Below, piece by piece: positions 1 to 64,000 of a stretch of 64,000 nt of DNA. The DNA is from a virus. Each line of letters begins with the position of its first letter. Within the stretch, counting starts at the first letter, position 1. Position numbers and translations under genes: made by a program. Location of the stretch: positions 1 through 64,000 of the IMG/VR virus record IMGVR_UViG_3300035670_000147; one strand, 5' to 3'. The notes below the pieces were generated by a model. It was given only the letters and a program-made list of their open reading frames with translations, did not search any database and had not been told where the DNA came from.

Positions 1-24
1 CGCCAGCATTTACACGAAAACAAC

Positions 25-189
25 ATGACCTATTGGCAGCATTTCTTTTTTGCTGCGAAACATGGCCTCGGGTGTTTACTGGCTGGTTTCTACCTGATTT
101 GTCACGCGATCTGCCCCGCGCTATTTTCGACGGCCGGCTCAGACTTATTACAGCGATTAGACCGGGTTTTCAGCCGCCACCCCAATTAA
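25..189 (+). CDS. Small membrane-associated protein, DUF6356-like
   Basis: This 54-residue protein starts MTYWQHFFFAAKHG and has one hydrophobic stretch at about residues 15-35. The Y-x-x-H...H-G start and the H-A-x-x-P-x-x-F segment resemble the small DUF6356-type proteins common in phage genomes; that assignment is from memory of the family. Its function is unknown. It lies 16 bp before the next gene on the same strand. No strong ribosome binding site is visible, so the start could be further upstream, outside the window. Confidence 0.5.
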   Translation: MTYWQHFFFAAKHGLGCLLAGFYLICHAICPALFSTAGSDLLQRLDRVFSRHPN

Positions 190-205
190 CAAAGCGCACC
201 AGACC

Positions 206-2545
206 ATGCCGTTTAAGTCAGAAAAACAACGCCGCTACCTCTGGGCCGAACATCCCGAGATTGCCAAAGAATGGGCTGATAAATATCCCGAATCCAACAA
301 GAACCTGCCGATGTACGCGAACAAAAAGAAATCTCCCGGCGCGCATATCCCCGAGTCTCAAACCAAATCGGCTAGTATTAACATATCTAATCTTGTTAAC
401 AGATATGTGAATAATTGTAAACAACACGGTATTACAACGGCTAATACTACCATGAGCAAAACTGATAAGACTGCGGACTCCAAGCAGGAACGCGTCGATA
501 TTCCGCATAGTTCCCAGCCGGTTTATGCAGGGGAAGAGCGCGAAAAAGGAAAGATTGAGGGCGAAATTCCTACAGGCATGAACGTCGGCGAGTCCTGTGA
601 ACAAAAGCCAAAAAACGCCATAAATGAACTGTTAACAAAACTTTCTGTCGTGCTTTCGCCGCATATTGAACAAACGATGGAAAATCTGGAGGCTGAGCGG
701 GAGGGACGTGTGCCGCGCAGAATCGCCAAAAACCGCGGCGTCAAACAATACCCCTGTGGCGGTATTAACATCATGCCGCCGATGGGATTAGCGCAAAACC
801 CGCAGCAAAACCAGCAATCCCAGCCGAATAACCAGTATCCGTCGCGACCTGTAGGCGGCGGGTCTCATCCCCAGTTCAATCCGATTCAGGCGTTCGGGGC
901 GCTTTCGGTCAAGGGCGAGATCAATGGCAATGCAGCGTTCGGCGCCAAGAATAGCCCAGACAGTTCCAAGATTGCTGCGATAATCAAGCGCGCCAACCGC
1001 AGTGAGGCGCTCGGCAAAGTGCTTGATATTAATACCGTCGACCCGGATGATATCGAGTATTACGACGAAGAATATGTCGAGGAACTTAGCCAGCGAAAAG
1101 CCGCCAGCGAAAGCGAAGACGCGCTGGAACACGACCTGCCCCCAGAGAAAAAACCCGAGGTCCAATCGCCTTCTTTACTCACTGCGGGGCTCGTTGGCGC
1201 CGGCGCAGGACTGAGCGCGTTCGGCCTGAGCAAAGCCCTCGACGCCTACGGGATTTCGCCCAGCAAACTGATCCAACCCCATCTTCCCGACGCACCCGAC
1301 TGGCTCAAGAATCTGGGCGGCAAACAGGCCAGTTGGAACCTGTTATTTAAAAGCCTCCGCGGCGCCGGAGCGATGCGGCGGTTCGTGGCGCCGGCCGCCC
1401 AAGCCGCCGCCCGAGGAACCGCGACGGCTACCACGAGCACCCCGGCCGCCGTGCTGGGCCAATTGCTGACGCGCGGAGTAGACGGGCTGGCGCTGCGAAT
1501 GCACGGAAAAACCATGAGCGTGCCCAAAATTATGCAGCGCTACGGCGAGGCATTGGCGCGCGCGCAAGCCGGCAAAAAACTTACGCCCCGGCTGGAAAAA
1601 TACATGCAATTGGGCGACCGCCTGCGCGCGGGAAAGATTAAATTAAAGGGCTTGCCGTCCGGGTTTTTTGACGACGAGCCTGCGCTTTCTACAAACACAT
1701 ACATCCACCAAATGTTCACGGGGCGGCTGGCTAACGCGTTTCAGAACGCGCACAAAACGCCGCTCGCAAGGAAACCCGGGAAACTCATCGCAGGAACTCG
1801 CCCGCCATTTGCTGTCCCCACGCCCCCAGAGAGCCCCTACATGTCTACGCCGATGCCACCCAAAACCGCCCGGGCCGCCATTGAGAAATGGGCCCAAAAA
1901 GAAGACCACAAAGATAACAACGACACGCCCTGCTCATGTGGCTGCGGCGACACTGTGCGTACATGCAAATGCGCCCAGTCCTGCTCGTGCCGAAAGCCCG
2001 GAGGCTCGTGCTACAAGAGCGAAAAGAAAGTTGCCGTCATGGAAAAGTACAGCGCGGCATATGTCATGAAAATCGCCCGTTGCTGGGCCGGATACGAGCC
2101 AGTGCCGGGCAAAAAACCTTATAGCGAAGACTCGTGCCGGCCTGTTGGCTCGGGCAAAAAGAAGAAGAAGAATGACTCGGGCAAGAGCGAAAAGAAAGCC
2201 GGCAGTACCCCCGCGTGGCAGCGCAGCGAGGGAAAAAATAGCGAAGGCGGGCTTAATGCCAAGGGCCGCGCGAGTTACAATAAAGCGACGGGCGGTAACT
2301 TAAAAGCGCCCGTGACTGAGTCTAATCCCAAAGGGAAACGAGCCAAACGGCAGAACTCTTTTTGTGCAAGGATGTGTGGCATGAAGCGTGTGAATACAGG
2401 TGCCAAGACTAAGTCCGACCCCGATTCGCGCATTAACAAGTCCCTGCGCAAGTGGAACTGCAAGTGCTCCAGCGCGATGGAGTTCGGGGTGAAGTTAGCC
2501 GGCGGTGACGTACTCGGCCACTTCATGGGCACCGGAAATAGATAA
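206..2545 (+). CDS. Large low-complexity phage protein with Cys-rich and basic C-terminal domains
   Basis: This 779-residue protein is mosaic. The N-terminus (PFKSEKQRRYLWAEHPEIAK) is a basic motif often seen at the start of phage proteins. Residues about 190-230 are Gln/Asn/Pro-rich. Residues 320-345 form a Gly/Ala hydrophobic segment. Residues 570-610 are Cys-rich and could bind metal. About residues 626-645 carry a C-W-x-G-Y-x-P-V-P-G-K-x-P-Y-S-x-x-S-C motif, followed by a Lys run. Residues 670-755 form a basic domain that I recall as DUF6321-like (G-G-L-N-x-K-G-R...P-D-S-R-I-N-K). The extreme C-terminus has the MEFGVKLA motif found in other proteins here. A virion or DNA-associated role is inference. 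Confidence 0.65.
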   Translation: MPFKSEKQRRYLWAEHPEIAKEWADKYPESNKNLPMYANKKKSPGAHIPESQTKSASINISNLVNRYVNNCKQHGITTANTTMSKTDKTADSKQERVDIPHSSQPVYAGEEREKGKIEGEIPTGMNVGESCEQKPKNAINELLTKLSVVLSPHIEQTMENLEAEREGRVPRRIAKNRGVKQYPCGGINIMPPMGLAQNPQQNQQSQPNNQYPSRPVGGGSHPQFNPIQAFGALSVKGEINGNAAFGAKNSPDSSKIAAIIKRANRSEALGKVLDINTVDPDDIEYYDEEYVEELSQRKAASESEDALEHDLPPEKKPEVQSPSLLTAGLVGAGAGLSAFGLSKALDAYGISPSKLIQPHLPDAPDWLKNLGGKQASWNLLFKSLRGAGAMRRFVAPAAQAAARGTATATTSTPAAVLGQLLTRGVDGLALRMHGKTMSVPKIMQRYGEALARAQAGKKLTPRLEKYMQLGDRLRAGKIKLKGLPSGFFDDEPALSTNTYIHQMFTGRLANAFQNAHKTPLARKPGKLIAGTRPPFAVPTPPESPYMSTPMPPKTARAAIEKWAQKEDHKDNNDTPCSCGCGDTVRTCKCAQSCSCRKPGGSCYKSEKKVAVMEKYSAAYVMKIARCWAGYEPVPGKKPYSEDSCRPVGSGKKKKKNDSGKSEKKAGSTPAWQRSEGKNSEGGLNAKGRASYNKATGGNLKAPVTESNPKGKRAKRQNSFCARMCGMKRVNTGAKTKSDPDSRINKSLRKWNCKCSSAMEFGVKLAGGDVLGHFMGTGNR

Positions 2546-2625
2546 CAAATCACACCTGCCAATACGGCACAAAGCAAAGCCGCGTGCCAATTAGGCAGGG
2601 ACGTCAACTTCAAGGAGTTCAAGCA

Positions 2626-3066
2626 ATGGCTTTTGATAACAACAAAACCGCGGCACACATGTTCGGCGAGTATGTGGCCAACACTGTGAGTACGACTGAG
2701 AAACAGGCGAATCCGTTGGCCGCGGCGACGATCGGCGGCAAAGTCATCCCGTGGCTGGCGAAGGCTGTCGGCGCTACTGGCCGCGTGGCGCCAAAACTCA
2801 CGACCGGCGAGACCGCGCTGATGAAGGCTATGAACAGCGTCGGCCGCGGCTTTACGTTGTCGAAAGCCACTACTTCAACGCCCACATGGCTGCGGGCGGC
2901 CCGGGAAGCCGGAAACCAAGCCCTGTTGGCCGGCAAGGGCACGGTCGACGATCTGCAACGCATGCTCGGCGGGAGTTTTAAAGAACACGCCGCGCGCCAA
3001 AGTATTGCTGACCGCATGGCTGCCGGCACATACCCGATGCCCAAGATTCCCTTTTTGGGCAAGTAG
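2626..3066 (+). CDS. Putative virion-associated protein with N-terminal FG motif
   Basis: The protein has 146 residues. ATG 2626 is chosen because AAGGAG lies 8-13 bases upstream; an in-frame start at 2584 lacks this. Residues 8-18 (TAAHMFGEYVA) match the motif starting the next two proteins (NAARLFGEKVA, NAAYRFGEKVA). The remainder is Ala/Gly/Thr-rich and probably helical, with no recognisable enzyme motif. The three tandem genes with the same N-terminal peptide suggest a shared targeting or docking signal. No function can be assigned. Confidence 0.6.
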   Translation: MAFDNNKTAAHMFGEYVANTVSTTEKQANPLAAATIGGKVIPWLAKAVGATGRVAPKLTTGETALMKAMNSVGRGFTLSKATTSTPTWLRAAREAGNQALLAGKGTVDDLQRMLGGSFKEHAARQSIADRMAAGTYPMPKIPFLGK

Positions 3067-3080
3067 CCCGCGAGCGCACT

Positions 3081-3512
3081 ATGCCGCTTTCTGGTAGCAA
3101 AAAAAATGCGGCGCGGTTGTTTGGCGAAAAGGTCGCTGCGGACGTTGCGCCGCCGAAGCCGCTGACCATGGCCCGCGTGCAAGCAGACGACGCAGCAGCC
3201 AAGGCCAAGGGCTTTGGTGGTTCTGTGTCGAGCATGTTTGTGCACGACCCGAAAGACTGGCAAGTCACAACGCCGCGAGTGCTAACGCCCGGACCAGCGC
3301 GTCAAGCCAAGCCCTACACGCCGCCCACCGCAGAGCAAGCGCAGCAGCAGACAGCCGTAGCGCAACTTCAGCCGCAGTTCGGACAGGGTGACATTCAAGA
3401 TATCATGAGCCTGAACGCCCAAGGCCGCGGCGGTGATATGGCGAAGTTTATTCGAAACACCACCACGCACTACCGACAACATCCGCACCGGGCCGCGAAT
3501 TATGGGCGTTAA
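3081..3512 (+). CDS. Putative virion-associated protein with N-terminal FG motif
   Basis: The protein has 143 residues. Residues 9-19 read NAARLFGEKVA, nearly identical to the start of the following protein. A Pro/Gln-rich stretch (about residues 70-100) follows, and the rest looks poorly ordered. The gene begins 14 bp after the previous stop and overlaps the next gene by 11 bp, so the three are probably translated from one message. No family or catalytic motif is recognised. Confidence 0.6.
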   Translation: MPLSGSKKNAARLFGEKVAADVAPPKPLTMARVQADDAAAKAKGFGGSVSSMFVHDPKDWQVTTPRVLTPGPARQAKPYTPPTAEQAQQQTAVAQLQPQFGQGDIQDIMSLNAQGRGGDMAKFIRNTTTHYRQHPHRAANYGR

Positions 3513-3921
3513 CTCTCCAGAAAACGCCGCTTATCGCTTTGGCGAAAAGGTCGCGGCGAGCCTGCTCAACGAAAAGGTCGCGGCGCTGTCGCCGTTTGAC
3601 GTGCCGCGCATCTTGGCTGGGTTGTTCGATAATGCCGGAGCAGCCCGGTTGCCGGCGGACCAGAATGCGCTGCGCCAAGCCCTGATTGCCGCGAGCGTCG
3701 GCGGCACGATCGGCGGCGTTAAAGGTTATTTATTTCCCGGCTACGACGAGATATTAGACGACGACGGGCGTGTAATTTCCAAGAAAAAGATTAAACCGTG
3801 GCGGGGTGCATTACAGCAGGGAAGTATCGGCGCCGGCACGGGTGCGCTGGCGAACTATGCGGGCCAAGTGGTCTCGCGTTATAATCCAGAGATCGATAAG
3901 ATTCTCTTCGGCAAGAGTTAA
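3502..3921 (+). CDS. Putative virion membrane-active protein: FG motif plus glycine-zipper hairpin
   Basis: The protein has 139 residues and starts at ATG 3502 inside the end of the preceding gene. Residues 8-18 are NAAYRFGEKVA, the FG motif of this cluster, and EKVAA is repeated shortly after. From about residue 67 there is a Gly-rich segment (SVGGTIGGVKG), then a charged P-G-Y-D-E linker with a Lys cluster, then a second Gly-rich segment (GSIGAGTGALA). The same hairpin of two Gly-zipper segments joined by a P-G-x-E/D-E...basic linker occurs in the genes at 3955 and 6351. Membrane insertion is inferred from composition. Confidence 0.6.
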   Translation: MGVNSPENAAYRFGEKVAASLLNEKVAALSPFDVPRILAGLFDNAGAARLPADQNALRQALIAASVGGTIGGVKGYLFPGYDEILDDDGRVISKKKIKPWRGALQQGSIGAGTGALANYAGQVVSRYNPEIDKILFGKS

Positions 3922-3954
3922 AGATATCGCAACTCTGCCGCCTGTTTTGCAGCC

Positions 3955-6303
3955 ATGGACGGCGCAATAAATATGAGCACACACCATAAGACTGCGAATA
4001 CGCCTGATGTCGCCGCGCACCGGGAACTTTCTCCCGACGAAGAGCGCGCCTTGGAAACCGGGAAGTCTCGCTGGCTGCCGCGTATCTTTCAGAGTTACGG
4101 CACGCCGATTCCTGAACTTATGGCGAGCCCCTTGAAGACCGGCCTGATCTTTGGCGTCCCCGCGGGCTTGATCGGCGCTGGGTTGGGCAGCGCGATTGGC
4201 GGAGCGGCGCACGGCGCGAACGGCAAAGGCTACTCGGGGATGGGCGCGCTGCTCGGGGGTTTAGGTGCCGGAGGCTTAGCCGCCTTGGCCGCCGGCATGG
4301 ACCGCGAAGCCAAGAACGAAGGCTTGGAAGAACTCATGCGGCGCATGCCCGAAGGCGCGGCGAAGCGAGATTTGCTCGCCGACCCGCAGTACCAAGCCGA
4401 CTTTCTGGGCTGGGATAATAACAAGATTGTCGCGACGGCTCGGGCTCGCTATTACAGGCCCACGGAGCGATTTAGCAAGCGAACGGAAGACATGCGAGAC
4501 GCCCGGGCTCGCTATAATGAACGCAACAAAACTTCTAGTGTTAACAAGGATGTTTCCATGAGTAAGAACGAGCCGCGTACGCATTTTGTCGCGACGCCTG
4601 CTGCCCAAGCGGCCCGCACGCTGTTAGAAAATAACAACCTGACGCTCTCGGAAAAGATGGCGCAGTACAAAGCCTTGCTCCAGAAGCAGGCGTACGACAG
4701 CCCGACGATGGGCGCGAGCATTCCGCCGATGGCTGGGCCGGCGATGAGCCCGCCGCCGGGCTTCGACCCGTCGAACATGAAGATGCCAGTCTCGCCGACG
4801 ACGGGCTTGCCGATCAATAATCCCGACGCGCCCGCACTGCCCAGTAAGCCGGCCGCTCCGAAGTACACTGGCTCGGCGGACATGGGCGACTACACCGGCG
4901 TCGGCAAGATCGTCGACTCCGAGTTTCTCAAGCATTTATTTGGCGTTGGCGACCGCCGCTCGACACTGTACGACAAGACGTTCGCGCCAATTGGCCGCGG
5001 AATTTCGTCGGGCTTGGGAGCCACGGGTGACTTTCTGGGCAGCATGGGCAGCGCCGGTTTAAACGCCGGCAAATCGTTCGGCAAGTGGCTGAAGCCGGAC
5101 GCGCCTCCGCCTCCGACGCTGTTAGAACAACTCAAGCCGTACGCACCGGCGGCCGCGATTGGCGCTGGCGGTCTGGGCGCGATCGCCTTGGCCGATTACT
5201 TATCCCGGCGCAACAAGAAGAAGAAGAAGCGCCCGCAACAAACTGAAGATGAAGACGCAGGAGAATATTCTATGCCCAAGGCTGCAAATGTTAATTGGTA
5301 CGCGCTGGCCCGACACCGCCAGAAGCAGGCGAACGCGCTAAGTTTGGCGCGCACCGGGACGGGTTTGATCCCATACAGCCGCGTGGGTGCCGGCCTGTCA
5401 CACCTGCGCAGCATGTTGCGAGGCGCCGCTCCGTACGTCGATCCGTTTAATAAAAAGTCGCTGCCGTTCTACGCGGGCAGCCTGTTCGGCGGTGTCAACG
5501 AAGCGACGGGTGGCTTCGGGGTTCGCCCTGCGATCGCCAGCATGTTCAAGGGCAAAGACCCGTCGATGCTCCAGCAGGTCATGAACTCGAAGTACACGCC
5601 CTATGCCGCGGCTGGTTTAGCCGGCGCGGGCTTACTGGGTGGCGCTGCGTACATGGGCAATCGCGCGGGCAAGAATGACGCCAAGAAAAAGAAGAAGCCT
5701 GAAGGAAAGAACGAAAAGCAGTCGAACTTAGGCGGCGCTGGTCTGGGCGCTGGTGCCGGCGCTGGTCTGGGCGGGTTAGCCGGCGGCCTGTACGGCGCGC
5801 TGGCTCCGGGCTACGAAGAAGACCCGATGACCGGGCGTCGTCGTCGGCGGTCCCGGCTGACCGCCGCGCTGCGCGGACTGGCGGGTGGCGCGGCCCTCGG
5901 CGGCCTCGGTGGCGGCGCGGCCGGCTACTTCGCCGGCGACAAAAATATCAAGTCGGTGCTGGAGAAGTTCTTGGCCAACAAGTCGCAGGACGCAGGCCCT
6001 GACGCCGCCGCTGGTATTCGCACAGACGCGACGATGCAGCCTGATCCGGTGGAAGTAGCGAAGCAGGAAGCCTCGCAACCGCCGCCGGCCAGCGCATCCC
6101 CCGCGATTCCGCAAGGGCCGCAAGACGCGAACGCCACGATGGGCGGACAACCAGCGGCGCCGATGGCTCCGCCGGCAATGAGCATGCCACCGCAATCGCC
6201 GGCGCCTCCGGCTGGCGTGCCGCAGTCGCCCGTGATTCCGCAGGGCCCGCAGACCGCGAGCGCCACGATGGGCGCGATGCCGCAGCAGCAGCCCATGATG
6301 TAA
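3955..6303 (+). CDS. Large Gly/Ala/Pro-rich protein with repeated glycine-zipper segments
   Basis: This 782-residue protein has at least four hydrophobic Gly/Ala-rich stretches (about residues 60-85, 95-110, 395-415 and 595-660), interrupted by basic clusters (RRNKKKKKR, RRRRRSR). The 590-660 part repeats the Gly-zipper, P-G-Y-E-E, Arg-rich, Gly-zipper hairpin seen in neighbouring proteins. The C-terminal 120 residues are Pro/Ala/Met-rich and contain a near-duplicate S-P-x-I-P-Q-G-P-Q block. The true start could be ATG 3973. An internal ATG at 4558 follows AAGGATG and may be a second start. A role in genome ejection or membrane interaction is inference. Confidence 0.6.
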   Translation: MDGAINMSTHHKTANTPDVAAHRELSPDEERALETGKSRWLPRIFQSYGTPIPELMASPLKTGLIFGVPAGLIGAGLGSAIGGAAHGANGKGYSGMGALLGGLGAGGLAALAAGMDREAKNEGLEELMRRMPEGAAKRDLLADPQYQADFLGWDNNKIVATARARYYRPTERFSKRTEDMRDARARYNERNKTSSVNKDVSMSKNEPRTHFVATPAAQAARTLLENNNLTLSEKMAQYKALLQKQAYDSPTMGASIPPMAGPAMSPPPGFDPSNMKMPVSPTTGLPINNPDAPALPSKPAAPKYTGSADMGDYTGVGKIVDSEFLKHLFGVGDRRSTLYDKTFAPIGRGISSGLGATGDFLGSMGSAGLNAGKSFGKWLKPDAPPPPTLLEQLKPYAPAAAIGAGGLGAIALADYLSRRNKKKKKRPQQTEDEDAGEYSMPKAANVNWYALARHRQKQANALSLARTGTGLIPYSRVGAGLSHLRSMLRGAAPYVDPFNKKSLPFYAGSLFGGVNEATGGFGVRPAIASMFKGKDPSMLQQVMNSKYTPYAAAGLAGAGLLGGAAYMGNRAGKNDAKKKKKPEGKNEKQSNLGGAGLGAGAGAGLGGLAGGLYGALAPGYEEDPMTGRRRRRSRLTAALRGLAGGAALGGLGGGAAGYFAGDKNIKSVLEKFLANKSQDAGPDAAAGIRTDATMQPDPVEVAKQEASQPPPASASPAIPQGPQDANATMGGQPAAPMAPPAMSMPPQSPAPPAGVPQSPVIPQGPQTASATMGAMPQQQPMM

Positions 6304-6350
6304 CGACCGCACTTTAACAACACTAGTTATCCCGACAAGGAACTATAGCC

Positions 6351-7142
6351 ATGAGCGACGAGATGAAGAGCCACTGTCCGCCGGAAACCACCGCCCCGAA
6401 GATGCACGCGCACGAGGCGACGGAGAAGACAGAAGATATCAAGCCGAAGTTAATTTCGACGGCGCACAAGCGGCTCAGCCAAGATGAGTTTCAGCGCAAA
6501 GTTGCCATGGTGGCTCGTTTGCATGCAGGAGATAATGGTCTTGAAAAAGAAGCGTACGGCGCGCTTGCCCGCGGCCTGTGGGCACTCGGCGGCAAGTCCT
6601 TAGTAAGCAACGCCAACAAACTCTGGCAGGGCACCAAGGCTGTTGCGAGCACCGGGATTCTGCCCAGCGTCGCCAACACCGCGACGAAGACATGGAAGAA
6701 CCTGCCGGCGCGTATGCTCGTCGGCCAAAAGGGTGTTGGCTCATACTTGATGCACCCGGTCGGCATCGCCTCGACGCTCGCCGGCGCGGCGGCTCCGGCT
6801 GTGCCGTACGTCGGCGGCGCGTTGCAACGGCTGGGCGGCGCCCTCGGCGGCTCGGTTGGCGCTGGCCAGAATGCCCAAGGGTTCGGGGGCGCGGTCGGCG
6901 GTGGCTTGCTAGGCGCGGGGCTGGGTGCCGTGGGCGGCGCGTTGATGCCCGGCGAAGAAGAGTACGAAGACGAGAACGGCAACATCCGCAAGCGTCGGCG
7001 CGGCATGCTCTCGGGCGCGTTGCGCGGCGCCGGTATGGGCGGTATCGCTGGCGGTGTGGGCGGCGCGGCCATGGATTATTTCGGGAAACAGAGCGCGGCG
7101 CAGGAATTCGGCGCGGCGCTCGCCCGCCAATCCCGAGCCTAA
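6351..7142 (+). CDS. Putative virion protein with glycine-zipper hairpin and C-terminal FG motif
   Basis: The protein has 263 residues and an AAGGA ribosome binding site 12 bases before ATG 6351. The first 70 residues are charged. Residues about 140-230 are strongly Gly/Ala-rich, forming two zipper-like hydrophobic segments joined by a P-G-E-E-E...KRRR linker. The C-terminus reads AAQEFGAALARQ, a variant of the F-G-x-x-V/L-A motif found at the N-termini of the proteins at 2626, 3081 and 3502. No enzyme signature is visible. It probably belongs to the same virion or ejection set as its neighbours. Confidence 0.6.
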   Translation: MSDEMKSHCPPETTAPKMHAHEATEKTEDIKPKLISTAHKRLSQDEFQRKVAMVARLHAGDNGLEKEAYGALARGLWALGGKSLVSNANKLWQGTKAVASTGILPSVANTATKTWKNLPARMLVGQKGVGSYLMHPVGIASTLAGAAAPAVPYVGGALQRLGGALGGSVGAGQNAQGFGGAVGGGLLGAGLGAVGGALMPGEEEYEDENGNIRKRRRGMLSGALRGAGMGGIAGGVGGAAMDYFGKQSAAQEFGAALARQSRA

Positions 7143-7224
7143 CGTCGCAAAAGTTAACAGATCGCTGGTGTGCCGGAGTAAAATAAACGGCGGGACCCAT
7201 GGCTTTTACACATGGAGATGTCGC

Positions 7225-8091
7225 ATGTTTATTCGCGCACTATTGACAACGCTGTTGGTGTTGGTCTCGGCGGCTGATTCTTTGCGGGCCGGAACCCGCG
7301 ACCCGAACACCCCGGACCAGAAGTATCTAGAATTTGGCAAGCAGTTTCCGTGGGTGGCGCGCTTCCGGGCGGTCACCGAAATCACGGATAAAAAGACGGG
7401 CGAGAAGCGGCCGACCTTTCAATACGGGTCGGCCGTTATCATTAGGCCCAACTGGGCGCTCACGGCCGCGCATCTGGTCCACAACGCTACGGACCACACG
7501 ATTTTGCGCGACGACGGGACCGAACACGCGCTTCCGGCCGCGATCATTCCCAAAGAGTACGACAGCGAGAACATCGGGTATTACGACCTCGCGCTCTGCT
7601 ACTCGCCCACGGATTTTAAACTCAAATTTTACACGCCCCTGTACGCCGAGCAGGACGAAGTCGGCAAAGCGATTACGATTGCGGGCTACGGCATTACCGG
7701 CACATTTCACACCGGTTGCGCCCTGTCCGACGGCAAAAAACGGGCGGGCCACAACAAGATCGACAGCCACGAGCGGGCGGTGTTAATTTGCTCGCCGTCT
7801 TCGGGCATGACGCGCCTGCCGCTGGAGTTTATGATCGCACCCGGCGACTCTGGGGGCGGCATGTTTATCGGCAATGCGCTGGCCGGAATTAACTCATTTG
7901 TGATGGCCGCCGATAAAAATCCCGACAGCACTTACGGCGACGAAAGCGCATTTACCCGTATCAGTTTGTACATAAATTGGATAGAATCACAGATCGAGCA
8001 GTACGAGCGCGCCCTTGCGGCCCGGGCCACGATGAACGGCACGCTGGACTTCCAAATTCTGGCGGTCGACCTGCCGAGCGAGCACGAATAA
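7225..8091 (+). CDS. Exported trypsin-like serine protease
   Basis: The protein has 288 residues. ATG 7225 was chosen because the next 20 residues form a clear signal peptide (FIRALLTTLLVLVSAADSLRA), preceded by GGAG. The catalytic triad of the chymotrypsin/trypsin family is visible: His83 in TAAH, Asp121 in YYDLAL and Ser209 in GDSGGG. The length fits a single S1-type domain with no extra modules. It would act outside the cytoplasm, cleaving proteins in the periplasm, on the cell surface or in the medium. Its place beside virion-like genes does not reveal the substrate. The family call is firm; the biological role is open. Confidence 0.85.
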   Translation: MFIRALLTTLLVLVSAADSLRAGTRDPNTPDQKYLEFGKQFPWVARFRAVTEITDKKTGEKRPTFQYGSAVIIRPNWALTAAHLVHNATDHTILRDDGTEHALPAAIIPKEYDSENIGYYDLALCYSPTDFKLKFYTPLYAEQDEVGKAITIAGYGITGTFHTGCALSDGKKRAGHNKIDSHERAVLICSPSSGMTRLPLEFMIAPGDSGGGMFIGNALAGINSFVMAADKNPDSTYGDESAFTRISLYINWIESQIEQYERALAARATMNGTLDFQILAVDLPSEHE

Positions 8092-8115
8092 CCAGCAGTA
8101 TCGTCGAGCCGCCCG

Positions 8116-8211
8116 ATGAAACATATCAACACGTTTTTATTCACCATGATCACGCTCGCAACCGTGCTGGCGACGGGGCTGGCATGGGCGCTGTTATATC
8201 TGCGAGGTTAG
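8116..8211 (+). CDS. 31-residue single-span membrane peptide
   Basis: The reading frame from ATG 8116 encodes a 31-residue peptide (starting MKHINTFLFTMITLATVLA) that is almost entirely one transmembrane helix and ends with a short Arg-Gly tail. It sits 24 bp after the protease gene and 2 bp before the next membrane protein gene, which fits an operon. No convincing ribosome binding site is seen. It may be a real micro-protein or a chance frame. Confidence 0.4.
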   Translation: MKHINTFLFTMITLATVLATGLAWALLYLRG

Positions 8212-8213
8212 TC

Positions 8214-8459
8214 ATGGAGAGTCTGGCGTTTCTAATTTTTTTATTGTGGTCGGCGGTGTTTCTGGGCGGGCCTGTGGCGTATCTGCTCGCGCTGTATAAG
8301 TGGAACATGCTGGCGCTCTTGGCCGCGTGCACGTCGATTTGGCTGGGCGTGTTCTGGTTTGCCACGATCTACACCGGCTGGAAATATCTGGGCCTGCTCT
8401 CGGCGCTGTTGGGGTTGCTGGCGCTGCTCAAAGTGACGGAAAACTTTTATGACAAGTAG
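8214..8459 (+). CDS. Small three-helix membrane protein
   Basis: The protein has 81 residues from ATG 8214 and is hydrophobic throughout, with about three predicted transmembrane helices (residues 3-27, 30-52, 56-73) and a charged tail. A longer in-frame start upstream would run through the end of the protease gene and is rejected. The stop overlaps the start of the helicase gene by 11 bp. No family is recognised. A holin-like or membrane anchor role is possible but not shown. Confidence 0.55.
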   Translation: MESLAFLIFLLWSAVFLGGPVAYLLALYKWNMLALLAACTSIWLGVFWFATIYTGWKYLGLLSALLGLLALLKVTENFYDK

Positions 8460-10497
8460 GCGCCCCAGCAAATCGATTCTGGACGAGGACTATCTGCCGG
8501 CTGCTATCGTGAAGACCGCCGCGGAGAAGGTGCGGGCGCTCGACGAAGCCTTTGCCCCCGACTACACGCCGGAACAGTTAGAAAATCTCGGCGTGTACGA
8601 CGCGCTCTATCGGGGCCAAGGACCGCGCTTAGCCAGCCTCGGCGAATGGAAACCGGAGTGGGTGTCTGAGCACGACCCCAAGGGCTGGGCGCAGTGGTAC
8701 AAACGTTACACGGCCGGCCGCAGAATTCCCGACGAAGACGCCCGCCAGATCAAACGCTGGCTGAACTTTAAGTCACGCCACGGCGGGCCATTCAAAAAGA
8801 ACCCCACGGCTCGACGTGGCTGGGCGTTACGCAACTGGGCGATCGACCCGGCGAAACTCGTGACGCCCGAACAGGCCAACCGCGTCGCCGAGATGCTGGA
8901 CGAGTACAAGACCAAGGCGACGCAAAGATATCTTCAGGCGCGCGAGAAGCAGGCCGACCTGATTCCCGAACTCCGACTCCAAGAGCACCAGCAGCGCATT
9001 GCCGACCGCGCCTCGGAAGAAGACCCGCGGCTCTTGGTGTATCACGGCTTAGGCTCGGGAAAATCGCTCTCGGCTTTGGCTGCCGCAGAGGTTGCCAAGA
9101 AGAAACACGGCGATACCTATGGGATCGTGGTGCCGGCCAGCCTGCGCGGGAACTTTCAGAAAGAAGTGGCGAAATTTACCCGCAACTCAGACCCGGAGAT
9201 CATGAGTTATACGGGGCTGGGCATGGGGAAGAAATTTAAAACGCCGCCCGACACGTTGATCATGGACGAGGCTGCCCGCCTGCGCAATCCCCAAGCCGCC
9301 AGCACCCGGGCCGCCACCGAAGCCGCGCGCCAAGCCAAGCGCTTGCTCCTGCTCACCGGCACGCCGATCACAAACGAGCCGAGCGACTTAGCCAGCCTGT
9401 TGTCCATGCTGCACAACAAGCCGATTTCGCCCGACCAGTTCGACGAGAAATACGTGGGCTATAAAAAAGTCCGTCCGGGTTGGTTGGGCTGGCTCAAAGG
9501 CGTCAAGCCGGGTGAAAAGCCGCAGGTCAAAAACGAAGCCGAGTTGCGTGAGTTGCTCAAGGGCAAAGTCGACTATCAACCGAGCAAGACTCCAGAAGGC
9601 GTAAACGTCAATGAAGAAGTCGTGCGCGTTCCGTTGTCGCCGGCGCAGCAGAAAATTCAAAACGCCATCCGCACCAAAATTCCACCGGGCTTCTTGTGGA
9701 AACTCGATCAAGAGTTTCCGTTGTCGCGCGACGAACTGGCGAAACTTAATTCGTTCTTGACCGGGCTGCGCCAAGTGAGTTTAAGCACGCAGCCGTTTCG
9801 GAAAGATAAAGACGTGCTCAAGGCATTCGACCAGTCGAGCAAATTGCAGAAAGCCTATGCCGACCTGCAGCAAGTCTTACAGGAAGACCCGCGCAAGAAG
9901 GCGATTATCTATTCGAACTTCATTGATTCGGGCTTGAAACCGTATGCCGCCGCGCTGGAACGAGCCAAGGTGCCGTACGGTATTTTTCACGGCAGCATTC
10001 CGGTGAAAACCCGGCTGCAGGCGTTGAAAGATTACAACGAAGGGCGGCTGCGGGCGTTGTTATTGGGCCCCGCGGCGGCTGAGGGAATTAGCACGAAGGG
10101 CACGAGTTTAATTCAACTCTTGGACCCGCACTGGAACGAGTCGCGGTTGCAGCAAGCCCGGGGTCGCGGCCTGCGCTTTGACAGCCACGCCGGCCTGCCC
10201 GAAGACCTGAAAAACGTGCTCGTGCGCCGGTATCTCACGCAATCGGAAGAGCCGGGCCTTGTAGGAAAATATTTATTGGGCCGGCAACGGCAGCGCACCG
10301 GTGACGAAGTGCTGGAGCGCCTGACCGCCGAAAAAGAAGAGATTAACGAGGCATTTCGGCGCATTCTCCGCGAAGAGGGTGGTGCTCCCCCGCCCGAGGG
10401 CCCCAGCGTAAAGATATCAAGTATTCTGGACGACCCGCCGGAACCGCCGCTCAACCCTGCTGCAAAAGCATGGTTACAAGCGCAATTTGGTGCCTAA
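8449..10497 (+). CDS. SNF2-type superfamily 2 DNA helicase/translocase
   Basis: The protein has 682 residues. Both RecA-like halves of a superfamily 2 motor are present. Walker A is HGLGSGKS with Lys205; the Walker B/DExx box is IMDEAARLRNP with Asp273 and Glu274; motif III is LLTGTPITN. In the C-terminal half, KAIIYSNF and FHGSIP precede motif V/VI, which ends in QQARGRGLRF with Arg571 and Arg573. The first 180 residues are an unrecognised N-terminal extension. The layout matches phage SNF2-like helicases, which move on duplex DNA in an ATP-dependent way. Its place next to virion-type genes rather than a replication block is unusual. It is not a large terminase, because no nuclease domain follows. 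Confidence 0.88.
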   Translation: MTSRRPSKSILDEDYLPAAIVKTAAEKVRALDEAFAPDYTPEQLENLGVYDALYRGQGPRLASLGEWKPEWVSEHDPKGWAQWYKRYTAGRRIPDEDARQIKRWLNFKSRHGGPFKKNPTARRGWALRNWAIDPAKLVTPEQANRVAEMLDEYKTKATQRYLQAREKQADLIPELRLQEHQQRIADRASEEDPRLLVYHGLGSGKSLSALAAAEVAKKKHGDTYGIVVPASLRGNFQKEVAKFTRNSDPEIMSYTGLGMGKKFKTPPDTLIMDEAARLRNPQAASTRAATEAARQAKRLLLLTGTPITNEPSDLASLLSMLHNKPISPDQFDEKYVGYKKVRPGWLGWLKGVKPGEKPQVKNEAELRELLKGKVDYQPSKTPEGVNVNEEVVRVPLSPAQQKIQNAIRTKIPPGFLWKLDQEFPLSRDELAKLNSFLTGLRQVSLSTQPFRKDKDVLKAFDQSSKLQKAYADLQQVLQEDPRKKAIIYSNFIDSGLKPYAAALERAKVPYGIFHGSIPVKTRLQALKDYNEGRLRALLLGPAAAEGISTKGTSLIQLLDPHWNESRLQQARGRGLRFDSHAGLPEDLKNVLVRRYLTQSEEPGLVGKYLLGRQRQRTGDEVLERLTAEKEEINEAFRRILREEGGAPPPEGPSVKISSILDDPPEPPLNPAAKAWLQAQFGA

Positions 10498-10526
10498 AAA
10501 TAGCGTTCGTCGTGGCTTTCGCGGCC

Positions 10527-10535
10527 TGATACAAT
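10527..10535 (+). promoter_or_regulatory. Extended -10 promoter candidate
   Basis: TG-A-TACAAT matches the extended -10 element TGnTATAAT, 38 bp before the metallopeptidase start. No good -35 hexamer lies 17 bp upstream. The same TGATAnAATC string occurs before the gene at 25970. Confidence 0.3.
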
Positions 10536-10572
10536 CGTCTCATTGGCAAGGATGCCTTCTGGAGACGTGAGC

Positions 10573-10920
10573 ATGGCGGCTCGATTTAAACAGTACCAGT
10601 CTCTCTTGCGGATGCTTAAGAAGGAGTTGCCGGCTGCGTTTCCGGTCAGCGTCCGCCGCGTAAAACTTGCCCGCGTGGAAGGCCGGTGCTGGAAGCACGG
10701 CAAAAAGTTCCACATTCAGGTCGACAGCACGATCGACGAGCACCGGGCGATGGACACGCTTCTGCACGAATGGGCGCACGCCCGCGCGTGGAACCACCGG
10801 CTCGACGCCGCGACCACGGACGACGAATTCAATAAGTTAGCCCATGACGCGGCGTGGGGCGTGGCATTTGCAGAAATTTATTCACTGTATGAGCAGCGAT
10901 TCACCACGGCCAGCATGTAA
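10573..10920 (+). CDS. Small HExxH metallopeptidase-like protein
   Basis: The protein has 115 residues. ATG 10573 is preferred over the in-frame ATG 10543 because GGAG lies 9 bases before it. His65-Glu66-x-x-His69 (LLHEWAH) is the zinc-binding and catalytic motif, and His91 in AHDAAWG is the likely third ligand. This H-E-W-A-H plus H-x-x-x-W-G pattern recurs in small phage proteins annotated as putative metallopeptidases, related in layout to SprT-like proteases. The substrate is unknown. The gene stands between the helicase and a zinc ribbon gene. Confidence 0.7.
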   Translation: MAARFKQYQSLLRMLKKELPAAFPVSVRRVKLARVEGRCWKHGKKFHIQVDSTIDEHRAMDTLLHEWAHARAWNHRLDAATTDDEFNKLAHDAAWGVAFAEIYSLYEQRFTTASM

Positions 10921-11029
10921 ACCCTTAGCGCGCGAGGTGTTGTTATCCGCGGGAAAATGTTGCGGCAACGGCTGTGTAAACTGTCCGTATTGGCCGCGCC
11001 ATCATCGAGGCAGCACGGAGTATGTTACA

Positions 11030-11167
11030 ATGAAAACCTGCTGGGTATGTGGCGGCACACTGCTTGATATTCGCGGCAAATTGGTGTGCAATGCCTGTCG
11101 TACCGTGAACGAAACCTGCTGCGACGGCGGCCAGCAATGCCCCGCGACGCTAGAGAAAAAACAATGA
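11030..11167 (+). CDS. Small zinc-ribbon protein
   Basis: The protein has 45 residues from ATG 11030 (MKTCWVCGGTLLDIRGKL). Two C-x-x-C pairs (C-W-V-C and C-N-A-C) separated by about 15 residues form a zinc ribbon, and a further Cys-Cys pair and Cys follow. Very similar short zinc ribbons occur in T4-like and other large phages without known function. The stop codon overlaps the start of the next gene (ATGA), implying translational coupling. Confidence 0.65.
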   Translation: MKTCWVCGGTLLDIRGKLVCNACRTVNETCCDGGQQCPATLEKKQ

Positions 11168-11832
11168 ACGCAAAACAATTTGGCCTGTTGTTGCGCCAAA
11201 AAATTGCCGCGGCCCCGCCGGACAACGTCGTGCCGCCGAATTCGCCGGCCACCCGCGATCCAGACTGGCAGGCTATCCGGACTAATTTGGCAAATGCCAA
11301 CCTACCGGCGGCGGCGTGGCAGCACGCCGGGTTACCGGCGATGACGGCAGAGCAATTGAACAATGCCAGCACGCGCGACATCTGGCACGTCAGCCAGCAA
11401 CTGGCGAAAGCCCCGCGGGCTACCTATCGGCGCGGCAGCGACCCGCGACAAGTTAACGCGTTTAACGCGCTCAGAGGCAAATCCATCGGTCTTGGCAAAC
11501 AATACAGCCCCGTGTTTGCGGGAGAGGGGAAGCCGGGCTACAAGCCGCCGCTGTCGTCTATCCCCGGCTTACCGCCACCCGCGGCAGCCGCGCCTCAACA
11601 GCGACAACCGCCAGCGCCCGCTCCTGTTCCGCCGCAGCCGCCTCGTGTTCCCGCGCCGCCGCCGCCTCCTCGCCGCCAGCCGCCGCAGCACGCCGTACCC
11701 GGCTTTCAGGTGGGACAGCCGGTTCCCGCTGGGCACGTACTGAACGACCAAAATATTTTAGTGCGAGACGTAACAAAGCAGCGGCCTCCGGCGCAAGCCG
11801 TGCCCCGGTTGCCCGCGCCGCCCCGCCAGTAA
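11164..11832 (+). CDS. Pro-rich protein with N-terminal FG motif
   Basis: The protein has 222 residues, starting at the ATGA overlap with the zinc ribbon gene. The N-terminus (NAKQFGLLLRQKIA) is a variant of the F-G motif found in the 2626-3921 cluster. The second half is very Pro/Ala-rich and disordered-looking, with Pro runs such as APPPPPRRQPP. A short conserved-looking region at residues 40-95 is Arg/Ala-rich. A virion association is inferred from the shared motif and the neighbouring genes. No function is known. Confidence 0.55.
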   Translation: MNAKQFGLLLRQKIAAAPPDNVVPPNSPATRDPDWQAIRTNLANANLPAAAWQHAGLPAMTAEQLNNASTRDIWHVSQQLAKAPRATYRRGSDPRQVNAFNALRGKSIGLGKQYSPVFAGEGKPGYKPPLSSIPGLPPPAAAAPQQRQPPAPAPVPPQPPRVPAPPPPPRRQPPQHAVPGFQVGQPVPAGHVLNDQNILVRDVTKQRPPAQAVPRLPAPPRQ

Positions 11833-11841
11833 GAAAGGCTG

Positions 11842-13947
11842 ATGATGACACTTCCGCGCAACTTTCGTGCGACGCTGAACAAGTATGCGTTTAACGTGAA
11901 GACGCCGGCGGGCGGAAAACCGCCGGCAGCCTCGGCTCCTGCTGCGGCGCCCTCTTCCGTCCCGAAAGGACTGACGGAGCAGGCGCAGGACTTCTGGGCG
12001 AGCCCGGCCGCGAAAGGCGCAACCCCGAAACCGGCAAAACTCTTAGAGCCTGCCGGCCCGTCGATCGGTGCGGGCCCGAAGCCCGTCGGCAACAATGTTA
12101 TTTTTGCGAATCAAAACGCAGCCGCCCAGACCCCGCAACCAGCCGCCGCGGCACCCGCGGGTCGTGGCGGCGGCGCCGCATTACCGTCGCATCTGCGTAA
12201 TACGTCCCCGCGAAGCGCCCCGCCGCCGCAAGCAGCGCCGCGTGTGCCCGGCACTTATCGCGAAGGCGAGACGCCGGCCAGCCACACGGGTCTCGGCTCT
12301 TATGTTGACGTGTTAGATCGGTGGTACAACCCGTGGACGACGCAGACCGGCTCAGAGCGTGGCGAAGAAAGTTTGAAAGGCTGGGGCCAGACGGCCATGG
12401 GAGTCGCGGGTGGCGCAGCCGCTACGGCCGCGGCTGTTCCCGTGGCCGCCGCCGCGGGTATGACGGCAGCCGGTGGCGGGGCGATGACGGCCGGCGGAAC
12501 GGCGACTACGATCGGGTCGCAGGCTGTGCTCCCCGCAGCCATAGAAGGGGCGCGGCAATTAACGGAACCCACTACGCCGCCGGCACCCTCTCCTGAACAG
12601 GCCGCGCCGCAAACGCAACAAACGCAGCAAACGCAGCAAACGCAACCGGGCGCGCAGCCGGCGCCCGACGCAGCAACAGCGGCGAAGCCGGCAGCACCAA
12701 TGACGCCCGAGCAAAAGCAGCAGGCGAACACGGACGTCATGGCGAAGTTAAACAGCGACATGCCCGACGCCGAGAAGAAGCAACTGGCGCAGCAGCACGT
12801 GCAGCAGATGCTTGACAGCAATCCGGAAATGAAACAAGGCATGGCTGATTTGCACGCCGGCAAAGACACGCCGCAAGCCAAAGCGTTTCAGGCAGAAGTT
12901 GATAAAGCCGGAAACGCGTATATCCGGGAAGAGTTTGCCAAGTTACGGCAGCAGAATCCGGGTGCCGGGCCGCAAGAACAAGGCGGCATGTTAAACAGCG
13001 TGATGCAGGGTTGGCAAAACATGCCCGAGCCGATGAAGTGGATGATGGGCATTGGCTTGGGCGGCGGTCTTCTGGGCGTGCTTGGGAGCATGTTCGGTGG
13101 TGGCGGGGGCATGGGTATGTTGGGGCTGTTAGGTTTAGGCGCCGCGGGCTTAGCCGGCGCGGCCGGCGGCATGTTCGGTTCGGGCGCGCAAGACGCGTTG
13201 GGCGGCATGGTCGGCCAACTGGGGCAAGCAACCGGCATGATTCCAAAAGACATGGACTTGTCGGCATTGAAGGGGGAAGACGCTGTGCAGCGCGCGACAG
13301 CGGACGCTTCTGGCGGCGGTATTTGGGGCGGCATCAAAGCGTACTTCAACCCCGAAGGCGAGGCGAAGAACGTGCAAGGCAAACTCGATCAGGCCAACCA
13401 ATTGGAGCGCCTGATGATGGTGCCCGAAGGCATGCGCTCGGGCTTGATGCGGCAGATCAGCCCGAACTCGTCGCCGGAAGAAATTCAGCAAATGTTAAAT
13501 AACGCCAAACAAATGCATGGCGCAATGAACGATCCAAAACATCAACTCGGGCAGCAGATGCAGAAGGGGCGCGCGTTTGTGAGCGACCCGACGAAGTACG
13601 TGAACGACGCCGCGTCCGAATATTACAACCCGGCGAAGTGGGATGTGATGCCGTGGAATTGGGGCGGCAAGACAAGTGCCGACCGCGGCGCGCTCCTCGC
13701 GAAACATTGGGCGAAAGAAGCACGCTGCTGGAAGGGTTACGAGCCTGTACCGGGCAAGGCGCCATATAGCGAAAACTCGTGCCGCCCGATCGGCAGCAAG
13801 AAGAAGAAAAAGAAGACCGAGAAAGCCGAGAAGCGCGCGGAAGAAATTATTGACGAGTGGCTGAAAAAATATCGGGCTCGCGGCCAAAAGGGGCGCTGGG
13901 TTAACACCCGCCGCGGCAGCAAAACCGAACTTAAAATGGCGCACTAA
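11842..13947 (+). CDS. Large Ala/Gly/Pro/Gln-rich protein with C-terminal CW-GY motif domain
   Basis: The protein has 701 residues; ATG 11845 is an alternative start. It is low-complexity at the N-terminus, with hydrophobic Gly/Ala segments at about residues 180-225 and 400-450 that could insert in membranes. A Thr/Gln repeat occurs near residue 255, and a charged helical region spans about 285-375. About residues 627-645 contain C-W-x-G-Y-x-P-V-P-G-K-x-P-Y-S-x-x-S-C, the same motif as in the first large protein of the window, again followed by a Lys run. The very C-terminus is basic (G-R-W-V-N-T-R-R-G). This looks like a virion-packaged protein; that is inference. Confidence 0.6.
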   Translation: MMTLPRNFRATLNKYAFNVKTPAGGKPPAASAPAAAPSSVPKGLTEQAQDFWASPAAKGATPKPAKLLEPAGPSIGAGPKPVGNNVIFANQNAAAQTPQPAAAAPAGRGGGAALPSHLRNTSPRSAPPPQAAPRVPGTYREGETPASHTGLGSYVDVLDRWYNPWTTQTGSERGEESLKGWGQTAMGVAGGAAATAAAVPVAAAAGMTAAGGGAMTAGGTATTIGSQAVLPAAIEGARQLTEPTTPPAPSPEQAAPQTQQTQQTQQTQPGAQPAPDAATAAKPAAPMTPEQKQQANTDVMAKLNSDMPDAEKKQLAQQHVQQMLDSNPEMKQGMADLHAGKDTPQAKAFQAEVDKAGNAYIREEFAKLRQQNPGAGPQEQGGMLNSVMQGWQNMPEPMKWMMGIGLGGGLLGVLGSMFGGGGGMGMLGLLGLGAAGLAGAAGGMFGSGAQDALGGMVGQLGQATGMIPKDMDLSALKGEDAVQRATADASGGGIWGGIKAYFNPEGEAKNVQGKLDQANQLERLMMVPEGMRSGLMRQISPNSSPEEIQQMLNNAKQMHGAMNDPKHQLGQQMQKGRAFVSDPTKYVNDAASEYYNPAKWDVMPWNWGGKTSADRGALLAKHWAKEARCWKGYEPVPGKAPYSENSCRPIGSKKKKKKTEKAEKRAEEIIDEWLKKYRARGQKGRWVNTRRGSKTELKMAH

Positions 13948-13961
13948 CAGCGAAAATGCTG

Positions 13962-13990
13962 TTTACAGACCCGCGCAGACCCGCTACAGT
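13962..13990 (+). promoter_or_regulatory. Sigma70-like promoter before the glycosyltransferase gene
   Basis: TTTACA (13962-13967) and TACAGT (13985-13990) are spaced by 17 bp, matching the -35/-10 layout (5 of 6 and 4 of 6 consensus bases). Transcription would start near 13997, just before the AGGAG of the gene at 14017. A 6-bp hairpin (AACAGC/GCTGTT) lies directly upstream. Confidence 0.45.
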
Positions 13991-14016
13991 ACTAACTCCC
14001 TCGCAGGAGTTGTCCC

Positions 14017-14916
14017 TTGAAGCGGGTCTTGTTTTTTATTGAGAACAACTGGGTCTTCGGAAAGATATTCAATGAACTCTCCAAGCACATTTACCCACTC
14101 TACGATTGCGACATATTCGATTGGGGCAAGGTCCAAGAAAAAGAAAACACGGACCGGATGCAGCAAAAGTACGATTTATTCTTCTCCACACCCGTGGGAT
14201 GTTTTTTCCTGCACGACACCTACGGAATCCCGCTGGAACGATGCTATGGTCACGCCCACAGTGACTTTGACATCGTGGACGCCCGCAGACGATTTCCGCC
14301 CGAATACTTCGACCGACTGCGCGGCTATGGCGTAGTGTCGTCGCCCCTGCGTTATGTTTCTTTTTCGCACGGCGTTCGTCGCGTGCCCGCAGTGTTACCC
14401 GCCGGCGTAACGTGCGCAAACTATCAACGGACGCCGCCTGCAAAAATAGCGCGGCTGGGTTACTTCGGGCGGATGACGCGCAAAGACGGCAATTTTGATA
14501 TCAAACGCGGTTATCTCGCCCAGACTGTCGCAGAAAAAACACAACTTGAATTCTGGAACCGCGAGCACGTGCCGTTCTTCGTCGCCGACCGGCTGTATCA
14601 CGAAGTTGATCTAGTTATGTTTTGTTCGCTCGTTGAAGGCAATCCGTACGTGGCGATCGAAGCCTGTGCCGCCGGAATTCCGACGCTCGGAACCGCTGCG
14701 GGTATTTTTCCTGACATCGCCAATATGGGCGCCGGAATTTTACTTCCCATGGAAGAAGATGCTTTCGTTGCTAGCGCCGTAAAAACAATTTCGACTTTAC
14801 AAAACGAGCCGGCGCTGTACGCTCGTATGTGTGAAAACGCCGCAGAGGTCGGCAAGACGTTCGATTGGTCCGTCATTAAAAACACGTGGATCGCTGAGTT
14901 TCAGCGCGTGACATAA
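14017..14916 (+). CDS. GT-B fold glycosyltransferase (family 4-like)
   Basis: The protein has 299 residues. The start is TTG 14017, with AGGAG 8 bases upstream; no ATG fits the conserved N-terminus. The second half has the hallmarks of GT4-type transferases. EGNPYVAIEACAAG carries the paired glutamates that bind the nucleotide-sugar phosphates and is followed by G-I-P-T-L-G-T. An LGYFGRMTRKDG segment marks the start of the C-terminal domain. The N-terminal domain is shorter than in typical cellular enzymes. It may glycosylate phage DNA, virion proteins or host surface molecules; the acceptor cannot be told. An FkbM methyltransferase gene lies 1.4 kb downstream. Confidence 0.72.
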   Translation: MKRVLFFIENNWVFGKIFNELSKHIYPLYDCDIFDWGKVQEKENTDRMQQKYDLFFSTPVGCFFLHDTYGIPLERCYGHAHSDFDIVDARRRFPPEYFDRLRGYGVVSSPLRYVSFSHGVRRVPAVLPAGVTCANYQRTPPAKIARLGYFGRMTRKDGNFDIKRGYLAQTVAEKTQLEFWNREHVPFFVADRLYHEVDLVMFCSLVEGNPYVAIEACAAGIPTLGTAAGIFPDIANMGAGILLPMEEDAFVASAVKTISTLQNEPALYARMCENAAEVGKTFDWSVIKNTWIAEFQRVT

Positions 14917-14955
14917 ACGCCCCGCGCACGGATGCCCCAACGCGAAAGGATTCGC

Positions 14956-15591
14956 ATGGCCCAAAAACTAATAGAGATCGTCCCGACGAAACGCCAGATT
15001 CAACGCGCCCGCGACCGTGAAGAGGAAATGACCGCGCTGTTTACGGCACGCTACGGACGCAGCCACTTGAACAACTCGATTCTTGAAGGCGAAGGCATGT
15101 TCGCCGGCTTATTGGGTGAAGACCTGTTTCGCGATTATTACGGGTTTGTCCGGTCTTCTGGCGAAGCCATCTTTCATTACGACCTGCTAGACTCGGTGAT
15201 TCTCGGGAAGATCGAGGTCAAAACCAAACGTTGCACGTCGGCGCCCAAGGAGCATTACAACTGCTCGATCGCGGCGAGCAACGCCGAGCAGCAGTGCAAT
15301 TACTACGCTTTTGTTCGCGTGCTCAATGATTTCTCGCGCGCGTGGATTCTGGGTTTAATGCCCAAAGACGATTTTTTTGAAAAAGCGCTGTTCTTCAAGC
15401 GCGGCCAGACTGATCCGGCTGGTTTTGGTGGCTGGCGGTTTAAGTGGGACTGCTTCAACCTGCCGATTAAAGATTTATTGGCCCCGCCGCTAGTCACCCG
15501 CGGCTTTGACGATTATGATTATCGCCCGGCGCGGCATCCAGAGTTCACCCCCGAAATTGAAACTCGTAACCCCGAGGAGTTTGAAGCATGA
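14956..15591 (+). CDS. Putative PD-(D/E)xK-type nuclease
   Basis: The protein has 211 residues. ATG 14956 is preceded by GAAAGGA at a good distance; the in-frame ATG 14932 is less likely. A conserved Glu in GLLGEDLF, an Asp in HYDLLDS and an E-V-K-T-K strand (IEVKTKR) form the order expected of a restriction-endonuclease-like core. After the core, a segment resembling the partner strands (YYAFVRV, RAWILGLM) follows. Such proteins in phages include DNA-degrading and Holliday-junction enzymes, but no closer family is clear. It overlaps the next gene by 4 bp (ATGA). Confidence 0.55.
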   Translation: MAQKLIEIVPTKRQIQRARDREEEMTALFTARYGRSHLNNSILEGEGMFAGLLGEDLFRDYYGFVRSSGEAIFHYDLLDSVILGKIEVKTKRCTSAPKEHYNCSIAASNAEQQCNYYAFVRVLNDFSRAWILGLMPKDDFFEKALFFKRGQTDPAGFGGWRFKWDCFNLPIKDLLAPPLVTRGFDDYDYRPARHPEFTPEIETRNPEEFEA

Positions 15592-16130
15592 CATTATCTG
15601 ATTCCGGCCCGAAAGGCCCGCTCGGCGAACCGGGCCTGACGCTGCAGTCGTTTCTGGAGTTCATGAACAATGACCTGCAGAACGAGTGGACGCATTTAAA
15701 GTTTTATTTGTACCACTCGGCGCTGATTGCGGGGCTGCACTCCGCCGAGTACCGCGAGTTCTTTACTGACGCGGCCAAGGGCGAAATGGAGCATGTGCAA
15801 GCGTTCATGGACCGGCTGCTGGGGCTGAACTACTCCAACCCGACGCAGACATCGGCCGCGTTTTCAACGTTCTCGCACCCCGCGGACGCGATTACGCACG
15901 CCATCGAGTTAGAAATGCATGTTGTTGAAAACTACATTCAGCGATTGAAGCAGTTGGAGCATCTTTCTGCGGCCCACCCGGTAACCGCCCGGTATTTAAC
16001 TGTGTTCTATGAAGATCAACTCAAGGACAGTTACGAGGACTGCGAGCGGATGCGCCGGATTATGTCGGACGACCTGCGGCAGATTTTGCGCAACACCCGG
16101 CACGACCCGCACAAGTTTTTAGCCAAGTAA
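15588..16130 (+). CDS. Bacterioferritin-like (ferritin superfamily) protein
   Basis: The protein has 180 residues and begins in the ATGA overlap with the nuclease gene. It shows the four-helix iron-site pattern of bacterioferritin. NEWTHLKFYLYHS gives Glu33 (family NELxAINQYFLH); GEMEHVQ gives Glu66 and His69; AIELE gives Glu107; YEDQLKD gives an acidic residue at 142/143. The His that normally follows by three residues is absent, so the dinuclear site may be incomplete. About 20 extra N-terminal residues precede helix A. It could store or oxidise iron, protect DNA, or use the fold for another purpose. Ferritin-like genes are not common in phages. Confidence 0.7.
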   Translation: MTLSDSGPKGPLGEPGLTLQSFLEFMNNDLQNEWTHLKFYLYHSALIAGLHSAEYREFFTDAAKGEMEHVQAFMDRLLGLNYSNPTQTSAAFSTFSHPADAITHAIELEMHVVENYIQRLKQLEHLSAAHPVTARYLTVFYEDQLKDSYEDCERMRRIMSDDLRQILRNTRHDPHKFLAK

Positions 16131-16134
16131 TGTC

Positions 16135-16227
16135 ATGACGGAGATACTGTGGTGTGTTGCGGTCGCATTGATGCTGCACTTGCTTACTCGCGCCGGCGGC
16201 AACACGACGGACACGGGGCCAAGGTGA
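16135..16227 (+). CDS. 30-residue hydrophobic peptide (uncertain)
   Basis: ATG 16135 opens a 30-codon frame (MTEILWCVAVALMLHLL...) with one short hydrophobic stretch. It ends exactly one base before the tRNA gene. No good ribosome binding site is seen. It may be a micro-protein or simply the leader to the tRNA. Confidence 0.25.
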   Translation: MTEILWCVAVALMLHLLTRAGGNTTDTGPR

Positions 16228-16299
16228 TGCCCGGTAGCACAATGGTAGTGCACGGCACTGTTAATGCTGGGGTTGTAAGTTCGAGTCTTACCCGGGCAG
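16228..16299 (+). tRNA. tRNA-Asn (anticodon GTT)
   Basis: The 72-nt sequence folds as a complete cloverleaf. The acceptor stem TGCCCGG/CCGGGCA has seven perfect pairs. The D stem is GCAC/GTGC with loop AATGGTA. The anticodon stem is CGGCA/TGCTG with loop CTGTTAA, giving anticodon GTT. The variable loop is five bases. The T stem is GTAAG/CTTAC with loop TTCGAGT. The discriminator is G, normal for Asn. CCA is not encoded. It is the only tRNA found in the window. Confidence 0.93.
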
Positions 16300-16307
16300 T
16301 TTGAGCG

Positions 16308-16853
16308 ATGATTGTTGAGATCGGCACCTGCGACTTCGAAACCCAAGCCGGAGTTGCCGACGGATTGTTTATCGAACCGGTCAAGTATTATTTCGACCGG
16401 CTCCCGCCGTGCCGCAAAGAAAATGTGGCGGTATCCAACTACACCGGCGAAATTGATATCTATTACGTGGACCCCGACGAGATCGCCGCCCGGGGGCTCG
16501 ATACGTGGCTCCGCGGCTGCAACTCAGTGGTTCGGCCACACATGCAGCACGCCCGCCTGCCGCCGGAAATCGTACGAAAAGATACGGTGCCGGTTGTGCG
16601 GATCAAATCACTGCTCGATAAATACGAAATTACCGAGATTGACACATTAAAAATCGACACCGAGGGGCACGACGCGATAATTTTGAACGATTTTTTAAGT
16701 ACGACCAGCATCCGCCCGCGGGAAATTATGTTTGAAAATAACGGGCTTGTTCCGCGCGCAGACATTAAATTGCTGGCAACGCGCTTGCAAACTTTGGGTT
16801 ATGCTGTCACGATTACGGATGGCGCCGGGTACGCCCTGCGGCCTAGTACTTAA
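16308..16853 (+). CDS. FkbM-family methyltransferase
   Basis: The protein has 181 residues and starts 8 bp after the tRNA. The diagnostic FkbM stretch (TLKIDTEGHDAIILNDF) is present at about residues 115-131, corresponding to the SAM-domain strand with Asp and E-G-H. The N-terminal V-E-I-G-T-C-D-F-E-T resembles the SAM-binding G-x-x-x-G strand, although the glycines are reduced. The protein is shorter than most FkbM enzymes. Family members O-methylate sugars or small molecules, which fits the glycosyltransferase encoded upstream; the acceptor is unknown. Confidence 0.7.
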   Translation: MIVEIGTCDFETQAGVADGLFIEPVKYYFDRLPPCRKENVAVSNYTGEIDIYYVDPDEIAARGLDTWLRGCNSVVRPHMQHARLPPEIVRKDTVPVVRIKSLLDKYEITEIDTLKIDTEGHDAIILNDFLSTTSIRPREIMFENNGLVPRADIKLLATRLQTLGYAVTITDGAGYALRPST

Positions 16854-16868
16854 TACAGGAGACGCGCA

Positions 16869-17078
16869 ATGGATCGGTTTGAGTTAGAGCAGGCGATCGT
16901 GGCCTGCGGCAACGTGGCAGACGACCTCGATATGCTGCTGGAGACGATCTTAGAAGACAACATCGACCCCGACCGGATTGCGAACGCGCTGCTGGGCGCC
17001 CGCGAACTGCACGAGATGCGCTGCAAAAAAGCATTTGATATTTTTTCGCACATGATTCAGACGGGCCACATTTCGTAA
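16869..17078 (+). CDS. Small conserved-type phage protein
   Basis: The protein has 69 residues, acidic and helical, starting MDRFELEQAIVACGNVADDLD, with AGGAGA 7-12 bases upstream. Short proteins beginning in this way (D-R-F/Y-x-L-E-x-x-I-x-x-C) are widespread in T4-like and other myoviruses without known function; that resemblance is from memory. No catalytic residues are recognisable. Confidence 0.55.
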   Translation: MDRFELEQAIVACGNVADDLDMLLETILEDNIDPDRIANALLGARELHEMRCKKAFDIFSHMIQTGHIS

Positions 17079-17089
17079 AGTTGCGGCTT

Positions 17090-17350
17090 ATGGAAGAGTT
17101 TAGTTGGTACACCGCCGCGACCGTGTTCGTGGTGTACGTGTTCTTCGACATTCTGTACGCGCTGTATGTAATTTGCGTCAGCCGCCAACAGGCCCTTACA
17201 GCGAGCGGCATCAGCGCCGTGCTATACAGCCTCGGAGCGTACGGCGTGATGAACTACTTGCATAATCCGTGGTATTTAATTCCGCTCGCGATCGGTGCTT
17301 TTATCGGCACCTACATCGCCGTGAAGTACATGGGCAACTGGCACGCATGA
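17090..17350 (+). CDS. Small three-helix membrane protein
   Basis: The protein has 86 residues. ATG 17090 is chosen; an in-frame TTG at 17081 is possible. Three hydrophobic helices (about residues 8-29, 37-56, 60-79) are separated by short polar turns. The C-terminus ends in G-N-W-H-A. The stop overlaps the start of the HAD gene (ATGA). Its function is not known; phages often carry such proteins in accessory clusters. Confidence 0.55.
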
Positions 17351-17757
17351 CGCCGTACCGGTATACGACGATCGCCATTGACTTCGACCGGACCTTTACC
17401 AGCGACGTCGAATTCTGGCGCTTTTTTATTCGCCACGCGGTCAAACGCGGGCATAAAGTTATTTGTGTCACCGGCCGGACGGAAACTCCTTTTTCGCGGA
17501 TGGAGTTGTTGCACACGTTTGGCGAGCAGACTTACAAACTGCTGGCGGACTGTATTTTTTGCAACCACTCCCCGAAACGTGACCGGACGCTCGCGCTGGG
17601 CTATAAAATCGACATCTGGATCGACGATATGCCCGAAGGAATAGGCGCGACAGATGCGGCGGTGTTTCGTAAGTTGGAAGATATGTTCCCGGTCTGCGAA
17701 ACGTTGCCGGTGTTTGTAAAAAAAGCCGTAGACCCCGTGAAAGTGTGGGCGCCATGA
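17347..17757 (+). CDS. HAD-superfamily phosphatase-like protein
   Basis: The protein has 136 residues from ATG 17347 in the ATGA overlap. Motif I is [10 protein letters not shown], with the nucleophile Asp12 and acid/base Asp14. Motif II is the Thr in CVTGRTE. Motif IV is the acidic pair in [11 protein letters not shown]. There is almost no cap domain, as in small polynucleotide or sugar phosphatases of phages. The substrate cannot be told. The gene overlaps the next by 4 bp, so the run from 17090 to 18023 is a coupled operon. Confidence 0.75.
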
Positions 17758-18023
17758 CACTCCCCTACGAACGAACGCGGGCTGTCATTCACGCCGTCGA
17801 TTTTTTGACGCGGCTTGTGAGTCCGTACAACGAGCGCGGCATCAAAAAGATACCGAAAGAGGTGCGGCAAGAAGCCCTGCGGGTGTTGCGGCACTTTCCC
17901 CGGCCCTACGACTTATACGAAGCCGCGAAAGCCGCCCCTGATGTGTTCGACTCTCAAGAATTATTACGCTATGACGAAGAGCAACAACAAAAATGGCTCG
18001 TTAAACAACCGCATGAAACGTAA
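17754..18023 (+). CDS. BPSL0761-like small protein
   Basis: The protein has 89 residues from ATG 17754. Its start ([18 protein letters not shown]) and the pattern V-R[11 protein letters not shown] match the small BPSL0761-type family found in proteobacteria and phages, as I recall it. No function is established for that family. An in-frame GTG at 17745 is a weaker start. It ends the small coupled operon; the next gene has its own promoter-like sequence. Confidence 0.6.
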
Positions 18024-18025
18024 GG

Positions 18026-18031
18026 TATACT
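18026..18031 (+). promoter_or_regulatory. TATACT -10-like element before the actin-like unit
   Basis: GGTATACTTAAG lies 27 bp before the gene at 18053. Upstream the best -35 candidate is TTAAAC (18001-18006), which is weak. The same GTATACT(T/A)A string occurs 30 bp before the gene at 50139 and, less exactly, 58 bp before the tail sheath gene. Confidence 0.4.
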
Positions 18032-18052
18032 TAAGTTTCACGCGGAGGAGTT

Positions 18053-18418
18053 ATGGATATTTATGACATCTTGGCTGTCGTTTTTGTCGTTGTATTTGGC
18101 GCTGGTTTTCTTGGCGGTTATCTTTGCGCACGCCTTGATTACCTCTATGTCCGTCTCCGGGAGTGGCACGAAGGCGCCAGTCAAATTCCGCAAGCGACGG
18201 GATTCTTCTCGGAGCGCGCCAGTTCGTCCTCGCGGCAAGCCAAAACCCAAGCCCGCGCGGTTGCAGAAAAAATCGACATCGACACGCGCACGGTCGTCAC
18301 GGAAATCAACACGGCGGGCATCCAAAAAGGCTCAGAAGTAGAAATGGGCAAAACGACCGCAGCGCAAGATACAATTAACGAGTCAGTTTCTCGGCTGGCG
18401 CAATTAAAAGGAAAATAG
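18053..18418 (+). CDS. Membrane-anchored coiled-coil-like protein upstream of actin-like ATPase
   Basis: The protein has 121 residues, with GGAGGAG 6-12 bases before ATG 18053. Residues 5-30 form one transmembrane helix (ILAVVFVVVFGAGFLGGYL). The rest is polar and Ser/Arg/Lys-rich, then helical and charged to the C-terminus, so the body probably faces the cytoplasm. It is the first gene of a unit ending with an actin-like ATPase and a terminator, so it is a candidate anchor or adaptor for the filament. That role is inference. Confidence 0.6.
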   Translation: MDIYDILAVVFVVVFGAGFLGGYLCARLDYLYVRLREWHEGASQIPQATGFFSERASSSSRQAKTQARAVAEKIDIDTRTVVTEINTAGIQKGSEVEMGKTTAAQDTINESVSRLAQLKGK

Positions 18419-18419
18419 A

Positions 18420-18563
18420 TTGAGTACGCCGCTGCTCGCCGCCGTTGGACTAGTGTATTTCTACGTCGCCTGCGAGCAGTGGTGGAAGGGCAATACGGCC
18501 GGCTTTGCGCTGTTCATGAATTACGGCTGTGCCAATATCGCATTAATCTGGTATATGAAATAG
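18420..18563 (+). CDS. 47-residue membrane protein
   Basis: The start is TTG 18420, immediately after the previous stop, with AAAGGA 7-12 bases upstream. The protein has two short hydrophobic helices around a polar centre (E-Q-W-W-K-G-N). Small proteins with the pattern P-L-L-A-A-V-G-L-x-Y...A-N-I-A-L are frequent in phages, with unknown function. The next gene, the actin-like ATPase, starts 9 bp later, so the two are in one transcript. Confidence 0.5.
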   Translation: MSTPLLAAVGLVYFYVACEQWWKGNTAGFALFMNYGCANIALIWYMK

Positions 18564-18572
18564 GAGAGCATC

Positions 18573-19607
18573 ATGGCTAAAGGACTCGACGTCGGAACTT
18601 CTTTTATCGTGCTGGCCTCGGACTCAGACGCCCCGATTAGTTACACCAGCGACGACAAGTTCGGGTACGTCAAATACACCGATTTCCGCGACGCCTTTTT
18701 CGTCATTAAGCCTACGACGCCAGTCGCCACGAAGATGATTGAAAAGGGCTTGCAGGGAAAAGTGTTCGTGAAAGACACGGACGGCTCATTTATCATTCTC
18801 GGTCAAGACGCGATCGAAAAAGCCATCGAGCGTAACGAGTCGGCCAAGCGCCCCATGTATCGCGGCGTTGTAAGCCCCAAAGAAAAAGAAGCGAAGCGCG
18901 TGCTGGCCTACATTCTCCAGCAGGTGTGCGGCCAAGCCAGCGAGCCGGACGAAAAGTTGGTGTTCTGTATTCCGGCCCAGCCCGTCGATCAAGAAGACGA
19001 CGAGTTTGATGTCGGATATCACGAAGATGTGGTCAAAACCGTGCTGCAGGGCCAAGGGTACAGCGCGCGGGCGATCAACGAGGCGGAAGCCCTGTGCTAC
19101 TCGGAGTTGGAGAACGACGATTACACTGGCGTGGCGCTGTCGTGGGGCGCCGGCATGGTGAACTGCTGCGTCATGCTCAACGGCGAGCCCACGGTGACGT
19201 TCTCGACCACGAAATCGGGCGACTGGATCGACCGCATGTCGGGCATTGCGACGGGCGAGCCGGATAGCGTCGTGCAGGCCGAGAAAGAAAATGGCGAGTT
19301 CGTAATTGGCGAACAGAATGACAATCCGGTTCTCGCCGCGGTCAGCGCCTACTATGAGCGGCTGATCGACTACACCACGAAGCAATTGGCAAATGCGCTC
19401 CGCGGGCACAAAGCCTTGCCCAAGTTCAAGAGTCCTTTGCTCGTCGCGTTAGCCGGCGGAACAACGCAGGCGCAGGGTTTTGTGGCGATGTTTGAAAAGA
19501 AACTGGCGGAGAATGAGTTTCCGTTGCCGGTCAAAGAAGTGCGCCACGCCGCAGACCCTTTACACGCAGTTGCCCGCGGTTGTTTGATTGCTGCCAAAGT
19601 GCTCTGA
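18573..19607 (+). CDS. Actin-like ATPase
   Basis: The protein has 344 residues, with GGAG 8-11 bases before ATG 18573. The actin/Hsp70/hexokinase nucleotide site is visible. The phosphate-1 motif is GLDVGTSFIVLA (residues 4-15). The phosphate-2 motif is VALSWGAGMVNCCVML (about 186-201). The adenosine motif is ALAGGTT (about 292-298). The length fits bacterial ParM/Alp-type actins rather than the longer Hsp70 or FtsA. Such proteins form ATP-driven filaments that move plasmids, prophage DNA or organelles. The protein may position phage DNA or capsids. The subfamily cannot be settled by eye. Confidence 0.75.
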   Translation: MAKGLDVGTSFIVLASDSDAPISYTSDDKFGYVKYTDFRDAFFVIKPTTPVATKMIEKGLQGKVFVKDTDGSFIILGQDAIEKAIERNESAKRPMYRGVVSPKEKEAKRVLAYILQQVCGQASEPDEKLVFCIPAQPVDQEDDEFDVGYHEDVVKTVLQGQGYSARAINEAEALCYSELENDDYTGVALSWGAGMVNCCVMLNGEPTVTFSTTKSGDWIDRMSGIATGEPDSVVQAEKENGEFVIGEQNDNPVLAAVSAYYERLIDYTTKQLANALRGHKALPKFKSPLLVALAGGTTQAQGFVAMFEKKLAENEFPLPVKEVRHAADPLHAVARGCLIAAKVL

Positions 19608-19627
19608 TTTTTGCCACGCAGATAGAC

Positions 19628-19667
19628 GCGCCCATCGACCCTTGGTACGATGGGCGCTTTCTTTTTT
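19628..19667 (+). terminator. Rho-independent terminator after the actin-like gene
   Basis: A perfect 10-bp stem (GCGCCCATCG/CGATGGGCGC) with a 10-nt loop is followed by TTTCTTTTTT. It closes the unit that starts at about 18026. It also shows that a possible start at 19650 for the next gene is wrong. Confidence 0.88.
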
Positions 19668-19691
19668 GAGGCGCGGAGCAAGGACGGCGTT

Positions 19692-20147
19692 ATGCGCAAG
19701 CAGGCTTTTGATGGAATTATTATTGCACACCTTGGCAACACAGATGGGCGGCAACCGGAGTTAGAAAACACGCTGCCGTATATTCAAAAAGCGTTAAAAG
19801 AAGGCTGGCACGTTTGCGTCGATGTCGTATTTAAATACGGGCAATTTCTGTTACCGCACGCCCGCGGCCACTATGCCGCCCCGCCGGCCCTGCTTTCTAA
19901 GCAGCGTGTTTGGAGCCGCGCCTTTGACGCCGACACCGTCGACGCGTTGTGCAACATTGGCGCCCATTGTTTTTTACATAGCGACAATTTTATGTCGTTA
20001 ACAAGCGCGCAGTTTATTTTTACATTGCCGCCACATGTGCTTTCACCCCGATCGATCGCTATGTTTCCGGAAACAACTAGCGACGACTGGTTAAAAAATT
20101 TTGAGCCAGCGGGGCTATGCAGCAACGAGCCGCGCCGGTATATCTAG
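19692..20147 (+). CDS. Glycerophosphodiesterase/PLC-like TIM-barrel protein (degenerate)
   Basis: The protein has 151 residues. ATG 19692 is chosen because AAGGACG precedes it and the upstream frame lies in a terminator. The start, GIIIAHLGNTDGRQPELENT, matches the I-x-H-R-G-N-x-x-G...P-E-x-E-N-T block of a small GDPD-like family found in large phages and viruses. H-S-D-N-F-M-S-L-T-S later fits its H-x-D-D-x-x-L-T-S block. The usual Arg after the catalytic His is Leu here and other acidic residues are sparse, so catalytic activity is doubtful. Confidence 0.55.
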   Translation: MRKQAFDGIIIAHLGNTDGRQPELENTLPYIQKALKEGWHVCVDVVFKYGQFLLPHARGHYAAPPALLSKQRVWSRAFDADTVDALCNIGAHCFLHSDNFMSLTSAQFIFTLPPHVLSPRSIAMFPETTSDDWLKNFEPAGLCSNEPRRYI

Positions 20148-20177
20148 TCTCGTTCTTTGACAATTTGCCCGCACACG

Positions 20178-20198
20178 CTACCGGTCAAACCCCGGTAG
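20178..20198 (+). promoter_or_regulatory. 7-bp inverted repeat (operator or weak terminator)
   Basis: CTACCGG and CCGGTAG flank a 7-nt centre, 30 bp after the previous stop and just before a TATAAT box at 20203-20208. It could be an operator for that promoter or a short terminator followed by TTTG. Confidence 0.4.
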
Positions 20199-20202
20199 TT
20201 TG

Positions 20203-20208
20203 TATAAT
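20203..20208 (+). promoter_or_regulatory. Consensus -10 box before the structured RNA
   Basis: TATAAT is a perfect -10 hexamer, preceded directly by TTG. There is no clear -35 at 17 bp; a TTGACA at 20157-20162 is 40 bp away, too far to pair with it. Transcription would start near 20214, at the 5' edge of the closing helix of the RNA candidate. Confidence 0.4.
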
Positions 20209-20210
20209 TG

Positions 20211-20440
20211 GTGTGTACCGTAAGTTGACCGTGGTGGTCGGTCGGTTAGGGTTGGAGCCAACGCAGGGATGCGGCAGCGACAACATGGTTTCGTGGTCAG
20301 GTTTAGTCGTGAACACGATCGGAGGCGCGGCGAATACCACACAGGGCGAAATTCCTTGCCCTCGAAAGTTGCCGTGAAGCCTTGATTTTTATCAAGGTCG
20401 GACCCGCGGAAAGGGGATCGCGGGGGCTTGCGGTACACAC
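20211..20440 (+). ncRNA. Structured RNA candidate with a 14-bp closing helix
   Basis: In the 334-bp gap between genes, GTGTGTACCGTAAG (20211-20224) pairs with CTTGCGGTACACAC (20427-20440) with a single G-U. Inside are further helices: GACCG/CGGTC (20227-20243), GTTG/CAAC (20251-20262), GTGGT/ACCAC (20293-20340) enclosing TCGT/ACGA, AGGGC/GCCCT (20343-20362), CCTTGAT/ATCAAGG (20380-20397) and CCCGCG/CGCGGG (20403-20424). This is a multibranched fold of about 230 nt. No long frame crosses it convincingly. It could be a free RNA or a 5' leader controlling the gene at 20482. I could not match it to tmRNA or RNase P RNA by their conserved motifs. Confidence 0.6.
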
Positions 20441-20481
20441 CATTTTTGACAAAAGAAACGACATTTACTGGTTTACGGTCT

Positions 20482-20847
20482 ATGCTCGATGATTTTATTG
20501 CATCTTTATCCGTGTTTGCGGCCTCGTTCGGCGTTTCGGCGTTCGCGGGGTTGGCGACCCTTTTGCGTTTCAGCCGCAAACTTTCTAAACTAGCGATTAC
20601 CAGCGCAATGCTGAATTCGGGGTTTATGGGCCTCGCCATTTCGTTGATTTGGTACCAAAACTACCGAGAAGCCGCGAACATTCATGGGTTAATTGGTATT
20701 TGTGTCCTTGCCGGCATGGGTGGTTCCACGCTGACCGACGTTTTAATTTCTGTGCTGTCGGGCGCCGGCATCAAAGTCGTCATTAATCACGAGAGGGACC
20801 GCGATGAACTCCACTGCCCCCACGACAGCGAGCGATCCAATGATTGA
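20482..20847 (+). CDS. Holin-like membrane protein
   Basis: The protein has 121 residues from ATG 20482. It has about three hydrophobic helices (residues 5-28, 36-57, 68-92) and a charged C-terminal tail (HERDRDELHCPHDSERSND), a common holin layout. The region L-L-R-F-S-R-K-L...L-N-S-G-F-M-G-L resembles some annotated phage holins. A longer TTG start at 20428 would run through the RNA candidate and is rejected. The next gene overlaps it by 44 bp in another frame, as lysis genes often do. No endolysin is recognised nearby, so the call is tentative. Confidence 0.45.
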   Translation: MLDDFIASLSVFAASFGVSAFAGLATLLRFSRKLSKLAITSAMLNSGFMGLAISLIWYQNYREAANIHGLIGICVLAGMGGSTLTDVLISVLSGAGIKVVINHERDRDELHCPHDSERSND

Positions 20848-21007
20848 CCAACACGTGCGCAATCAGATGAGTTTAATGGCGTGGGTAATGACATTTTTGT
20901 GCGGGTGGGTTATGTTTCTTTCAGCGTACGTGTGTGTAGCATGCCACCGAGCCGAGGCTAACGATACCGCAACGACAAAAACGACCGCCGTGACAGCCCG
21001 GCACTAA
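20804..21007 (+). CDS. Small single-span membrane protein overlapping the holin-like gene
   Basis: The protein has 67 residues with GAGAGG upstream of ATG 20804. One transmembrane helix (MAWVMTFLCGWVMFLSAYVC) is followed by a Cys-rich and Thr-rich tail. It is nested for 44 bp in the end of the previous gene, a layout seen for lysis accessory proteins. No lipobox of normal form is seen, so a spanin role is not supported. Confidence 0.5.
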   Translation: MNSTAPTTASDPMIDQHVRNQMSLMAWVMTFLCGWVMFLSAYVCVACHRAEANDTATTKTTAVTARH

Positions 21008-21025
21008 AACTTTTGCGGGTTTGCC

Positions 21026-22948
21026 ATGGATGGCTTCTCTATTCTTGACGGCGTGTGGCGGAAACCGCTGACGAGCCAGCGCGAATACCACGTCGGCAAC
21101 GCGATTGGGTGGCTGGCGCGCACAGAAAAACAAGCCGCCACGCAACACGCCCTCGCCGGCCGGCTGTATGTGGCGAAAAGCGGCTGGCTACTCCTCTCGG
21201 TTCCGAACGCGCTGGTCCGGGGCGTCTACGACGCGATGACCGCCCCCGGCGCCGAACTTCCGCTGGCGGGCACTATGAATGTGCCCAACGTAGCCAGCGA
21301 TGTCTTGAACGCGCATATTTCGGTCATGACCGCCGAAGAAGTCAAAAAGATCGGCGCTGAAAATATCAATGAGCGCGGGCACATGGTCGGCTACTCGCTG
21401 GGCCACCTAAAAGAAATCACGCCGAGGAACGTTGCCGGCGTGAGCAAGGTCTGGGCGCTGCAGGTCTCGTCGCCCATGCTCTCGGCGATTCGTAAAAGTT
21501 ACGGGCTACAGCCGTTCGTAAATGGCCACCCGTTCCACATTACCGTTGCCGTGCGCCGGAAAAACGTGCTGCAGGCCAATAGCACGCGCAAAGCCGCGGC
21601 GGCCGCTAAAAGCCCGCAGCCCCGTGTGCGCGTCGTCGTGCCGTACAAAGACCAGTATTTGATGGAAACGCTCAATAACTCGAAGTGGCCTGAAAATATC
21701 GGCAAACGGCGATTTATCGGTGGCGGTATCGAAACGGGCGAAACACCAGAACAGGCCGCTGCGCGTGAGTTATTCGAAGAACTCGGCGTGAAGATCAAAC
21801 CGACCGCTTTTCGCGCTTTAGGTAACGATCCGCGCGAAGGATGGCAGCACGAGCATTATCTGGAACTGCCCAAGCACAAACTCAAGCCCGGAAATTTTAA
21901 CGCTACCGTTGGTTCTGACGCCGTGGTCACGCTTTCGCACGGGCTGCCCGAAGGCGACGATTATATGGGGCCAGACATCAAAAAACTGCTTGCTCCTGTT
22001 TTGAAGAAGGCAAATGACCTGCTTCACGGCGGCGCGGCAGACAATATGTCCGACAGTAAATTTCCCAAAGAAGAACTTGCCGAAGGAGCAGAGCATGAGC
22101 GCGAGCACACCGACAATGACCAAATCGCCAAAGAAATTGCCAAAGATCATCTGCAAGAAGACCCGGCCTACTACAAAAAAGTAGAGGCGATTGAAAAAGA
22201 CGCGGCTACAGCAGTGGTGCCGGTACCGCAGCCGCCGAAGCCGCCAGAAATGCGGGAAGATGTAACCGCCCCGCCTGAGATGCCCCCGCCCCCGACAGCC
22301 GACGTCGCGTTTGGTGTTGTCCCGCCGCCGGCTCTCCCGCCATCCGGGCAGCAACTCCAAAGCCCGCAGCAGACCCCAGAGCAAGAAGAGCAAGATAAAC
22401 AAGCAGAGTCTAAGGCGCTCTTGTTAGCCGAACTTCAAGCGGCAAAAGAGCACTCAGATAACAAGCGGTACGAACTAAAAACGCAAATTTTGCGGCGATT
22501 AATGCAACAATCGCCGCAAGACTGGCGTGTAGACGATCCAAAACCCTACCACAAAGGCATTACGCACGGGCCGACCAAGTTTAAGTTTCACGTCGAGCCG
22601 ACAGCGATTCCGGCGTCCGTAAAAGCCGCGGCCCGCCAGCCGCGCAGCGCGTACATGTCGGCGCTCTATAACTCGTACGGTCTGCATCGACCAATTACGT
22701 ACAACTACAACAAAACAGTTGCCGAAAACATTCAGGATCAAATGATGATGGTAAAGCAGCGCGGCGACTTCATGCGCAACGCTAAAATTAATCATCAGCG
22801 ATACATGGCCACGCTCGACCCCAAATACCGGTATGAGTTAGCAATGAAAGCCATGAATAACGAACTCGAAGAAGAGCCGATGGTCGACAAAATGATCGGG
22901 CGGTATGGCGATAGTTTTATGAACACGATTTTTGGGAGGCCGAAATGA
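21026..22948 (+). CDS. 2H phosphoesterase-like domain fused to a Nudix hydrolase
   Basis: The protein has 640 residues. The N-terminal domain holds two H-x-S/T-x motifs, His97 (AHISV) and His171 (FHITV), 74 residues apart, as in the 2H phosphoesterase superfamily (LigT/CPDase type). Residues about 205-320 are a Nudix domain with a full Nudix box, GGIETGE plus REL-F-EELG (residues 233-255). Residues 350-480 are acidic and Pro/Gln-rich. The last 150 residues are charged and unrecognised. The two enzymes together suggest handling of nucleotide derivatives such as ADP-ribose phosphates, cyclic nucleotides or RNA ends. The substrate is inference. Confidence 0.75.
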   Translation: MDGFSILDGVWRKPLTSQREYHVGNAIGWLARTEKQAATQHALAGRLYVAKSGWLLLSVPNALVRGVYDAMTAPGAELPLAGTMNVPNVASDVLNAHISVMTAEEVKKIGAENINERGHMVGYSLGHLKEITPRNVAGVSKVWALQVSSPMLSAIRKSYGLQPFVNGHPFHITVAVRRKNVLQANSTRKAAAAAKSPQPRVRVVVPYKDQYLMETLNNSKWPENIGKRRFIGGGIETGETPEQAAARELFEELGVKIKPTAFRALGNDPREGWQHEHYLELPKHKLKPGNFNATVGSDAVVTLSHGLPEGDDYMGPDIKKLLAPVLKKANDLLHGGAADNMSDSKFPKEELAEGAEHEREHTDNDQIAKEIAKDHLQEDPAYYKKVEAIEKDAATAVVPVPQPPKPPEMREDVTAPPEMPPPPTADVAFGVVPPPALPPSGQQLQSPQQTPEQEEQDKQAESKALLLAELQAAKEHSDNKRYELKTQILRRLMQQSPQDWRVDDPKPYHKGITHGPTKFKFHVEPTAIPASVKAAARQPRSAYMSALYNSYGLHRPITYNYNKTVAENIQDQMMMVKQRGDFMRNAKINHQRYMATLDPKYRYELAMKAMNNELEEEPMVDKMIGRYGDSFMNTIFGRPK

Positions 22949-23190
22949 GTTGGCTACCCGACTGGCTCACCCGCCCAAAACCGTCGACACCCAACGTGCC
23001 GATAGATGAACCGGGCCGCACGCCGTGGTTGCGCGTGTGGCGGCTACTTCGCGACGTAAACTTAAAAGATTTGTGGCCGGTTGTTATTAGCGTACCAACG
23101 ATTGTTTTTTTTGCTATCAGCGGTTTTATCGCGTGGGTGTATCTTCTGCTGCGCGCCGTAGTGCTTTTTGTGCGCAAACTCTTTAGGTAA
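22945..23190 (+). CDS. Small membrane protein
   Basis: The protein has 81 residues from ATG 22945, overlapping the Nudix gene stop by 4 bp. The first 45 residues are polar and Pro-rich. Residues 46-76 are hydrophobic (VVISVPTIVFFAISGFIAWVYLLL) and may form one long or two short membrane helices. The C-terminus is basic (R-K-L-F-R). No family is recognised. The overlap implies that it is co-translated with the upstream enzyme and could anchor it. Confidence 0.5.
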   Translation: MSWLPDWLTRPKPSTPNVPIDEPGRTPWLRVWRLLRDVNLKDLWPVVISVPTIVFFAISGFIAWVYLLLRAVVLFVRKLFR

Positions 23191-23213
23191 CGAAACAGCG
23201 GGGACACGGGATA

Positions 23214-24302
23214 ATGATTGATGTTTCTTTATGGCGGGCTGTTCCAGAGCGCGTTGCGGACTTATTGCCGCGCGCGATAGAAATTGGCCACGCCTACATT
23301 AAAGTTGCCGAACAAACCGGCGACCTCGCCGGCAGCACGGCGACGTGGCTCGTCGATGAAGACGTGCTTGTGTGCTACCGCCCGAACGCGAAACGCGCGG
23401 TCAAATTTGGGCATCTCGATAATGGGCGGTGTTTCCGCATCCGCGATATTAACGACAAACCGGATGTCGAAAAAGAAATTCTGATTAAGAAAGCCGCGCT
23501 GCCCGGCGTCAGCCATGTTTGGGATTTTGCGAACAAAGCCCTGCTCGGCCCAACGCCCCTGTCGAACGCGATTGTGTCCGGTTTAATGCTCGGCGGTTTG
23601 GGTTACGGCGCCGGCACGCTCGCTGAAAACTTGTTTCCGGAAAGATATTTAGAGCGGGGCAAGTTTCGCCGAACGCTTGGGCTGCTCGGCGCTGGCGCGG
23701 GTTTGGGCCTTGGCGCAATGAATGCGCACGCGAACGGCCGCCGTACCGGAAAAGGTTTTTGGTCCGGCCTGATTACGCGCAACGATTCAGATGTGTCGCA
23801 GTACACGCCTGAATCTCGGATTGCAGCCCGCGGCCTAAACGCGCGCGAGCGCCTTGGAATTGCCAAACAGCCGGCCGTAAAAACAAGCGCCGCAGAAACG
23901 GTGAAAGAAAGTTTTCAGCAGTTCCCGTCGCAGTTGCGGCAGCCCGGGCTGTTTGCGCCGATCGTTAACGTGCCGCAATTTAATCAGGCCGCGTGGGGCG
24001 ACGTGCAACGCGGTATGCACACTAATAATTTTCAAAATTACACGCCGCCGCAGTTCGCCGCGGCGACGACCGGTTTAATGACGGGAATTAGCGCGGCACA
24101 ACGGTCGCCGATTATTCGGCCGGTTGACGTCATTCGCGGCATTGCGTCGGCGGGCGTTGGGCTCGCCACGGCGAATCTTGCTGGCCGCACGTTATCGGCG
24201 CTGGCGGGTTTAACACCGGCGGGACAAGAAAAATTACAGGATATGGGGCTGTGGGGTGGTATGATGCATGCTGTCGTACCCGCAATGTTTGGCAATCGTT
24301 AA
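23214..24302 (+). CDS. Putative virion protein with glycine-zipper hairpin
   Basis: The protein has 362 residues. Residues 1-95 look like a folded domain with strands (TWLVDEDVLVCYR, FGHLDNGRCFRI). Residues about 115-170 hold two Gly-rich hydrophobic segments joined by a charged linker ending in F-R-R (GGLGYGAGTL...FPERYLERGKFRR...LLGAGAGLGLG), the same design as in the genes at 3502, 3955 and 6351. The C-terminal half is Ala/Gly/Pro-rich with a further hydrophobic region near 295-340. A role in the virion or at the membrane during entry is inference. Confidence 0.5.
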   Translation: MIDVSLWRAVPERVADLLPRAIEIGHAYIKVAEQTGDLAGSTATWLVDEDVLVCYRPNAKRAVKFGHLDNGRCFRIRDINDKPDVEKEILIKKAALPGVSHVWDFANKALLGPTPLSNAIVSGLMLGGLGYGAGTLAENLFPERYLERGKFRRTLGLLGAGAGLGLGAMNAHANGRRTGKGFWSGLITRNDSDVSQYTPESRIAARGLNARERLGIAKQPAVKTSAAETVKESFQQFPSQLRQPGLFAPIVNVPQFNQAAWGDVQRGMHTNNFQNYTPPQFAAATTGLMTGISAAQRSPIIRPVDVIRGIASAGVGLATANLAGRTLSALAGLTPAGQEKLQDMGLWGGMMHAVVPAMFGNR

Positions 24303-24312
24303 AGGAGCCGTT

Positions 24313-24687
24313 ATGACTACGTCAAAGAAAAGTGTGGCAACTAAAGTAGAAGAATTGCGCTCATTCGGCGAAGCCGCCGAAGGCACCGCGCTCGAAGGGC
24401 TTGATAAGTGGCTCACGCCAGAGTTTTGGACAATGGCGCTCACCGCGGCTTCTAACATTATTGCCGTACTGGCGCTCGTTGGCTGGCTCGACCACTCTCA
24501 AGTTGAAACTGTAACCAAAGCCGTCACGGCCTTAATTGGCGCCGTTGAGGTTATTTTGATCAACGGGTTGCTGGTCTGGAAGTACCTGTCCGGCCGACAG
24601 GAGATCGCGAAGCAAATTATGGCGTCGCGGTTGCGGATTCGCGAAGAAGTTGAGTACGCAAAATTGCAAGCGTTAAAATCTAGGTGA
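24313..24687 (+). CDS. Small membrane protein, possible holin
   Basis: The protein has 124 residues. ATG 24313 is preceded by AAAGGAG. Two hydrophobic helices (about residues 39-58 and 68-92) lie between a charged N-terminus and a long charged C-terminal helix. The W-T-M-A-L-T-A-A-S-N-I-I-A-V-L-A-L segment and size would suit a class II holin, but many phage membrane proteins look alike. The next gene follows after 3 bp. Confidence 0.5.
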   Translation: MTTSKKSVATKVEELRSFGEAAEGTALEGLDKWLTPEFWTMALTAASNIIAVLALVGWLDHSQVETVTKAVTALIGAVEVILINGLLVWKYLSGRQEIAKQIMASRLRIREEVEYAKLQALKSR

Positions 24688-24690
24688 TTT

Positions 24691-25104
24691 ATGGACGAGG
24701 GCGCTCTTGCAGACCGGATCAAAGCATCTCCGGCGTTGTCAGCGTTACACGACGACATTGCCAGAGAATTAGCCTTTCATTCGGAACACAGTGTGCAATT
24801 TGATCCGATTACGATCATCATGATTATTTCAATCGTGGTGCAAGTAATCATTCACTGCCGCAACAAGCGCAGTGACGAGCAAATTGCGCAAGATATTCGC
24901 GACATTAGAACGCTTCCGCCGCGCCAATTAATGCGGCTCCGACGGCGTTTAAACAGATTGTGGCGAGACCGTTGCGGGGGTTACGACGCGAGCCCGAACG
25001 CAACGAATCCGCTAATCACTGCGTTGTACGAAGTAAGCGAGCGCGCAGACGACGAAACTATTAGTGAACTTTTACTGCTGGCGCGTCAGAATGAAAATGG
25101 GTAA
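24691..25104 (+). CDS. Small single-span membrane protein
   Basis: The protein has 137 residues. The N-terminal 38 residues are polar, followed by one hydrophobic helix (about 39-55, ITIIMIISIVVQVIIHC) and a long basic region (R-Q-L-M-R-L-R-R-R-L-N-R-L-W-R). It stands 3 bp after another membrane protein gene and 5 bp before the matrixin gene, all probably on one transcript. I have seen no specific family. A regulator or partner of the protease is one possibility. Confidence 0.5.
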   Translation: MDEGALADRIKASPALSALHDDIARELAFHSEHSVQFDPITIIMIISIVVQVIIHCRNKRSDEQIAQDIRDIRTLPPRQLMRLRRRLNRLWRDRCGGYDASPNATNPLITALYEVSERADDETISELLLLARQNENG

Positions 25105-25109
25105 GAAAT

Positions 25110-25937
25110 ATGGCACGGAAGCCGAAACAGACAACTGAAAGCAAAAACGTCATTCCAACGAGTCAGGCGTTAAAGTATTTGTTCAACCTTGGATATTTCG
25201 GAAAAGACCCGTGGTCGAAGGTTCGGTCAATACGCGGCAAGGAACTGGAAAAGGCCATTGCTGCGTATCAAGAGTTTAACGGGATTGAGCCGTGCGGGTG
25301 TGTAAACGACGTGACGGCCCACCGATTCAATCGGCGGCGGTGCGGGCTGCCGGACTTCGGGCTCACAGACCCGAACGGCGAGCCGTGCAAGTGGCCGATG
25401 AAAAACATTACGTACTATCACGAAATTAAAATGCCGGGATTGAGCGACGAGCAGGTTCGTGAGGCGTATGACGTCGCGTTCAGTCAGTGGGCCGAGGTTT
25501 GCAACATTGAACCGACCCGCGTTGACAGCCCGGCTCGTGCCAACATTTATGCGCGTTCCGGGACCGGCCGAAAAAATCATCTCGATAATCGCGGCGGCAC
25601 ATTAGCGTGGAGTGAGTTACCGTGCGGCGTTCATGAAACTATTCAGTTAGACCAGATGTACGACGAGGCTGAGCCGTGGTCGTTTAACATGGCTATCGCA
25701 GTGATGTGTCACGAACTCGGACACGCGCTTGGCCTGCCGCATTTAAACGATGGTAATTTAATGGCCCCGTACTACGACCCGAATGTGACGGCGCCGCAGA
25801 AAGATGATATTAAAGAAATCGTAAAGTTATACGGGAAACGCGCGCAAAAGTACCCCATTACGAAAGACGCGTCGCTAAAAATTGGCGGCACAATCGTAAT
25901 TAACGGTCGCCCGTATGTACTCGTGCCAAAAACCTGA
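25110..25937 (+). CDS. Matrixin-type zinc metalloprotease with cysteine-switch prodomain
   Basis: The protein has 275 residues. Residues 15-70 resemble a peptidoglycan-binding-like three-helix prodomain. They are followed by RRCGLPD with Cys78, the form of the cysteine switch (PRCGxPD) that keeps matrix metalloproteases latent. The catalytic motif is HELGHALGLPH (His201, Glu202, His205, His211), and Met218 in NLMAP is the Met-turn. After about residue 250 a short strand-rich tail follows. No signal peptide is visible, so it may leave the cell by lysis or travel in the virion. The family call is strong; the substrate is unknown. It is one of at least three proteases here. Confidence 0.85.
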   Translation: MARKPKQTTESKNVIPTSQALKYLFNLGYFGKDPWSKVRSIRGKELEKAIAAYQEFNGIEPCGCVNDVTAHRFNRRRCGLPDFGLTDPNGEPCKWPMKNITYYHEIKMPGLSDEQVREAYDVAFSQWAEVCNIEPTRVDSPARANIYARSGTGRKNHLDNRGGTLAWSELPCGVHETIQLDQMYDEAEPWSFNMAIAVMCHELGHALGLPHLNDGNLMAPYYDPNVTAPQKDDIKEIVKLYGKRAQKYPITKDASLKIGGTIVINGRPYVLVPKT

Positions 25938-25943
25938 TAGAAT
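25935..25943 (+). promoter_or_regulatory. Extended -10 promoter candidate
   Basis: TG-A-TAGAAT overlaps the stop codon of the matrixin gene, 26 bp before the start at 25970. It matches the TGATAnAATC string before 10573. No -35 hexamer is obvious. Confidence 0.3.
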
Positions 25944-25969
25944 CATACGCGTCTTGCAAGGAGATAATT

Positions 25970-26251
25970 ATGACCCAGTTTCAAATGCTTGCACTTGGTT
26001 TATTTCTCGGCGTCACGGCTGTCGCCTACCGTAAAGAACTTGTTTCTTTGGCGAAAGCCCTGCTGAAGCGCGGCGGCGTTGAAACCCCCGCTGTACAGCA
26101 GTCGATCGCCGTGACGATCGTCGACGATCTTGTGTCTGTAACCGAACTCCGCGACAAATTGGCCGCAGAGGATTGCCCGCAGGGTGTTGAGGCGTGCACA
26201 AATTTACTGCGCGTAATCGTCGAACACATCCCGCCGGCAAAAACCGTCTGA
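25970..26251 (+). CDS. Small membrane-anchored protein
   Basis: The protein has 93 residues with AAGGAGA 8-14 bases before ATG 25970. Residues 4-20 are hydrophobic and form one N-terminal anchor. The rest is amphipathic and helical, with conserved-looking C-P-Q-G-V-E-A-C. No family is recognised. It begins a run of three small anchored or exported proteins (25970, 26276, 26722). Confidence 0.5.
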   Translation: MTQFQMLALGLFLGVTAVAYRKELVSLAKALLKRGGVETPAVQQSIAVTIVDDLVSVTELRDKLAAEDCPQGVEACTNLLRVIVEHIPPAKTV

Positions 26252-26275
26252 TAACCCCGATCGGGAGTAATTTCA

Positions 26276-26725
26276 ATGAAAAAGTTAGTTTGGGTCGCCG
26301 GTTTGTTGCTTATTGTGGCGCTCTTATACCCGAACGGGATTTCTCTGCCGACGCCGTCTCCGGAGCCCGTACCCGTTCCGGCGCCGGACGACGTTGTTGA
26401 CACGAATCCCGAAATTGTTTCTCTCCTCGCCAACGCGACAGCGGAAGATAAGCAACGCATCGCCGGCACGTACGAGGGTATGCTTCGGGTTTTTACGCGC
26501 GACAAAGGCACCCGCGTGAAGACGACCGAGCAGTGGGCCGATTTTCAGGCAAACACATTGCAGTTAGCGATTGATACGCCCGGTAAATATCCGGGACTAG
26601 ACGTTGCGATTGAAAATGTGTTTAAGACACAACTTGGCACAGACGATGTGCTGCCGACAAATCCTGAAACGCAACAGCAGATTAACAAGGCTTGCCGAAT
26701 TATTATCGCTTCGGCGCGTAAATGA
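26276..26725 (+). CDS. Exported or membrane-anchored protein
   Basis: The protein has 149 residues. The N-terminus (MKKLVWVAGLLLIVALLYP) is a typical signal anchor, followed by a Pro-rich linker (SPEPVPVPAPDD) and an acidic helical domain. There is no lipobox. The domain probably faces the periplasm or exterior. Its stop overlaps the next start (ATGA). It has no enzyme motif. A link to the neighbouring proteases is possible but unproven. Confidence 0.5.
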   Translation: MKKLVWVAGLLLIVALLYPNGISLPTPSPEPVPVPAPDDVVDTNPEIVSLLANATAEDKQRIAGTYEGMLRVFTRDKGTRVKTTEQWADFQANTLQLAIDTPGKYPGLDVAIENVFKTQLGTDDVLPTNPETQQQINKACRIIIASARK

Positions 26726-27276
26726 TTTGGTGGCACACATTTGCGATAGGTGGTTCCATGACTGGGATCGATCCCTTTCTGGCAGCATTTGTTATTTTGT
26801 GGTGCCTGTTTCTTTTTTTTGTTATCATAGGCAGTGTGTTGCCGCAGCGTCCTCTAACGCCGCGGTTGTCTGTTTTTGAGCAAAGGAGAGAGTCTATGGC
26901 TGACGTTTTAACTTACGCTGTTTCTGCCGCACCGGTCGCTGAAGGCGACGTTGTGACCCGCGAACTCAGCGTGGTTATCAACGGAGTGGAACAACCTGTT
27001 GTTTCTTTTCCGGGTTACGCGGTCGATCTCGGCACCGTGGAGGCGCCGCAGGATTCTGAAGTAGTATTACGGCTTGTCGACGTCGATGACGCCGGCAACC
27101 GATCCGAACCGGCTGAAGTAACGTTCGTCGCTGTCGATACGCTGCCGCCGTCCGTTCCGGGCGCGCTCGGCGTGGCGCTGGTCGGCGAAAAGACAGTCGC
27201 TGACGAGGTCGTCGATGAAGTTGTCGACGAAGTCGTGGACGGCGAAGAGTCGAACGAAGACGTTACGGGTGCGTGA
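26722..27276 (+). CDS. Membrane-anchored fibronectin/Ig-like domain protein with internal start
   Basis: The protein has 184 residues from ATG 26722, in the ATGA overlap. Residues 18-42 form a hydrophobic anchor. From Met59 there is a beta-sandwich-like domain (VVTRELSVVINGVE...VVLRLVDVDDAGNRSEPAEVTFVAVD), ending in a D-T-x-P-P-x-x-P-G linker typical of fibronectin-type repeats. An acidic D-E-V-V repeat tail follows. ATG 26896 (Met59) has its own AAAGGAGAG, so a 126-residue soluble form may also be made, or may be the only form. A binding or adhesion role is inferred. Confidence 0.5.
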   Translation: MIWWHTFAIGGSMTGIDPFLAAFVILWCLFLFFVIIGSVLPQRPLTPRLSVFEQRRESMADVLTYAVSAAPVAEGDVVTRELSVVINGVEQPVVSFPGYAVDLGTVEAPQDSEVVLRLVDVDDAGNRSEPAEVTFVAVDTLPPSVPGALGVALVGEKTVADEVVDEVVDEVVDGEESNEDVTGA

Positions 27277-27294
27277 CGATTAAAATCGGTTAAC

Positions 27295-27322
27295 GCCCCT
27301 GCCGCCGAAAGGCGGCGGGGGC
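27295..27322 (+). terminator. Strong GAAA-tetraloop hairpin between operons
   Basis: GCCCCTGCCGCC and GGCGGCGGGGGC form a 12-bp stem with one G-T pair and a GAAA tetraloop. The bases after it are TTAACCCC, not a T run, so it may be a pause, processing or stability element rather than a classic terminator. Confidence 0.5.
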
Positions 27323-27345
27323 TTAACCCCAACCACAATCTACTT

Positions 27346-28371
27346 ATGGCTGACGAAGAACTGTTTTTTGAAAACGTATACGACGTTGTCGAGGCGTACG
27401 AAAAAGGGTTTATCGGCGCCTACAACGACCCCGAAGCCGACGCCCAATTGTGGGCAGAAGTCCGGGCCGCCGGCGGCATCCCAGACGGCGCGATGGCTTG
27501 CCAAGCCTACGGGCTCGAAAATAGCGGCAAAGGCAAACTCAGTTTGCCGGTACTAGAAATTGAAGCGCTGTACCCCAGTTGTTTGCCCGGCGGCGCACAA
27601 GGCCGCGGCGACTGCGTCAGTTGGTCGACGCGGAATGCCTGTCTCGGCACAATGTGCTGCGAGATTACAAGCGGCAAGCCGGACGAAGTTAGCGGCCGGC
27701 TGGAGGGCGCTCCGGAAGTCAGCGACGTCGCGCGCTTAAACGGCGTTTTATCGACGGAAGCGTTTTACAATTGGCGCCGGCACGGCGGCGACGGCTGGAC
27801 ATGTTCGGCCGCGGCCCGAGTGGCGTTAAAAGAGTCTGGCTTGTGGCTGCGCAAGAAGTACGAATCTATTAACGTCGATATGACGCAGTATTCGTCGCGC
27901 AACGCCGGCATTTACGGCCGGACTACGCCGCCCGAGTCGTGGCTTGAGATCGGCAAAGACCATTTGGTGCGCACCGCGACGGACGTCGAAGACTTTGAAC
28001 AACTCCGCGATTTGTTAGCCAATGGTTACTGTGTAAGTTCGTGCGGCTCGGAAGGATTTTCCAGTCAACGCAATGAGCATGGCGTCAGTTCGCGTAAGGG
28101 GTCTTGGGCGCACGCGATGGCCTATCTGGGCGTAGATGATCGCGACGCTATTAAAGCCATTTACAACGAGCCGCTCGTGTTAGTCCAGAATTCATGGGGC
28201 CAGTGGAATGACGGGCCTCGGCGAATTTTGGGTACGAATATCGACATTCCCGTTGGTTCGTTCTGGGCTCGCTGGTCAGATATTAAGAATCGGTCGATGA
28301 TCGCGTTCTCTGGCGTAAATGGCTGGCCGCCCAAGAAACTGAAGTCATATGGTGCGTTAGGTAACATTTAG
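27346..28371 (+). CDS. Papain-like (C1-type) cysteine protease
   Basis: The protein has 341 residues. The C1 catalytic order is visible: Cys90 in QGRGDCVSWST, His256 in SWAHAMAYLG and Asn282 in VLVQNSWGQWN. A Gln that could form the oxyanion hole lies at about residue 84. The N-terminal 80 residues may act as a pro-region or a separate domain. No signal peptide is present. The nearby matrixin gene and the distant trypsin-like gene give three unrelated proteases in one phage segment. It might process phage proteins or attack host proteins. The substrate is unknown. Confidence 0.8.
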   Translation: MADEELFFENVYDVVEAYEKGFIGAYNDPEADAQLWAEVRAAGGIPDGAMACQAYGLENSGKGKLSLPVLEIEALYPSCLPGGAQGRGDCVSWSTRNACLGTMCCEITSGKPDEVSGRLEGAPEVSDVARLNGVLSTEAFYNWRRHGGDGWTCSAAARVALKESGLWLRKKYESINVDMTQYSSRNAGIYGRTTPPESWLEIGKDHLVRTATDVEDFEQLRDLLANGYCVSSCGSEGFSSQRNEHGVSSRKGSWAHAMAYLGVDDRDAIKAIYNEPLVLVQNSWGQWNDGPRRILGTNIDIPVGSFWARWSDIKNRSMIAFSGVNGWPPKKLKSYGALGNI

Positions 28372-28431
28372 CGACATATCAGTTTTGATTTGTCGCGCGG
28401 AACGACATAAAAAACTTGTGTCATTCCGCGC
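28372..28431 (+). repeat. Two adjacent hairpins in the 90-bp gap after the papain-like gene
   Basis: CGACATATCA/TGATTTGTCG (28372-28395, one mismatch, 4-nt loop) is followed at once by GCGCGGAA plus GACA pairing with TGTC plus TTCCGCGC (28395-28431, one internal mismatch). No T tract follows the second. They probably end or process the upstream transcript. Confidence 0.5.
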
Positions 28432-28461
28432 AGACGTTCAAATACTTTAGAGGTTTGTGCC

Positions 28462-28737
28462 ATGCTTAACTGGTTATTAGCATTTTTTACCTCGCTTTTT
28501 TCTTGGGGTGGCGTGCAGCAAGCCGAGCCGCCGCAGAAAGATTATGTCGGGTATGTGGCGGCTGAGGCGGCATATTCGGCGCTAATTCCCGTAGCAGAGC
28601 CCACCAAGCCGAAAGTGCCCACAAAAGATTGCACGACCTGTAGGGGCACTGGCCGCGTCCGCACAGGCGACGATCAGGGCTGGACAAAATGCCCGGATTG
28701 CGAGGGTTTGCCGCCGAGTGACGCTATTTCGCAATAA
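28462..28737 (+). CDS. Membrane-anchored protein with DnaJ-like zinc finger
   Basis: The protein has 91 residues. The first 18 are hydrophobic (MLNWLLAFFTSLFSWGG). Near the C-terminus, C-T-T-C-R-G-T-G-R-V and C-P-D-C-E-G form two C-x-x-C-x-G-x-G-type half-sites, as in one zinc-binding module of DnaJ. There is no J-domain. Such stand-alone modules in phages have unknown roles. The stop codon lies inside a long inverted repeat. Confidence 0.55.
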   Translation: MLNWLLAFFTSLFSWGGVQQAEPPQKDYVGYVAAEAAYSALIPVAEPTKPKVPTKDCTTCRGTGRVRTGDDQGWTKCPDCEGLPPSDAISQ

Positions 28738-28812
28738 TTGCTCGTCAGCCAATAATTGCGAAATAGAATACCGTTGCCGAAATTCGTAATGTTCGATATA
28801 CAAAACATTACG
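28724..28812 (+). repeat. Long inverted repeat and second hairpin after the zinc-finger gene
   Basis: CTATTTCGCAATAATTG (28724-28740) pairs with CAATAATTGCGAAATAG (28750-28766), 17 bases with one central mismatch, across the gene end. CGTAATGTT/AACATTACG (28785-28812) is a perfect 9-bp stem with a 10-nt loop. A GTTCGATATA decamer occurs at 28791 and again at 28822. The first may be a terminator without a U tract or a protein-binding site. Confidence 0.55.
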
Positions 28813-28850
28813 GAGGCTGACGTTCGATATATGCTACGTAAGGTGCAAGG

Positions 28851-29351
28851 ATGCCCGATCTGAAAAAAGTCACAGGGAAGTGCTATACGTTCCGCGGCCT
28901 CAAGTTTTATGCTGAAAACGGCTTTATCTGCCTGCACGACGAGGATACGGGCGAATTTTACGTCCTGACGCGCAAAGAATTCTTGCTGCGCGCTCAGGCG
29001 CTCTCCGAAGAAGCCGCCCGTCTTCGTCACGTTGCCGCCGCGAACCCCGATAAAGCGTCGTGGCTCTCCGCTGACCGCTCTGAGTTAATTCGCGCGATCG
29101 AGGAGATGATTGCCTGTACTAATGAGGCAAAAGAGCAGGGCGACCGTACAGACCCCGCCGTCGATGCTTGGTTTATGAAGCACCGACCCTCTCGCAAAAG
29201 CAGAATTTCGTTGGTAAGTGCTGCAGATTTTAAGACTGCAATGCCCGGCGCCCTTCCTTTAGGCCGAGATACTGGAAAACATGTCGCTCCAGACTTTACA
29301 ATGGGGGCTAAGCCAAATACCCCTAAAAAGTTAATTCTGCCGGGAGAGTGA
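28851..29351 (+). CDS. Hypothetical phage protein
   Basis: The protein has 166 residues with AAGG just before ATG 28851. The first 45 residues contain strands (GKCYTFRGLKFYAENGFICLHDEDTGEFYVL), then a helical charged region, then a C-terminal disordered tail ending P-K-K-L-I-L-P-G-E. No family or motif is recognised. It stands 1 bp before the next gene, at the start of the block leading to the RNA polymerase. Confidence 0.5.
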   Translation: MPDLKKVTGKCYTFRGLKFYAENGFICLHDEDTGEFYVLTRKEFLLRAQALSEEAARLRHVAAANPDKASWLSADRSELIRAIEEMIACTNEAKEQGDRTDPAVDAWFMKHRPSRKSRISLVSAADFKTAMPGALPLGRDTGKHVAPDFTMGAKPNTPKKLILPGE

Positions 29352-29352
29352 C

Positions 29353-29871
29353 ATGGATTTAGATAGCATTGACGAAAAGACGGCGTTTAAGTTGGGTTTT
29401 GCCACGCGCTGCTTTGAAATGGGCCTCGAACCCGCGCAGGTCAAAGAAGCATTCGAAAAAAGCGCACTTCTTCCTACATTTCTCGGCGGTACCGGCACTG
29501 GAATATTAAGCCGCTTGGCGCCCGGATTAGCCGCCCGCCTCGCCCCGATTGCCGCGCGCACCGGACCTTGGGGTAAATGGATGGCTGGCGGCGCTGCTGC
29601 GGCCGGACTTCCCGCTGCTGGCTTTTTCGCAAGCGGCGCGCCGCTGCAGGCCATAAAAGACATGGGTCTGCTTGGCATCGGCCTCGGGGGCGGCGCGGGC
29701 TTACTGGGCGGCGCAGCGCTCGGCTACGGCAAGGCCAAGTTAGACGAGGAGCCGGTCGATGAGGACGAAATCAAGTCCAAGGAACTCTCAGATACTTATA
29801 AGGCGTACACGGCCCGATTGAAGTCTCAGCGGGCCTATCAGCAGTACCGCAAAGCGCGCGAAAGCGCCTAA
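29353..29871 (+). CDS. Gly/Ala-rich virion-like protein
   Basis: The protein has 172 residues. The N-terminus (EKTAFKLGFATRCFEMGLEPAQVKEAF) is a short helical motif often seen at the start of phage virion proteins. Residues 45-125 are Gly/Ala-rich with two or three hydrophobic segments, and the C-terminus is charged and helical. The pattern fits the membrane-active protein set elsewhere in the window. Its function is unknown. Confidence 0.5.
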   Translation: MDLDSIDEKTAFKLGFATRCFEMGLEPAQVKEAFEKSALLPTFLGGTGTGILSRLAPGLAARLAPIAARTGPWGKWMAGGAAAAGLPAAGFFASGAPLQAIKDMGLLGIGLGGGAGLLGGAALGYGKAKLDEEPVDEDEIKSKELSDTYKAYTARLKSQRAYQQYRKARESA

Positions 29872-29886
29872 CCACGGAAGGGTCTT

Positions 29887-30234
29887 GTGAGTACACGGAA
29901 GTATTTTCAAGAGATAGCAGGCCAGCAGCACGGAAACCATCGCCTTTACTGGCCCGGCACGCCAGAAGGTTTTCCTGTAATCGCGCCGCCGGGAACCGCT
30001 CCAAACCTCAAACAAGAGGAAATGGAGAACATCGACTTCCGGCTCGATTTCAAGTCCAAAATGTTTGAATTGTGGGATACGGCGCAAAAAGCCGAATTTG
30101 ACGACATCAATGATAAAATAGTCAACGGTTGGTACATGCTGCAAAAGCGGTCTGACCACTGGGACGACGAGCACAAACACTTTCGAATCTGGCTGGAGTG
30201 GTGCCAAGTTTACGGCATGATTCCGCCCAAATAA
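29887..30234 (+). CDS. Hypothetical phage protein
   Basis: The protein has 115 residues from GTG 29887; the upstream GGAAGGG is a usable ribosome binding site. It is soluble, rich in aromatic and charged residues (W-D-T-A-Q-K-A-E-F-D-D-I-N-D-K-I-V-N-G-W-Y), and probably a compact alpha/beta fold. No known motif is seen. It is followed after 12 bp by another structural-type gene. Confidence 0.5.
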   Translation: MSTRKYFQEIAGQQHGNHRLYWPGTPEGFPVIAPPGTAPNLKQEEMENIDFRLDFKSKMFELWDTAQKAEFDDINDKIVNGWYMLQKRSDHWDDEHKHFRIWLEWCQVYGMIPPK

Positions 30235-30246
30235 CGGCAGGCGATT

Positions 30247-31263
30247 ATGGGCTACGCAGAAGACGGCAAAGAAATCATAAATAACATTGTGTTGGGCACC
30301 GGAGTCGGGGCCTCGGCGACGGGGCTGTATTATCTGGCCAAGAAACTGCGGAAGCGGTTTGAAGAGCAGTTGGCTAAGAATGCGCCCAATACGCCGGACT
30401 ATCACGACGTAGCCCTCGACGTGCCGAAACTCGAATCGCCTGCCCAGCCGAAGTTAGCATTTGACGCTTACAGTGTCGCGACACCTCTGGCTACTGGCGG
30501 TGCGAGCGCAATTCTGGCGGCGGCCCTGTCGAACAAAAAAAATAAACTTCGTAACGCCGCTATTGCAGGCGCGCTGGGTGCCGGCGCCGGCGCTGGTTTG
30601 AACACCAAGCCCGTGCACGAGTTTGTCGGTAAAAATATCCCCAGTTCTATCTTCCCGTTTCTCGAACCAGTTATGGGCGGCTCGTGGTTTGACCGCGGCT
30701 CTGGTTACAACGCTTGGAACGCCGCTTTGAATGTAGGTGGCGCCGGCCTTGGACTCGCAGGCGGAAAAGCCCTATACGACATGTCGGTCGCTCCGCAACT
30801 TGAGGTCGAGAAAAAGAAGGAGCACTACAACAGCGTAAACGACGCCCGTAAAAAATACTTTGACGCACTGCTGCGTGACGAAGACGACGACAAGAAGAGC
30901 GACAAGAAAGCCTCGGTAAACGACGCGCTCGAAGCCGCGTACACAGCCTACGCCGAAAAGAAAGCCGACTGGAAGGACTACATCAATCCGCTCAAACTGC
31001 CGCTATTAAAGCAGGTCTTTTACGACTTGCCCAACATGTACGCGGCGGCTGGCGTGGGCGCGACATTAGGTGGCGGCCTAATCGGCGGCAAATACATGTA
31101 CGACAAGACGATGGCGGCGTCAAAAGCCAAGAACTTGGCGAAAGCCCTCGCCGCCAAGGAGCGAATGAAAGATGCGCTGCCAGTGTGGGTCGACCCGCAA
31201 GAACTGGCGCAAATTAAAGACGTAGCCGCCGAGAAGGGCCTAGCCGCTGATCAAGGGGTGTGA
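30247..31263 (+). CDS. Gly/Ala-rich virion-like protein before the RNA polymerase
   Basis: The protein has 338 residues. There are hydrophobic Gly-rich segments near residues 12-30, 80-125, 155-180 and 260-285, between charged helical regions (KKKEHYNSVNDARKKYF, DEDDDKKSDKK). The composition is like the glycine-zipper proteins at 3502-7142. It lies 2 bp before the RNA polymerase start. If the polymerase is packaged, proteins like this could help to release it; that is speculation. Confidence 0.5.
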   Translation: MGYAEDGKEIINNIVLGTGVGASATGLYYLAKKLRKRFEEQLAKNAPNTPDYHDVALDVPKLESPAQPKLAFDAYSVATPLATGGASAILAAALSNKKNKLRNAAIAGALGAGAGAGLNTKPVHEFVGKNIPSSIFPFLEPVMGGSWFDRGSGYNAWNAALNVGGAGLGLAGGKALYDMSVAPQLEVEKKKEHYNSVNDARKKYFDALLRDEDDDKKSDKKASVNDALEAAYTAYAEKKADWKDYINPLKLPLLKQVFYDLPNMYAAAGVGATLGGGLIGGKYMYDKTMAASKAKNLAKALAAKERMKDALPVWVDPQELAQIKDVAAEKGLAADQGV

Positions 31264-31265
31264 CC

Positions 31266-34200
31266 ATGTCAGACCCGCTGCCCCCGCTGCGCGCCCCCGC
31301 TCCGTTTCCTCCCGCTCCAGCGCTCCCGCAGCCGACACCGCCACAAACGCGCGCATTCGGTGATGTTGGGGCTCTGCGCGACAGCATTTTTAACGAGGCG
31401 CTCCGCTCGGCGTCAGGGATCGAGCCGATTCAGAACGACCTGTATACGTTAAAGTTAACCAACGTCGCGTATACGGGTCCGGAACGCTACTCCCGTAAAG
31501 ACCAAAAGAAAGCGGTGTTAACTCGCGGCTCGTTGGCGCGAAAGTTAACAGGAACGTGGACTTTAATAGAAAATGGCTCGGAAAAGCCTGTCGCTACGCG
31601 ACAGGCTACTATAGCAAACGTGCCATATCTGACCGACTCGGGTACGTTTGTAAACAAAGGTGTCGAATACACGCTGGCACACCAACTCCGACTTCGGCCG
31701 GGCGTGTTCACGCGCGAAAAAGATAACGGCGAACTGGAGTCGCACGTTAACACGCTGCCGGGCAAGGGCCGCTCGCACCGGTATTACATGGACCCCAAAA
31801 CCGGCGAGTTTCAAATCCAAATCGGGCAGGCCAAGATTCCGCTGATGCCGCTGCTGAAGACGCTCGGCGTGCAGGAAAAGCAGATACGGGAAGCGTGGGG
31901 CAACGAGATCGCCTCTGTAAACATGCAGAAGGGCGATGCGGGCACGCTGGATAAACTTTACAGCCGCCTCGTGTTCAAGCCAGACCCCGCCGCAGATCAG
32001 TTAGCCAAGATCAAGGCTATCGCCGCGGAGTTCGCAAAAACAGAGTTAGACGAAGAGGTCACGAAACGAACGCTGGGCAAGCCGTACAAAAATCTCACGC
32101 CGGAAGCGATTCTCGACATCACCAAAAAACTCATCGCTGTTAATCGAAAAGAAGCCGACAGTGATGACCGAGACAGCATGACGTTTCAGCAAGTCTTTGG
32201 GCCGGAGGATTTGATATCAGAACGGTTTGTGAAAGATAAGACCGCGTTGCGTCAATTGTTGTGGAAAGCGACCGCAAAGAAGTCGCTCGACCATATTCCC
32301 AGCGGCGTATTTAACAAAGCCATTACCGCTGCGCTAATTGGCTCTGGGCTGGGTTCATCGCTCGAAGAAATTAATCCGGCAGAAATCTTTGACCATCAAA
32401 CGCGGGTCACCCGCCTTGGTGAGGGCGGCATTGGTTCGATGGACGCCGTACCGGCGGAATCGCGCAGCGTCCAGCCCAGCCATTTCGGGTTTATCGACTA
32501 CCTGCGCACGCCCGAGTCTGGCAAGGTGGGCGTCGACATGCGCTTCGCGTCGGGCGCCCGCAAGTTAGGTAATAACTTGCACACGTTTGTCGTGCCCGTC
32601 AAGAACGCTAACACTGGCGAGACAGAATATAAAACCCCGCAAGAACTGTCGGACATGCCGCTCATGTTTCCGGGCGAAGAGAAGTCCGACCTGCCGATGG
32701 TTGCGGCGCTTGTTAACGGCAAGATCAAATACGTGCCACGCAAGGACGCGCAGTACACCGTGCCGAACATGGACAACACTTTTTCGTCGCTGACAAACAT
32801 GGTGCCGATGAAAAGCATGGTAAAAGGCCAGCGCGTCATCATGGGCAGCCGCATGTTTACGCAGGCGCTTCCGCTTGAAAATGCTGAAGCCCCGTTTGTG
32901 CAGTCCGCTAAGTTTGATAGCGACGGGTCTATATCGCACGAAGACGAAATGGGCGAAAAGTTAGGCGCGATTAAAGCCCAAGTTGGCGGGCAGGTTCTGT
33001 CTGTCACGCCAGACGACATGGTTATTCGCGACAAGGACGGGCAAAAACACACGATAGACCTGTACAACGACATGCCGTTCAACCGAAAGACGTTTTGGAC
33101 GCAGACGCCGACAGTCAAGCCCGGCGATACGGTGCAGCCCGGCCAACTTATTGCCACAAGCAACTTTACTGACAAAAGCGGCTCGGCCGCGCTGGGGCTG
33201 AACTTGCGCGTAGGCTACACGCCGTTTCGTGGTCGGAACTATGAAGACGCGGTTGTGATATCTGAATCGGCGGCCAAGAAACTTACTAGCCAGCACATGT
33301 ATCAGCACGAAGCCGAGTGGGACGACAACACGCACGTCGGAAAAAAGTCTTTTTTGAGTTTGTTTCCCGCCGAATATGACAAGAAGGTGCTAGAAAACTT
33401 TGACGACAACGGCGCAATTAAAAAGGGTTCAATCGTAAACTTCGGTGATCCGCTTGTGCTCGTCGCCAAGAAGCGCGATCAGGTGTACGGCAAAGTACAC
33501 CGCGGCCGAGCGGGTGCTTTTGCAAATGAAACAATTACGTGGGAACATCATTCTCCGGGCGTTGTGACTGACGTTGAGCACACAAAAAAGGGCGTATCGG
33601 TCGTCGTGAAGTCGCAGGCGCAGATGGAGGTTGGCGATAAAATTACGGGTCGTTTCGGCGATAAGGGCGTTGTGTCTGAAATTGTGCCGGACGACCAGAT
33701 GCCGCAGGACGCGAAGGGTCGCCCGCTTGAAATTCTGGTCAGTCCGCTCGGCCTTATAAACCGCGTAAACCCGGCGCAAATTATTGAAGCGGCTCTCGGA
33801 AAAGTTGCCGAAAAAACTGGCAAGCCGTTCAAAATCAAAGACTTCGACAACGACAATGATTTGATCGAAATGGCGATGGCTGAGTTGACTAAAAACGGTC
33901 TGACAGACACCGAAGACCTGATAGACCCCGAGACTGGGCGCAAGATTCGCGGCGTGCTGACTGGCAATCGTTTCTTTATGAAACTGCACCATACGGCAGA
34001 GTCGAAGGGGCAGGGGCGGTCTATTGGTGGTTACACGGCAGAAGGCACGCCGGCAAAAGGCGGCAGCGAAGGCGCCAAGCGTGTCGGCATGTTGGAACTG
34101 GGTGCGCTTCTTTCGCACGGTGCCGGCAAAGTAGTCCGCGACGCCAAAATGGTGCGCGGACAGGCTAACCCTGAGTATTGGACGCAGTTCATGGCCGGTT

Positions 34201-35696
34201 ACGACCCGCCGCTGCCCAAGGTGCCGCACGTCTACGAAAAGTTTGTGAATCAATTGCGAGGCGCCGGCGTTAACGCAGTTCGGACCGGTACGAAAACGCA
34301 CATCATGGCGCTGACCGACAAGAACATCGACGAGTTAGCGGGCGACCGTGAAATCCAGAACGCCGAAACCGTGGATTGGAAGGGCAACCTTAAGCCCGTA
34401 AAGGGCGGGTTGTTTGACGAAACACTCACCGGCGGGCATAACGGCAATCGCTGGTCAAAAATAACATTGCACGAACCGATGCCGAATCCAATCATGGAAG
34501 AACCAATTCGGCGTACGCTTGGGCTGACAGAAAAGAAATTTCGCGCGATACTCGCCGGGCAAGAAAAACTGGGCGACAAAACTGGCCCGACAGCAATTCA
34601 CGAAGCGTTGAAAGCCGTTAACCTGCCGCGCGCAATCGAACAAGCGCGTGCTGATATTAAGTCTGGTCGCCGCACACTGCGCGACGCGGCGGTGCGTCGC
34701 TTGGCGTTTTTGAAGGGCGCCGAAGCAACGGGCGTGCACCCCAAAGACTGGATGCAAACAAAGGTAGGCGTCTTGCCGCCGGCATTTCGCCCCGTGTCGA
34801 CGATGGGCGCAAAAAGAATGCAACTTATCGACGACGCAAACTATTTGTACAAAGAACTGCTTGATTCAAATAACGTGCTGAAAGAAGCGTCTGGATTACT
34901 GTCGGATGTGGGCAACGAGCGGCTGTCGCTGTACGACTCGATGAAAGCCGTCTCAGGTTTAGGCGACCCGCAGCACCCGAAAAACGTCGAGCGAAATGTC
35001 CGCGGATTTTTGTCAAAGATATTTGGTGATAGCCCCAAGTTCGGCACGATGCAGCGCAAGTTGTTGTCGAGCACCGTCGATCTTGTAGGTCGTGCGGTAA
35101 TTTCGCCCAACCCAGACCTCGACATGGACGAGGTAGCGCTGCCCGAAGACAAGGCGTGGGAGATTTACAAGCCGTTCGTGGTTCGCGGCCTTATTCGGCG
35201 CGGAATGCCGCGCATGAACGCGCTGCGCGCCGTTGAAGAACGCAACAAAGAAGCGTTTGCTGAGTTAAATACGCAGATGGGGTCGAAACCAATTGTTATT
35301 AACCGCGCTCCGGTGCTGCATCGATACGGCGTAATGGCGTTTTACCCGCGTCTTACCAAGAACAAAGTCATGGAAGTCAACCCGGTTATTACCAAGGGGT
35401 TCGGGGCCGATTTCGACGGCGACGCGATGCAATATCACGTCCCCAGCACCGACGATGCCGCGAAAGAAGCCATAGAAAAAATGCTGCCTAGCCGCAATTT
35501 GTTTGCGGCGTCCAACTTTAAAGCGCATTACGTGCCCAACAAAGATTACCAAACTGGTGTATACTTAGCGTCCAGCAAGATTAATAGCAAATCAAAACCG
35601 CGCGTATATCGCACCAAAAAAGACGCTCTCGCGGCCTACCGCCGCGGTGACATCGATGTAGACACGCCGGTACATATTGTGGAAGATAAAGCCTGA
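31266..35696 (+). CDS. RNA polymerase beta subunit fused to the N-terminal half of beta-prime
   Basis: The protein has about 1476 residues; ATG 31266 follows AAGGGG, and GTG 31260 is an alternative. The beta landmarks appear in order: VPYLTDSGTFVNKGVEYTLA (protrusion), a rifampicin-pocket-like R-V-T-R-L-G-E-G-G region, RPENYED-type GRNYEDAVVISE, and GDKITGRFGDKGVVS. The beta C-terminal region ends near residue 1000. Beta-prime landmarks follow: GLFDETLTGG, VLPPAFRP, and N-R-A-P-V-L-H-R-Y-G before GADFDGDAM, with the three Mg-binding aspartates 1382, 1384 and 1386. The protein ends just before the beta-prime region that precedes the bridge helix. The beta-prime zinc ribbon is missing. It would form the core of a phage RNA polymerase with the product of 36660. 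Confidence 0.93.
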   Translation: MSDPLPPLRAPAPFPPAPALPQPTPPQTRAFGDVGALRDSIFNEALRSASGIEPIQNDLYTLKLTNVAYTGPERYSRKDQKKAVLTRGSLARKLTGTWTLIENGSEKPVATRQATIANVPYLTDSGTFVNKGVEYTLAHQLRLRPGVFTREKDNGELESHVNTLPGKGRSHRYYMDPKTGEFQIQIGQAKIPLMPLLKTLGVQEKQIREAWGNEIASVNMQKGDAGTLDKLYSRLVFKPDPAADQLAKIKAIAAEFAKTELDEEVTKRTLGKPYKNLTPEAILDITKKLIAVNRKEADSDDRDSMTFQQVFGPEDLISERFVKDKTALRQLLWKATAKKSLDHIPSGVFNKAITAALIGSGLGSSLEEINPAEIFDHQTRVTRLGEGGIGSMDAVPAESRSVQPSHFGFIDYLRTPESGKVGVDMRFASGARKLGNNLHTFVVPVKNANTGETEYKTPQELSDMPLMFPGEEKSDLPMVAALVNGKIKYVPRKDAQYTVPNMDNTFSSLTNMVPMKSMVKGQRVIMGSRMFTQALPLENAEAPFVQSAKFDSDGSISHEDEMGEKLGAIKAQVGGQVLSVTPDDMVIRDKDGQKHTIDLYNDMPFNRKTFWTQTPTVKPGDTVQPGQLIATSNFTDKSGSAALGLNLRVGYTPFRGRNYEDAVVISESAAKKLTSQHMYQHEAEWDDNTHVGKKSFLSLFPAEYDKKVLENFDDNGAIKKGSIVNFGDPLVLVAKKRDQVYGKVHRGRAGAFANETITWEHHSPGVVTDVEHTKKGVSVVVKSQAQMEVGDKITGRFGDKGVVSEIVPDDQMPQDAKGRPLEILVSPLGLINRVNPAQIIEAALGKVAEKTGKPFKIKDFDNDNDLIEMAMAELTKNGLTDTEDLIDPETGRKIRGVLTGNRFFMKLHHTAESKGQGRSIGGYTAEGTPAKGGSEGAKRVGMLELGALLSHGAGKVVRDAKMVRGQANPEYWTQFMAGYDPPLPKVPHVYEKFVNQLRGAGVNAVRTGTKTHIMALTDKNIDELAGDREIQNAETVDWKGNLKPVKGGLFDETLTGGHNGNRWSKITLHEPMPNPIMEEPIRRTLGLTEKKFRAILAGQEKLGDKTGPTAIHEALKAVNLPRAIEQARADIKSGRRTLRDAAVRRLAFLKGAEATGVHPKDWMQTKVGVLPPAFRPVSTMGAKRMQLIDDANYLYKELLDSNNVLKEASGLLSDVGNERLSLYDSMKAVSGLGDPQHPKNVERNVRGFLSKIFGDSPKFGTMQRKLLSSTVDLVGRAVISPNPDLDMDEVALPEDKAWEIYKPFVVRGLIRRGMPRMNALRAVEERNKEAFAELNTQMGSKPIVINRAPVLHRYGVMAFYPRLTKNKVMEVNPVITKGFGADFDGDAMQYHVPSTDDAAKEAIEKMLPSRNLFAASNFKAHYVPNKDYQTGVYLASSKINSKSKPRVYRTKKDALAAYRRGDIDVDTPVHIVEDKA

Positions 35697-35716
35697 TTGT
35701 TCACACGGAGGTAAAC

Positions 35717-36448
35717 ATGGATTACACGGTAAATCCGGAACTGCTCGCGCTTGCGAACCGGCGCGTATTCGAAAAATCGGCGGTAGTGCCTCCGCAGGGC
35801 GGCATGGGTGTCGACCAGTCGCAGCAACTCGGTATGGCGCCCCCGACCCCGGACGCAATGGGCGCGCAACAGCCGGTTGACCCGGCACAGGCCGCCGCCG
35901 CTGCTGGCGGCGCGCCCCCAGCCGCTCCTCCCGGCATGATGGACCCGGCTATGTTGGGCGCGTTGCCACCCGCCACTCCGACCGCGCCGGCTCCCGGCGC
36001 CGCAGGGCAAAAATTGAAGCCCGAGCAGATGATGCAAATGCTCGATTATCGGCTGTACAACATGCAGCAGCAACTCACGGCGATTATGAACGCTATGGGC
36101 GTGCAAGTCGCGCCGGAGTCGCTTGTGTTGCCTCCCGGCACTACTGGCGCGCCGCCCGCAGAAACTGCGCTTCCGGGCGGCCCCATGGCCCCGCCGCCGG
36201 CACCAGAAGGCGCGGCCGGCCCGCAACCCCCCGGCGGGCCCATGCCTCCCGGAGGTCCGCTGCCTCCGGGCGCACCGCCTGCAGACCCGGCAGCCGGTAA
36301 GCAAGCGAACTGGTGGGAGCGCGTCGAGGCGCACGCCGTTAGCCGCGTAGGCCGCCCCGTAAGCCCCGACATTGTGACCATTGATCTGCAAGCGAAAGTC
36401 GGCGCCGCGAAGGCGTTGCACCGGAGTTTAGCGGACGATGCTCGTTAA
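35717..36448 (+). CDS. Pro/Ala-rich protein encoded between the RNA polymerase halves
   Basis: The protein has 243 residues with CGGAGGT before ATG 35717. It is low-complexity, with many P-P-G and M-P-P-G-G repeats, around a short helical stretch (EQMMQMLDYRLYNMQQQLTAIMNAMG). The C-terminal 45 residues look folded (W-W-E-R-V-E-A-H-A-V-S-R-V-G). No RNA polymerase motif is present, so it is an inserted gene and not a polymerase fragment. A TATACT string lies 150 bp upstream, inside the polymerase gene. Confidence 0.55.
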   Translation: MDYTVNPELLALANRRVFEKSAVVPPQGGMGVDQSQQLGMAPPTPDAMGAQQPVDPAQAAAAAGGAPPAAPPGMMDPAMLGALPPATPTAPAPGAAGQKLKPEQMMQMLDYRLYNMQQQLTAIMNAMGVQVAPESLVLPPGTTGAPPAETALPGGPMAPPPAPEGAAGPQPPGGPMPPGGPLPPGAPPADPAAGKQANWWERVEAHAVSRVGRPVSPDIVTIDLQAKVGAAKALHRSLADDAR

Positions 36449-36653
36449 AACTCAGCACAACTTAATGCCGGCGGAGCAGAAAGCCCACAGCGTTGTCGTT
36501 GAAGACGATTTAGGTAATCCTATTTTTGTCGCAACGCATTTGGTGGACGGCATTCTGTACTCAGCCGTCGGGGATAAAGATTTTAAGGCTGTGCTCAACA
36601 TGGTCGGGCTGACGAATGCGCCCGAAGTTAAAGAATTACCGCCGCCGAAGTGA
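36438..36653 (+). CDS. Small protein encoded between the RNA polymerase halves
   Basis: The protein has 71 residues and overlaps the preceding gene by 11 bp. It appears to be a small alpha/beta protein (AHSVVVEDDLGNPIFVATHL, ILYSAVGDKDFKAVLNMVGL). It ends 6 bp before the beta-prime C-terminal gene. It could be a polymerase accessory subunit, judged by position only. No family is recognised. Confidence 0.5.
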   Translation: MLVKTQHNLMPAEQKAHSVVVEDDLGNPIFVATHLVDGILYSAVGDKDFKAVLNMVGLTNAPEVKELPPPK

Positions 36654-36659
36654 TATATC

Positions 36660-38612
36660 GTGCTAAAAACCACCCTCGGCCAGTTAATGATTAACGAAGC
36701 GCTTCCTGAAGACATGCGCGATTACGAGCGCGTGTTGGACAAGAAGACTATGGGCGCGCTGGCGACTGATCTGGCAAAACGATATCCGGATCGTTATCGC
36801 GAGGTGATGAAAAAAATTCACGACGTCTCTCGCGACGTGGCATACACGACGGGCGGTCTTTCGATGGGCTTGAAGGACATTCGCCCCACGTTTGCCAGCC
36901 AACACGCGCAAATTAAAGTGCGCAAAGAACTGCGGCAGATTCTGGCAGACACGAGTTTGTCAGACAAAGAACGCGAGTTGCGAATCCTCAAACTCGCCGC
37001 CGAGACGCAGCAGAAACTTGTCGAAGACGTATTTAACGAAGCCCGCGACGCGAATAACCCGCTTGCCCATCAAGTGCTGGCCGGCGCGACTGGTAACAAA
37101 TTCATGTTAAATTCGCTACTGGGCGCCGACCTGCAATACGTAGACCACCGCGACCAGCCGATTCCGCTGCCCGTAATGCGGAGTTACAGTCGGGGCTTAA
37201 CTCCTGCAGAGTACTTCGCGGCGTCTTTCGGCACGCGTAAGGGTGTTATTGACGTAAAGACTGCCACAGCAGACGCCGGATTTTACGGCAAGCAACTAAC
37301 GCAGATGGCGCACCGTTTACTCGTTACAGCCGACGATGACGACGACGAAGACAGGCTTAGAACTGCGCACAATCGCGGCCTGCCGTCCGACGTCGACGAT
37401 CCGGACAACGAAGGCGCTTTTTTAGCGCGACCTGTGGGGCCATACAAGCGAAACACTGTACTGACGCCCAAAATTCTCAAAGATATCAAAGCGATGGGCG
37501 TAAAAGATATTTTAGTGAGAAGCCCGCTCGTCGGTGGGCCAGAAGATGGCGGCGTGTACGCCAAAGACGTCGGATACCGCGAAAAAAGTCGGGTGCCGCC
37601 GGTCGGCGATTATGTCGGCATTGCCGCTGCGCAAGCGCTGTCTGAGCCAGTCTCGCAATCGCAACTATCGTCTAAGCACTCGGGCGGTGTTGGCGGCGCA
37701 AAGTCTATTTCTGGCTTCAAGGCTATCAACGCGCTAGTACAAGTGCCGCGCAAATATCCTGACGGCGCGACGCACGCTCAGCGCGAGGGTCGCGTGCAGG
37801 AAATACGCCCGGCGGCGCAGGGCGGATTTTATGTCACGGTAGACGGCGAAGATCATTACGTCCCGGCCGACCGGCAGGTCTCCGTAAAAAAAGGCGACGT
37901 GCTGGAGGCCGGCGACGTGCTGTCCGACGGCATGCCAAACCCGGCCGAAATTGTTAAGCACAAAGGCGTCGGCGAGGGCCGTAAATACTTTGTGCAGGCA
38001 ATGCGCCAAGTTTTAGGCAACTCAGGTATCACCGCTCAGCGCCGAAACATTGAACTCGTGGCGCGGGGTTTGATTAATCACGTTCGGCTGACCGACGAAT
38101 ATGGCGATTACGCTCCGGACGACATTATTCCGTATTCCATGCTTGAGCGCTCGTGGCGCCCGCGCTCCGGAGCCGTGGCGTCAGCGCCCAGCGCGCTTGT
38201 AAATCATTATTTGGAAGAACCCGTACTGCACTACTCGGTCGGCACAAAAATAACAAAAAGCGTCGCTGACAATTTAAAGAAGTACGGTATTGCAACAGTG
38301 CAGGCTCACAAGCAGCCGCCGCCGTTCGAGTCAGAGATGGTGCGCGGCATGGCGAATATATCGAACGACCCCGACTGGATGACCCGCATGCTGGGTTCTT
38401 ATCAGGAGCGCGGGTTTTTAAACAGTGTTCACCGCGGACTGGCCAGCGACACGGCCGGCAGCAGTTACGTTCCGGCGCTGGCACGAGGCGAAGAATTTGG
38501 CAATTCTGGCCCCACAAGCGGCTGGAAACCTGCGCCGCCCTCCGGTAGCATATTGCAGCCCGTCCCCAAGCCCCCGACAAGTCCGCTAGGCTCTGAGCCA
38601 AAAACACTGTAA
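36660..38612 (+). CDS. RNA polymerase beta-prime subunit, C-terminal half
   Basis: The protein has 650 residues from GTG 36660. It opens with TTLGQLMINEALP, the sequence that in bacterial beta-prime follows the first half (TTVGRxxLNExLP). The bridge helix is clear at about residues 178-220 (RGLTPAEYFAASFGTRKGVIDVKTATADAGFYGKQL, written in two parts in nature as R-x-G-L-T...G-A-R-K-G). The trigger-loop region near residues 325-350 has QLSSKHSGGVGG, in place of the bacterial TFHxGG. ARGLINHVRLTD fits the clamp-side C-terminal region. With 31266 it completes the two large subunits. No alpha, omega or sigma gene is seen in the window. Confidence 0.92.
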   Translation: MLKTTLGQLMINEALPEDMRDYERVLDKKTMGALATDLAKRYPDRYREVMKKIHDVSRDVAYTTGGLSMGLKDIRPTFASQHAQIKVRKELRQILADTSLSDKERELRILKLAAETQQKLVEDVFNEARDANNPLAHQVLAGATGNKFMLNSLLGADLQYVDHRDQPIPLPVMRSYSRGLTPAEYFAASFGTRKGVIDVKTATADAGFYGKQLTQMAHRLLVTADDDDDEDRLRTAHNRGLPSDVDDPDNEGAFLARPVGPYKRNTVLTPKILKDIKAMGVKDILVRSPLVGGPEDGGVYAKDVGYREKSRVPPVGDYVGIAAAQALSEPVSQSQLSSKHSGGVGGAKSISGFKAINALVQVPRKYPDGATHAQREGRVQEIRPAAQGGFYVTVDGEDHYVPADRQVSVKKGDVLEAGDVLSDGMPNPAEIVKHKGVGEGRKYFVQAMRQVLGNSGITAQRRNIELVARGLINHVRLTDEYGDYAPDDIIPYSMLERSWRPRSGAVASAPSALVNHYLEEPVLHYSVGTKITKSVADNLKKYGIATVQAHKQPPPFESEMVRGMANISNDPDWMTRMLGSYQERGFLNSVHRGLASDTAGSSYVPALARGEEFGNSGPTSGWKPAPPSGSILQPVPKPPTSPLGSEPKTL

Positions 38613-38658
38613 ATTATTAGAGTTGCGAGTTTATATTTGCCGCATGGAGGTGGCGCAC

Positions 38659-41061
38659 GTGTATAACAAAAAGCAAAAAGAAGCGTCGGGAAAGCACTGG
38701 TTAAACGTTGTCCGGTCATATGACCGCACCCGCACCAAATCTGCCGAACTCGGCGGCCGCGGAGACGACGTAGCGTTTGAACAGGCTTTTTCGAACCTTG
38801 CGCACGCCTATCTCCGCGACGGCGCGCCGAAGTTGATGGACCACGAAATCGGTTTCCAACTTCTCGACCGCAACCGAGAAAACACAAAAGCCGTCGGCGT
38901 TTTTGCGTTTAAAGTCGGTTCCATGTGGTTGTACGCCCCGGTGTTCTTTTTGAACGGCGACCTCAAGGGCCACGAACTCCTGTACATCAAGAATCAGGAC
39001 ATGTTCGTGCCGCTTAAGGAAAATTGGGTGAATTACCTTGTGAACCGCAAACCCAGCATTTTGGGGAGCGGCATCGACAAGAATTTAACGCAATTTGGGC
39101 AGCGGCAGCCGGACTTCACGCAACTCTCGCGGAGCCCGGCCAAGTTCGGGTCCGCCCAGCCAACGCTGAAAGAGATGATGACCGCCGTGATGCCGACACT
39201 GGCCAAGACCGCCACGATGAACACCAAGTTGGCATTTGAAGAACTTGGTCACAAATTGAATCTCAAAGAGTTTTTGAAGCAGGCGGGGCTGGAAACAATT
39301 TCGGCGCTGGTGAAGACCTGCCAGTACGCGCCGCATCTCGCCGAGGCAATCGATGAATTTCACGGTTTAGATATTATTAGCGAAGCGATTAGCGCCGCGA
39401 ACGCCCGCACCGCCGCCGCTAATCAAAAAGTTGCCAGCGTTTTGTCCGAGGCGCCCGATACGCCCAAGGCCATGGCGACATTAAAAGTCATTACGTACGA
39501 CGCAACAATGCAGACGGCGCTTCCTCCCGGGTATAGCGAGGAAGATCAAGAAAAATTATTGCGCGACGGAATTCTGATCAAGGACATCCGCGATCGCGAT
39601 AACGTTTCTGTGCCGTACAACATTCAGGTCGAAAAGAAGTTGTTCAACCCGACCGACAGCGGCCTCTACATGGTGCTAGTCAAGCCGGGCGACGTCGAAA
39701 AATGCTACATCGCCGTACACCCGATGGGGTCGTGCAAGCGGAGCGACTTTGTCACCGTCGTGCGCACCGAAGGCACGCCCGAGTGGATCAACATTCGAGC
39801 CGACCGCGTGTTCTGTTTAAGCCGGGTCGAGGGCGACGAGTTCGATTCTTGGTACAACGGGCTCCCCGACGCCGACAGCGTATCAAAGAGCGGGCGCTAT
39901 ATGGCAATTCACAAATGCGGCGACACCACAGTGCCGTTCCGCGTTTTGCGCGAATACGGCGACACAGAGTTTGGCGGCAACGCTTACGAAGTCCACATGG
40001 AAGATCGCTCTGATTTCCCGCCCAAAGGCCACATTAGCGGCTGCGGCTACACCGACGCATTAAACTACGACAAGTATCGCGACGGGGTGCGTGTCCACTT
40101 AAAAGGCAAGGGCGGCTCTAAACTTCGCGTCAGCATGGGCGACGTCTTTGTGCCGGAAGGCTATAAGTTACTGAAATGCGCCCCCGGCGAAGACGATCAG
40201 ACAAGCGCTGACGGCCAAGAGGCGTGCGGCTGTGGCGAGAGCAAAAACCCGCCGCTGATGCCGGGCAACCTCGCGGACGCGCAGTTGTCGCTCATGCAAA
40301 AATTAGGCAGTGTCACGATTTATCACAACGGCACGGCCGTAGAAATTCATAGCCCCAAAAAGCAACTCGTTGAAAAAGAACTGTCGGAGAAGCAGGCGTT
40401 GGCGTCTCTGGTCGAGCGCCACGGGTTACGCGAAGAAGCCGCCCGAACGTTGCTCGACAACGCAAAAGCCCGCCGTAAGTTTTCTTGTCACATCAAGTAC
40501 GCCAATCCGTACGGCAGCCCGATGATGATTCAAAACGCCCCAACAGCCCCGGCCGACCCCGGCCCGGTTATGGGCGGCGAAACTATCATGGGAACCAGCG
40601 TGCCGACACAACTTGGCATCGATGTCGGCGTGCCGGTGCCGGGGATGTCCGCCAGCCAAACAGATCGCAGCGTGTATAACCCGAATACAGAGTTAGATCA
40701 AAACTCCGTGAAACAGGTTCTTGACGCGGCGCAAACCGGTCAGCGCGAAGTATTTGATACTGCGATGATCGGTACGATGCTGCGCGCCGTGCGGGACGAC
40801 GGCCTTGTTGACCGTTATATGGGCGAGTTGACGAAGGGCCTCGATAAGTTGGGCCGCATTTTGTTTATGTTTTACTGGCACGGCGACCGGTTTGCCGATC
40901 GCTACGGCAAGGCTGACATGCCGGAATTAGAGGATTCGTTGCGCAACGCGTTTGAAATGTTGGGCGACGTAATTTTGTTCCTCAAGCAAAAGACGATCGA
41001 ACCGTACCCTGAAGAAGAGTCGCAAGACGTCGATCTCGGCGCCGCGGCTGGCGCATCGTAA
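38659..41061 (+). CDS. Large putative virion structural protein
   Basis: The protein has about 800 residues. GTG 38659 follows GGAGGTG at ideal spacing; ATG 38644 and an upstream start are alternatives. The N-terminal 140 residues (MWLYAPVFFLNGDLKGHELLYI) look like a folded domain. The middle is alpha/beta, with a C-G-C-G-E cluster near residue 540. Residues 640-690 are Gly/Pro-rich. The C-terminal 120 residues are helical (LGRILFMFYWHGDRFADRYG). It lies at the head of the morphogenesis block, where portal genes often sit, but I see no portal signature. No function is assigned. Confidence 0.6.
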   Translation: MYNKKQKEASGKHWLNVVRSYDRTRTKSAELGGRGDDVAFEQAFSNLAHAYLRDGAPKLMDHEIGFQLLDRNRENTKAVGVFAFKVGSMWLYAPVFFLNGDLKGHELLYIKNQDMFVPLKENWVNYLVNRKPSILGSGIDKNLTQFGQRQPDFTQLSRSPAKFGSAQPTLKEMMTAVMPTLAKTATMNTKLAFEELGHKLNLKEFLKQAGLETISALVKTCQYAPHLAEAIDEFHGLDIISEAISAANARTAAANQKVASVLSEAPDTPKAMATLKVITYDATMQTALPPGYSEEDQEKLLRDGILIKDIRDRDNVSVPYNIQVEKKLFNPTDSGLYMVLVKPGDVEKCYIAVHPMGSCKRSDFVTVVRTEGTPEWINIRADRVFCLSRVEGDEFDSWYNGLPDADSVSKSGRYMAIHKCGDTTVPFRVLREYGDTEFGGNAYEVHMEDRSDFPPKGHISGCGYTDALNYDKYRDGVRVHLKGKGGSKLRVSMGDVFVPEGYKLLKCAPGEDDQTSADGQEACGCGESKNPPLMPGNLADAQLSLMQKLGSVTIYHNGTAVEIHSPKKQLVEKELSEKQALASLVERHGLREEAARTLLDNAKARRKFSCHIKYANPYGSPMMIQNAPTAPADPGPVMGGETIMGTSVPTQLGIDVGVPVPGMSASQTDRSVYNPNTELDQNSVKQVLDAAQTGQREVFDTAMIGTMLRAVRDDGLVDRYMGELTKGLDKLGRILFMFYWHGDRFADRYGKADMPELEDSLRNAFEMLGDVILFLKQKTIEPYPEEESQDVDLGAAAGAS

Positions 41062-41071
41062 TAGGTGAAAA

Positions 41072-41470
41072 ATGGCAAATACAGTCTGGTCCGGTAAAAA
41101 AGAATTTACAGCAGTTAGCGGCGCCGAGACGGTAGTTTCCGTGCCGGCGCCTGCCCGCGGAGAACTGCGCGGCTACACGCTTGTGCAGTTAGACGGTGCG
41201 GCCGCGGGTATTACGGCGTCGCTGTATACCAGCACAAAATCCCCTGAAGAGATTTATCATTTAGTTAATCTCAGCACGGCGGCTACTGTAACTTCTGATT
41301 CTGATGTCGTGGCTATCTTAGAAAACAATAGCCTCTCTATTGCTTATCAAAATCGTGACGGAACGCCGTCGCTGCATCAGCGGTATTTGTACCTCAAAAT
41401 TACACCCGCGGGCACCGGCACAAAGTCTTTTGTGCTGTCGATTACGGTGGAAGATTCGCGGGTTAAGTAA
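41072..41470 (+). CDS. Hypothetical beta-rich protein
   Basis: The protein has 132 residues and is rich in Thr, Val and Ser with alternating strand pattern (TVVSVPAPARGELRGYTLVQLDG, KSFVLSITVEDSRVK), suggesting a beta-sandwich. The start is at 41072 with AGGTG upstream. It may be a small virion decoration protein. No family is recognised. Confidence 0.5.
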   Translation: MANTVWSGKKEFTAVSGAETVVSVPAPARGELRGYTLVQLDGAAAGITASLYTSTKSPEEIYHLVNLSTAATVTSDSDVVAILENNSLSIAYQNRDGTPSLHQRYLYLKITPAGTGTKSFVLSITVEDSRVK

Positions 41471-41491
41471 TACTGGCTTGGCAACAGCGCT

Positions 41492-42439
41492 ATGTCGGCG
41501 TCGCACATTTTAAACCCCTCGTTTCGCGACAATCCGTGCCGCGCCCCGCACTGGAAGTGGCTTCGCGTACAAGAAATTGACGCCGGCGGTCAGCGGGCGA
41601 CCCGCGCCATCGACGGCCCCGACGGATTTACGTGGATTCGGCGGGCCGTGCGAATGAAGCGGCGTTACGAGCGCGCGGGTAATCGCCGAGACGCGATGCA
41701 CGCGCTCATTCTGCGCGATAAAGAGTTATTCTGGGCGCACTCGATCTGGCTGGCCGAAAAGAATCCCGTGCGCTGGGGTATCGAGGCGCGCGTACTGGCC
41801 GGCGAAACAAACGAAGAAATTGCCAAAAAGGTTGGGACGGACCCGGGCGTAATTGACGCTTACATAAGCGTGTTTTTCGACGTCCGGGACCGGCTGCAGA
41901 ATCTTGATTATGTGCAAAACGTGATTATGGCGGATGCCGTGACGCGGGGGCTTCAGGAGCGGCACTACGACCTACTTTGGAAACTGCTCGGGTTTAAGGG
42001 CGGGCAGCATGTACTTGACGCCGTTATTAACCGCGGCACAGACGTCGCCAAGCCAACTTCGTCAGACGGCGTAGGTACGTTTTTCCAAGACTTTGCAATT
42101 AGTTCTATGAAGTACAAAGCAGCCTTGGCGAGCCTGACGGTACAGGTCAACACTCACACGCAACTGCCGCTTATTGAGTCGTTTGTGAAGTACGTTGAAA
42201 TCGAGAAAAACAGCGATAACGCAATGAAAGCCCAGTCGTCAATCGTCGATAACATCGGCGTAATGTTGACGTCTTTGCCGTTCAAAATTGGCACAAAACT
42301 GGATTCCGAGGGTGCAAAAATGTTACCCTTTGATAACGGCGCAGCAGAATTGCGCGGCGACGAAATGCTGGTTATTTCTGCCGGCGGGCAACTTGAGAAT
42401 ACCGCCGATATCCAAAAATTAAGTTTCCCGGGAGATTAA
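41492..42439 (+). CDS. Helix-turn-helix protein, possible small terminase-like
   Basis: The protein has 315 residues. Residues about 88-125 contain a helix-turn-helix-like segment (ARVLAGETNEEIAKKVGTD then PGVIDAYISVFFDVRDRL), of the type seen in phage DNA-recognition proteins. The N-terminus is Trp/Arg-rich and the C-terminal third is polar. Its position before the prohead protease is where a small terminase would lie. No large terminase follows, so the assignment rests on the motif and position only. Confidence 0.45.
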   Translation: MSASHILNPSFRDNPCRAPHWKWLRVQEIDAGGQRATRAIDGPDGFTWIRRAVRMKRRYERAGNRRDAMHALILRDKELFWAHSIWLAEKNPVRWGIEARVLAGETNEEIAKKVGTDPGVIDAYISVFFDVRDRLQNLDYVQNVIMADAVTRGLQERHYDLLWKLLGFKGGQHVLDAVINRGTDVAKPTSSDGVGTFFQDFAISSMKYKAALASLTVQVNTHTQLPLIESFVKYVEIEKNSDNAMKAQSSIVDNIGVMLTSLPFKIGTKLDSEGAKMLPFDNGAAELRGDEMLVISAGGQLENTADIQKLSFPGD

Positions 42440-42440
42440 C

Positions 42441-44375
42441 ATGCGTTCACTCAGCAAGGAAGCCGAGCAAAAATTAATTGGCGCGATCGAAAAGGCCGCC
42501 ACGCTCGTTAACGAAGGCGCGACCCCGACAGACGCAATTATCAAAAGCGCGCGCGAACACGATATTCCGTCGGGCCACATTAACCTTATGGTGCACGCTT
42601 ACAACACCGGGCGCACCACGACGCAACGAGAAAAAGGAGAAAGCACGCTGGAAAAAGCGGCGGAATTTCCGTTGGCAGACGTTAAAGACGTGTTAAACGC
42701 CCTGTATCCCGAAACGGTAAAGTCCTCGTCTGAGATTAAGCGCGCAGAGGCGGTCTCCACGGAGTATGCGCTGCCAGTCGCTGGCATGCTGGCCCGCCGG
42801 CGCGGAGAGATGCAAAAGGCCGCTGCGGCTCAAGTCGCGCTGCCAGAAAAGACTTGGACGCCGCCACCGCGCGACGCCCACGCGGCTGTCATGCGCGCGC
42901 AAAGCGAAAAAGTTGCGGCGCAGCGGGCGGAAGAAGAAAAACGGCGGCAAGCGTCAGCGGCGTACAGCAAGGCCGCCGCCGCCATGGATGAAATAAATAT
43001 TTATTTCAGGACGCCCGGCAACATGCTATTCGGCGACGCTGTCCGAGAAGTTGGCTTACGGTTCGGCGACCCGGGTGTTTCAGTGCTGCAAAAAGTTGCG
43101 GCCGTATACCCGCACTTTACGAAACAGGCAGATAGCAAGAAAGCGCACTTTGGCGCAGACCCTGTTTACGAGTTGGTGCAAAATGTTCTGGACGCGGTAG
43201 GTGCGTATAACAGCGCGCAAGGAGCCGTAGTCACAAAAAAATCTGAAGCGGTCAGTAAGAAAACCGCACCAGAATTTCTTACAGGCTCGATCCTGACAGC
43301 GATTCAAGAAGCGCCGCTGACATTAAAAGCCGCCGAAAGAAAAGGCGGCCCGGGAACGAACCCGCTCGGCGACCGAGCCAAGAACACGAACAAGCAGCCG
43401 CCAAAAGACAAGACGCCCCATATACCCTCGTTAAAGTCTACTCCCAAGCGTGAAGAGCCAGAGCCCGCCCCCGGCCCGGCACCGTCAGCGAATATTGACC
43501 CTCGCACAGCCGTTGACGGCCCGGATGACTGGGACGTGGGACCGACCCCCGAATTAGACGCGGCACTCGAAGAAATATCTTTTGGAGAGCAGTTAGACCG
43601 GAATAGGGCCGACGCAGCCGCGCGCAACCAAGAATACGCGCGGCAAAAAATGCTTGACGAAGCCAGCGAATACGAACGCGCCGAAAAAGAAAAACTGCAA
43701 GACGCTTTATTTAACGAAAGCGAAACAAAGCGTGTGCAGCAAGAGCGGGACGAGGCGTATGCCAGAAAACTTCGGGACGAAGACTTGGCCGACGACGCCG
43801 CGGCCGCAGAACAACTGAAAGCCGAGCAAGCACAAGCCGCCGAAACAAAGAAACAACGGCAAGAAACTTGGAGCAAAGGTAAAGACATCGGCAAAAACTT
43901 TGGCGAAGGTGTTAGCAAAACCATTAAAGACACGGTCGGCGAGCCGCTGACCGGGCCGGCAAAATTTATTGGACAACTGCTCGGGGCGAAGGACCTGAGC
44001 GCCCTATCACCCATTAAAGATAAAGACCCGAAAAGCATGCTGCGCGAGCAGTATCAACAACTCACTGATCCAAGCCACGAAAATGCTCTCAAGACAATTC
44101 GCGCAAAAAGCATTGTCCACGACATGGTGCTAAACGACCCAGTTATCTCGGGTTACGACCCGCAAGACGTCGCGATGGCATTTAACGAGATTGCGGAGTT
44201 GGCTCCGAGCCTCATTGACGCCCCGGGCATGATCCGCCCGCTGCTGCGTAAGCGCTTAGAGTCGGGACAGTTGGCCGACTTTGACGTTAAGCAAATTTTG
44301 GAGATGGACAAACTCCGGGCCGACCGCGATAAGACTTTGATGGACGTCAAAGACAAAACTCTCAACCTGCTGTAG
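42441..44375 (+). CDS. Large coiled-coil virion-like protein
   Basis: The protein has 644 residues and begins 1 bp after the previous stop. The first 100 residues form a helical domain (EKAATLVNEGATPTDAIIKSA). Residues 100-180 and 360-480 are Glu/Arg/Lys/Ala-rich, with a long coiled-coil-like run (SEYERAEKEKLQDALFNE, KQRQETWSKGKDIGKNF). Residues 280-350 are Pro-rich. The C-terminal 120 residues appear globular (LAPSLIDAPGMIRPLLRKRL). It is placed where a portal might be but has no portal features. Its function is unknown. Confidence 0.55.
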   Translation: MRSLSKEAEQKLIGAIEKAATLVNEGATPTDAIIKSAREHDIPSGHINLMVHAYNTGRTTTQREKGESTLEKAAEFPLADVKDVLNALYPETVKSSSEIKRAEAVSTEYALPVAGMLARRRGEMQKAAAAQVALPEKTWTPPPRDAHAAVMRAQSEKVAAQRAEEEKRRQASAAYSKAAAAMDEINIYFRTPGNMLFGDAVREVGLRFGDPGVSVLQKVAAVYPHFTKQADSKKAHFGADPVYELVQNVLDAVGAYNSAQGAVVTKKSEAVSKKTAPEFLTGSILTAIQEAPLTLKAAERKGGPGTNPLGDRAKNTNKQPPKDKTPHIPSLKSTPKREEPEPAPGPAPSANIDPRTAVDGPDDWDVGPTPELDAALEEISFGEQLDRNRADAAARNQEYARQKMLDEASEYERAEKEKLQDALFNESETKRVQQERDEAYARKLRDEDLADDAAAAEQLKAEQAQAAETKKQRQETWSKGKDIGKNFGEGVSKTIKDTVGEPLTGPAKFIGQLLGAKDLSALSPIKDKDPKSMLREQYQQLTDPSHENALKTIRAKSIVHDMVLNDPVISGYDPQDVAMAFNEIAELAPSLIDAPGMIRPLLRKRLESGQLADFDVKQILEMDKLRADRDKTLMDVKDKTLNLL

Positions 44376-44383
44376 GGCTAACT

Positions 44384-45841
44384 ATGAGCATGATTAAAGT
44401 CATTCAGCCGCACTCGCAAGAGTTTAGCGAGCCGGTCGCCGCGCTGATTAAAGTTTCAAGTCGGGGCATTATTGGCCACGACAAGCAAGCGTTTGTAAAG
44501 CGCGCCGGGGCAGAGTTCGTCGAAAAAGTATCGCACATTAAATTCGCAAAAGATGAAGTTCCTGTGCACCTGATCGCTATCGGCGCCACTGAAGATTACG
44601 GGCCCAACCGCAACGGCGACGGGTTTAGCCGAGACACTTGCAAAAAAGATCATCATACGTTTGAGAAGTTAGCGCGGTTTTATCGTGACCACGCCAACAA
44701 AAACCCGGCTAAAAGTTTCGGGATTGTAAAGGCGTCGTACTACAACGAGCCAATGAAGCGCATCGAATTGATCTGCGCGCTAAACGGGTCAAAAGAGGCC
44801 GCCGATCGAAACGGCGGACTTCTTGCCGACAAAGAGATGGAAAAACTCTCGTCAGGCAAGGACATCCCCGTGTCCATGGCTTGCAAAATTCCTTTTGATA
44901 TTTGCTCGGCCTGCGGCAATAAAGCCCGGACGCGCGCCGAATACTGCGACTCGATTGAAAACGGCGGACACTGTAAGGCGGGCGGGTTAAAACACAATAT
45001 GGGTCGTGTGCTGGAAGACGGCCACATCCTTCACGCCGACAACATTAAATGCGCTTTTTTCGACATCTCTCACGTTTTCAGGCCCGCCGACCGGATCGCG
45101 TATGTATCAGGCCGGCTGGAAAAGGCGGCCTCAGCAGGGATCATTTCCGGCGCAGAACTTGCCGAGCAAATGGGGGTCACGATGCCGTTTGGGCTCGACT
45201 CTGCCGCGGCGTCGAAACAGGCAGCGAGGCAATTTAACGCGCTGCAGCAACTGGCCCAAGCCGAGCAAGAAGGCGTTAACAACTCGGCCGGCTGGACGCA
45301 GGCTGCGCTTGCCAGTCACCCAGCCGTGCAACCCCCGCTCGATGTAAATTCGTGCCCGTTTGCTAAAATGGCCGAAGTGCTGCGAGGACTTGCCGACGCT
45401 GGCGTGATCTTGTCAGTGCGGGATTTCTTGGCACTTACGGTAAAATCTGCTAATGTAAAACTTGTTGATGCAGTGACTTATGCGCTGCCCAACATTTTTT
45501 CCAAACTTGCGGCAGAAGAAGATATCGGTTCATTACTCGAAAACAACAAGTTCTATCCGGCAGAAGGGGCGTCAGAGTCCGTACGACTTTGGGCCGAAAA
45601 GGTCGCGACCACACACAGCGCGCTAACCCCTAATGTCGAAAAACGAGCGTATTTGGCCGCAATTCGCAACGTTAAACCTGTAAAACCAGAAATAGAAAAG
45701 CGGGCGAGCACCAACGCAGAAATTGCACTTGCGAAGCATTACGCTTTGTATAAGATTGCTGCATTCGCTGCCGCCGGCGAAAAATATCAGAATAACTTGT
45801 TGACAGCAAACCACTGTGTAATGCAAAATTATGTCACGTGA
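44384..45841 (+). CDS. Putative prohead protease
   Basis: The protein has 485 residues. Residues 60-140 hold A-T-E-D-Y-G-P-N-R-N-G-D-G-F, HHTFEKLARFYRDHANKNP and VKASYYNEPMKRIEL, a block I associate with prohead (capsid-maturation) proteases of large phages. VSMACKIPFDICSACGNKA contains the candidate catalytic Ser and a Cys pair, and further Cys residues (EYCDS, GHCKAGG) suggest a bound zinc. The C-terminal 230 residues are helical and could be a built-in scaffold portion. Its place just before the scaffold and capsid genes supports the role. Confidence 0.65.
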   Translation: MSMIKVIQPHSQEFSEPVAALIKVSSRGIIGHDKQAFVKRAGAEFVEKVSHIKFAKDEVPVHLIAIGATEDYGPNRNGDGFSRDTCKKDHHTFEKLARFYRDHANKNPAKSFGIVKASYYNEPMKRIELICALNGSKEAADRNGGLLADKEMEKLSSGKDIPVSMACKIPFDICSACGNKARTRAEYCDSIENGGHCKAGGLKHNMGRVLEDGHILHADNIKCAFFDISHVFRPADRIAYVSGRLEKAASAGIISGAELAEQMGVTMPFGLDSAAASKQAARQFNALQQLAQAEQEGVNNSAGWTQAALASHPAVQPPLDVNSCPFAKMAEVLRGLADAGVILSVRDFLALTVKSANVKLVDAVTYALPNIFSKLAAEEDIGSLLENNKFYPAEGASESVRLWAEKVATTHSALTPNVEKRAYLAAIRNVKPVKPEIEKRASTNAEIALAKHYALYKIAAFAAAGEKYQNNLLTANHCVMQNYVT

Positions 45842-45849
45842 ACAAGACG

Positions 45850-45870
45850 CTAACTGCTAATAACAGTTAG
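45850..45870 (+). promoter_or_regulatory. Hairpin upstream of the scaffold gene
   Basis: CTAACTG and CAGTTAG form a 7-bp stem with a 7-nt loop, 18 bp before ATG 45889 and directly before the AAAGGAG ribosome binding site. It may adjust translation or mark an RNA processing site. Confidence 0.4.
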
Positions 45871-45888
45871 GCCTTAAAGGAGATAAAC

Positions 45889-47187
45889 ATGGCACGGATG
45901 CAACGTTCCCTCTTCGCTCAACTTAACGCTCTCGCGGAAGAAATTTCGCAGAGTTCGGTAAAGGCCGCCGCCGAAAAGAAGGCTGGTCCTGTTCCTTCTG
46001 ACCCGGGCGGGTATCAAGGCGCTTCGACGCATCCGTCTGTCAGCGTAGGGAACGACGTGCAGGATGCCCCCTCCGGCGATCGTGCTCGCGAGTACGAAGC
46101 CGACATCAAAAAGCAGCAGGGCGCGGTTTCCGTAGACAGCGCCCCCGAGATGTCGCAAGAGGGCCGGCAGGACGATGTCCAGTTGAACATCGGCACAAAC
46201 GCCGCGGCCACCGGAGAAGACCCGGCTGCTGAAAAAGATTACAAGGGCACCAAAGACGACCCGGGCACCTCTTCGCCCGTTAAAGCCGACGACGGCGAAA
46301 AGTATTCGTCGGTAACGTTTAAGCAGGCGCGCGACGCCTGCAGCACCCTTGGCAACGATATCTTGGCGAACCTGATTAATTTCGGCACGTCGAATCTCAA
46401 GCAGGCCGAAATGCCGGCAGGTTTGGCGAAGGCGCTGCACGAAAAGAAAGAATCGCCCGCCGAAGAAAAAAGCGAACACAAGGGCGAGTTAAAGGGCGAC
46501 CAGCATAAACTTGACGTCGACGACGACGGCAAGATCGAGGGCTCTGACCTCGCCGCCCTTCGCGCCGGCAAGGAAGCCGCTTACGAAGCCGGTTACGAAC
46601 TGGCCGCGGCGCTGGGTGTCGAAAAAGACGCCGCCGAAGCCGCAGTGCGCGAGGTTTGTGCCAGCACAATCCGAGAAGCCGACGAGATGGCTGACTTGTT
46701 AATCGGTTTTTTAACGGCTAAGCAGGCCGGAGCCGATGTTATGGACGAGGCAGCCGCGGGTGAAGATCATGGCGTGCCGGCCGATGCCGCCTCCGGCGCT
46801 AACGACGCGCCCCCGACGGGTGGCGGGCTTGAAGAAATGATGGCCGCTGGACCGGAAGGTGAGGCGGGCGGCGAGATGGGCGGCGAGATGGGCGGCGAGC
46901 CGAGCGACGAGGAAGCCGTGCAAGAACTGGCCATGGCGCTCGAAGAACTTGGAATCCCGCCGGAAGCGCTGCTGCAGGCCGTAGCCGAAGGCGGTGGCGG
47001 CGAAATGGGTGGCGGCGAAGCCGAGGCACCCAAAATGGCCGCCGCGGCCGATCTTAACGCGATCGGGCGTGCTGTTGTGAATTTTAAGCGTGCCGGAAAG
47101 TTTCAGGTCAAGGAAGCGCGCACCAAGCGTTCGCGCCAACTCCGCGACGTCATGAAGCAGCACGTGCTGGAACTCGTTAACCGATAA
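45889..47187 (+). CDS. Putative capsid scaffold (core) protein with EF-hand
   Basis: The protein has 432 residues with AAAGGAG before ATG 45889. It is very acidic, Ala/Gly/Glu-rich and mostly helical, as expected of a scaffold. Residues about 208-222 (DVDDDGKIEGSDLAALRAGK) match a calcium-binding EF-hand or dockerin loop: D-x-D-x-D-G-x-I-x-x-x-D-L. Residues 325-345 repeat G-G-E-M. The basic C-terminal 35 residues (RAGKFQVKEARTKRSRQLRD) resemble the capsid-binding end of scaffolds. The gene order of protease, scaffold and capsid supports the call. Confidence 0.6.
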   Translation: MARMQRSLFAQLNALAEEISQSSVKAAAEKKAGPVPSDPGGYQGASTHPSVSVGNDVQDAPSGDRAREYEADIKKQQGAVSVDSAPEMSQEGRQDDVQLNIGTNAAATGEDPAAEKDYKGTKDDPGTSSPVKADDGEKYSSVTFKQARDACSTLGNDILANLINFGTSNLKQAEMPAGLAKALHEKKESPAEEKSEHKGELKGDQHKLDVDDDGKIEGSDLAALRAGKEAAYEAGYELAAALGVEKDAAEAAVREVCASTIREADEMADLLIGFLTAKQAGADVMDEAAAGEDHGVPADAASGANDAPPTGGGLEEMMAAGPEGEAGGEMGGEMGGEPSDEEAVQELAMALEELGIPPEALLQAVAEGGGGEMGGGEAEAPKMAAAADLNAIGRAVVNFKRAGKFQVKEARTKRSRQLRDVMKQHVLELVNR

Positions 47188-47204
47188 GTCACGGAGGTTT
47201 ACTA

Positions 47205-47630
47205 ATGTCCGATACGAACACGCTTGTACAGAAAGTCATCGACTACATCGGTTATTCCGATGCCGCGCTGACCAAGGCTGCTGCGGCGATCAAGGCGCAG
47301 GAAGAGCAGGCCGAAAAGTTGGCCGCGCTTATTCCGGCCGCGGTCGAAGCCTGCGTTGAACACGAACGTATTGAAGCCCACCAGAAAGAGGCGCTTGAGA
47401 AGGCGCTTCACGATCCGGTGCGCACAATGGAACTTGTCGTCAAACTCGCCGGCCACAAGAACGCCGCCGAGATGGCGCGACTCGGCACACCTGTGGGTCA
47501 GCAGAAGTCCGCTTCTTACGACCCCGATAAAAGTTTGACGAGCGGGTATGTGGGTGCCCGCGATGGTCGCCTCAAGGCCAGCGACATTAAGTTGTTTACT
47601 GGTCTTGGTCTCAATCCGCCCACTACCTGA
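47205..47630 (+). CDS. Hypothetical head-region protein
   Basis: The protein has 141 residues with CACGGAGG before ATG 47205. The first 100 residues are helical and Ala/Glu-rich (ALTKAAAAIKAQEEQAEKLA). The C-terminal 40 residues are polar and end in L-G-L-N-P-P-T-T. The protein may be a minor scaffold or capsid-associated protein. No family is recognised. Confidence 0.5.
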   Translation: MSDTNTLVQKVIDYIGYSDAALTKAAAAIKAQEEQAEKLAALIPAAVEACVEHERIEAHQKEALEKALHDPVRTMELVVKLAGHKNAAEMARLGTPVGQQKSASYDPDKSLTSGYVGARDGRLKASDIKLFTGLGLNPPTT

Positions 47631-47646
47631 TAGATACAATAACTTT

Positions 47647-47664
47647 TTAGACATGGAGGTCTAA
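47647..47664 (+). promoter_or_regulatory. Hairpin presenting the ribosome binding site in its loop
   Basis: TTAGAC and GTCTAA form a 6-bp stem with the loop ATGGAG, which contains the Shine-Dalgarno sequence for ATG 47667. The same loop sequence is presented by a 5-bp stem before the major capsid gene, and a close variant occurs before the sheath gene. Confidence 0.55.
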
Positions 47665-47666
47665 CA

Positions 47667-48260
47667 ATGCCTGCTCCTGAGCAAATGTTTACTCACGGCC
47701 TTGACGTAAAGAAGGGCTGGTTCGACATGGCTTCGCTGGATTACGCAGCGAAGTTGTCGCCCGACGTAGAATTCGTTGTAAAGCGCGGTCGCGTTGTGCA
47801 CGTCGATACGAACGGCGATTTTGTCCCCGGCGTGCACCAAACGAACGTCGCCATCTTCCTGCTCAACGGCAGCGAAGACGCTGACGTCAGCAACCCGGGT
47901 TGGGGTCAGGGTCAGGGTGCCGGCGGCTCGAACGCCACCCAGACCGCTGCTAACTTCATGCACATTGCCGTCGCCCCGACTGGCAAGATGTCTGGCCTCG
48001 TGGCTACCGGCGGTTACGAAATCTCGTCGACCGAATTCGTCGAGACCGGAACTGCTTACGTGCCGGGCCAACTTTTGACTGCGACGACAACGGCTACGCC
48101 GGCTGCTGGTGACGGCCGCCTGACGAACGCCTCTGTCACGCAGTTTGAAACGCCGGTTGTCGGTGTGGTGTCCAGCGGTGTTGCTACGAACCACAATGGA
48201 ATTGCGGCCCTCTCGTTCTGGTGTGTCTGGCTCCCGGGCAGCACCGAATGGGCGGCTTGA
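47667..48260 (+). CDS. Putative capsid-associated (decoration) protein
   Basis: The protein has 197 residues and is beta-rich with many Gly, Thr and Val (VEFVVKRGRVVHVDTNGDFVPG, VVGVVSSGVATNHNGIAAL). It lies immediately before the major capsid gene and shares its translation-start hairpin, which suggests high expression. These features suit a head decoration or stabilisation protein. I recognise no family signature. Confidence 0.55.
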   Translation: MPAPEQMFTHGLDVKKGWFDMASLDYAAKLSPDVEFVVKRGRVVHVDTNGDFVPGVHQTNVAIFLLNGSEDADVSNPGWGQGQGAGGSNATQTAANFMHIAVAPTGKMSGLVATGGYEISSTEFVETGTAYVPGQLLTATTTATPAAGDGRLTNASVTQFETPVVGVVSSGVATNHNGIAALSFWCVWLPGSTEWAA

Positions 48261-48278
48261 ACTAATCAACCCTAATAG

Positions 48279-48294
48279 AAGACATGGAGGTCTT
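48279..48294 (+). promoter_or_regulatory. Hairpin presenting the ribosome binding site of the capsid gene
   Basis: AAGAC and GTCTT form a 5-bp stem around the loop ATGGAG. The loop GGAG is 10 bases before ATG 48299. The sequence is nearly the same as before the gene at 47667. Confidence 0.55.
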
Positions 48295-48298
48295 TAAA

Positions 48299-49225
48299 AT
48301 GCCCACTCAGCAAGAAGTTCAACTGCTCAACGAGACGCTTTTTGAGCAACTTGACACCCCCGGCATGCAGAAGCAGGCCATTGACGCGGTTAACGACTTC
48401 ACGCGCACCAAAATGCGTGAAGACGGGTTCTACCGGCGGATTATGCCGCCGCTGACCATCACCAACGACGAACTGGACCGTCAGGTTGACACTGACAAGC
48501 CGGTCAAGGTGGTGGACAAGGAGCCCGATTCCCCGGCGGCTGTGTCGCTCCCGTTTGCGACACTCCCGATCAACTTCTACATCCGTGGCCCGCGCTACCG
48601 CGTCATGTTTGACCGGATCGTGTCGCCCCGCGCTGTGAAGGACGTCGACGAACTCCGGACGTATGTCATCGACATCCGTCAGGTGCTCAGCGACAACATG
48701 ATCAAGGACATGCTCGCCGAGGAGGACTCCAAGTTCATCAACGCGATGGACGCCGCGGTTGGCGCCGCGGACACGAACAACGCGTTGTCTGGCGTTCCGC
48801 AGAACGTCACGATCTCGGGCGGAATCACCCGCGAGACGATCGTTGACGCGCTGAAGGTCATGCCGTCGACTCCCAGCCACTTCGAGGTGGAGACTTGCTT
48901 GGTGAACAACATCACCATCAAGGAACTGCTGAAGTTCGGCCGCGACGAGATGGGCGGTGACTTCTCGCAGGACATCATCAAGAACGGTTGGGCGGAGACC
49001 AACTTCCTCAACTGCCGCTGGATTGTCACGATCAAGCGGAATCTTGTGCCGAACGATGTACTGTACATGTTCGCCTCGCCGAAGTTTATCGGCAAGAACT
49101 ACGAGTTGGAGCCCACCACGATGTACATCCGTCGCGAGGCTTACATGCTTGAGTACTTTGCGTACAACACGCAGGGCGGCTCGTTCGGTCACACGAACGG
49201 TCTGGCCAAGGTAACGTTTGTCTGA
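48299..49225 (+). CDS. Major capsid protein
   Basis: The protein has 308 residues from ATG 48299; the in-frame ATG 48284 is part of the ribosome-binding hairpin. The segment D-K-P-V-K-V-V-D-K-E-P-D and PFATLPINFYIRGPRYRVMFDRIVSP, followed by a long helix (DVDELRTYVIDIRQVLSDNMIKD), fits the HK97-fold capsid proteins of myoviruses. The middle contains PSHFEVETCLVNNITIKELL. The codon choice and strong translation signal fit an abundant protein. The HK97-fold statement rests on pattern and gene position. Confidence 0.78.
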   Translation: MPTQQEVQLLNETLFEQLDTPGMQKQAIDAVNDFTRTKMREDGFYRRIMPPLTITNDELDRQVDTDKPVKVVDKEPDSPAAVSLPFATLPINFYIRGPRYRVMFDRIVSPRAVKDVDELRTYVIDIRQVLSDNMIKDMLAEEDSKFINAMDAAVGAADTNNALSGVPQNVTISGGITRETIVDALKVMPSTPSHFEVETCLVNNITIKELLKFGRDEMGGDFSQDIIKNGWAETNFLNCRWIVTIKRNLVPNDVLYMFASPKFIGKNYELEPTTMYIRREAYMLEYFAYNTQGGSFGHTNGLAKVTFV

Positions 49226-49256
49226 GCCGTATAAATAACAAAGGAGCACCATCACC

Positions 49257-49649
49257 ATGTCCGAGAACATTAAGGAAGCGGCAGAGCAGGCTTACGCCAC
49301 AGTTGTGACGCAACTTGCTGCGCCATATTTCTTCGAAAAACTCGCCGCGCACGGCATTACGCCGGGCTCGGAGGGTGAAGCCGCAGAAATGTGGACTGCC
49401 GCGCAGAAATTGCACGTGCTCTATACGGCGGAACAGGAAAAAACCGCTGCGGCAAGGCACAGTGGTCTGGCTGCTGTAAATCAGCAACTGGATGCGGTGC
49501 TTGCGGCGGCGACGGGCACCGACGGCGGCGACGAGAAGCAGGCTGCGTTTTATGACGTAGCCGCTCTCGCCGCAGGCCGGCCCGAAATTGCCGATGCTGT
49601 ATTAACCCTGCAAGCCGCCGCTGCTGCGGCCATGCAATCCGCAGAGTAA
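49257..49649 (+). CDS. Hypothetical helical head-region protein
   Basis: The protein has 130 residues with AAAGGAG before ATG 49257. It is Ala-rich and helical throughout (ADAVLTLQAAAAAAMQSAE), with a Y-F-F-E-K-L-A-A-H-G segment near residue 25. It comes directly after the capsid gene. It may be a minor capsid or assembly factor. No family is recognised. Confidence 0.5.
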   Translation: MSENIKEAAEQAYATVVTQLAAPYFFEKLAAHGITPGSEGEAAEMWTAAQKLHVLYTAEQEKTAAARHSGLAAVNQQLDAVLAAATGTDGGDEKQAAFYDVAALAAGRPEIADAVLTLQAAAAAAMQSAE

Positions 49650-49660
49650 CGGAGTCAAAA

Positions 49661-50047
49661 ATGTCCATCACTTCTTCTGATCTTTATACTGTTGTAAAGA
49701 ACGTTTCGGGCAAGACCCTGACGTTCGGTTTTCTGGGGGCGCACGGCAAGACGCTGGAAAGCAACGCTACGTTCACCGTCCCCGGCGACCTTGTAACGAA
49801 ACTGGGCGCGCAACGCAGCCAGCGGAAGTTCAAGGCGCTGGAGCGCGCGCTGACAGAAAATTTGTTGGAAATTGTCAGGTCTCCGTCGGTCTACTTGCTC
49901 AGCGAGTCTGGCAACGTAACCCGCGAACTGGCGATGGCGTCGACGAAAGAACTCGGCACAACTGCCCCGTCTTACAAGGGTGGCGGCGACTTTGTCGAGG
50001 GCGATCTTGACGCCAACGAACCCGAGCCTGTGCCCGAAGGCGCCTGA
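49661..50047 (+). CDS. Hypothetical head protein
   Basis: The protein has 128 residues. The first 60 residues look like a small beta barrel (YTVVKNVSGKTLTFGFLGAHGKTLE, ATFTVPGDLV), followed by a helix and a polar acidic tail. Small proteins with V-K-N-V-S-G-K-T-x-x-F-x-F-L-G occur after capsid genes in phages and may bind the head. A perfect terminator follows 26 bp downstream, ending the head operon. Confidence 0.5.
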   Translation: MSITSSDLYTVVKNVSGKTLTFGFLGAHGKTLESNATFTVPGDLVTKLGAQRSQRKFKALERALTENLLEIVRSPSVYLLSESGNVTRELAMASTKELGTTAPSYKGGGDFVEGDLDANEPEPVPEGA

Positions 50048-50072
50048 TAACAAAAACAGTCGCAATAAAATG

Positions 50073-50107
50073 AGGCTGACCGATTCGTCGGTCAGCCTTT
50101 TTTATTT
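50073..50107 (+). terminator. Rho-independent terminator of the head operon
   Basis: AGGCTGACCGA and TCGGTCAGCCT form an 11-bp perfect stem with a TTCG tetraloop, followed by TTTTTATTT. It ends transcription after the capsid block. Confidence 0.92.
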
Positions 50108-50108
50108 G

Positions 50109-50114
50109 TATACT
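50109..50114 (+). promoter_or_regulatory. TATACT -10-like element after the terminator
   Basis: TGTATACTAAG lies directly after the terminator and 25 bp before ATG 50139. The same string precedes the gene at 18053. No recognisable -35 is present, so it may be read by an extended -10 factor or by the phage polymerase. Confidence 0.4.
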
Positions 50115-50138
50115 AAGACGTAAATACAGGAGCAATTT

Positions 50139-51128
50139 ATGGCCGTCATTGCCACGCCTACGTCTCACGCGCTCGAACAATGCTGTGACAACCGCAATAC
50201 GGCGCCCGTTTTGACGCCTGTTTCGTGCGCGGGGCAAAGCATAGTTAGCGCCCCGATCTCTGAGCAAAACGGCCAGCCCGTCCTGACGCGAATGCGGGCT
50301 ATTTCGATTACACAAGGCCAGTGCGCCACAATTACGTGGCAAATGCACGATAAAGACGGCTTGCCGGTCGACATGTCGGCGTGCAACGAACTGCCGCTAA
50401 AAGTCGTATTGCGCCTGCGCGAACAAATTGCGCTCAGCCACACGTCGCCAACAGTGCAGGTCGACGCGACAGTAACGGACGCAGCGACAGGCAAGATCGA
50501 AGTACAACTAACTAAAAATATGGTCGGAATACCGGGAATCTTTTATGGCGAAATGGCGTTAATCAACATTCCGGCCGAAGAAGCCGGGCTGCCATGCGTC
50601 GTATTCTCGAACACTTTTTACGTAATTATTAACCGCAGCGCTTTTGATGCGCGCGGCGGGCTGAATAGCGGGCCACCGAGTGTTGCCGAGATCAGGCTGC
50701 ATTTACGAGATTCAGCGCCGAATGAAAGTTATCTGTTAGAACATTTAATGTTTGATGACGCGGAAATCGCGCTCGCCATCGGCCGCCCAGTTATGTACTG
50801 GAACGAGACGCCGCCTCCGCTGCGCACATTCAGCACACAAAACTTTCCGTTCAGATATCATTGGCTTGAAGGCATTTGCGCCAATTTATTCATGATGGTA
50901 GCCGAGCAGTTTCGGCGTAATCAGTTGACTTACTCTGCCGGCGGAATTCAAGTAGACGACCAAAACAAAGAATCGTCGTACGAACGCGCGGGTCAGGCGC
51001 GCTGGCAGGCTTACCGCGAATGGGTCAGAGCCACGAAAGCCAGCATCAACCTCGAAAGTTGCTATGGTGAGGTGTCGTCGAACTACAAATACAGCGCCTA
51101 CACCGACGCGATCAGGATTCGGTACTAG
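50139..51128 (+). CDS. Putative neck/head-completion protein
   Basis: The protein has 329 residues with AGGAGC before ATG 50139. Residues 45-165 look like a beta domain (ISITQGQCATITWQMHDKDGLPVD...), resembling the N-terminal domain of some baseplate upper proteins. From about residue 185 a helical domain (SVAEIRLHLRDSAPNESYLL, FDDAEIALAIGRPVMYWNE) resembles head-tail connector adaptors. The position between capsid and tail genes fits a neck component. The subtype is not certain. Confidence 0.6.
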   Translation: MAVIATPTSHALEQCCDNRNTAPVLTPVSCAGQSIVSAPISEQNGQPVLTRMRAISITQGQCATITWQMHDKDGLPVDMSACNELPLKVVLRLREQIALSHTSPTVQVDATVTDAATGKIEVQLTKNMVGIPGIFYGEMALINIPAEEAGLPCVVFSNTFYVIINRSAFDARGGLNSGPPSVAEIRLHLRDSAPNESYLLEHLMFDDAEIALAIGRPVMYWNETPPPLRTFSTQNFPFRYHWLEGICANLFMMVAEQFRRNQLTYSAGGIQVDDQNKESSYERAGQARWQAYREWVRATKASINLESCYGEVSSNYKYSAYTDAIRIRY

Positions 51129-51154
51129 TATCGCATTCTAGAATTTGGAATATT

Positions 51155-51238
51155 CGCCGTAAGTCGTTTATTTTCAAACACTTACGACGTCAGGGTATTG
51201 CTTGCGCGCCGTAAGTCGTTTATTTTCAAACACTTACG
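51155..51238 (+). repeat. Two identical 32-bp hairpin repeats in a 287-bp gap
   Basis: The 32-bp unit at 51155-51186 is repeated exactly at 51207-51238. Each contains CGTAAGT and ACTTACG arms, with inner GTTT/AAAC and a short A/T loop, forming a hairpin with a one-base bulge. A TTCGCGAA palindrome and a further G-T-T-A-C-G-G stretch follow. Otherwise the 51129-51415 gap holds only A/T-rich sequence and the start region of the next gene. They may be protein-binding sites, paired terminators or recombination points. Confidence 0.7.
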
Positions 51239-51415
51239 CAATTCGCGAATAGCGAACGTGTTACGGAACGTAGGTCGAAATTTTTTTTGACCGAGGTTTT
51301 GTAACACCTAAATATCCGGCAAAAACGCGGCATATTTGGTAGTGCACGTTTTTTATTGCCGGTCGAACGCGCATTCTCCGGCAATTTCCTTCCACTGCGC
51401 GGTGGAGAATACCAA

Positions 51416-51949
51416 ATGAAGAGCGTGAGTTTAGCCACTCAGGACGTTTTGGCTCAGTTTCGCAAAAAGGCGGCTGATTTGCCGTACGAGTCCCACCCTT
51501 ACGCGAACGCCGCACGCGGTCGCGACAATCTCGGTCTTTCCGAGTGGACCGAGGAGCACCGCCACGACGCCACGATGGCGATGGCTATGTGGGTGACCAT
51601 GATCGTCGGCCAGTCGATTGCGTCGACGCTGAACGAAATGGTGGCGCTCATGAAAATCGCCTGCGAAACGGGCGACGAAGAGCATAAGAAGGCCGCCGAC
51701 GAACTCGCGGGGTCTATGACGTTTGTTGAGAACGTTTTTAAGACTTTTATGTGCTCTATCGATTTTGAGCACGTCGCTGAGCAATTGTTTGCGGACGGCG
51801 AAAAGATGGAGAAAGAGCGTCGCGAAGAATTCGCGGCGGCGGAGGCGGCGAAGGCAAAGGTTGCGAAGTCAAATATCGACAACCCAACCCCGAGCCCGGC
51901 GCCCCTGAGCGGCACCGTTCACCGGCGCTGGGAGCCGAGCCAGAACTAA
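51416..51949 (+). CDS. Helical protein at the start of the MoxR-VWA island
   Basis: The protein has 177 residues. ATG 51416 follows GGTGGAG; a longer start at 51356 is less likely. It is mostly helical (ATMAMAMWVTMIVGQSIAST, EEHKKAADELAGSMTFVEN), with a charged Glu/Ala/Lys-rich stretch at 130-155 and a Pro/Ser tail. No family is recognised. It has its own terminator 23 bp later, so it is a separate transcript from the AAA+ gene, although the island grouping suggests a link. Confidence 0.55.
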   Translation: MKSVSLATQDVLAQFRKKAADLPYESHPYANAARGRDNLGLSEWTEEHRHDATMAMAMWVTMIVGQSIASTLNEMVALMKIACETGDEEHKKAADELAGSMTFVENVFKTFMCSIDFEHVAEQLFADGEKMEKERREEFAAAEAAKAKVAKSNIDNPTPSPAPLSGTVHRRWEPSQN

Positions 51950-51971
51950 CGCAACAGCGTTAGCGGCCGAG

Positions 51972-52018
51972 AAAGAGCCACCCCAGAATGCAGTCTCTGG
52001 GGTGGCTCTTTTATTTTT
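51972..52018 (+). terminator. Rho-independent terminator
   Basis: AGAGCCACCCCAGA and TCTGGGGTGGCTCT form a 14-bp perfect stem with an 8-nt loop, followed by TTTATTTTT. A second small hairpin, CTAACGC/GCGTTAG, lies over the stop codon just upstream. Confidence 0.93.
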
Positions 52019-52036
52019 GACTGCGCAGGAGCAAAC

Positions 52037-52867
52037 ATGTCCGCTTCCGTTGAAACGCTGCTGCCCGGCTATCACGCGCGGCGGCGTGAAAGTTTGGCCG
52101 CCAAGTTGTTGGCGCTCGTCACCGACACGGTTCGTGCCGCACTCCTTGTCGGGGCTCCCGGTACCGGAAAGACTTTCTTTGCCGAGTGCTTTGCGCGCGG
52201 CAGGAAGGCTAAACACTACTTCATTCCGTGCCATCCTTGGTTGACCAACGAAGAGGTTAATCAGGGCGTGGATATCGGCAAGGTGGCGGTCGGCGTCGCG
52301 CACGCAGATGAGGCGTATCTTGACGGCCAGTTGCTGCGCGCGGTCAAAGCAACGGCACATCACGACGTCGTCATCACGCTCGACGAGGTGGAGAAGGCCG
52401 GCAGTCGGTTCTACCCGCTTATTCTGGACTTTCTCCAGCACGGGCGGGTGCCAGACGCGCGACACCACATGCACCAAGCCGACCTGAAACGACTCTTTAT
52501 CGTGCTTACCGCGAACGAAGAGACGGACTTGCCCGAAGCCGTGAAGCGTCGATGTTTTCGCGTGATCATGGAATTCCTTCCTGAGCACATCGAGGTCGAC
52601 GTCTTACGGAAATCGACCGGCGCGCCGGGAGGGGCTTGTCGGCTGGCGGTGCGCATGGCGAACGCCATTCGCACCCGCGGCGAATCCAAGCCGAGCCTTC
52701 AGGAGTTGCGTGAACTTCTGCGGTCTCGTGTTTTGGTGGAATCCGCGGCGGACACAGACGCGCTGATTGACGGGTTTCTCGTAAAGGACCCGAAGGACCG
52801 CGCCGCAATCGAACGTGAAATTCGTTCGCCCGGCGCAGTCTTGTTCGGCGAGTTCGGGAGGAAGTAG
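52037..52867 (+). CDS. MoxR-type AAA+ ATPase
   Basis: The protein has 276 residues with CAGGAGC before ATG 52037. Walker A is GAPGTGKT with Lys45. Walker B is ITLDEVEKA with Asp116 and Glu117. Sensor 1 is VLTANEET, and the Arg-Arg in VKRRCFRV gives the Arg finger/sensor position. The C-terminal lid is short. The MoxR family works with VWA-domain proteins as chaperone-like remodelling machines, and a VWA gene follows after 70 bp. Stand-alone MoxR-VWA pairs are rare in phages between head and tail genes. The target is unknown. Confidence 0.82.
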   Translation: MSASVETLLPGYHARRRESLAAKLLALVTDTVRAALLVGAPGTGKTFFAECFARGRKAKHYFIPCHPWLTNEEVNQGVDIGKVAVGVAHADEAYLDGQLLRAVKATAHHDVVITLDEVEKAGSRFYPLILDFLQHGRVPDARHHMHQADLKRLFIVLTANEETDLPEAVKRRCFRVIMEFLPEHIEVDVLRKSTGAPGGACRLAVRMANAIRTRGESKPSLQELRELLRSRVLVESAADTDALIDGFLVKDPKDRAAIEREIRSPGAVLFGEFGRK

Positions 52868-52937
52868 TCAACGGGGCGCGACTCTGTGGCGGGAGTCGCG
52901 CCCCGTACACCCACGCCACGAAAGGAGGTTGCAAATC

Positions 52938-54389
52938 ATGGCTATAACACTTCGTGAAATGCAGAAGTTTTTGAGCCTGTCGCGGCGCGACGGGGTGGTG
53001 GATTCTGCGCTATACCCGTGGCGCAAAACCGTAGCGCGATTTGCCAATTTCGTGGCGGGGCATAAGCGCTTTCGTAGAGTAGTACTTGACCGCGGATTAA
53101 TTGTAAACACGTGCACTTGCAACGAATGCGTGTTTGCCGGGCGGACAACCAACCCGCAGTCGCTTGTCGACTCGTTAACGCGACGCTACGGTCCTTATGC
53201 CGATCTTGATGACGTTTTGAACGATCTGGAGCGAGCGGCCGCCGAAAAGCAGCCGCAGCAACCCCAGCAAAACGAGCAAAGTCAGCACGAGCAGCCGGCG
53301 CAGGAGCAGGAGCCGCAAAACCAGCAATCGCAGGGCGGTCAGGGTTCGGACAGCGATCAGGACGGCGATCCCGACCCCGACGGGGCGGGAGAACCTGACG
53401 CGCAGTCTCAGCCCCAGCCGGGACAATCTCGCGCGCAGCCAACCGGTTCTGCGCCTGAGTCGTCTCAGCAGCCGCACCCGCAGCAGGTGTTGCAGCAGAT
53501 GAAAGAGGCTTTTCGCGAGGCAGTTCGGACGGCGCAACGGCAGCCCAACTGCCCCGTTGCCGCGAATAACCTCCGGCAGGCAAAGAAGTTGTTGCGAGAA
53601 ACTCGTAAGCGGGTATCGGTTAAACCGAGACCTGTGCGCGAGGGTCCTTCGCTCTCCGCTCGGAAACACCTGACAACTTCCCACGGGAGGTTGCGGCGTG
53701 TGCCGCAAAATTTGCGGAGTCAGATGGCCGAACTGATTAATCGGCTAGTCTTACAGGCCGGGACATCAGGTTCCCAACTGGGTCCTATTCCTGTATTGAG
53801 CCCGCGTAAACTTGTAAATAGGATGCTTGTCCAGCGTCCGTTACAAAACGCACTCAAGGAAGACAGCGTCAGCGGACGTCCGGTTACGCTGTTTCTTCCA
53901 GACATTTCGCCGAGTTGCGAGGCGCAGGCTCAGATCGCCTGCGACCTTGCAAACGCGGCAGGGTACGCCGGAATCTCAGGTTCCGACGTGTTGGTTTTTC
54001 CGCACTGCAACGGCGAAGTGTCCGCGCACGAGGACTACTTTCCGTGGCTTAACGGGAAGCCAGTTACCGACGCCGTCCGCGAGATTCCCAAACTCTACGA
54101 GGACGTTTGCACCGGTCACAGTCGTTTTAAGGTTCGTGTTGTCGTCTTACTAGGCGACCACGACGCGGTTCATCATTACGAGAAAATCGCGGCACTCAAG
54201 ACGGTGCTCCGAGTCGTCTGGCTGCATAACTACCGGTCCTCGTCGGACCGGCGTGACGCGGCGCTGGAGGAATCCAGTTCTTTCCTCGCCCCGGGCTGGT
54301 CTACCGAGGTGATGGAAAAGTTGTCGTTGGTGTCTGGCTGCACCACGACGACAACAATGCTTCGCGGCTTTGGTTTGGCCGTGAAGTAA
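52938..54389 (+). CDS. VWA-domain protein, partner of the MoxR ATPase
   Basis: The protein has 483 residues with a canonical AAAGGAGGT before ATG 52938. Residues 1-95 form an N-terminal domain with a Cys pair (C-T-C-N-E-C). Residues 95-185 are Gln/Pro/Glu-rich and disordered. The VWA-like domain starts near residue 315: TLFLPDISPSCEAQ has the MIDAS motif D-x-S-x-S (Asp322, Ser324, Ser326). Later strands (VVVLLGDHD) continue the fold. The gene order MoxR then VWA matches cellular AAA+/VWA pairs. No transmembrane helix is present. The nearest cell-based comparison would be RavA-ViaA or CbbQ-CbbO types, by architecture only. Confidence 0.78.
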   Translation: MAITLREMQKFLSLSRRDGVVDSALYPWRKTVARFANFVAGHKRFRRVVLDRGLIVNTCTCNECVFAGRTTNPQSLVDSLTRRYGPYADLDDVLNDLERAAAEKQPQQPQQNEQSQHEQPAQEQEPQNQQSQGGQGSDSDQDGDPDPDGAGEPDAQSQPQPGQSRAQPTGSAPESSQQPHPQQVLQQMKEAFREAVRTAQRQPNCPVAANNLRQAKKLLRETRKRVSVKPRPVREGPSLSARKHLTTSHGRLRRVPQNLRSQMAELINRLVLQAGTSGSQLGPIPVLSPRKLVNRMLVQRPLQNALKEDSVSGRPVTLFLPDISPSCEAQAQIACDLANAAGYAGISGSDVLVFPHCNGEVSAHEDYFPWLNGKPVTDAVREIPKLYEDVCTGHSRFKVRVVVLLGDHDAVHHYEKIAALKTVLRVVWLHNYRSSSDRRDAALEESSSFLAPGWSTEVMEKLSLVSGCTTTTTMLRGFGLAVK

Positions 54390-54427
54390 ACGCAGCAACC
54401 GCAGCGCAGAAGGGAGGTAATAAGGTG

Positions 54428-54986
54428 TTTACGTAAATACGGCCCGCGGAGTTAACAACTCGCGCGGGCAATCTATTTTGCGCATTTTAGTTCGTTGGCG
54501 CAGAGTAGACGTAGGACGAAACTAACGAGCACAGGCGAGCGAAAAGTCGCCCGGGGACAAAAGTCGCGACCTCGTCGGTTGCGATACTTTTCGGGGTGGT
54601 TGGTCCTGCACCCATAGAGATACCAGAGAGATAGCCGGGACGTCGCGCAAGCGAAACGCCGGCGACTCGTCTCTGTAAGGCACAGTACCCCGGATTTGTA
54701 GTGGGGCGCGCAAAATGGATAGGCAGGCGCGTTTTATGTAAAATCCGGAGCGCCTGCGGGCGCTTATACGCCACGTCTGAAGGGCCTAGTCCCCGCAGAC
54801 ATGTTTCCTCGTTGTACCTTTCGGCCGCGATAATAATAACTAACGCGCGCCGGTTGTTGCCGCCATGGCCGGTGAACAACGAGCCAGTTAACGCGCGAGC
54901 CCGCGTAAGCGGGTCGTTAACGGGGGACGCCGGGTGGGAGAGTTGCTAGCCTCTCCCACCCGGCGCACATCGCACTTCTTTTTTTT
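54428..54986 (+). ncRNA. Large structured non-coding RNA candidate with its own terminator
   Basis: The 627-bp gap has no convincing gene but is packed with helices: GCCCGCG+GAGTT/AACTC+CGCGGGC (54442-54469), TTAGT+TCGT/ACGA+ACTAA (54487-54525), GAAAAGT+CGC/GCG+ACTTTTC (54541-54592), CAGAGA+GTCGC/GCGAC+TCTCTG (54624-54675), CCGGATTT/AAATCCGG (54690-54748), AGCGCC/GGCGCT (54749-54764), GTCTG/CAGAC (54775-54800), CTCGTTGT/ACAACGAG (54808-54883), GTTAACG+CCCGC/GCGGG+CGTTAAC (54887-54921), and a terminator hairpin. At least ten helices in order over about 560 nt are far more than expected by chance. The 5' end is uncertain, near the TTTACGTAAA palindrome at 54428. It could be an ornate large RNA of GOLLD/ROOL type or a new class. 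Confidence 0.65.
54928..54986 (+). terminator. Terminator ending the structured RNA region
   Basis: CGCCGGGTGGGAGAG and CTCTCCCACCCGGCG form a 15-bp perfect stem with an 8-nt loop. A run of eight T follows 13 bp later, so the U tract is offset; it may act as terminator or as a stable 3' end. Confidence 0.75.
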
Positions 54987-55004
54987 AGATATCAGACGCC
55001 GGGG

Positions 55005-55010
55005 TATAAT
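55005..55010 (+). promoter_or_regulatory. Consensus -10 box next to the start of the next gene
   Basis: TATAAT is only 6 bp before ATG 55017, with no ribosome binding site between. Transcription would start at about 55016-55017, giving a leaderless mRNA. No clear -35 is seen, so a chance match is possible. Confidence 0.35.
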
Positions 55011-55016
55011 TACGCT

Positions 55017-56306
55017 ATGAGCCAACCACGCATTTTTCCGTTCCGCCGCGTATCTGTCGACCACATGACCCGCGGCGTTTCGCGTGTCTGGTGGCAATTA
55101 GACCGCCTTTTTCGCGACGAGGGTCCGTACTCTTTTCAATTGCAGTACGGCCGCACGGGCGTCCGCGACGCCGCTGACTGGACAAATATCGGGGCGCCCG
55201 TCGTTAATTCATACTTCGCGCTCGACCCAGAGTGGCGCGAAAGCGGCTACGATATAACCTCGCATTATCGTGTCGTTTTAACTACTCCGAACGGTCGCTA
55301 TGTTTCTCAGGCAGCCAGTTGCTTTGGCGAGTTAACCGAAAAAGACTGGTTACTTGCCCGAGAGATTATTCGCAAGGAGCAGTTGCGCAACCGGCTCGTA
55401 TCAATTCCCGGTTATTTGATTAAGCCACTGCGGTACGGTACACCCTGCAAACGGTGCCGCGACCAGTTAACTGACGAAATCTCAGACGCTGATTGCCCGC
55501 TCTGTAGCGGCACCGGTTTCGAGACTGGATACCATACCCCCGTCCCGCTGCAGTGTTGGGATTTGTCGCCGCAAGTTATTCAAGAACAAATCGATAATAA
55601 CATCAAAGGCAATACGCGAGAAAACCCATACGTTAATGCACGCGTAATCGGCTTCCCGGCGTTAAACAAGTACGATATCTGGGCCAACGGCTCGTCCGAC
55701 GAGCGCTGGATGATCGATACAATACAGGTAACAGCCGCCTTGCGGGGCGTGCCGATTATCTATCAAGTGCGCATGGGATTATTACCGTTTAGTAACGCCG
55801 TATACGCAATCGAGATTGGCGGAGAACCAGCCGCTCGCCGCGGGCCCACCCTGCCGATAGAAGGTTGCGGCGACGTTATTGTAGACCACGATTACACGGG
55901 TATTGATGCTTTAATTTATACAACGGCTGCCGGCTGCCCTGTAGAAGGTGCTGATGTTTACTTGTTTACAAAAGAGTCCTTTGACGCGCACGGATTAAAT
56001 ATTGACCGAAGTTTGGCGGCTGGTAAAACAAAAACACGGGTTAACGGGCGCTGGTTACAGTCGCTAAAACTCGACGCGGGCGATTATGTTATCTTGTACG
56101 AGAAGGTCGGCGAGTACGGACCGGACACGCAAGAAATAACCGTCGCGCCTCCCGAGGCCCCGCTGCCAATGTCATATCCGCCGGTTATGGGTTCTCACGA
56201 ACCGCCGCCGGCGCACCAATTACCGGTCGGACGGAAAATACGTACTGTTGTGCCCGGCCGCCCGTCGCCGCCCGATCAGACCGAAAAAGGTTTCTGGGAT
56301 ATATGA
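55017..56306 (+). CDS. Neck/tail protein with zinc ribbon
   Basis: The protein has 429 residues. Residues 1-110 form a beta domain (VSRVWWQLDRLFRDEGPYSFQLQYG), as in fibronectin-like parts of phage proteins. C-K-R-C and C-P-L-C at about residues 144-165 form a zinc ribbon. The middle carries an Asn/Arg-rich region (GNTRENPYVNARVIGFP), and the C-terminal 100 residues are Pro-rich. Proteins with this ribbon and size are found before the sheath in myoviruses. The exact role is not settled. Its stop overlaps the next gene by 4 bp. Confidence 0.6.
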   Translation: MSQPRIFPFRRVSVDHMTRGVSRVWWQLDRLFRDEGPYSFQLQYGRTGVRDAADWTNIGAPVVNSYFALDPEWRESGYDITSHYRVVLTTPNGRYVSQAASCFGELTEKDWLLAREIIRKEQLRNRLVSIPGYLIKPLRYGTPCKRCRDQLTDEISDADCPLCSGTGFETGYHTPVPLQCWDLSPQVIQEQIDNNIKGNTRENPYVNARVIGFPALNKYDIWANGSSDERWMIDTIQVTAALRGVPIIYQVRMGLLPFSNAVYAIEIGGEPAARRGPTLPIEGCGDVIVDHDYTGIDALIYTTAAGCPVEGADVYLFTKESFDAHGLNIDRSLAAGKTKTRVNGRWLQSLKLDAGDYVILYEKVGEYGPDTQEITVAPPEAPLPMSYPPVMGSHEPPPAHQLPVGRKIRTVVPGRPSPPDQTEKGFWDI

Positions 56307-56470
56307 AAGACCAGCAATTATCGCCGGACAAAGTGAAACTGTTCGAAAAGCCGATTAAACTGTTCTCGAAAATCAGCCTGTTTGGCGACGATAAAGAAGT
56401 CAAAATACTCCCGAAAATAGATTTGCGGCGGGAAAAGGAACAAGAAAATGACCGACTGCCCGAATCCTGA
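56303..56470 (+). CDS. 55-residue hypothetical protein
   Basis: ATG 56303 lies in the ATGA overlap, and the frame ends inside the next gene. The peptide is charged and Lys/Glu-rich (KLFEKPIKLFSKISLFG). Overlaps on both sides suggest that it is translated with its neighbours. No family is recognised. Confidence 0.5.
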   Translation: MKDQQLSPDKVKLFEKPIKLFSKISLFGDDKEVKILPKIDLRREKEQENDRLPES

Positions 56471-57164
56471 GCAAGACAACACCCCGTTTGAAGACCAGTT
56501 TCCGCCCGGGAGTGGTCCGGAAAACAAGGTAGCAAAGGTCAGCGCGCTGTGTTCGTATGGAATGCGGCCGCACGTAATGACCGGATTTCTGCGGCAACTA
56601 TTAATCGGCCACTTCTCTGACCCCGAAAACATTGAAGAGCCGCGTATACGCCGCCACATTCAAGAAATCGGAACATGGCAACCGTCGCAAAACGGTTTGA
56701 ACTCGGGCGGGATTTTGATAGAAAGTATTACTAGATGGGCGCCAAATACCGCCGATAAACGTCCGGCCATACTAATTAAAAGAAATGGCTGGCAGTGGTC
56801 TTCGCGAGTAATTGGTGACAGGTCCGTTGAAAATCTTTATACTGGAGAGACAGGTTACGTAGGTTTCTGGGAAGGCAGCCATACACTATTCTGCCTCGCC
56901 CAAAACGGTGCCGAAGCCGAGTTTTTATCCACGGAGGTGTTCAAGTTTTTAATACTTTTCTCGCCAATGATTAGGGAACAAATGGATTTGTTTAAATTCA
57001 TGCCCACCCAAGTCGGCGGTGTTGGGGAAGTACAAGAGGTGATGCAGGGGTATGCCGTCCCGATCACTGTGACGTATGTGGCCGAGGAAGCGTGGTCGCT
57101 CCAGCCGTACGTCCCGCGGCTTAAGCGGATTGTCTTTAAGGCATCAGATTTGTTGTCAGGTTAA
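56448..57164 (+). CDS. Putative tail-completion/neck protein
   Basis: The protein has 238 residues. ATG 56448 lies 22 bp inside the preceding small gene, with AAGGAAC upstream. It has alpha/beta features (RPAILIKRNGWQWSSRVIGD, ETGYVGFWEGSHTLFCLAQNG) and ends in a strand-rich part (GYAVPITVTYVAEEAW). Its place just before the sheath gene matches tail completion proteins of myoviruses. No strict family motif is seen. Confidence 0.6.
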   Translation: MTDCPNPEQDNTPFEDQFPPGSGPENKVAKVSALCSYGMRPHVMTGFLRQLLIGHFSDPENIEEPRIRRHIQEIGTWQPSQNGLNSGGILIESITRWAPNTADKRPAILIKRNGWQWSSRVIGDRSVENLYTGETGYVGFWEGSHTLFCLAQNGAEAEFLSTEVFKFLILFSPMIREQMDLFKFMPTQVGGVGEVQEVMQGYAVPITVTYVAEEAWSLQPYVPRLKRIVFKASDLLSG

Positions 57165-57205
57165 ATTTTGTCGCGAGGTGTTTTTTTCAAGCATGAGTGG
57201 TTGTG

Positions 57206-57211
57206 TATACT
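57206..57211 (+). promoter_or_regulatory. TATACT -10-like element upstream of the sheath gene
   Basis: TGTGTATACTACT lies 53 bp before ATG 57264. A TTTTCA at 57184 could act as a weak -35 (16-bp spacer). It belongs to the GTATACT set seen before 18053 and 50139. Confidence 0.4.
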
Positions 57212-57245
57212 ACTCGCTAAGCACTTGACCGCACACAAATAACTG

Positions 57246-57259
57246 AGGCACGGAGGCCT
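57246..57259 (+). promoter_or_regulatory. Small hairpin with the ribosome binding site of the sheath gene
   Basis: AGGC and GCCT enclose the loop ACGGAG, 5-8 bases before ATG 57264. It is a shorter variant of the hairpins before 47667 and 48299. Confidence 0.4.
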
Positions 57260-57263
57260 TCGC

Positions 57264-60200
57264 ATGTCGAGTTATATCAAGCCACAAGTATTAGTCTTCC
57301 AAGAGTTCCGGATCGTCCCGACGGAGATCACGGAACCGCTGCGCGCCCACATCGCCGGCCCGCACGCCATCCTTCACCGCTACAGCGATCTTGACGAGAA
57401 GAAGACCATTCTTCTTGGGCAATATGATCGGCTGAACGACATTTGCTATCTGTGGCCGTCGCGTCGGCCCGGTTCGATCGTCGACCTGCCGTACACGAAG
57501 GTGTATATGGACGACGCGCTGCTGAAGTATTTCGACCACGTACTTCAGAGCACGTACACCACGATCACCGCGGTAGACGGCAAGTTCAACTGGATTCAAT
57601 CGGACGATCTTTCGTTTAAGTCCAACACGTCGGCTTATCCGCGCAGCAGCGACTTCCTCGACCGCGACGTGGCGGTTGGCGACGTCGCTTACCTGCGCAC
57701 GGTGTATGACCGCGACGACGAGTGCCGCGAAATCGAACTGTGGACTGAAGTTGTTGGCTTTGCTAGCGACCTCGTCGACTCTTTGATCAAGCCCGCCGAA
57801 AACGACGAAGACAATCAGCCCAACACGCTGGCTTACTGCGGTATCCCGAACCCGGCCGTGGGCGACGATGGGCAGCCCGATGCTGACAACAACTATTTGC
57901 AAGTTGCCGGCAAAGAAAACTGCGTCAAACTCGTCGAACTTGACGGCGCTGCTTACAACGGCCTCGCCAGCGGCGATGTCGAAGAAGAGTACACTATTCA
58001 AGTTATTAAGAGCACCGTGTCGGGGTGCAACGCCGCGCGTCTGCGCGTGCGCAGCGCCAGCGGCCGCGACGATCAAGAAGAAGTTGTGCCGAACGACATG
58101 GGCCAGTGGACCGAAATCGGCACCCGCGGCTTGAAGGTCAAGTTTAACGTGCTTGACACCGAAGCCTGCATCGACGCCTCGGTGGCGAACGACGTTGTTT
58201 ATGATAACTTTGTCACCGGCCAGAAGTGGGTCGTGGCCGTGGCGCAAGAGTTTTACGCCGCAGACGCCGACTCGGCTGCTGACGGGCAGTTCACGGTGCA
58301 GTTGGACGGCGACATTGCCGGCGCTTACAACGGCGCTAAGAACGACGTTTACATTGTTGAGGTCACGAAGGGCGGCGCGTTGGACGCCGTGGTCGCCGAT
58401 ACGCTCGGCTTCCCGGAAATCACCGTACGCACCGTCAAAGGTCTCGACATGTCGGGCCCCACGGAGGTTGTGGAAAACGGCGGCGAAATCGGCATCGGTA
58501 CCAATGGCGTAAAGGTCATCCTGTCCGTCCCCGGTCCGGTGTCCGCGCTTGAGTTGCAAAACGGCGGCAGCACGTACACCACGGCTCCCACCGTGACGAT
58601 CGTCCCGCAGCCCGGCGAGCCGGGACAGGGCGCGACGGCTACGTGCACTATTAATGACGACGGCGTCGTCGACAGCATCACCCTGACAAACGCGGGCAGC
58701 GGTTACTTGAATCCGCCGCAAGTCGTGTTTACTGGCGGCGGCGGGACGGGCGCTTCGGCGCAGGCCTCGCTGAACGTCGGACTCCGGAAGGGTGACAAGT
58801 TCTACGTCGCGGTCGTTTCCAGCAAGGCTGGTCCGGTGCGCAAACTCATCCTTCGCGACGACCTGCCCAGCGAAATGCGCGACACCTACGTGCGCGCTTC
58901 GACTGTTAAGCAGTCGGTCAAGGTGGTTGCCGACGCGAACATCACGTTGGAAGGCCTGCAGACAATCGACGAAGTCGAACTGGAAGCCGGAGAACGCGTG
59001 CTCGTAGTCGACCAAGATGACGCGACCGAAAACGGGGTTTACGTTGTTAGCGCCGAGGCGTGGACTCGCGCCACCGATTTCGACGAAACATCCGAAATCT
59101 CGAAAAACGTTTACGTTCCGGTACTGTCCGGCGACACTTATGCCGGTTCGGGCTGGGTCGTGACGAACAGCGGCACGGTCGCCGTTGGTGAATCTGTTAT
59201 TAACTTTGTGCGCGACGACGAGGCGAACACAGATCGCCCCGTGCCGCTCGACCTGAAGTTGTTCATTAAGGACGACATCCAGATTTCGCGCGTCCGTCCG
59301 GAGACTTATGCTCTGACGAACTACTGGTTCGAAGACACGCAAATCTGCATTCAGGAAGGCATCACTGCCTATCATCCTGACTGGACGGCGACGGGCGTCG
59401 AGCAGCCGCTTCCCGTTGAAGCGGGCAAGGTGTACGTCGAGTACCGCGAATGGCTGGCCGAGTTCGCTGACGAAGTAAATTCGATCAGCGACGTCGCCGA
59501 TCTTGACGATCTTGCCGGGCAACTTCACCCGGATAACCCGCTGAAGTGGGGCGTGTACAAGGCGCTCTCCAACAGCAACGGTACGGTTGTGAAGTACACC
59601 GCGGTTGCCCACCCTGAAGAGTTCGATGAGACCGGGAAAATCCTCGGCCCCGACCTCGACAGTTGGGTACAGGTGCTTGAGCGCATCAAGGGTCGCGACG
59701 ATATGTACAACCTCGTACCGATGACGTTTGACCGCAGGGTGCAAAACCTGTGGGCTGCGCACATCGGCGCCGAGTCGAACGAGATCGCCAACAACTGGAA
59801 GGCCGGCTTCTTCTCCCTTAAGGCCGAGCCGAAGCAACTGGTTGTCGGCGAGGGCGCCCTTATCAAGGGCGTGCTTGGCGAAGTTATGGAGCCGATGCTT
59901 GCTACGCTGAAGGACGACCCGAACGCTACGGGCCAGCAGTACACGTTGCTGCAGGTTCCGCAGGGTACGACTTTCGCTAAGGGCTACTTCATCACCAATG
60001 AGGTGCAGCCGGGCGACATCGTGCGCTACAACTTCTCGGTCGACCAATACGGCGAGGAGCAGTACGAAGAGTATGTTGTCGATCAGGTTCTGTCGGAAAA
60101 CTCGCTGCGGCTGTTCACCGGCGCTGACGCGCCCGTGACGCAGGAACAGCGGTTTGAAATCTGGCACAACCGGAACCGCAACGAGATCGCGGAGGACATT

Positions 60201-60821
60201 GCGCAGCAAGCCGGTTCGCTTTCGAACCGCCGTATCTGCGCCGTGTGGCCCGATCAGGTAGGCGAGGCTGGCACGAGCCAGCCCGGCTACTACCTCGCCG
60301 CTGCGCTCGCTGGTCTCGTCTCCGGCGTGGTGCCTCACCAGCCGCTGACGAACGTTGAGGTCGCCGGTTTCGACGACTTCACGCGGTCCTACAAGTATTT
60401 CAATGAAACGCAACTGAACCGCATGGCGGAAGCCGGCGTGTGGATCGTCACGGAAGACCGCGACGGCACCCCGCACACCCGGCACGCTCTGACGACGGAC
60501 AACCTCGACCTGAATCGTCGGGAAGAGATGATCCGCCGCAATGTGGACTCGATGTCGTACCTGTTCCTGCGTCGGCTGCGTCCGTTCATCGGCCGCACCA
60601 ACGTGCAGCCCGGCATGTTGCGTCGTCTGAAGTTCGAGGTCGAAACAATCATCAACTTCCTGTCTAACAACGGCAACACGGAAGAACTGGGCTCGCAGTT
60701 AATCTCCGGCGAAATCCGGAAACTGCAAGTGCATCCGCTGCTGAAGGACCGGATTGAGATTGTGCTGGACCTCGTTGTTCCGGCGCCGCTCAACAACATC
60801 GAACTGCACTTGGTCGTCTGA
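57264..60821 (+). CDS. Tail sheath protein (enlarged)
   Basis: The protein has 1185 residues. The C-terminal region has the typical sheath signature: R-R-I-C-A-V-W-P-D-Q, YYLAAALAGLVSGVVPHQPLTN, MAEAGVWIVTEDRDG, and a final R-R-L-K-F-E-V-E-T-I-I-N-F-L segment. The N-terminus (EPLRAHIAGPHAILHRYSD) fits the sheath's conserved opening. About 600 residues in the middle are extra: two V-x-V-E-V-T-K-type repeats (residues 230-430), a G-G-S-T-Y-T-T-A-P-T-V-T-I beta module (about 430-500) and an A-T-E-N-G-V-Y-V-V-S module (580-650). Typical sheaths have 450-700 residues, so this one likely has surface-exposed insertions. Confidence 0.85.
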   Translation: MSSYIKPQVLVFQEFRIVPTEITEPLRAHIAGPHAILHRYSDLDEKKTILLGQYDRLNDICYLWPSRRPGSIVDLPYTKVYMDDALLKYFDHVLQSTYTTITAVDGKFNWIQSDDLSFKSNTSAYPRSSDFLDRDVAVGDVAYLRTVYDRDDECREIELWTEVVGFASDLVDSLIKPAENDEDNQPNTLAYCGIPNPAVGDDGQPDADNNYLQVAGKENCVKLVELDGAAYNGLASGDVEEEYTIQVIKSTVSGCNAARLRVRSASGRDDQEEVVPNDMGQWTEIGTRGLKVKFNVLDTEACIDASVANDVVYDNFVTGQKWVVAVAQEFYAADADSAADGQFTVQLDGDIAGAYNGAKNDVYIVEVTKGGALDAVVADTLGFPEITVRTVKGLDMSGPTEVVENGGEIGIGTNGVKVILSVPGPVSALELQNGGSTYTTAPTVTIVPQPGEPGQGATATCTINDDGVVDSITLTNAGSGYLNPPQVVFTGGGGTGASAQASLNVGLRKGDKFYVAVVSSKAGPVRKLILRDDLPSEMRDTYVRASTVKQSVKVVADANITLEGLQTIDEVELEAGERVLVVDQDDATENGVYVVSAEAWTRATDFDETSEISKNVYVPVLSGDTYAGSGWVVTNSGTVAVGESVINFVRDDEANTDRPVPLDLKLFIKDDIQISRVRPETYALTNYWFEDTQICIQEGITAYHPDWTATGVEQPLPVEAGKVYVEYREWLAEFADEVNSISDVADLDDLAGQLHPDNPLKWGVYKALSNSNGTVVKYTAVAHPEEFDETGKILGPDLDSWVQVLERIKGRDDMYNLVPMTFDRRVQNLWAAHIGAESNEIANNWKAGFFSLKAEPKQLVVGEGALIKGVLGEVMEPMLATLKDDPNATGQQYTLLQVPQGTTFAKGYFITNEVQPGDIVRYNFSVDQYGEEQYEEYVVDQVLSENSLRLFTGADAPVTQEQRFEIWHNRNRNEIAEDIAQQAGSLSNRRICAVWPDQVGEAGTSQPGYYLAAALAGLVSGVVPHQPLTNVEVAGFDDFTRSYKYFNETQLNRMAEAGVWIVTEDRDGTPHTRHALTTDNLDLNRREEMIRRNVDSMSYLFLRRLRPFIGRTNVQPGMLRRLKFEVETIINFLSNNGNTEELGSQLISGEIRKLQVHPLLKDRIEIVLDLVVPAPLNNIELHLVV

Positions 60822-60855
60822 CAAACAAATTAGAGTTCAAAGGAGTTAACAAACT

Positions 60856-61317
60856 ATGCCATCGGTCTTTCAAGGTACAAGTCAGGCGCTCAACGGCGTC
60901 ATCCGGGCTGAGGACGTTAAACTCACGTTCCCGGGTGCCGCCGGCGGGGCCGACGGGGCTCTTGTTCAGCAGGCGCAAATCACCTGCGAGCGCACCGTCA
61001 ACATGATTTATGAAATCGGCTCGTCGAAAGTTTATTACGTCGGCGACCGTCGTCGTGGCACTGCGCAGTTCAGCCGAGTTGTCGGCGGTTCGGCGTCGTT
61101 CAAGGCGATGATTGCTCAGTTCGGCGACATCTGCAAAGCGCCCGACAACCACATCGACATGGAAGTTGGGTCGAGTTCTTGCGGCGGTACCAACGGCACC
61201 ATGAACTACAAGATGATGTCGGCGACGTTAAACTCGCTGGGGGCGTCTGTGACGGCCCAAGACATCGTCGTAACGGAGAGCATGGGCTTCATGTTCGTCG
61301 ACCTCGAATACGTCTGA
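60856..61317 (+). CDS. Tail tube protein
   Basis: The protein has 153 residues with AAAGGAG 10-16 bases before ATG 60856. It is beta-rich (VQQAQITCERTVNMIYEIGSSKVYYVGDRRRG, written as a strand-turn-strand pattern) and ends in a strand (GFMFVDLEYV). It follows directly after the sheath, as tube genes do in myoviruses, and its size fits. Hundreds of copies form the inner tail tube. The call rests on position, size and composition. Confidence 0.75.
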   Translation: MPSVFQGTSQALNGVIRAEDVKLTFPGAAGGADGALVQQAQITCERTVNMIYEIGSSKVYYVGDRRRGTAQFSRVVGGSASFKAMIAQFGDICKAPDNHIDMEVGSSSCGGTNGTMNYKMMSATLNSLGASVTAQDIVVTESMGFMFVDLEYV

Positions 61318-61334
61318 TTCGTTTAATATTGGCT

Positions 61335-61384
61335 TATACCGAAAAACGGCGGTTGCGGTTTCCGCAGCCGCCGTTTAAGGTATA
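61335..61384 (+). terminator. Hairpin after the tube gene
   Basis: AAACGGCGG/CCGCCGTTT with inner TGCGG/CCGCA (61344-61376) is extended outward by TATACC/GGTATA. No direct T run follows; a second short hairpin, GGGTC/GACCC with five T, comes next. It probably reduces read-through after the abundant sheath and tube transcripts. Confidence 0.55.
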
Positions 61385-61440
61385 TGGGCTTCGGCCCGGG
61401 GTCTTTTTGACCCGTAACCGCACCTTAACTGGTGGATAAA

Positions 61441-64000
61441 ATGGCAGAAAATGGCGATAATTCCGCCGGGCAATCCGGCGGCAAAACTTCTTTTGGCGTC
61501 GACGTTCCGTCCGCCATGAACGCGGCCGCAAACATCGCCAACGCGATGATTGGCGGCGGAAAAACCACCAACGCGGTCGGGGGCATTGCTTTAGGCGGGA
61601 TAGCCGCGGTGGCGAACGCGGCGACTGGCGGCGCGATGAGCCAGACGCATAAGGGCACAGGCGTCGGTTCCAGCCCCACAACTCAGACACAGTATTTTCA
61701 CGACCCGTCAGCGGCCGCGCGCAGTGTATTGAGACAAATCGTAGGCCGCGGCGTTCTCGGCGACTACGGCTCCAATCTAGCCTCAGTAGCCGACCCATTT
61801 CTTAACATGGTCGGGTACAAAACGGGCTTTCAGGACACCGGCCGAATCTTAACGGGGATTATTCACGACGGGACGCCGATCGCGAATAACTATATTGTGC
61901 ACCCCGACCACGGGCACAATCCCGTCATCGCCGTAGCCATGACGCACACAAGTTCCGCTGCGTTCGGAGTGACGGAATTAAACACGTATATTCCCGGCAC
62001 CCGCGTCATTGTCATGATTCAAGACAAGGACTATCGGGGCGTCATTCTCGGAGCAATTCCGCACACCTTGGAGTGCGGCAAACGCGCCTTTCAAGATTAC
62101 TACTCGCAAGCCAGCCGAAATCGCGTAGATGACTGCCAGAAAAAGCACATCAAGCAAGAAAAAAGTTCGAACATGGCTGACTACGCCAATTGGCGGCCAT
62201 ATGACGCGACATTAGCCGGCGAGTGGGGCGCGATTTCATCGACAGGCGCGAGAATTACTCTGGACGATTTTATGTTCCAGACCGCCGTGAATGAGTTTTG
62301 CGGCGTGTACGGCTTTTATCACGACAGCCTGCTCCGGATTGCCGGTTACAACATGCAGGTTTGGACCGCCGGCAGCGAACGCGACGCCTACATGGATCAG
62401 GCTGAGTGCAACGACTCGCAGGGTTACACGCCGTATCCGTGGGAAGGTATGGGTGTACTCATTCCGGGTCCGCCTATTATCGAGGAGTATGAGCCGGGCT
62501 GTTATCACTGTTTTGAGCAAAAGCCGTACTACTCACGCTGGGAAAATAAACACGAATTTGCGCAGCCTTATCACCGCTCGCAAATTTTCTACGGTTATCT
62601 CGGGCAGGGGATGCGGCAACTTGTACACGCCCCGCCGCCCGGAAAAGAGCGCTGGACGTACAAGGGCGTTCCGGGCCCAACCGGCGATACGCCGTTTGAT
62701 TCCAAGGTCGAGCCCCGGCGTAACGGCGGTACGCTTAGTTACAACTGCGAAGGCGGCCCCGATAAAGATAAAGACCACCAAGAAGAGCCAGTATACGGCC
62801 TGAGCGAAGAAAACAAAGCGCTCGATGGTCGGTTGTTTCTGGCGTCGGCTAAGGGTGTGCATATCTCGAAGCGCATTTTGTTGCCGTTTCCGCAGCGCAT
62901 CAAGCGACCAGAAGATTACAAAAACGGCGACGAAGCAGAGAAAAACTACAAGGCTGCTAGCAAGTACGGTTCCGGGCCTGAGCACGACATAACTGGCACT
63001 ATTAAGACCACAGACGATCAGTATCCAAATTTTCAGCGTGCGGCCGCGCTACTGGACCTGCACGGTTACCTGTACAACTACGCCGGATTACACGCGTTCT
63101 ACTGGCATGAAAAAGACTATAAGACGTGGGAACAGCAAGACCTGCCGTACGCCAAAACTAATCAAAAAATCCCGAAGTTCAATCGGCTGCTGGGCAAGAT
63201 GTATCTGAAAGAAGAAATCCCAGTCAACTTTAAAATCGACCACCGTTACGACAAAAAAGGCGAGCAAAAATTCTACGAGACTGAGTCTTTTGTGTCCCTG
63301 CTCGAAGACGGCGGCATAGTTATCGGCGACGGGTACGGCGGCGAAATTCGGATGACCGGTGGCTGTGTTTTTATCTCGGCTCCGGGTGACATTTGGCTGA
63401 AGGGCGGGCGAGACGTACAGACGTGGGCCGGCAACGACGTTATTGCGCGAGCAAACAAAACTGTCGATATATCGGCTACGGAGAAAAATGTCCGCATCAA
63501 AGCCGAGCGCAACGTGTTGGTGCTCGCGGGCAACGAGACGTCGGATCGCGAGGGCGGCATTCTGCTTGAGAGCCGCAGTAAAACGACAATTTACGACTTT
63601 GAAAAGTGCGGCGACGAGATTTTATTCGGGGGCGTGGTTATGCGCGCGCCAAAGTCGAATGTCGTGGCGCTGGCCAAAGATATCTATTTGCGGACTGGAG
63701 GCGGCGAGGTCGAAAAGGGCGACATTTACATCGACGCGTCAGTGGGCGAAAAAGACATTATCACCAAGTCTAATGACATACATCATTTCGTAAAAGAAGA
63801 AGGGCGTATTTACCAGTACTTTGGCGGGCAAGAAGTTGGCGGGGCAACGAAAGCCAACATGTTTTCAAAAAATATCAACCTGCTGTGCGACGACACAAGC
63901 ATCGGCGGCAATGCTTTTATCAACGGATTTGTGCTCTGCAACCGCGATATCTTTGTGCATGACGGGCATATCTTCACCAAAGACGCCGAGCAAACGCCAA
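61441..64000 (+). CDS. Baseplate/central spike protein (partial)
   Basis: The frame starts at ATG 61441 and is open for 853 codons to the window end, so the C-terminus is missing. Residues about 20-70 are Ala/Gly-rich. Residues 135-205 fit an OB-fold seen in spike hubs (GRILTGIIHDG, PGTRVIVMIQDKDYRGVILG). The region from about 615 shows repeated short strands with Gly/Asp turns (VFISAPGDIWLKGG, NDVIARANKTVDISATEKNV), as in the triple beta-helix of VgrG, gp5 and gpV. It probably pierces the outer membrane. Length and domain order exceed simple gpV proteins. Confidence 0.7.
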   Translation, partial: MAENGDNSAGQSGGKTSFGVDVPSAMNAAANIANAMIGGGKTTNAVGGIALGGIAAVANAATGGAMSQTHKGTGVGSSPTTQTQYFHDPSAAARSVLRQIVGRGVLGDYGSNLASVADPFLNMVGYKTGFQDTGRILTGIIHDGTPIANNYIVHPDHGHNPVIAVAMTHTSSAAFGVTELNTYIPGTRVIVMIQDKDYRGVILGAIPHTLECGKRAFQDYYSQASRNRVDDCQKKHIKQEKSSNMADYANWRPYDATLAGEWGAISSTGARITLDDFMFQTAVNEFCGVYGFYHDSLLRIAGYNMQVWTAGSERDAYMDQAECNDSQGYTPYPWEGMGVLIPGPPIIEEYEPGCYHCFEQKPYYSRWENKHEFAQPYHRSQIFYGYLGQGMRQLVHAPPPGKERWTYKGVPGPTGDTPFDSKVEPRRNGGTLSYNCEGGPDKDKDHQEEPVYGLSEENKALDGRLFLASAKGVHISKRILLPFPQRIKRPEDYKNGDEAEKNYKAASKYGSGPEHDITGTIKTTDDQYPNFQRAAALLDLHGYLYNYAGLHAFYWHEKDYKTWEQQDLPYAKTNQKIPKFNRLLGKMYLKEEIPVNFKIDHRYDKKGEQKFYETESFVSLLEDGGIVIGDGYGGEIRMTGGCVFISAPGDIWLKGGRDVQTWAGNDVIARANKTVDISATEKNVRIKAERNVLVLAGNETSDREGGILLESRSKTTIYDFEKCGDEILFGGVVMRAPKSNVVALAKDIYLRTGGGEVEKGDIYIDASVGEKDIITKSNDIHHFVKEEGRIYQYFGGQEVGGATKANMFSKNINLLCDDTSIGGNAFINGFVLCNRDIFVHDGHIFTKDAEQTP

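Follow-up and report, generated by a model that had tools for sequence, protein, structure and literature searches.

We describe a phage RNA of about 230 nt that appears to represent a new class and that most likely, at a probability of about 0.5, forms the 5′ leader of a lysis mRNA, in which it may act in cis as an autonomous domain. Comparison of its copies shows that the RNA lies on the + strand, is non-coding and is always joined to a holin-like gene, and it was found in one lineage of large uncultured phages that have their own multisubunit RNA polymerase. The window, by which we mean the whole 64,000-nt stretch of DNA that was analysed, comes from a 73-kb IMG/VR record with one copy. The original prediction of an RNA at this locus had overlooked its pseudoknot, its strict linkage to the holin-like gene, a boxA-like motif and hairpin upstream of it, and the RNA polymerase genes of the phage.

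Architecture of the RNA

The RNA of about 230 nt is organized around a closing helix of 14 bp with one G-U, formed by GTGTGTACCGTAAG (20211-20224) and CTTGCGGTACACAC (20427-20440), whose arms are 202 nt apart. Six arms surround the junction and a pseudoknot joins a loop to an internal loop (Table 1). Both the helix and the claim of at least six internal hairpins made in the original prediction were borne out, the latter by stem-loops P2-P7, every arm of which was confirmed in relatives. Positions 20208-20443 fold at -108.3 kcal/mol, a stability reached by none of 200 dinucleotide-shuffled sequences (-82.3 ± 4.9 kcal/mol; z -5.3).

Table 1. Coordinates of the RNA, its parts and the neighbouring elements in the window
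Feature	Coordinates	Strand	Remarks
boxA-like motif GTTCTTTGACAATTTG (consensus GYTCTTTGACAAYYYG)	20152-20167	+	only match with 0 mismatches in the window
Hairpin CTACCGG...CCGGTAG	20180-20200	+	between boxA-like motif and -10 box
-10 box TATAAT (TAAAAT/TAAACT in relatives)	20203-20208	+	abuts closing helix
Structured RNA	20208-20443	+	match to covariance model R1, 234.5 bits
P1 5′ strand	20211-20226	+	pairs with 20425-20440; both-side changes in 13/15 pairs; 95% of cells paired
P2 hairpin, loop 20232-20238	20227-20243	+	100% of cells paired; both-side changes in 4/5 pairs
Pseudoknot 5′ strand, within P2 loop	20234-20238	+	pairs with 20336-20340
P3 arm, near-invariant CA-GGGA-UG tip (GNRA-like tetraloop)	20257-20278	+	arm length varies
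P4 arm	20291-20318	+	98% paired
P5 (20327-20333/20369-20375) and inner helix P5a (20343-20348/20357-20362)	20327-20375	+	100%/98% paired; both-side changes in 11/13 pairs
Pseudoknot 3′ strand	20336-20340	+	internal loop of P5
P6 hairpin	20379-20398	+	both-side changes in 8/8 pairs
P7 hairpin, invariant GGGGA loop	20403-20424	+	98% paired; 20404-20423 and 20405-20422 above phylogeny-aware null
P1 3′ strand	20425-20440	+	20218-20433, 20220-20431 and 20221-20430 above phylogeny-aware null
Holin-like gene, always directly downstream of RNA	20482-20847	+	PHROG holin matches; linkage 80/80

Covariation and conserved residues

In 51 distinct copies, canonical pairs make up 97.0% of the 3,461 pair cells and 51 of the 68 pairs have changes on both sides, a result as good as which was obtained in 0 of 500 shuffles; when, as a control, one strand was slid by 1-3 columns, pairing was only 34-43%. 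Against a tree-based null of our own making, in which the substitutions of each column are redistributed over the tree, 11 pairs were significant at E ≤ 0.05, every one of them within predicted helices. Covariation of the closing helix, a check proposed before any relatives had been collected, proved decisive, with both sides changed in 13 of 15 pairs. The 5 bp of the pseudoknot (20234-20238/20336-20340) are paired in 100% of the 51 distinct copies and three of the five have both-side changes: U-A, C-G and U-G alternate at two positions, and at a third G-C becomes A-U in one copy. When additional pseudoknots were sought, none stood out except that of the P2 loop.

Outside the pairs, 39 positions are conserved in 96% or more of the copies. 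The main stretches are GGUUAG (20244-20249), GGA (20267-20269), GGUCAG (20295-20300, partly paired), GG-GG (20321-20325), AAU..C.CAC (20333-20342, partly pseudoknot), GAAAGU (around 20364-20369) and GGGGAUC (20413-20419). Invariance of this degree suggests tertiary folding or a surface for binding.

The pair cells include 463 of G-U and 27 of A-C, from which we place the RNA on the + strand; an RNA on the minus strand is ruled out by this bias. The same imbalance bears on whether the locus might be a DNA element, for example a signal for replication or packaging, with inverted repeats that merely look like RNA. Inverted repeats are indeed numerous and there is a single copy per genome, but it is the pairing of one strand that has been kept, via U-G intermediates, and we disfavour this reading as very improbable. 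Could the locus instead be coding sequence, with structure that arose by chance? Open frames do occur in the window (20117-20377 and, antisense, 20178-20639), but in no frame do more than 7 of the 53 copies stay open, and the copies (227-238 nt) differ freely in length, over all three classes modulo 3. The overlapping frame 20117-20377, whose conservation had been named beforehand as evidence against an RNA, is not conserved, its RNA part being open in only 15 of the 53 copies. The coding reading is refuted by the relatives, and we consider its chances negligible. As judged from alignment, the element is a structured noncoding RNA, in that its compensatory changes go beyond chance and phylogeny and no reading frame is conserved.

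Distribution and searches for known relatives

The same RNA was found in about 80 viral contigs, many of them 150-205 kb long. Copies were gathered from viral contigs by searching with the neighbouring proteins (volactin and the holin-like protein), with a holin alignment and with DNA patterns, of which two independent ones were used. A covariance model trained on 41 of the copies detects a single strong one in each genome of about 200 kb. Four extra pattern matches (L228, L229, L232 and L234) were dismissed as chance by the covariance model.

No real match was found in Rfam (4,227 families), with ARAGORN, in 50,697 phage records or in 84,980 prokaryote genomes. At the Rfam 15 gathering threshold (tmRNA, RNase P, 6S, GOLLD, ROOL, OLE, riboswitches and others included) the whole window gives only a tRNA, and the sole ARAGORN match in it is tRNA-Asn at 16228-16299; the expectation that the RNA would be unlike tmRNA and RNase P was thus upheld, and the covariance search against Rfam proposed alongside it matched no family to the RNA. 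The element gave no match to Rfam at E ≤ 10, ribozyme families included, and three divergent relatives searched permissively gave only chance-level matches, far below cut-offs. Cultured phages had no match by DNA or by holin protein. The pattern scan of cellular genomes, which demands an exact match to one motif, returned two chance matches, of which one falls in a repeat tract and the other in a gene that appears to encode a ribosomal protein. The covariance model gave nothing strong in distant volactin phages; in LR745208 and LR756511 the RNA had no convincing match, the polymerase no match, and a holin was lacking. Nor is the RNA described in the literature searched, a body that excludes preprints and most subscription journals. 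Taken as a class, the RNA appears to be new and to fit no described RNA family; its mechanism may be of a known kind.

Linkage to a holin-like gene

The gene downstream is probably holin-like, on weak profile matches: 12 of 13 members of its family match a PHROG holin family (best 9.8e-5), the window member alone with E 0.51. Its product probably starts cell lysis. As had been stated for the window, the gene follows the RNA by 41 bp, its ATG lying at 20482, 41 nt past the helix. The RNA is directly upstream in 80 of the 80 holin-like loci examined, and the start codon lies 13-55 nt (median 29) beyond it. There was no holin gene without the RNA, and the cases of RNA only are truncated contigs. 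The gene before the RNA varies (orf165, volactin or insertions of 2-4 kb), whereas the gene after it is constant.

By position, the RNA lies where a riboswitch or leader would, 5′ of a gene that shares its strand. The spacer contains no terminator and no second promoter that we could find, and is too short for an obvious promoter. No expression platform, whether a terminator or a sequestered ribosome-binding site, was found, and masking of the ribosome site was not seen: for the stretch ahead of the start codon, the mean probability of pairing with the RNA is only 0.06, which we count in favour of an autonomous domain.

Elements upstream of the RNA

The perfect -10 box claimed ahead of the first helix strand is present, and about 42 of 51 copies have a -10-like hexamer with the same spacing to the closing helix. 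One clade has its -10-like box about 20 nt further upstream and an extra hairpin in the gap, a shift that fits the box setting the 5′ end of the RNA. The extra hairpin, often GAAA-capped, is seen at L048:10100-10160 and also in L042, L056, L059, L064 and L162. Elsewhere in the window, TGnTAnAAT motifs occur at 25935-25943, 10527 and 11023, all on the + strand and some of them intergenic; that at 25935 sits just before the gene at 25970. The motif is possibly a phage promoter element.

Further upstream, the boxA-like GYTCTTTGACAAYYYG occurs in 40 of the 51 distinct copies, 44-102 nt ahead of the RNA, and is missing from 11. At most such loci it is followed by a hairpin, the arm sequences of which differ (mean z -1.7, individual z to -7.8).

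In nut sites the order is boxA and then a hairpin (PMC6614801), and where a leader is long and untranslated, boxA relieves termination by Rho (PMC4807359). Here GYTCTTTGACAAY resembles boxA and has a hairpin after it, as in the nut order (PMC6614801), but the motif precedes the RNA, 11 of the 51 copies lack it, and the phage has its own RNA polymerase. On this resemblance, 20152-20200 is a possible nut-type antitermination site, and a working boxA-like motif would shield read-through transcripts as they cross the untranslated RNA.

Leader, stand-alone RNA or riboswitch

How might such an RNA act? Three roles had been offered originally, namely a small regulatory RNA, a ribozyme-like element and a leader of the holin gene, and it is the leader that the 80/80 linkage and the spacer of 13-55 nt favour. 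Also counted for it are the varying upstream gene, the lack of a terminator in so short a spacer and the abutting -10 box. The adjacent -10 box would set the start of transcription at about 20214, and the RNA, as the evidence supports, would fold as an independent domain. Since there is no terminator and little space in the spacer, we infer that transcription runs on into the holin gene, in which case the lysis mRNA would have the RNA as its 5′ leader, which might later be trimmed off at the closing helix. The autonomous domain may, more tentatively, bind a protein, RNA polymerase or a ligand in cis, and one could speculate that the bound factor tunes the timing or level of lysis-gene expression.

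Against a leader, gene order is conserved lineage-wide, so the holin linkage could be inherited rather than functional. The missing switch devices are, moreover, atypical for a regulatory leader, and a stand-alone RNA fits them equally. The main rival is accordingly a noncoding RNA that acts in trans, has its own promoter and is trimmed or terminated near the closing helix, the holin gene being merely adjacent; it might be, for example, a regulator or an RNA that binds a protein or polymerase. Such an RNA would account for the -10 box at the 5′ end, for 5′ and 3′ ends that pair together, for folding that is independent of the downstream gene, and for the conserved unpaired positions, which are as in other large ornate RNAs. 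However, no terminator follows the RNA, and in 80 loci it is never apart from the holin gene, though its upstream side takes insertions. Because there is neither masking of the ribosome site nor a terminator, this stays a serious rival, which we regard as possible at well under even odds.

A riboswitch that binds a ligand and controls the holin gene would share the leader position, and the near-invariant junction and loop residues and the loop-to-loop pseudoknot would suit it. Against it, the RNA has no Rfam riboswitch match at any threshold, shows no terminator or ribosome-site masking, and occurs upstream of one gene only, in a single copy per genome, and we find this reading quite improbable.

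Genome context and the phage RNA polymerase

The phage encodes volactin (18573-19607), an actin-like protein (PF25216, 2e-58), a single protein with 2H phosphoesterase (2H-SAK), NUDIX and DUF5661 domains (21026-22948) and a matrixin (25110-25937). Volactin homologues that are 32-36% identical occur in phages of 485 kb and 595 kb. The phage also encodes a multisubunit RNA polymerase, of which one part (31260-35696, 1478 aa) has Rpb2 and Rpb1 domains and is a beta/beta-prime fusion and a second (36660-38612) has Rpb1 domain 5. The polymerase is present in 16 of the 16 RNA-bearing phages tested, and the RNA-less relatives examined, mostly contig fragments, showed neither polymerase nor holin. It is conceivable, if unlikely, that the RNA is a dedicated binding partner of this polymerase, put-like or 6S-like, which reprograms or restrains it as it enters the lysis genes; if true, that would tie lysis timing to late transcription.

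Phages have so far yielded few large RNA folds that are tightly conserved, and most of these have no known role. The present RNA offers a deep alignment, a pseudoknotted secondary structure, a -10 box next to the 5′ end and one neighbour gene that stays constant and probably serves in lysis, a function that can be assayed easily; its role can therefore be tested directly. Since the phages carry their own multisubunit RNA polymerase, it may also show how such phages time late expression.

Comparison with known systems

Cobalamin-type riboswitches have a closing helix, a multi-branch core and a loop-loop pseudoknot, all of which the present RNA shares, but it has no Rfam match, no expression platform and a single target gene. 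By functional analogy it comes closest to the lambda late leader that precedes gene S and to the put and EAR antitermination RNAs. The lambda late leader (the '6S' RNA from pR′) is an untranslated stretch of about 200 nt between the late promoter and the holin gene S, and ends at a terminator that is overcome by protein Q. The likeness lies in the untranslated stretch of about 200 nt ahead of a holin gene; the difference is that the present RNA has a highly conserved fold, which to our knowledge the lambda leader is not known to have, and no terminator that we found. The antitermination RNAs, HK022 put and Bacillus EAR, are structured nascent RNAs within a transcription unit, and the present RNA could likewise act in cis on RNA polymerase as a structured nascent RNA, although homology to them was not detected. 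Finally, GOLLD and ROOL are large and intricate noncoding RNAs linked to phages and prophages (PMC12286853); as here, they have pseudoknots and numerous unpaired residues that are conserved. They are much longer, and the present RNA matches them in neither sequence nor structure and is tied to a holin-like gene in one lineage; we see the resemblance as one of kind, that of a conserved ornate phage RNA, and not of sequence.

Follow-up and report, generated by a model that had tools for sequence, protein, structure and literature searches.

A predicted, pseudoknotted RNA of ~560 nt conserved at the 3′ end of an AAA–VWA cassette in a family of giant phages

INTRODUCTION

Large RNAs of complex structure are rare; for several, GOLLD and ROOL among them, no function is known as yet. 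In Ro60/Rsr–Y RNA particles, a VWA-containing protein works together with a structured non-coding RNA; we know of no dedicated structured RNA for the chaperone pairs NorQ–NorD, RavA–ViaA or CobS–CobT. ROOL is ~580 nt in length and its cage is homo-octameric. Formation of RNA-only cages has been described for both GOLLD and ROOL (PMC12286853); GOLLD has also been reported to bind ribosomes in pull-downs, and ROOL is often found near tRNA islands, with no protein partner known (PMC12286853).

Here, we examine a gap of 627 bp (54390–55016) in the genome of an uncultured giant phage, for which a first-pass annotation had proposed a highly structured non-coding RNA of about 560 nt. The window—the whole stretch of DNA that was analysed, 64,000 nt in length—was taken from a 73-kb IMG/VR record. 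On the strength of sequence comparison, and with no RNA-seq data to draw upon, we conclude that the gap encodes a real structured non-coding RNA of ~560 nt, of which the shape is kept rather than the exact sequence. Two features go beyond that earlier proposal: the RNA belongs to an AAA–VWA–RNA cassette, and it carries a ribosome-binding site and mini-ORF at its 5′ end.

RESULTS

Position, coding potential and extent

The coordinates first given for the gap are correct: it lies between the stop codon of a VWA-like gene (54389) and the ATG (55017) of a gene encoding a 429-aa product, here called T1, whose family remains unassigned. The cassette genes, the elements of the RNA and the flanking terminator and promoter box all lie on the + strand. 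Across homologues of the RNA there is no frame preference—similarity in all six frames being confined to near relatives—nor is there a long conserved reading frame, a 5′ ORF of 3–5 codons excepted; a conserved protein frame, which the first-pass annotation had named as grounds for refuting its own proposal, was thus not found.

That annotation needs two corrections: transcription of the RNA probably stops at ~54986, at a T-run, and 54984–55016 serves instead as promoter for the gene that follows. The promoter box itself (TTTAGATATCAG-N7-GGTATAAT, 54984–55010), which is outside the RNA, is the sole such site in the window, where none would be expected. The box before the T1 gene (TTTAGMTATCAG) is common to the whole phage family, and the gene appears to be leaderless: TATAAT is found at 55005–55010, the ATG at 55017, and there is no Shine–Dalgarno site. 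Further downstream, a 1185-aa sheath-like protein (57264–60821) has inserted domains at 391–650 that match head-decoration and baseplate families.

An AAA–VWA–RNA cassette

Relatives were gathered via the tail-sheath protein and then the T1 and AAA proteins, giving contigs of up to 205 kb from a giant myovirus-like family. A homologous gap RNA of ~530–680 nt follows the VWA gene in eight distinct phages (the window, L003, L005, L006, L007, L010, L015 and L018); these homologues have short motifs in common, their helix sequences being strongly diverged, and other relatives have a short spacer or small ORFs at the equivalent place. The interval between u329 and T1 in L011, L020–L030 and others is a variable site; it may be empty, hold assorted small ORFs, or hold the cassette.

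A covariance model built on helices P3–P7 recovers the RNA at 63–140 bits in 8 of 30 family records. (A match in G011, at 17.6 bits, falls inside a 215-aa open reading frame and was rejected as chance.) The VWA gene is present in the same eight records and in one contig that ends within it—for which reason the RNA status of this ninth record cannot be tested—and the AAA gene in the same nine, plus two weak partial matches. The other 21 records are without VWA, RNA and full AAA, nine of them being 194–205 kb in length. AAA, VWA and RNA are all retained in each of eight lineages, with VWA identity as low as 39% and partial loss in none. On a T1 tree, the distribution of the cassette needs only two changes, so its co-occurrence does not amount to many independent events, and a single origin is not excluded; the link between its elements, as inferred from these records, is one of long co-retention, not repeated co-acquisition.

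Neither the RNA motif nor the VWA protein was found to have homologues outside the phage family among genome contigs. A DNA search of phage records returned chance matches only, and a protein search of phage records nothing for VWA, AAA or T1. By tblastn, a 197-aa gene further upstream (51356–51949) was detected in all but one of the eight cassette phages and in none of the other records. Visual inspection, however, suggests a distant similarity to small ORFs that occupy this position elsewhere, and the gene was for that reason left out of the cassette.

In the order of the cassette the RNA comes last, after a MoxR/NorQ-like AAA+ ATPase (52037–52867) and the VWA-like protein (52938–54389). A strong intrinsic terminator (51971–52012; 17-bp stem plus T run) precedes the AAA gene in the window, and a terminator together with a phage promoter box does so in several relatives (L005, L006, L007, L018 and L086). 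Combined with the terminator and new promoter that follow the RNA, this layout suggests a single AAA–VWA–RNA transcription unit; expression as a discrete RNA is inferred from the same terminator and promoter layout only. The terminator–promoter junction recurs in the phage family, as a T-run with a TAGMTATC(A/G)G-like box immediately behind it and either TATAAT or TAAATAA next; instances are found upstream of the AAA gene in the five relatives just listed and, in the window, at 54979–55010.

The ATPase matches Pfam AAA_5 (48 bits) and, over its full length, a profile of the nitric oxide reductase chaperone NorQ (E 5e-7), its best solved relative. The VWA-like protein has an N-terminal domain with a Cys cluster (in most members), a Q-rich linker and a C-terminal VWA-like domain. 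The motif D-x-S-x-S (D322, S324, S326), as in the MIDAS of VWA domains, and D407 are invariant in eight homologues. No Pfam match was found for the protein, TROVE included, and its predicted model (mean pLDDT 67.5) was too weak for fold matching, the fold search returning nothing significant. VWA_CoxE is matched, though below threshold, by a distant homologue encoded on a Gloeobacter plasmid. We describe the protein as ‘VWA-like’ on the basis of these motifs and that sub-threshold match, rather than any significant domain or fold match.

This homologue belongs to a pair on plasmid pGMOR1 of Gloeobacter morelensis (NZ_CP063846.1, 4028–6636). Identity to the phage proteins over aligned parts is 44% for the MoxR ATPase and 33% for the VWA-like protein, and the pair has a DNA methyltransferase gene and a type I-D cas3 as neighbours. 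The 12.5-kb stretch searched contains no match to the RNA, two small ORFs following the protein pair instead, so an AAA–VWA pair of this kind need not be accompanied by a recognisable RNA. Distant AAA loci in another group of viral contigs (L087–L092) encode an AAA domain 31–35% identical to that of the phage, directly followed by a protein of ~380–400 aa, one of which weakly matches VWA_CoxE; no large RNA was found at these loci.

Covariation, rather than folding energy, supports the structure

A comparison with shuffled sequences had been suggested by the first-pass annotation, and shuffles do fold worse: the gap has a folding energy of −275 kcal/mol, versus −233 kcal/mol (sd 6.7) for shuffled controls (z −6.3). 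This is, however, weak evidence. Equal-length windows in neighbouring genes of the phage give z-scores of −0.1 to −5.9, the RNA minus its terminal hairpin −4.1 and the reverse complement −6.6. As coding windows also reach −5.9, such z-scores do not discriminate in this genome; folding energy was dropped as proof of structure, and the case for a structured RNA rests on covariation.

In an anchored swap test, pairing of each strand with its own 3′ partner was compared, by permutation, with pairing to the strands of other phages, the windows being fixed by conserved anchors. The own partner pairs far better, at 1–43 of 40,320 permutations for six helices (P4 and P13, 1 each; P3, 4; P7, 8; PK2, 28; P6, 43), with P10 at 1 of 720 and P15 at 5 of 5,040. 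P11 (720 of 5,040) and P12 (1,512 of 40,320) are both too invariant for the test. A by-eye version (n = 2000 permutations) used hand-picked strands, which favours structure, and located a few strings wrongly. The anchored version is the cleaner of the two, with caveats of its own: in L007 and L018, and likewise for the P15 windows, offsets were set by hand, and for P10 the L015 row took the wrong 5′ window. Nor are the permutation counts exact probabilities, because the window phage and L003, as well as L005 and L006, are related and not independent.

An independent count of the pairs points the same way. For P3, PK2 and P4 together, 91% of cells are paired, against 65% when shuffled, and 15 of 18 pairs have changed on both sides; none of 500 shuffles equals this on any measure. 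P10–P12 are 98% paired, with both-side changes in six pairs and a covariation score above all 500 shuffles. The compensatory changes that the first-pass annotation proposed to look for in relatives are thus present, covariation extending to nearly every helix as well as to PK2, and its central claim, of a highly structured non-coding RNA of ~560 nt in the gap, is borne out by covariation in eight phages and by the absence of frame preference.

Anatomy of the RNA

At its 5′ end, the predicted RNA has a near-perfect Shine–Dalgarno sequence (54409–54418; GAAAGGAGG in most relatives), a feature not unique to the RNA, since the VWA gene also has a strong one. A mini-ORF follows (54425–54436), which in the window reads GTG TTT ACG TAA and would encode MFT*, with a GTG start. 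Its counterparts encode MNFT* (L003), MPFP* (L005, L006, L010 and L015), MTWP* (L018; ATG ACC TGG CCC TGA, the frame having been read by eye) and MHWPR* (L007); the four MPFP* members differ by synonymous changes only. The mini-ORF is probably translated.

The region that comes after this is lineage-specific, and comprises hairpin P1 (54442–54469; by-eye swap 2/2000) and hairpin P2 (54472–54509), which varies among lineages and is drawn from the minimum free-energy fold and comparison with L003. In five relatives the P1 loop and sequence further downstream likely pair as a pseudoknot, PK1 (by-eye swap 30/2000), which is absent in the window phage and L003. Hairpin P3 (54534–54551), which comes next, is 100% paired, with four of five pairs changed on both sides. 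The P3 loop, CGAAAAG (54540–54546), is predicted to pair with CUUUUCG (54587–54593), forming the pseudoknot PK2 (54540–54593); this covaries strongly, four of its five pairs having changed on both sides. Enclosed within PK2 is hairpin P4 (54563–54585), with a 7-nt loop, CUYGUYG, that is conserved in most members and may bear some resemblance to a segment of 23S rRNA. The likeness of this loop (54571–54577 and equivalents) to the 5′ strand of P11, CUCGUUG, is close enough that the P4 loop could instead pair with the P11 3′ strand.

Hairpin P5 (54594–54613; by-eye swap 15/2000) is found as GGGUG/CACCC, GGGAC/GUCCC or CGGUG/CACCG. P6 (54624–54675) would form an outer stem around P7 (54635–54662), the latter having an invariant internal loop, GACGUC/GAAACGCC, and, in four members, a GNRA cap. 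P8, with P9 nested inside it (54690–54748; by-eye swaps 42/2000 and 2/2000), has a conserved internal loop of the UGUAG/GUAAA type, and is followed by P10 (54775–54800), where three of five pairs have changed on both sides. P11, the most conserved helix, lies around P12 (54808–54883; loop UCAYGRC); it is mostly invariant, with changes on both sides in L007 and in L018, double changes in the former and a replacement helix in the latter. P13 and P14 (54887–54921) lead into P15 (54928–54965), the terminal hairpin, of 15 bp, and then a run of eight T residues (~54979–54986) in the terminator region. Three helices singled out from the sequence by the earlier annotation are all in place: CCGGATTT/AAATCCGG (54690–54697/54741–54748), CTCGTTGT/ACAACGAG (54808–54815/54876–54883), spanning 76 nt, and the 15-bp stem (54928–54942/54951–54965).

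DISCUSSION

Our comparison establishes, at the level of sequence, a conserved and pseudoknotted RNA of ~560 nt at the 3′ end of an AAA–VWA cassette, maintained for its structure. What it does has to be inferred. The best explanation we can offer, and one that we put forward tentatively, is a trans-acting RNA that works with the ATPase/VWA machine, possibly on ribosomes. The RNA would be transcribed with, or processed from, the AAA–VWA mRNA (we have no transcript data), with P15 and the T-run acting as the terminator that ends it. It may then serve as the RNA part of a machine formed with the MoxR/NorQ-like ATPase and VWA adaptor, either as a scaffold or as a client remodelled by the ATPase, although no data on RNA–protein contact or phenotype are available. 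Remodelling of other complexes is what MoxR/VWA systems do, which leaves scaffold, guide and client as possible roles for the RNA; our data do not separate these. The strong Shine–Dalgarno sequence and 3–5-codon ORF might load a ribosome at the RNA 5′ end, which would either shield that end from decay or bring the RNA to ribosomes. In favour of this explanation are the covariation, the lack of a conserved frame, the co-retention of AAA, VWA and RNA, the layout of terminators and promoters, and the purely synonymous changes among the MPFP* mini-ORFs. Counting against it are the possibility of one origin for the cassette, the Gloeobacter pair with no recognisable RNA, a VWA assignment that rests on motifs, and the strong Shine–Dalgarno site of the VWA gene, which shows such sites not to be peculiar to the RNA. 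More speculative still is the most specific form of the proposal: AAA+ ATPase, VWA protein and RNA would make up one three-part machine, which would be the first MoxR/VWA remodelling system to have a large RNA of its own, possibly directed to ribosomes by a built-in, ribosome-binding mini-ORF.

Somewhat unlikely, to our minds, is a function residing in the RNA alone, as for GOLLD and ROOL: the molecule would fold, perhaps self-assemble into a particle, and lie beside AAA–VWA only through a common transcription unit. Its similar size and complexity, its being phage-borne, and the presence of pseudoknots and of conserved loops that would suit tertiary contacts are all in keeping with this, as is the precedent of GOLLD and ROOL as RNA-only cages, with ROOL having no known protein partner (PMC12286853). 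Set against it are the strict co-retention with AAA–VWA and the lack of any Rfam similarity to GOLLD or ROOL. When the window and seven family loci were scanned against Rfam 15 (4227 families, including GOLLD, ROOL, OLE and HEARO), the RNA was unmatched at gathering thresholds, and relaxed scans of three RNAs (E<10 for the window gap) gave only chance microRNA/sRNA-like matches at E>0.7. Matches to mir-1303, mir-H1, RAGATH-31 and similar (E 0.8–4), nearly all on the terminal hairpin and far below gathering, were rejected. The tRNA setting is missing too, the sole tRNA in the window being at 16228, 38 kb from the RNA. As judged by these scans the RNA is neither GOLLD nor ROOL.

Rather less probable is a cis-acting element of the AAA–VWA operon, namely a 3′ untranslated structure, mini-ORF and ribosome site included, by which the upstream mRNA is controlled in its decay, translation or read-through, or a ligand is sensed. 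The RNA is immediately 3′ of VWA, apparently in the same transcription unit, and a probably translated mini-ORF precedes the structured region, both of which would fit; its size, two pseudoknots and dozen helices nonetheless seem excessive, on general knowledge, for a 3′ UTR element, and cis-regulators of such complexity usually sit before the gene that they control. The gene at 55017 does lie directly downstream, and a small ORF and terminator hairpin could be taken to mark a leader/attenuator of this structural gene; we judge this very unlikely, because the terminator and the gene's own strong, family-wide promoter separate it from the RNA, and relatives without the RNA keep the same T1 promoter. 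That the gap is a GC-rich spacer with chance hairpins and no functional RNA, a reading left open by the non-discriminating z-scores, is refuted by the covariation tests, in which compensatory changes go far beyond shuffles and slid controls.

The suggestion that the RNA may be a new class holds up, there being no Rfam match: by sequence and structure it is a new class, and one accompanied by two candidate protein partners as well as a mini-ORF that is probably translated. Its function is therefore directly testable, as regards both the use of an RNA by a MoxR/VWA machine and the bringing of a phage RNA to ribosomes. In the literature, as covered by titles and abstracts and mostly without subscription papers, we found no matching case of a phage RNA partnered with MoxR/VWA or Ro/Y.

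Returning to the known systems, GOLLD is likewise large, elaborate and phage-encoded; many of its members, however, exceed 800 nt and often lie near tRNA islands, whereas the RNA described here is tied to an AAA–VWA pair and has a mini-ORF at its start. ROOL is of a similar size class, phage-borne and with multiple pseudoknots, and differs in its tRNA setting and in having no known protein partner; a match to the Rfam model is lacking in both cases. Compared with Y RNAs, the phage RNA is several times longer and again without an Rfam match, and no TROVE domain was detected in its candidate partner. On the protein side, the phage pair is very divergent in its VWA-like member when set beside the MoxR AAA+/VWA chaperone pairs, and shares with NorQ–NorD, RavA–ViaA and CobS–CobT the arrangement of a MoxR-type AAA+ gene adjoining a VWA-type gene.
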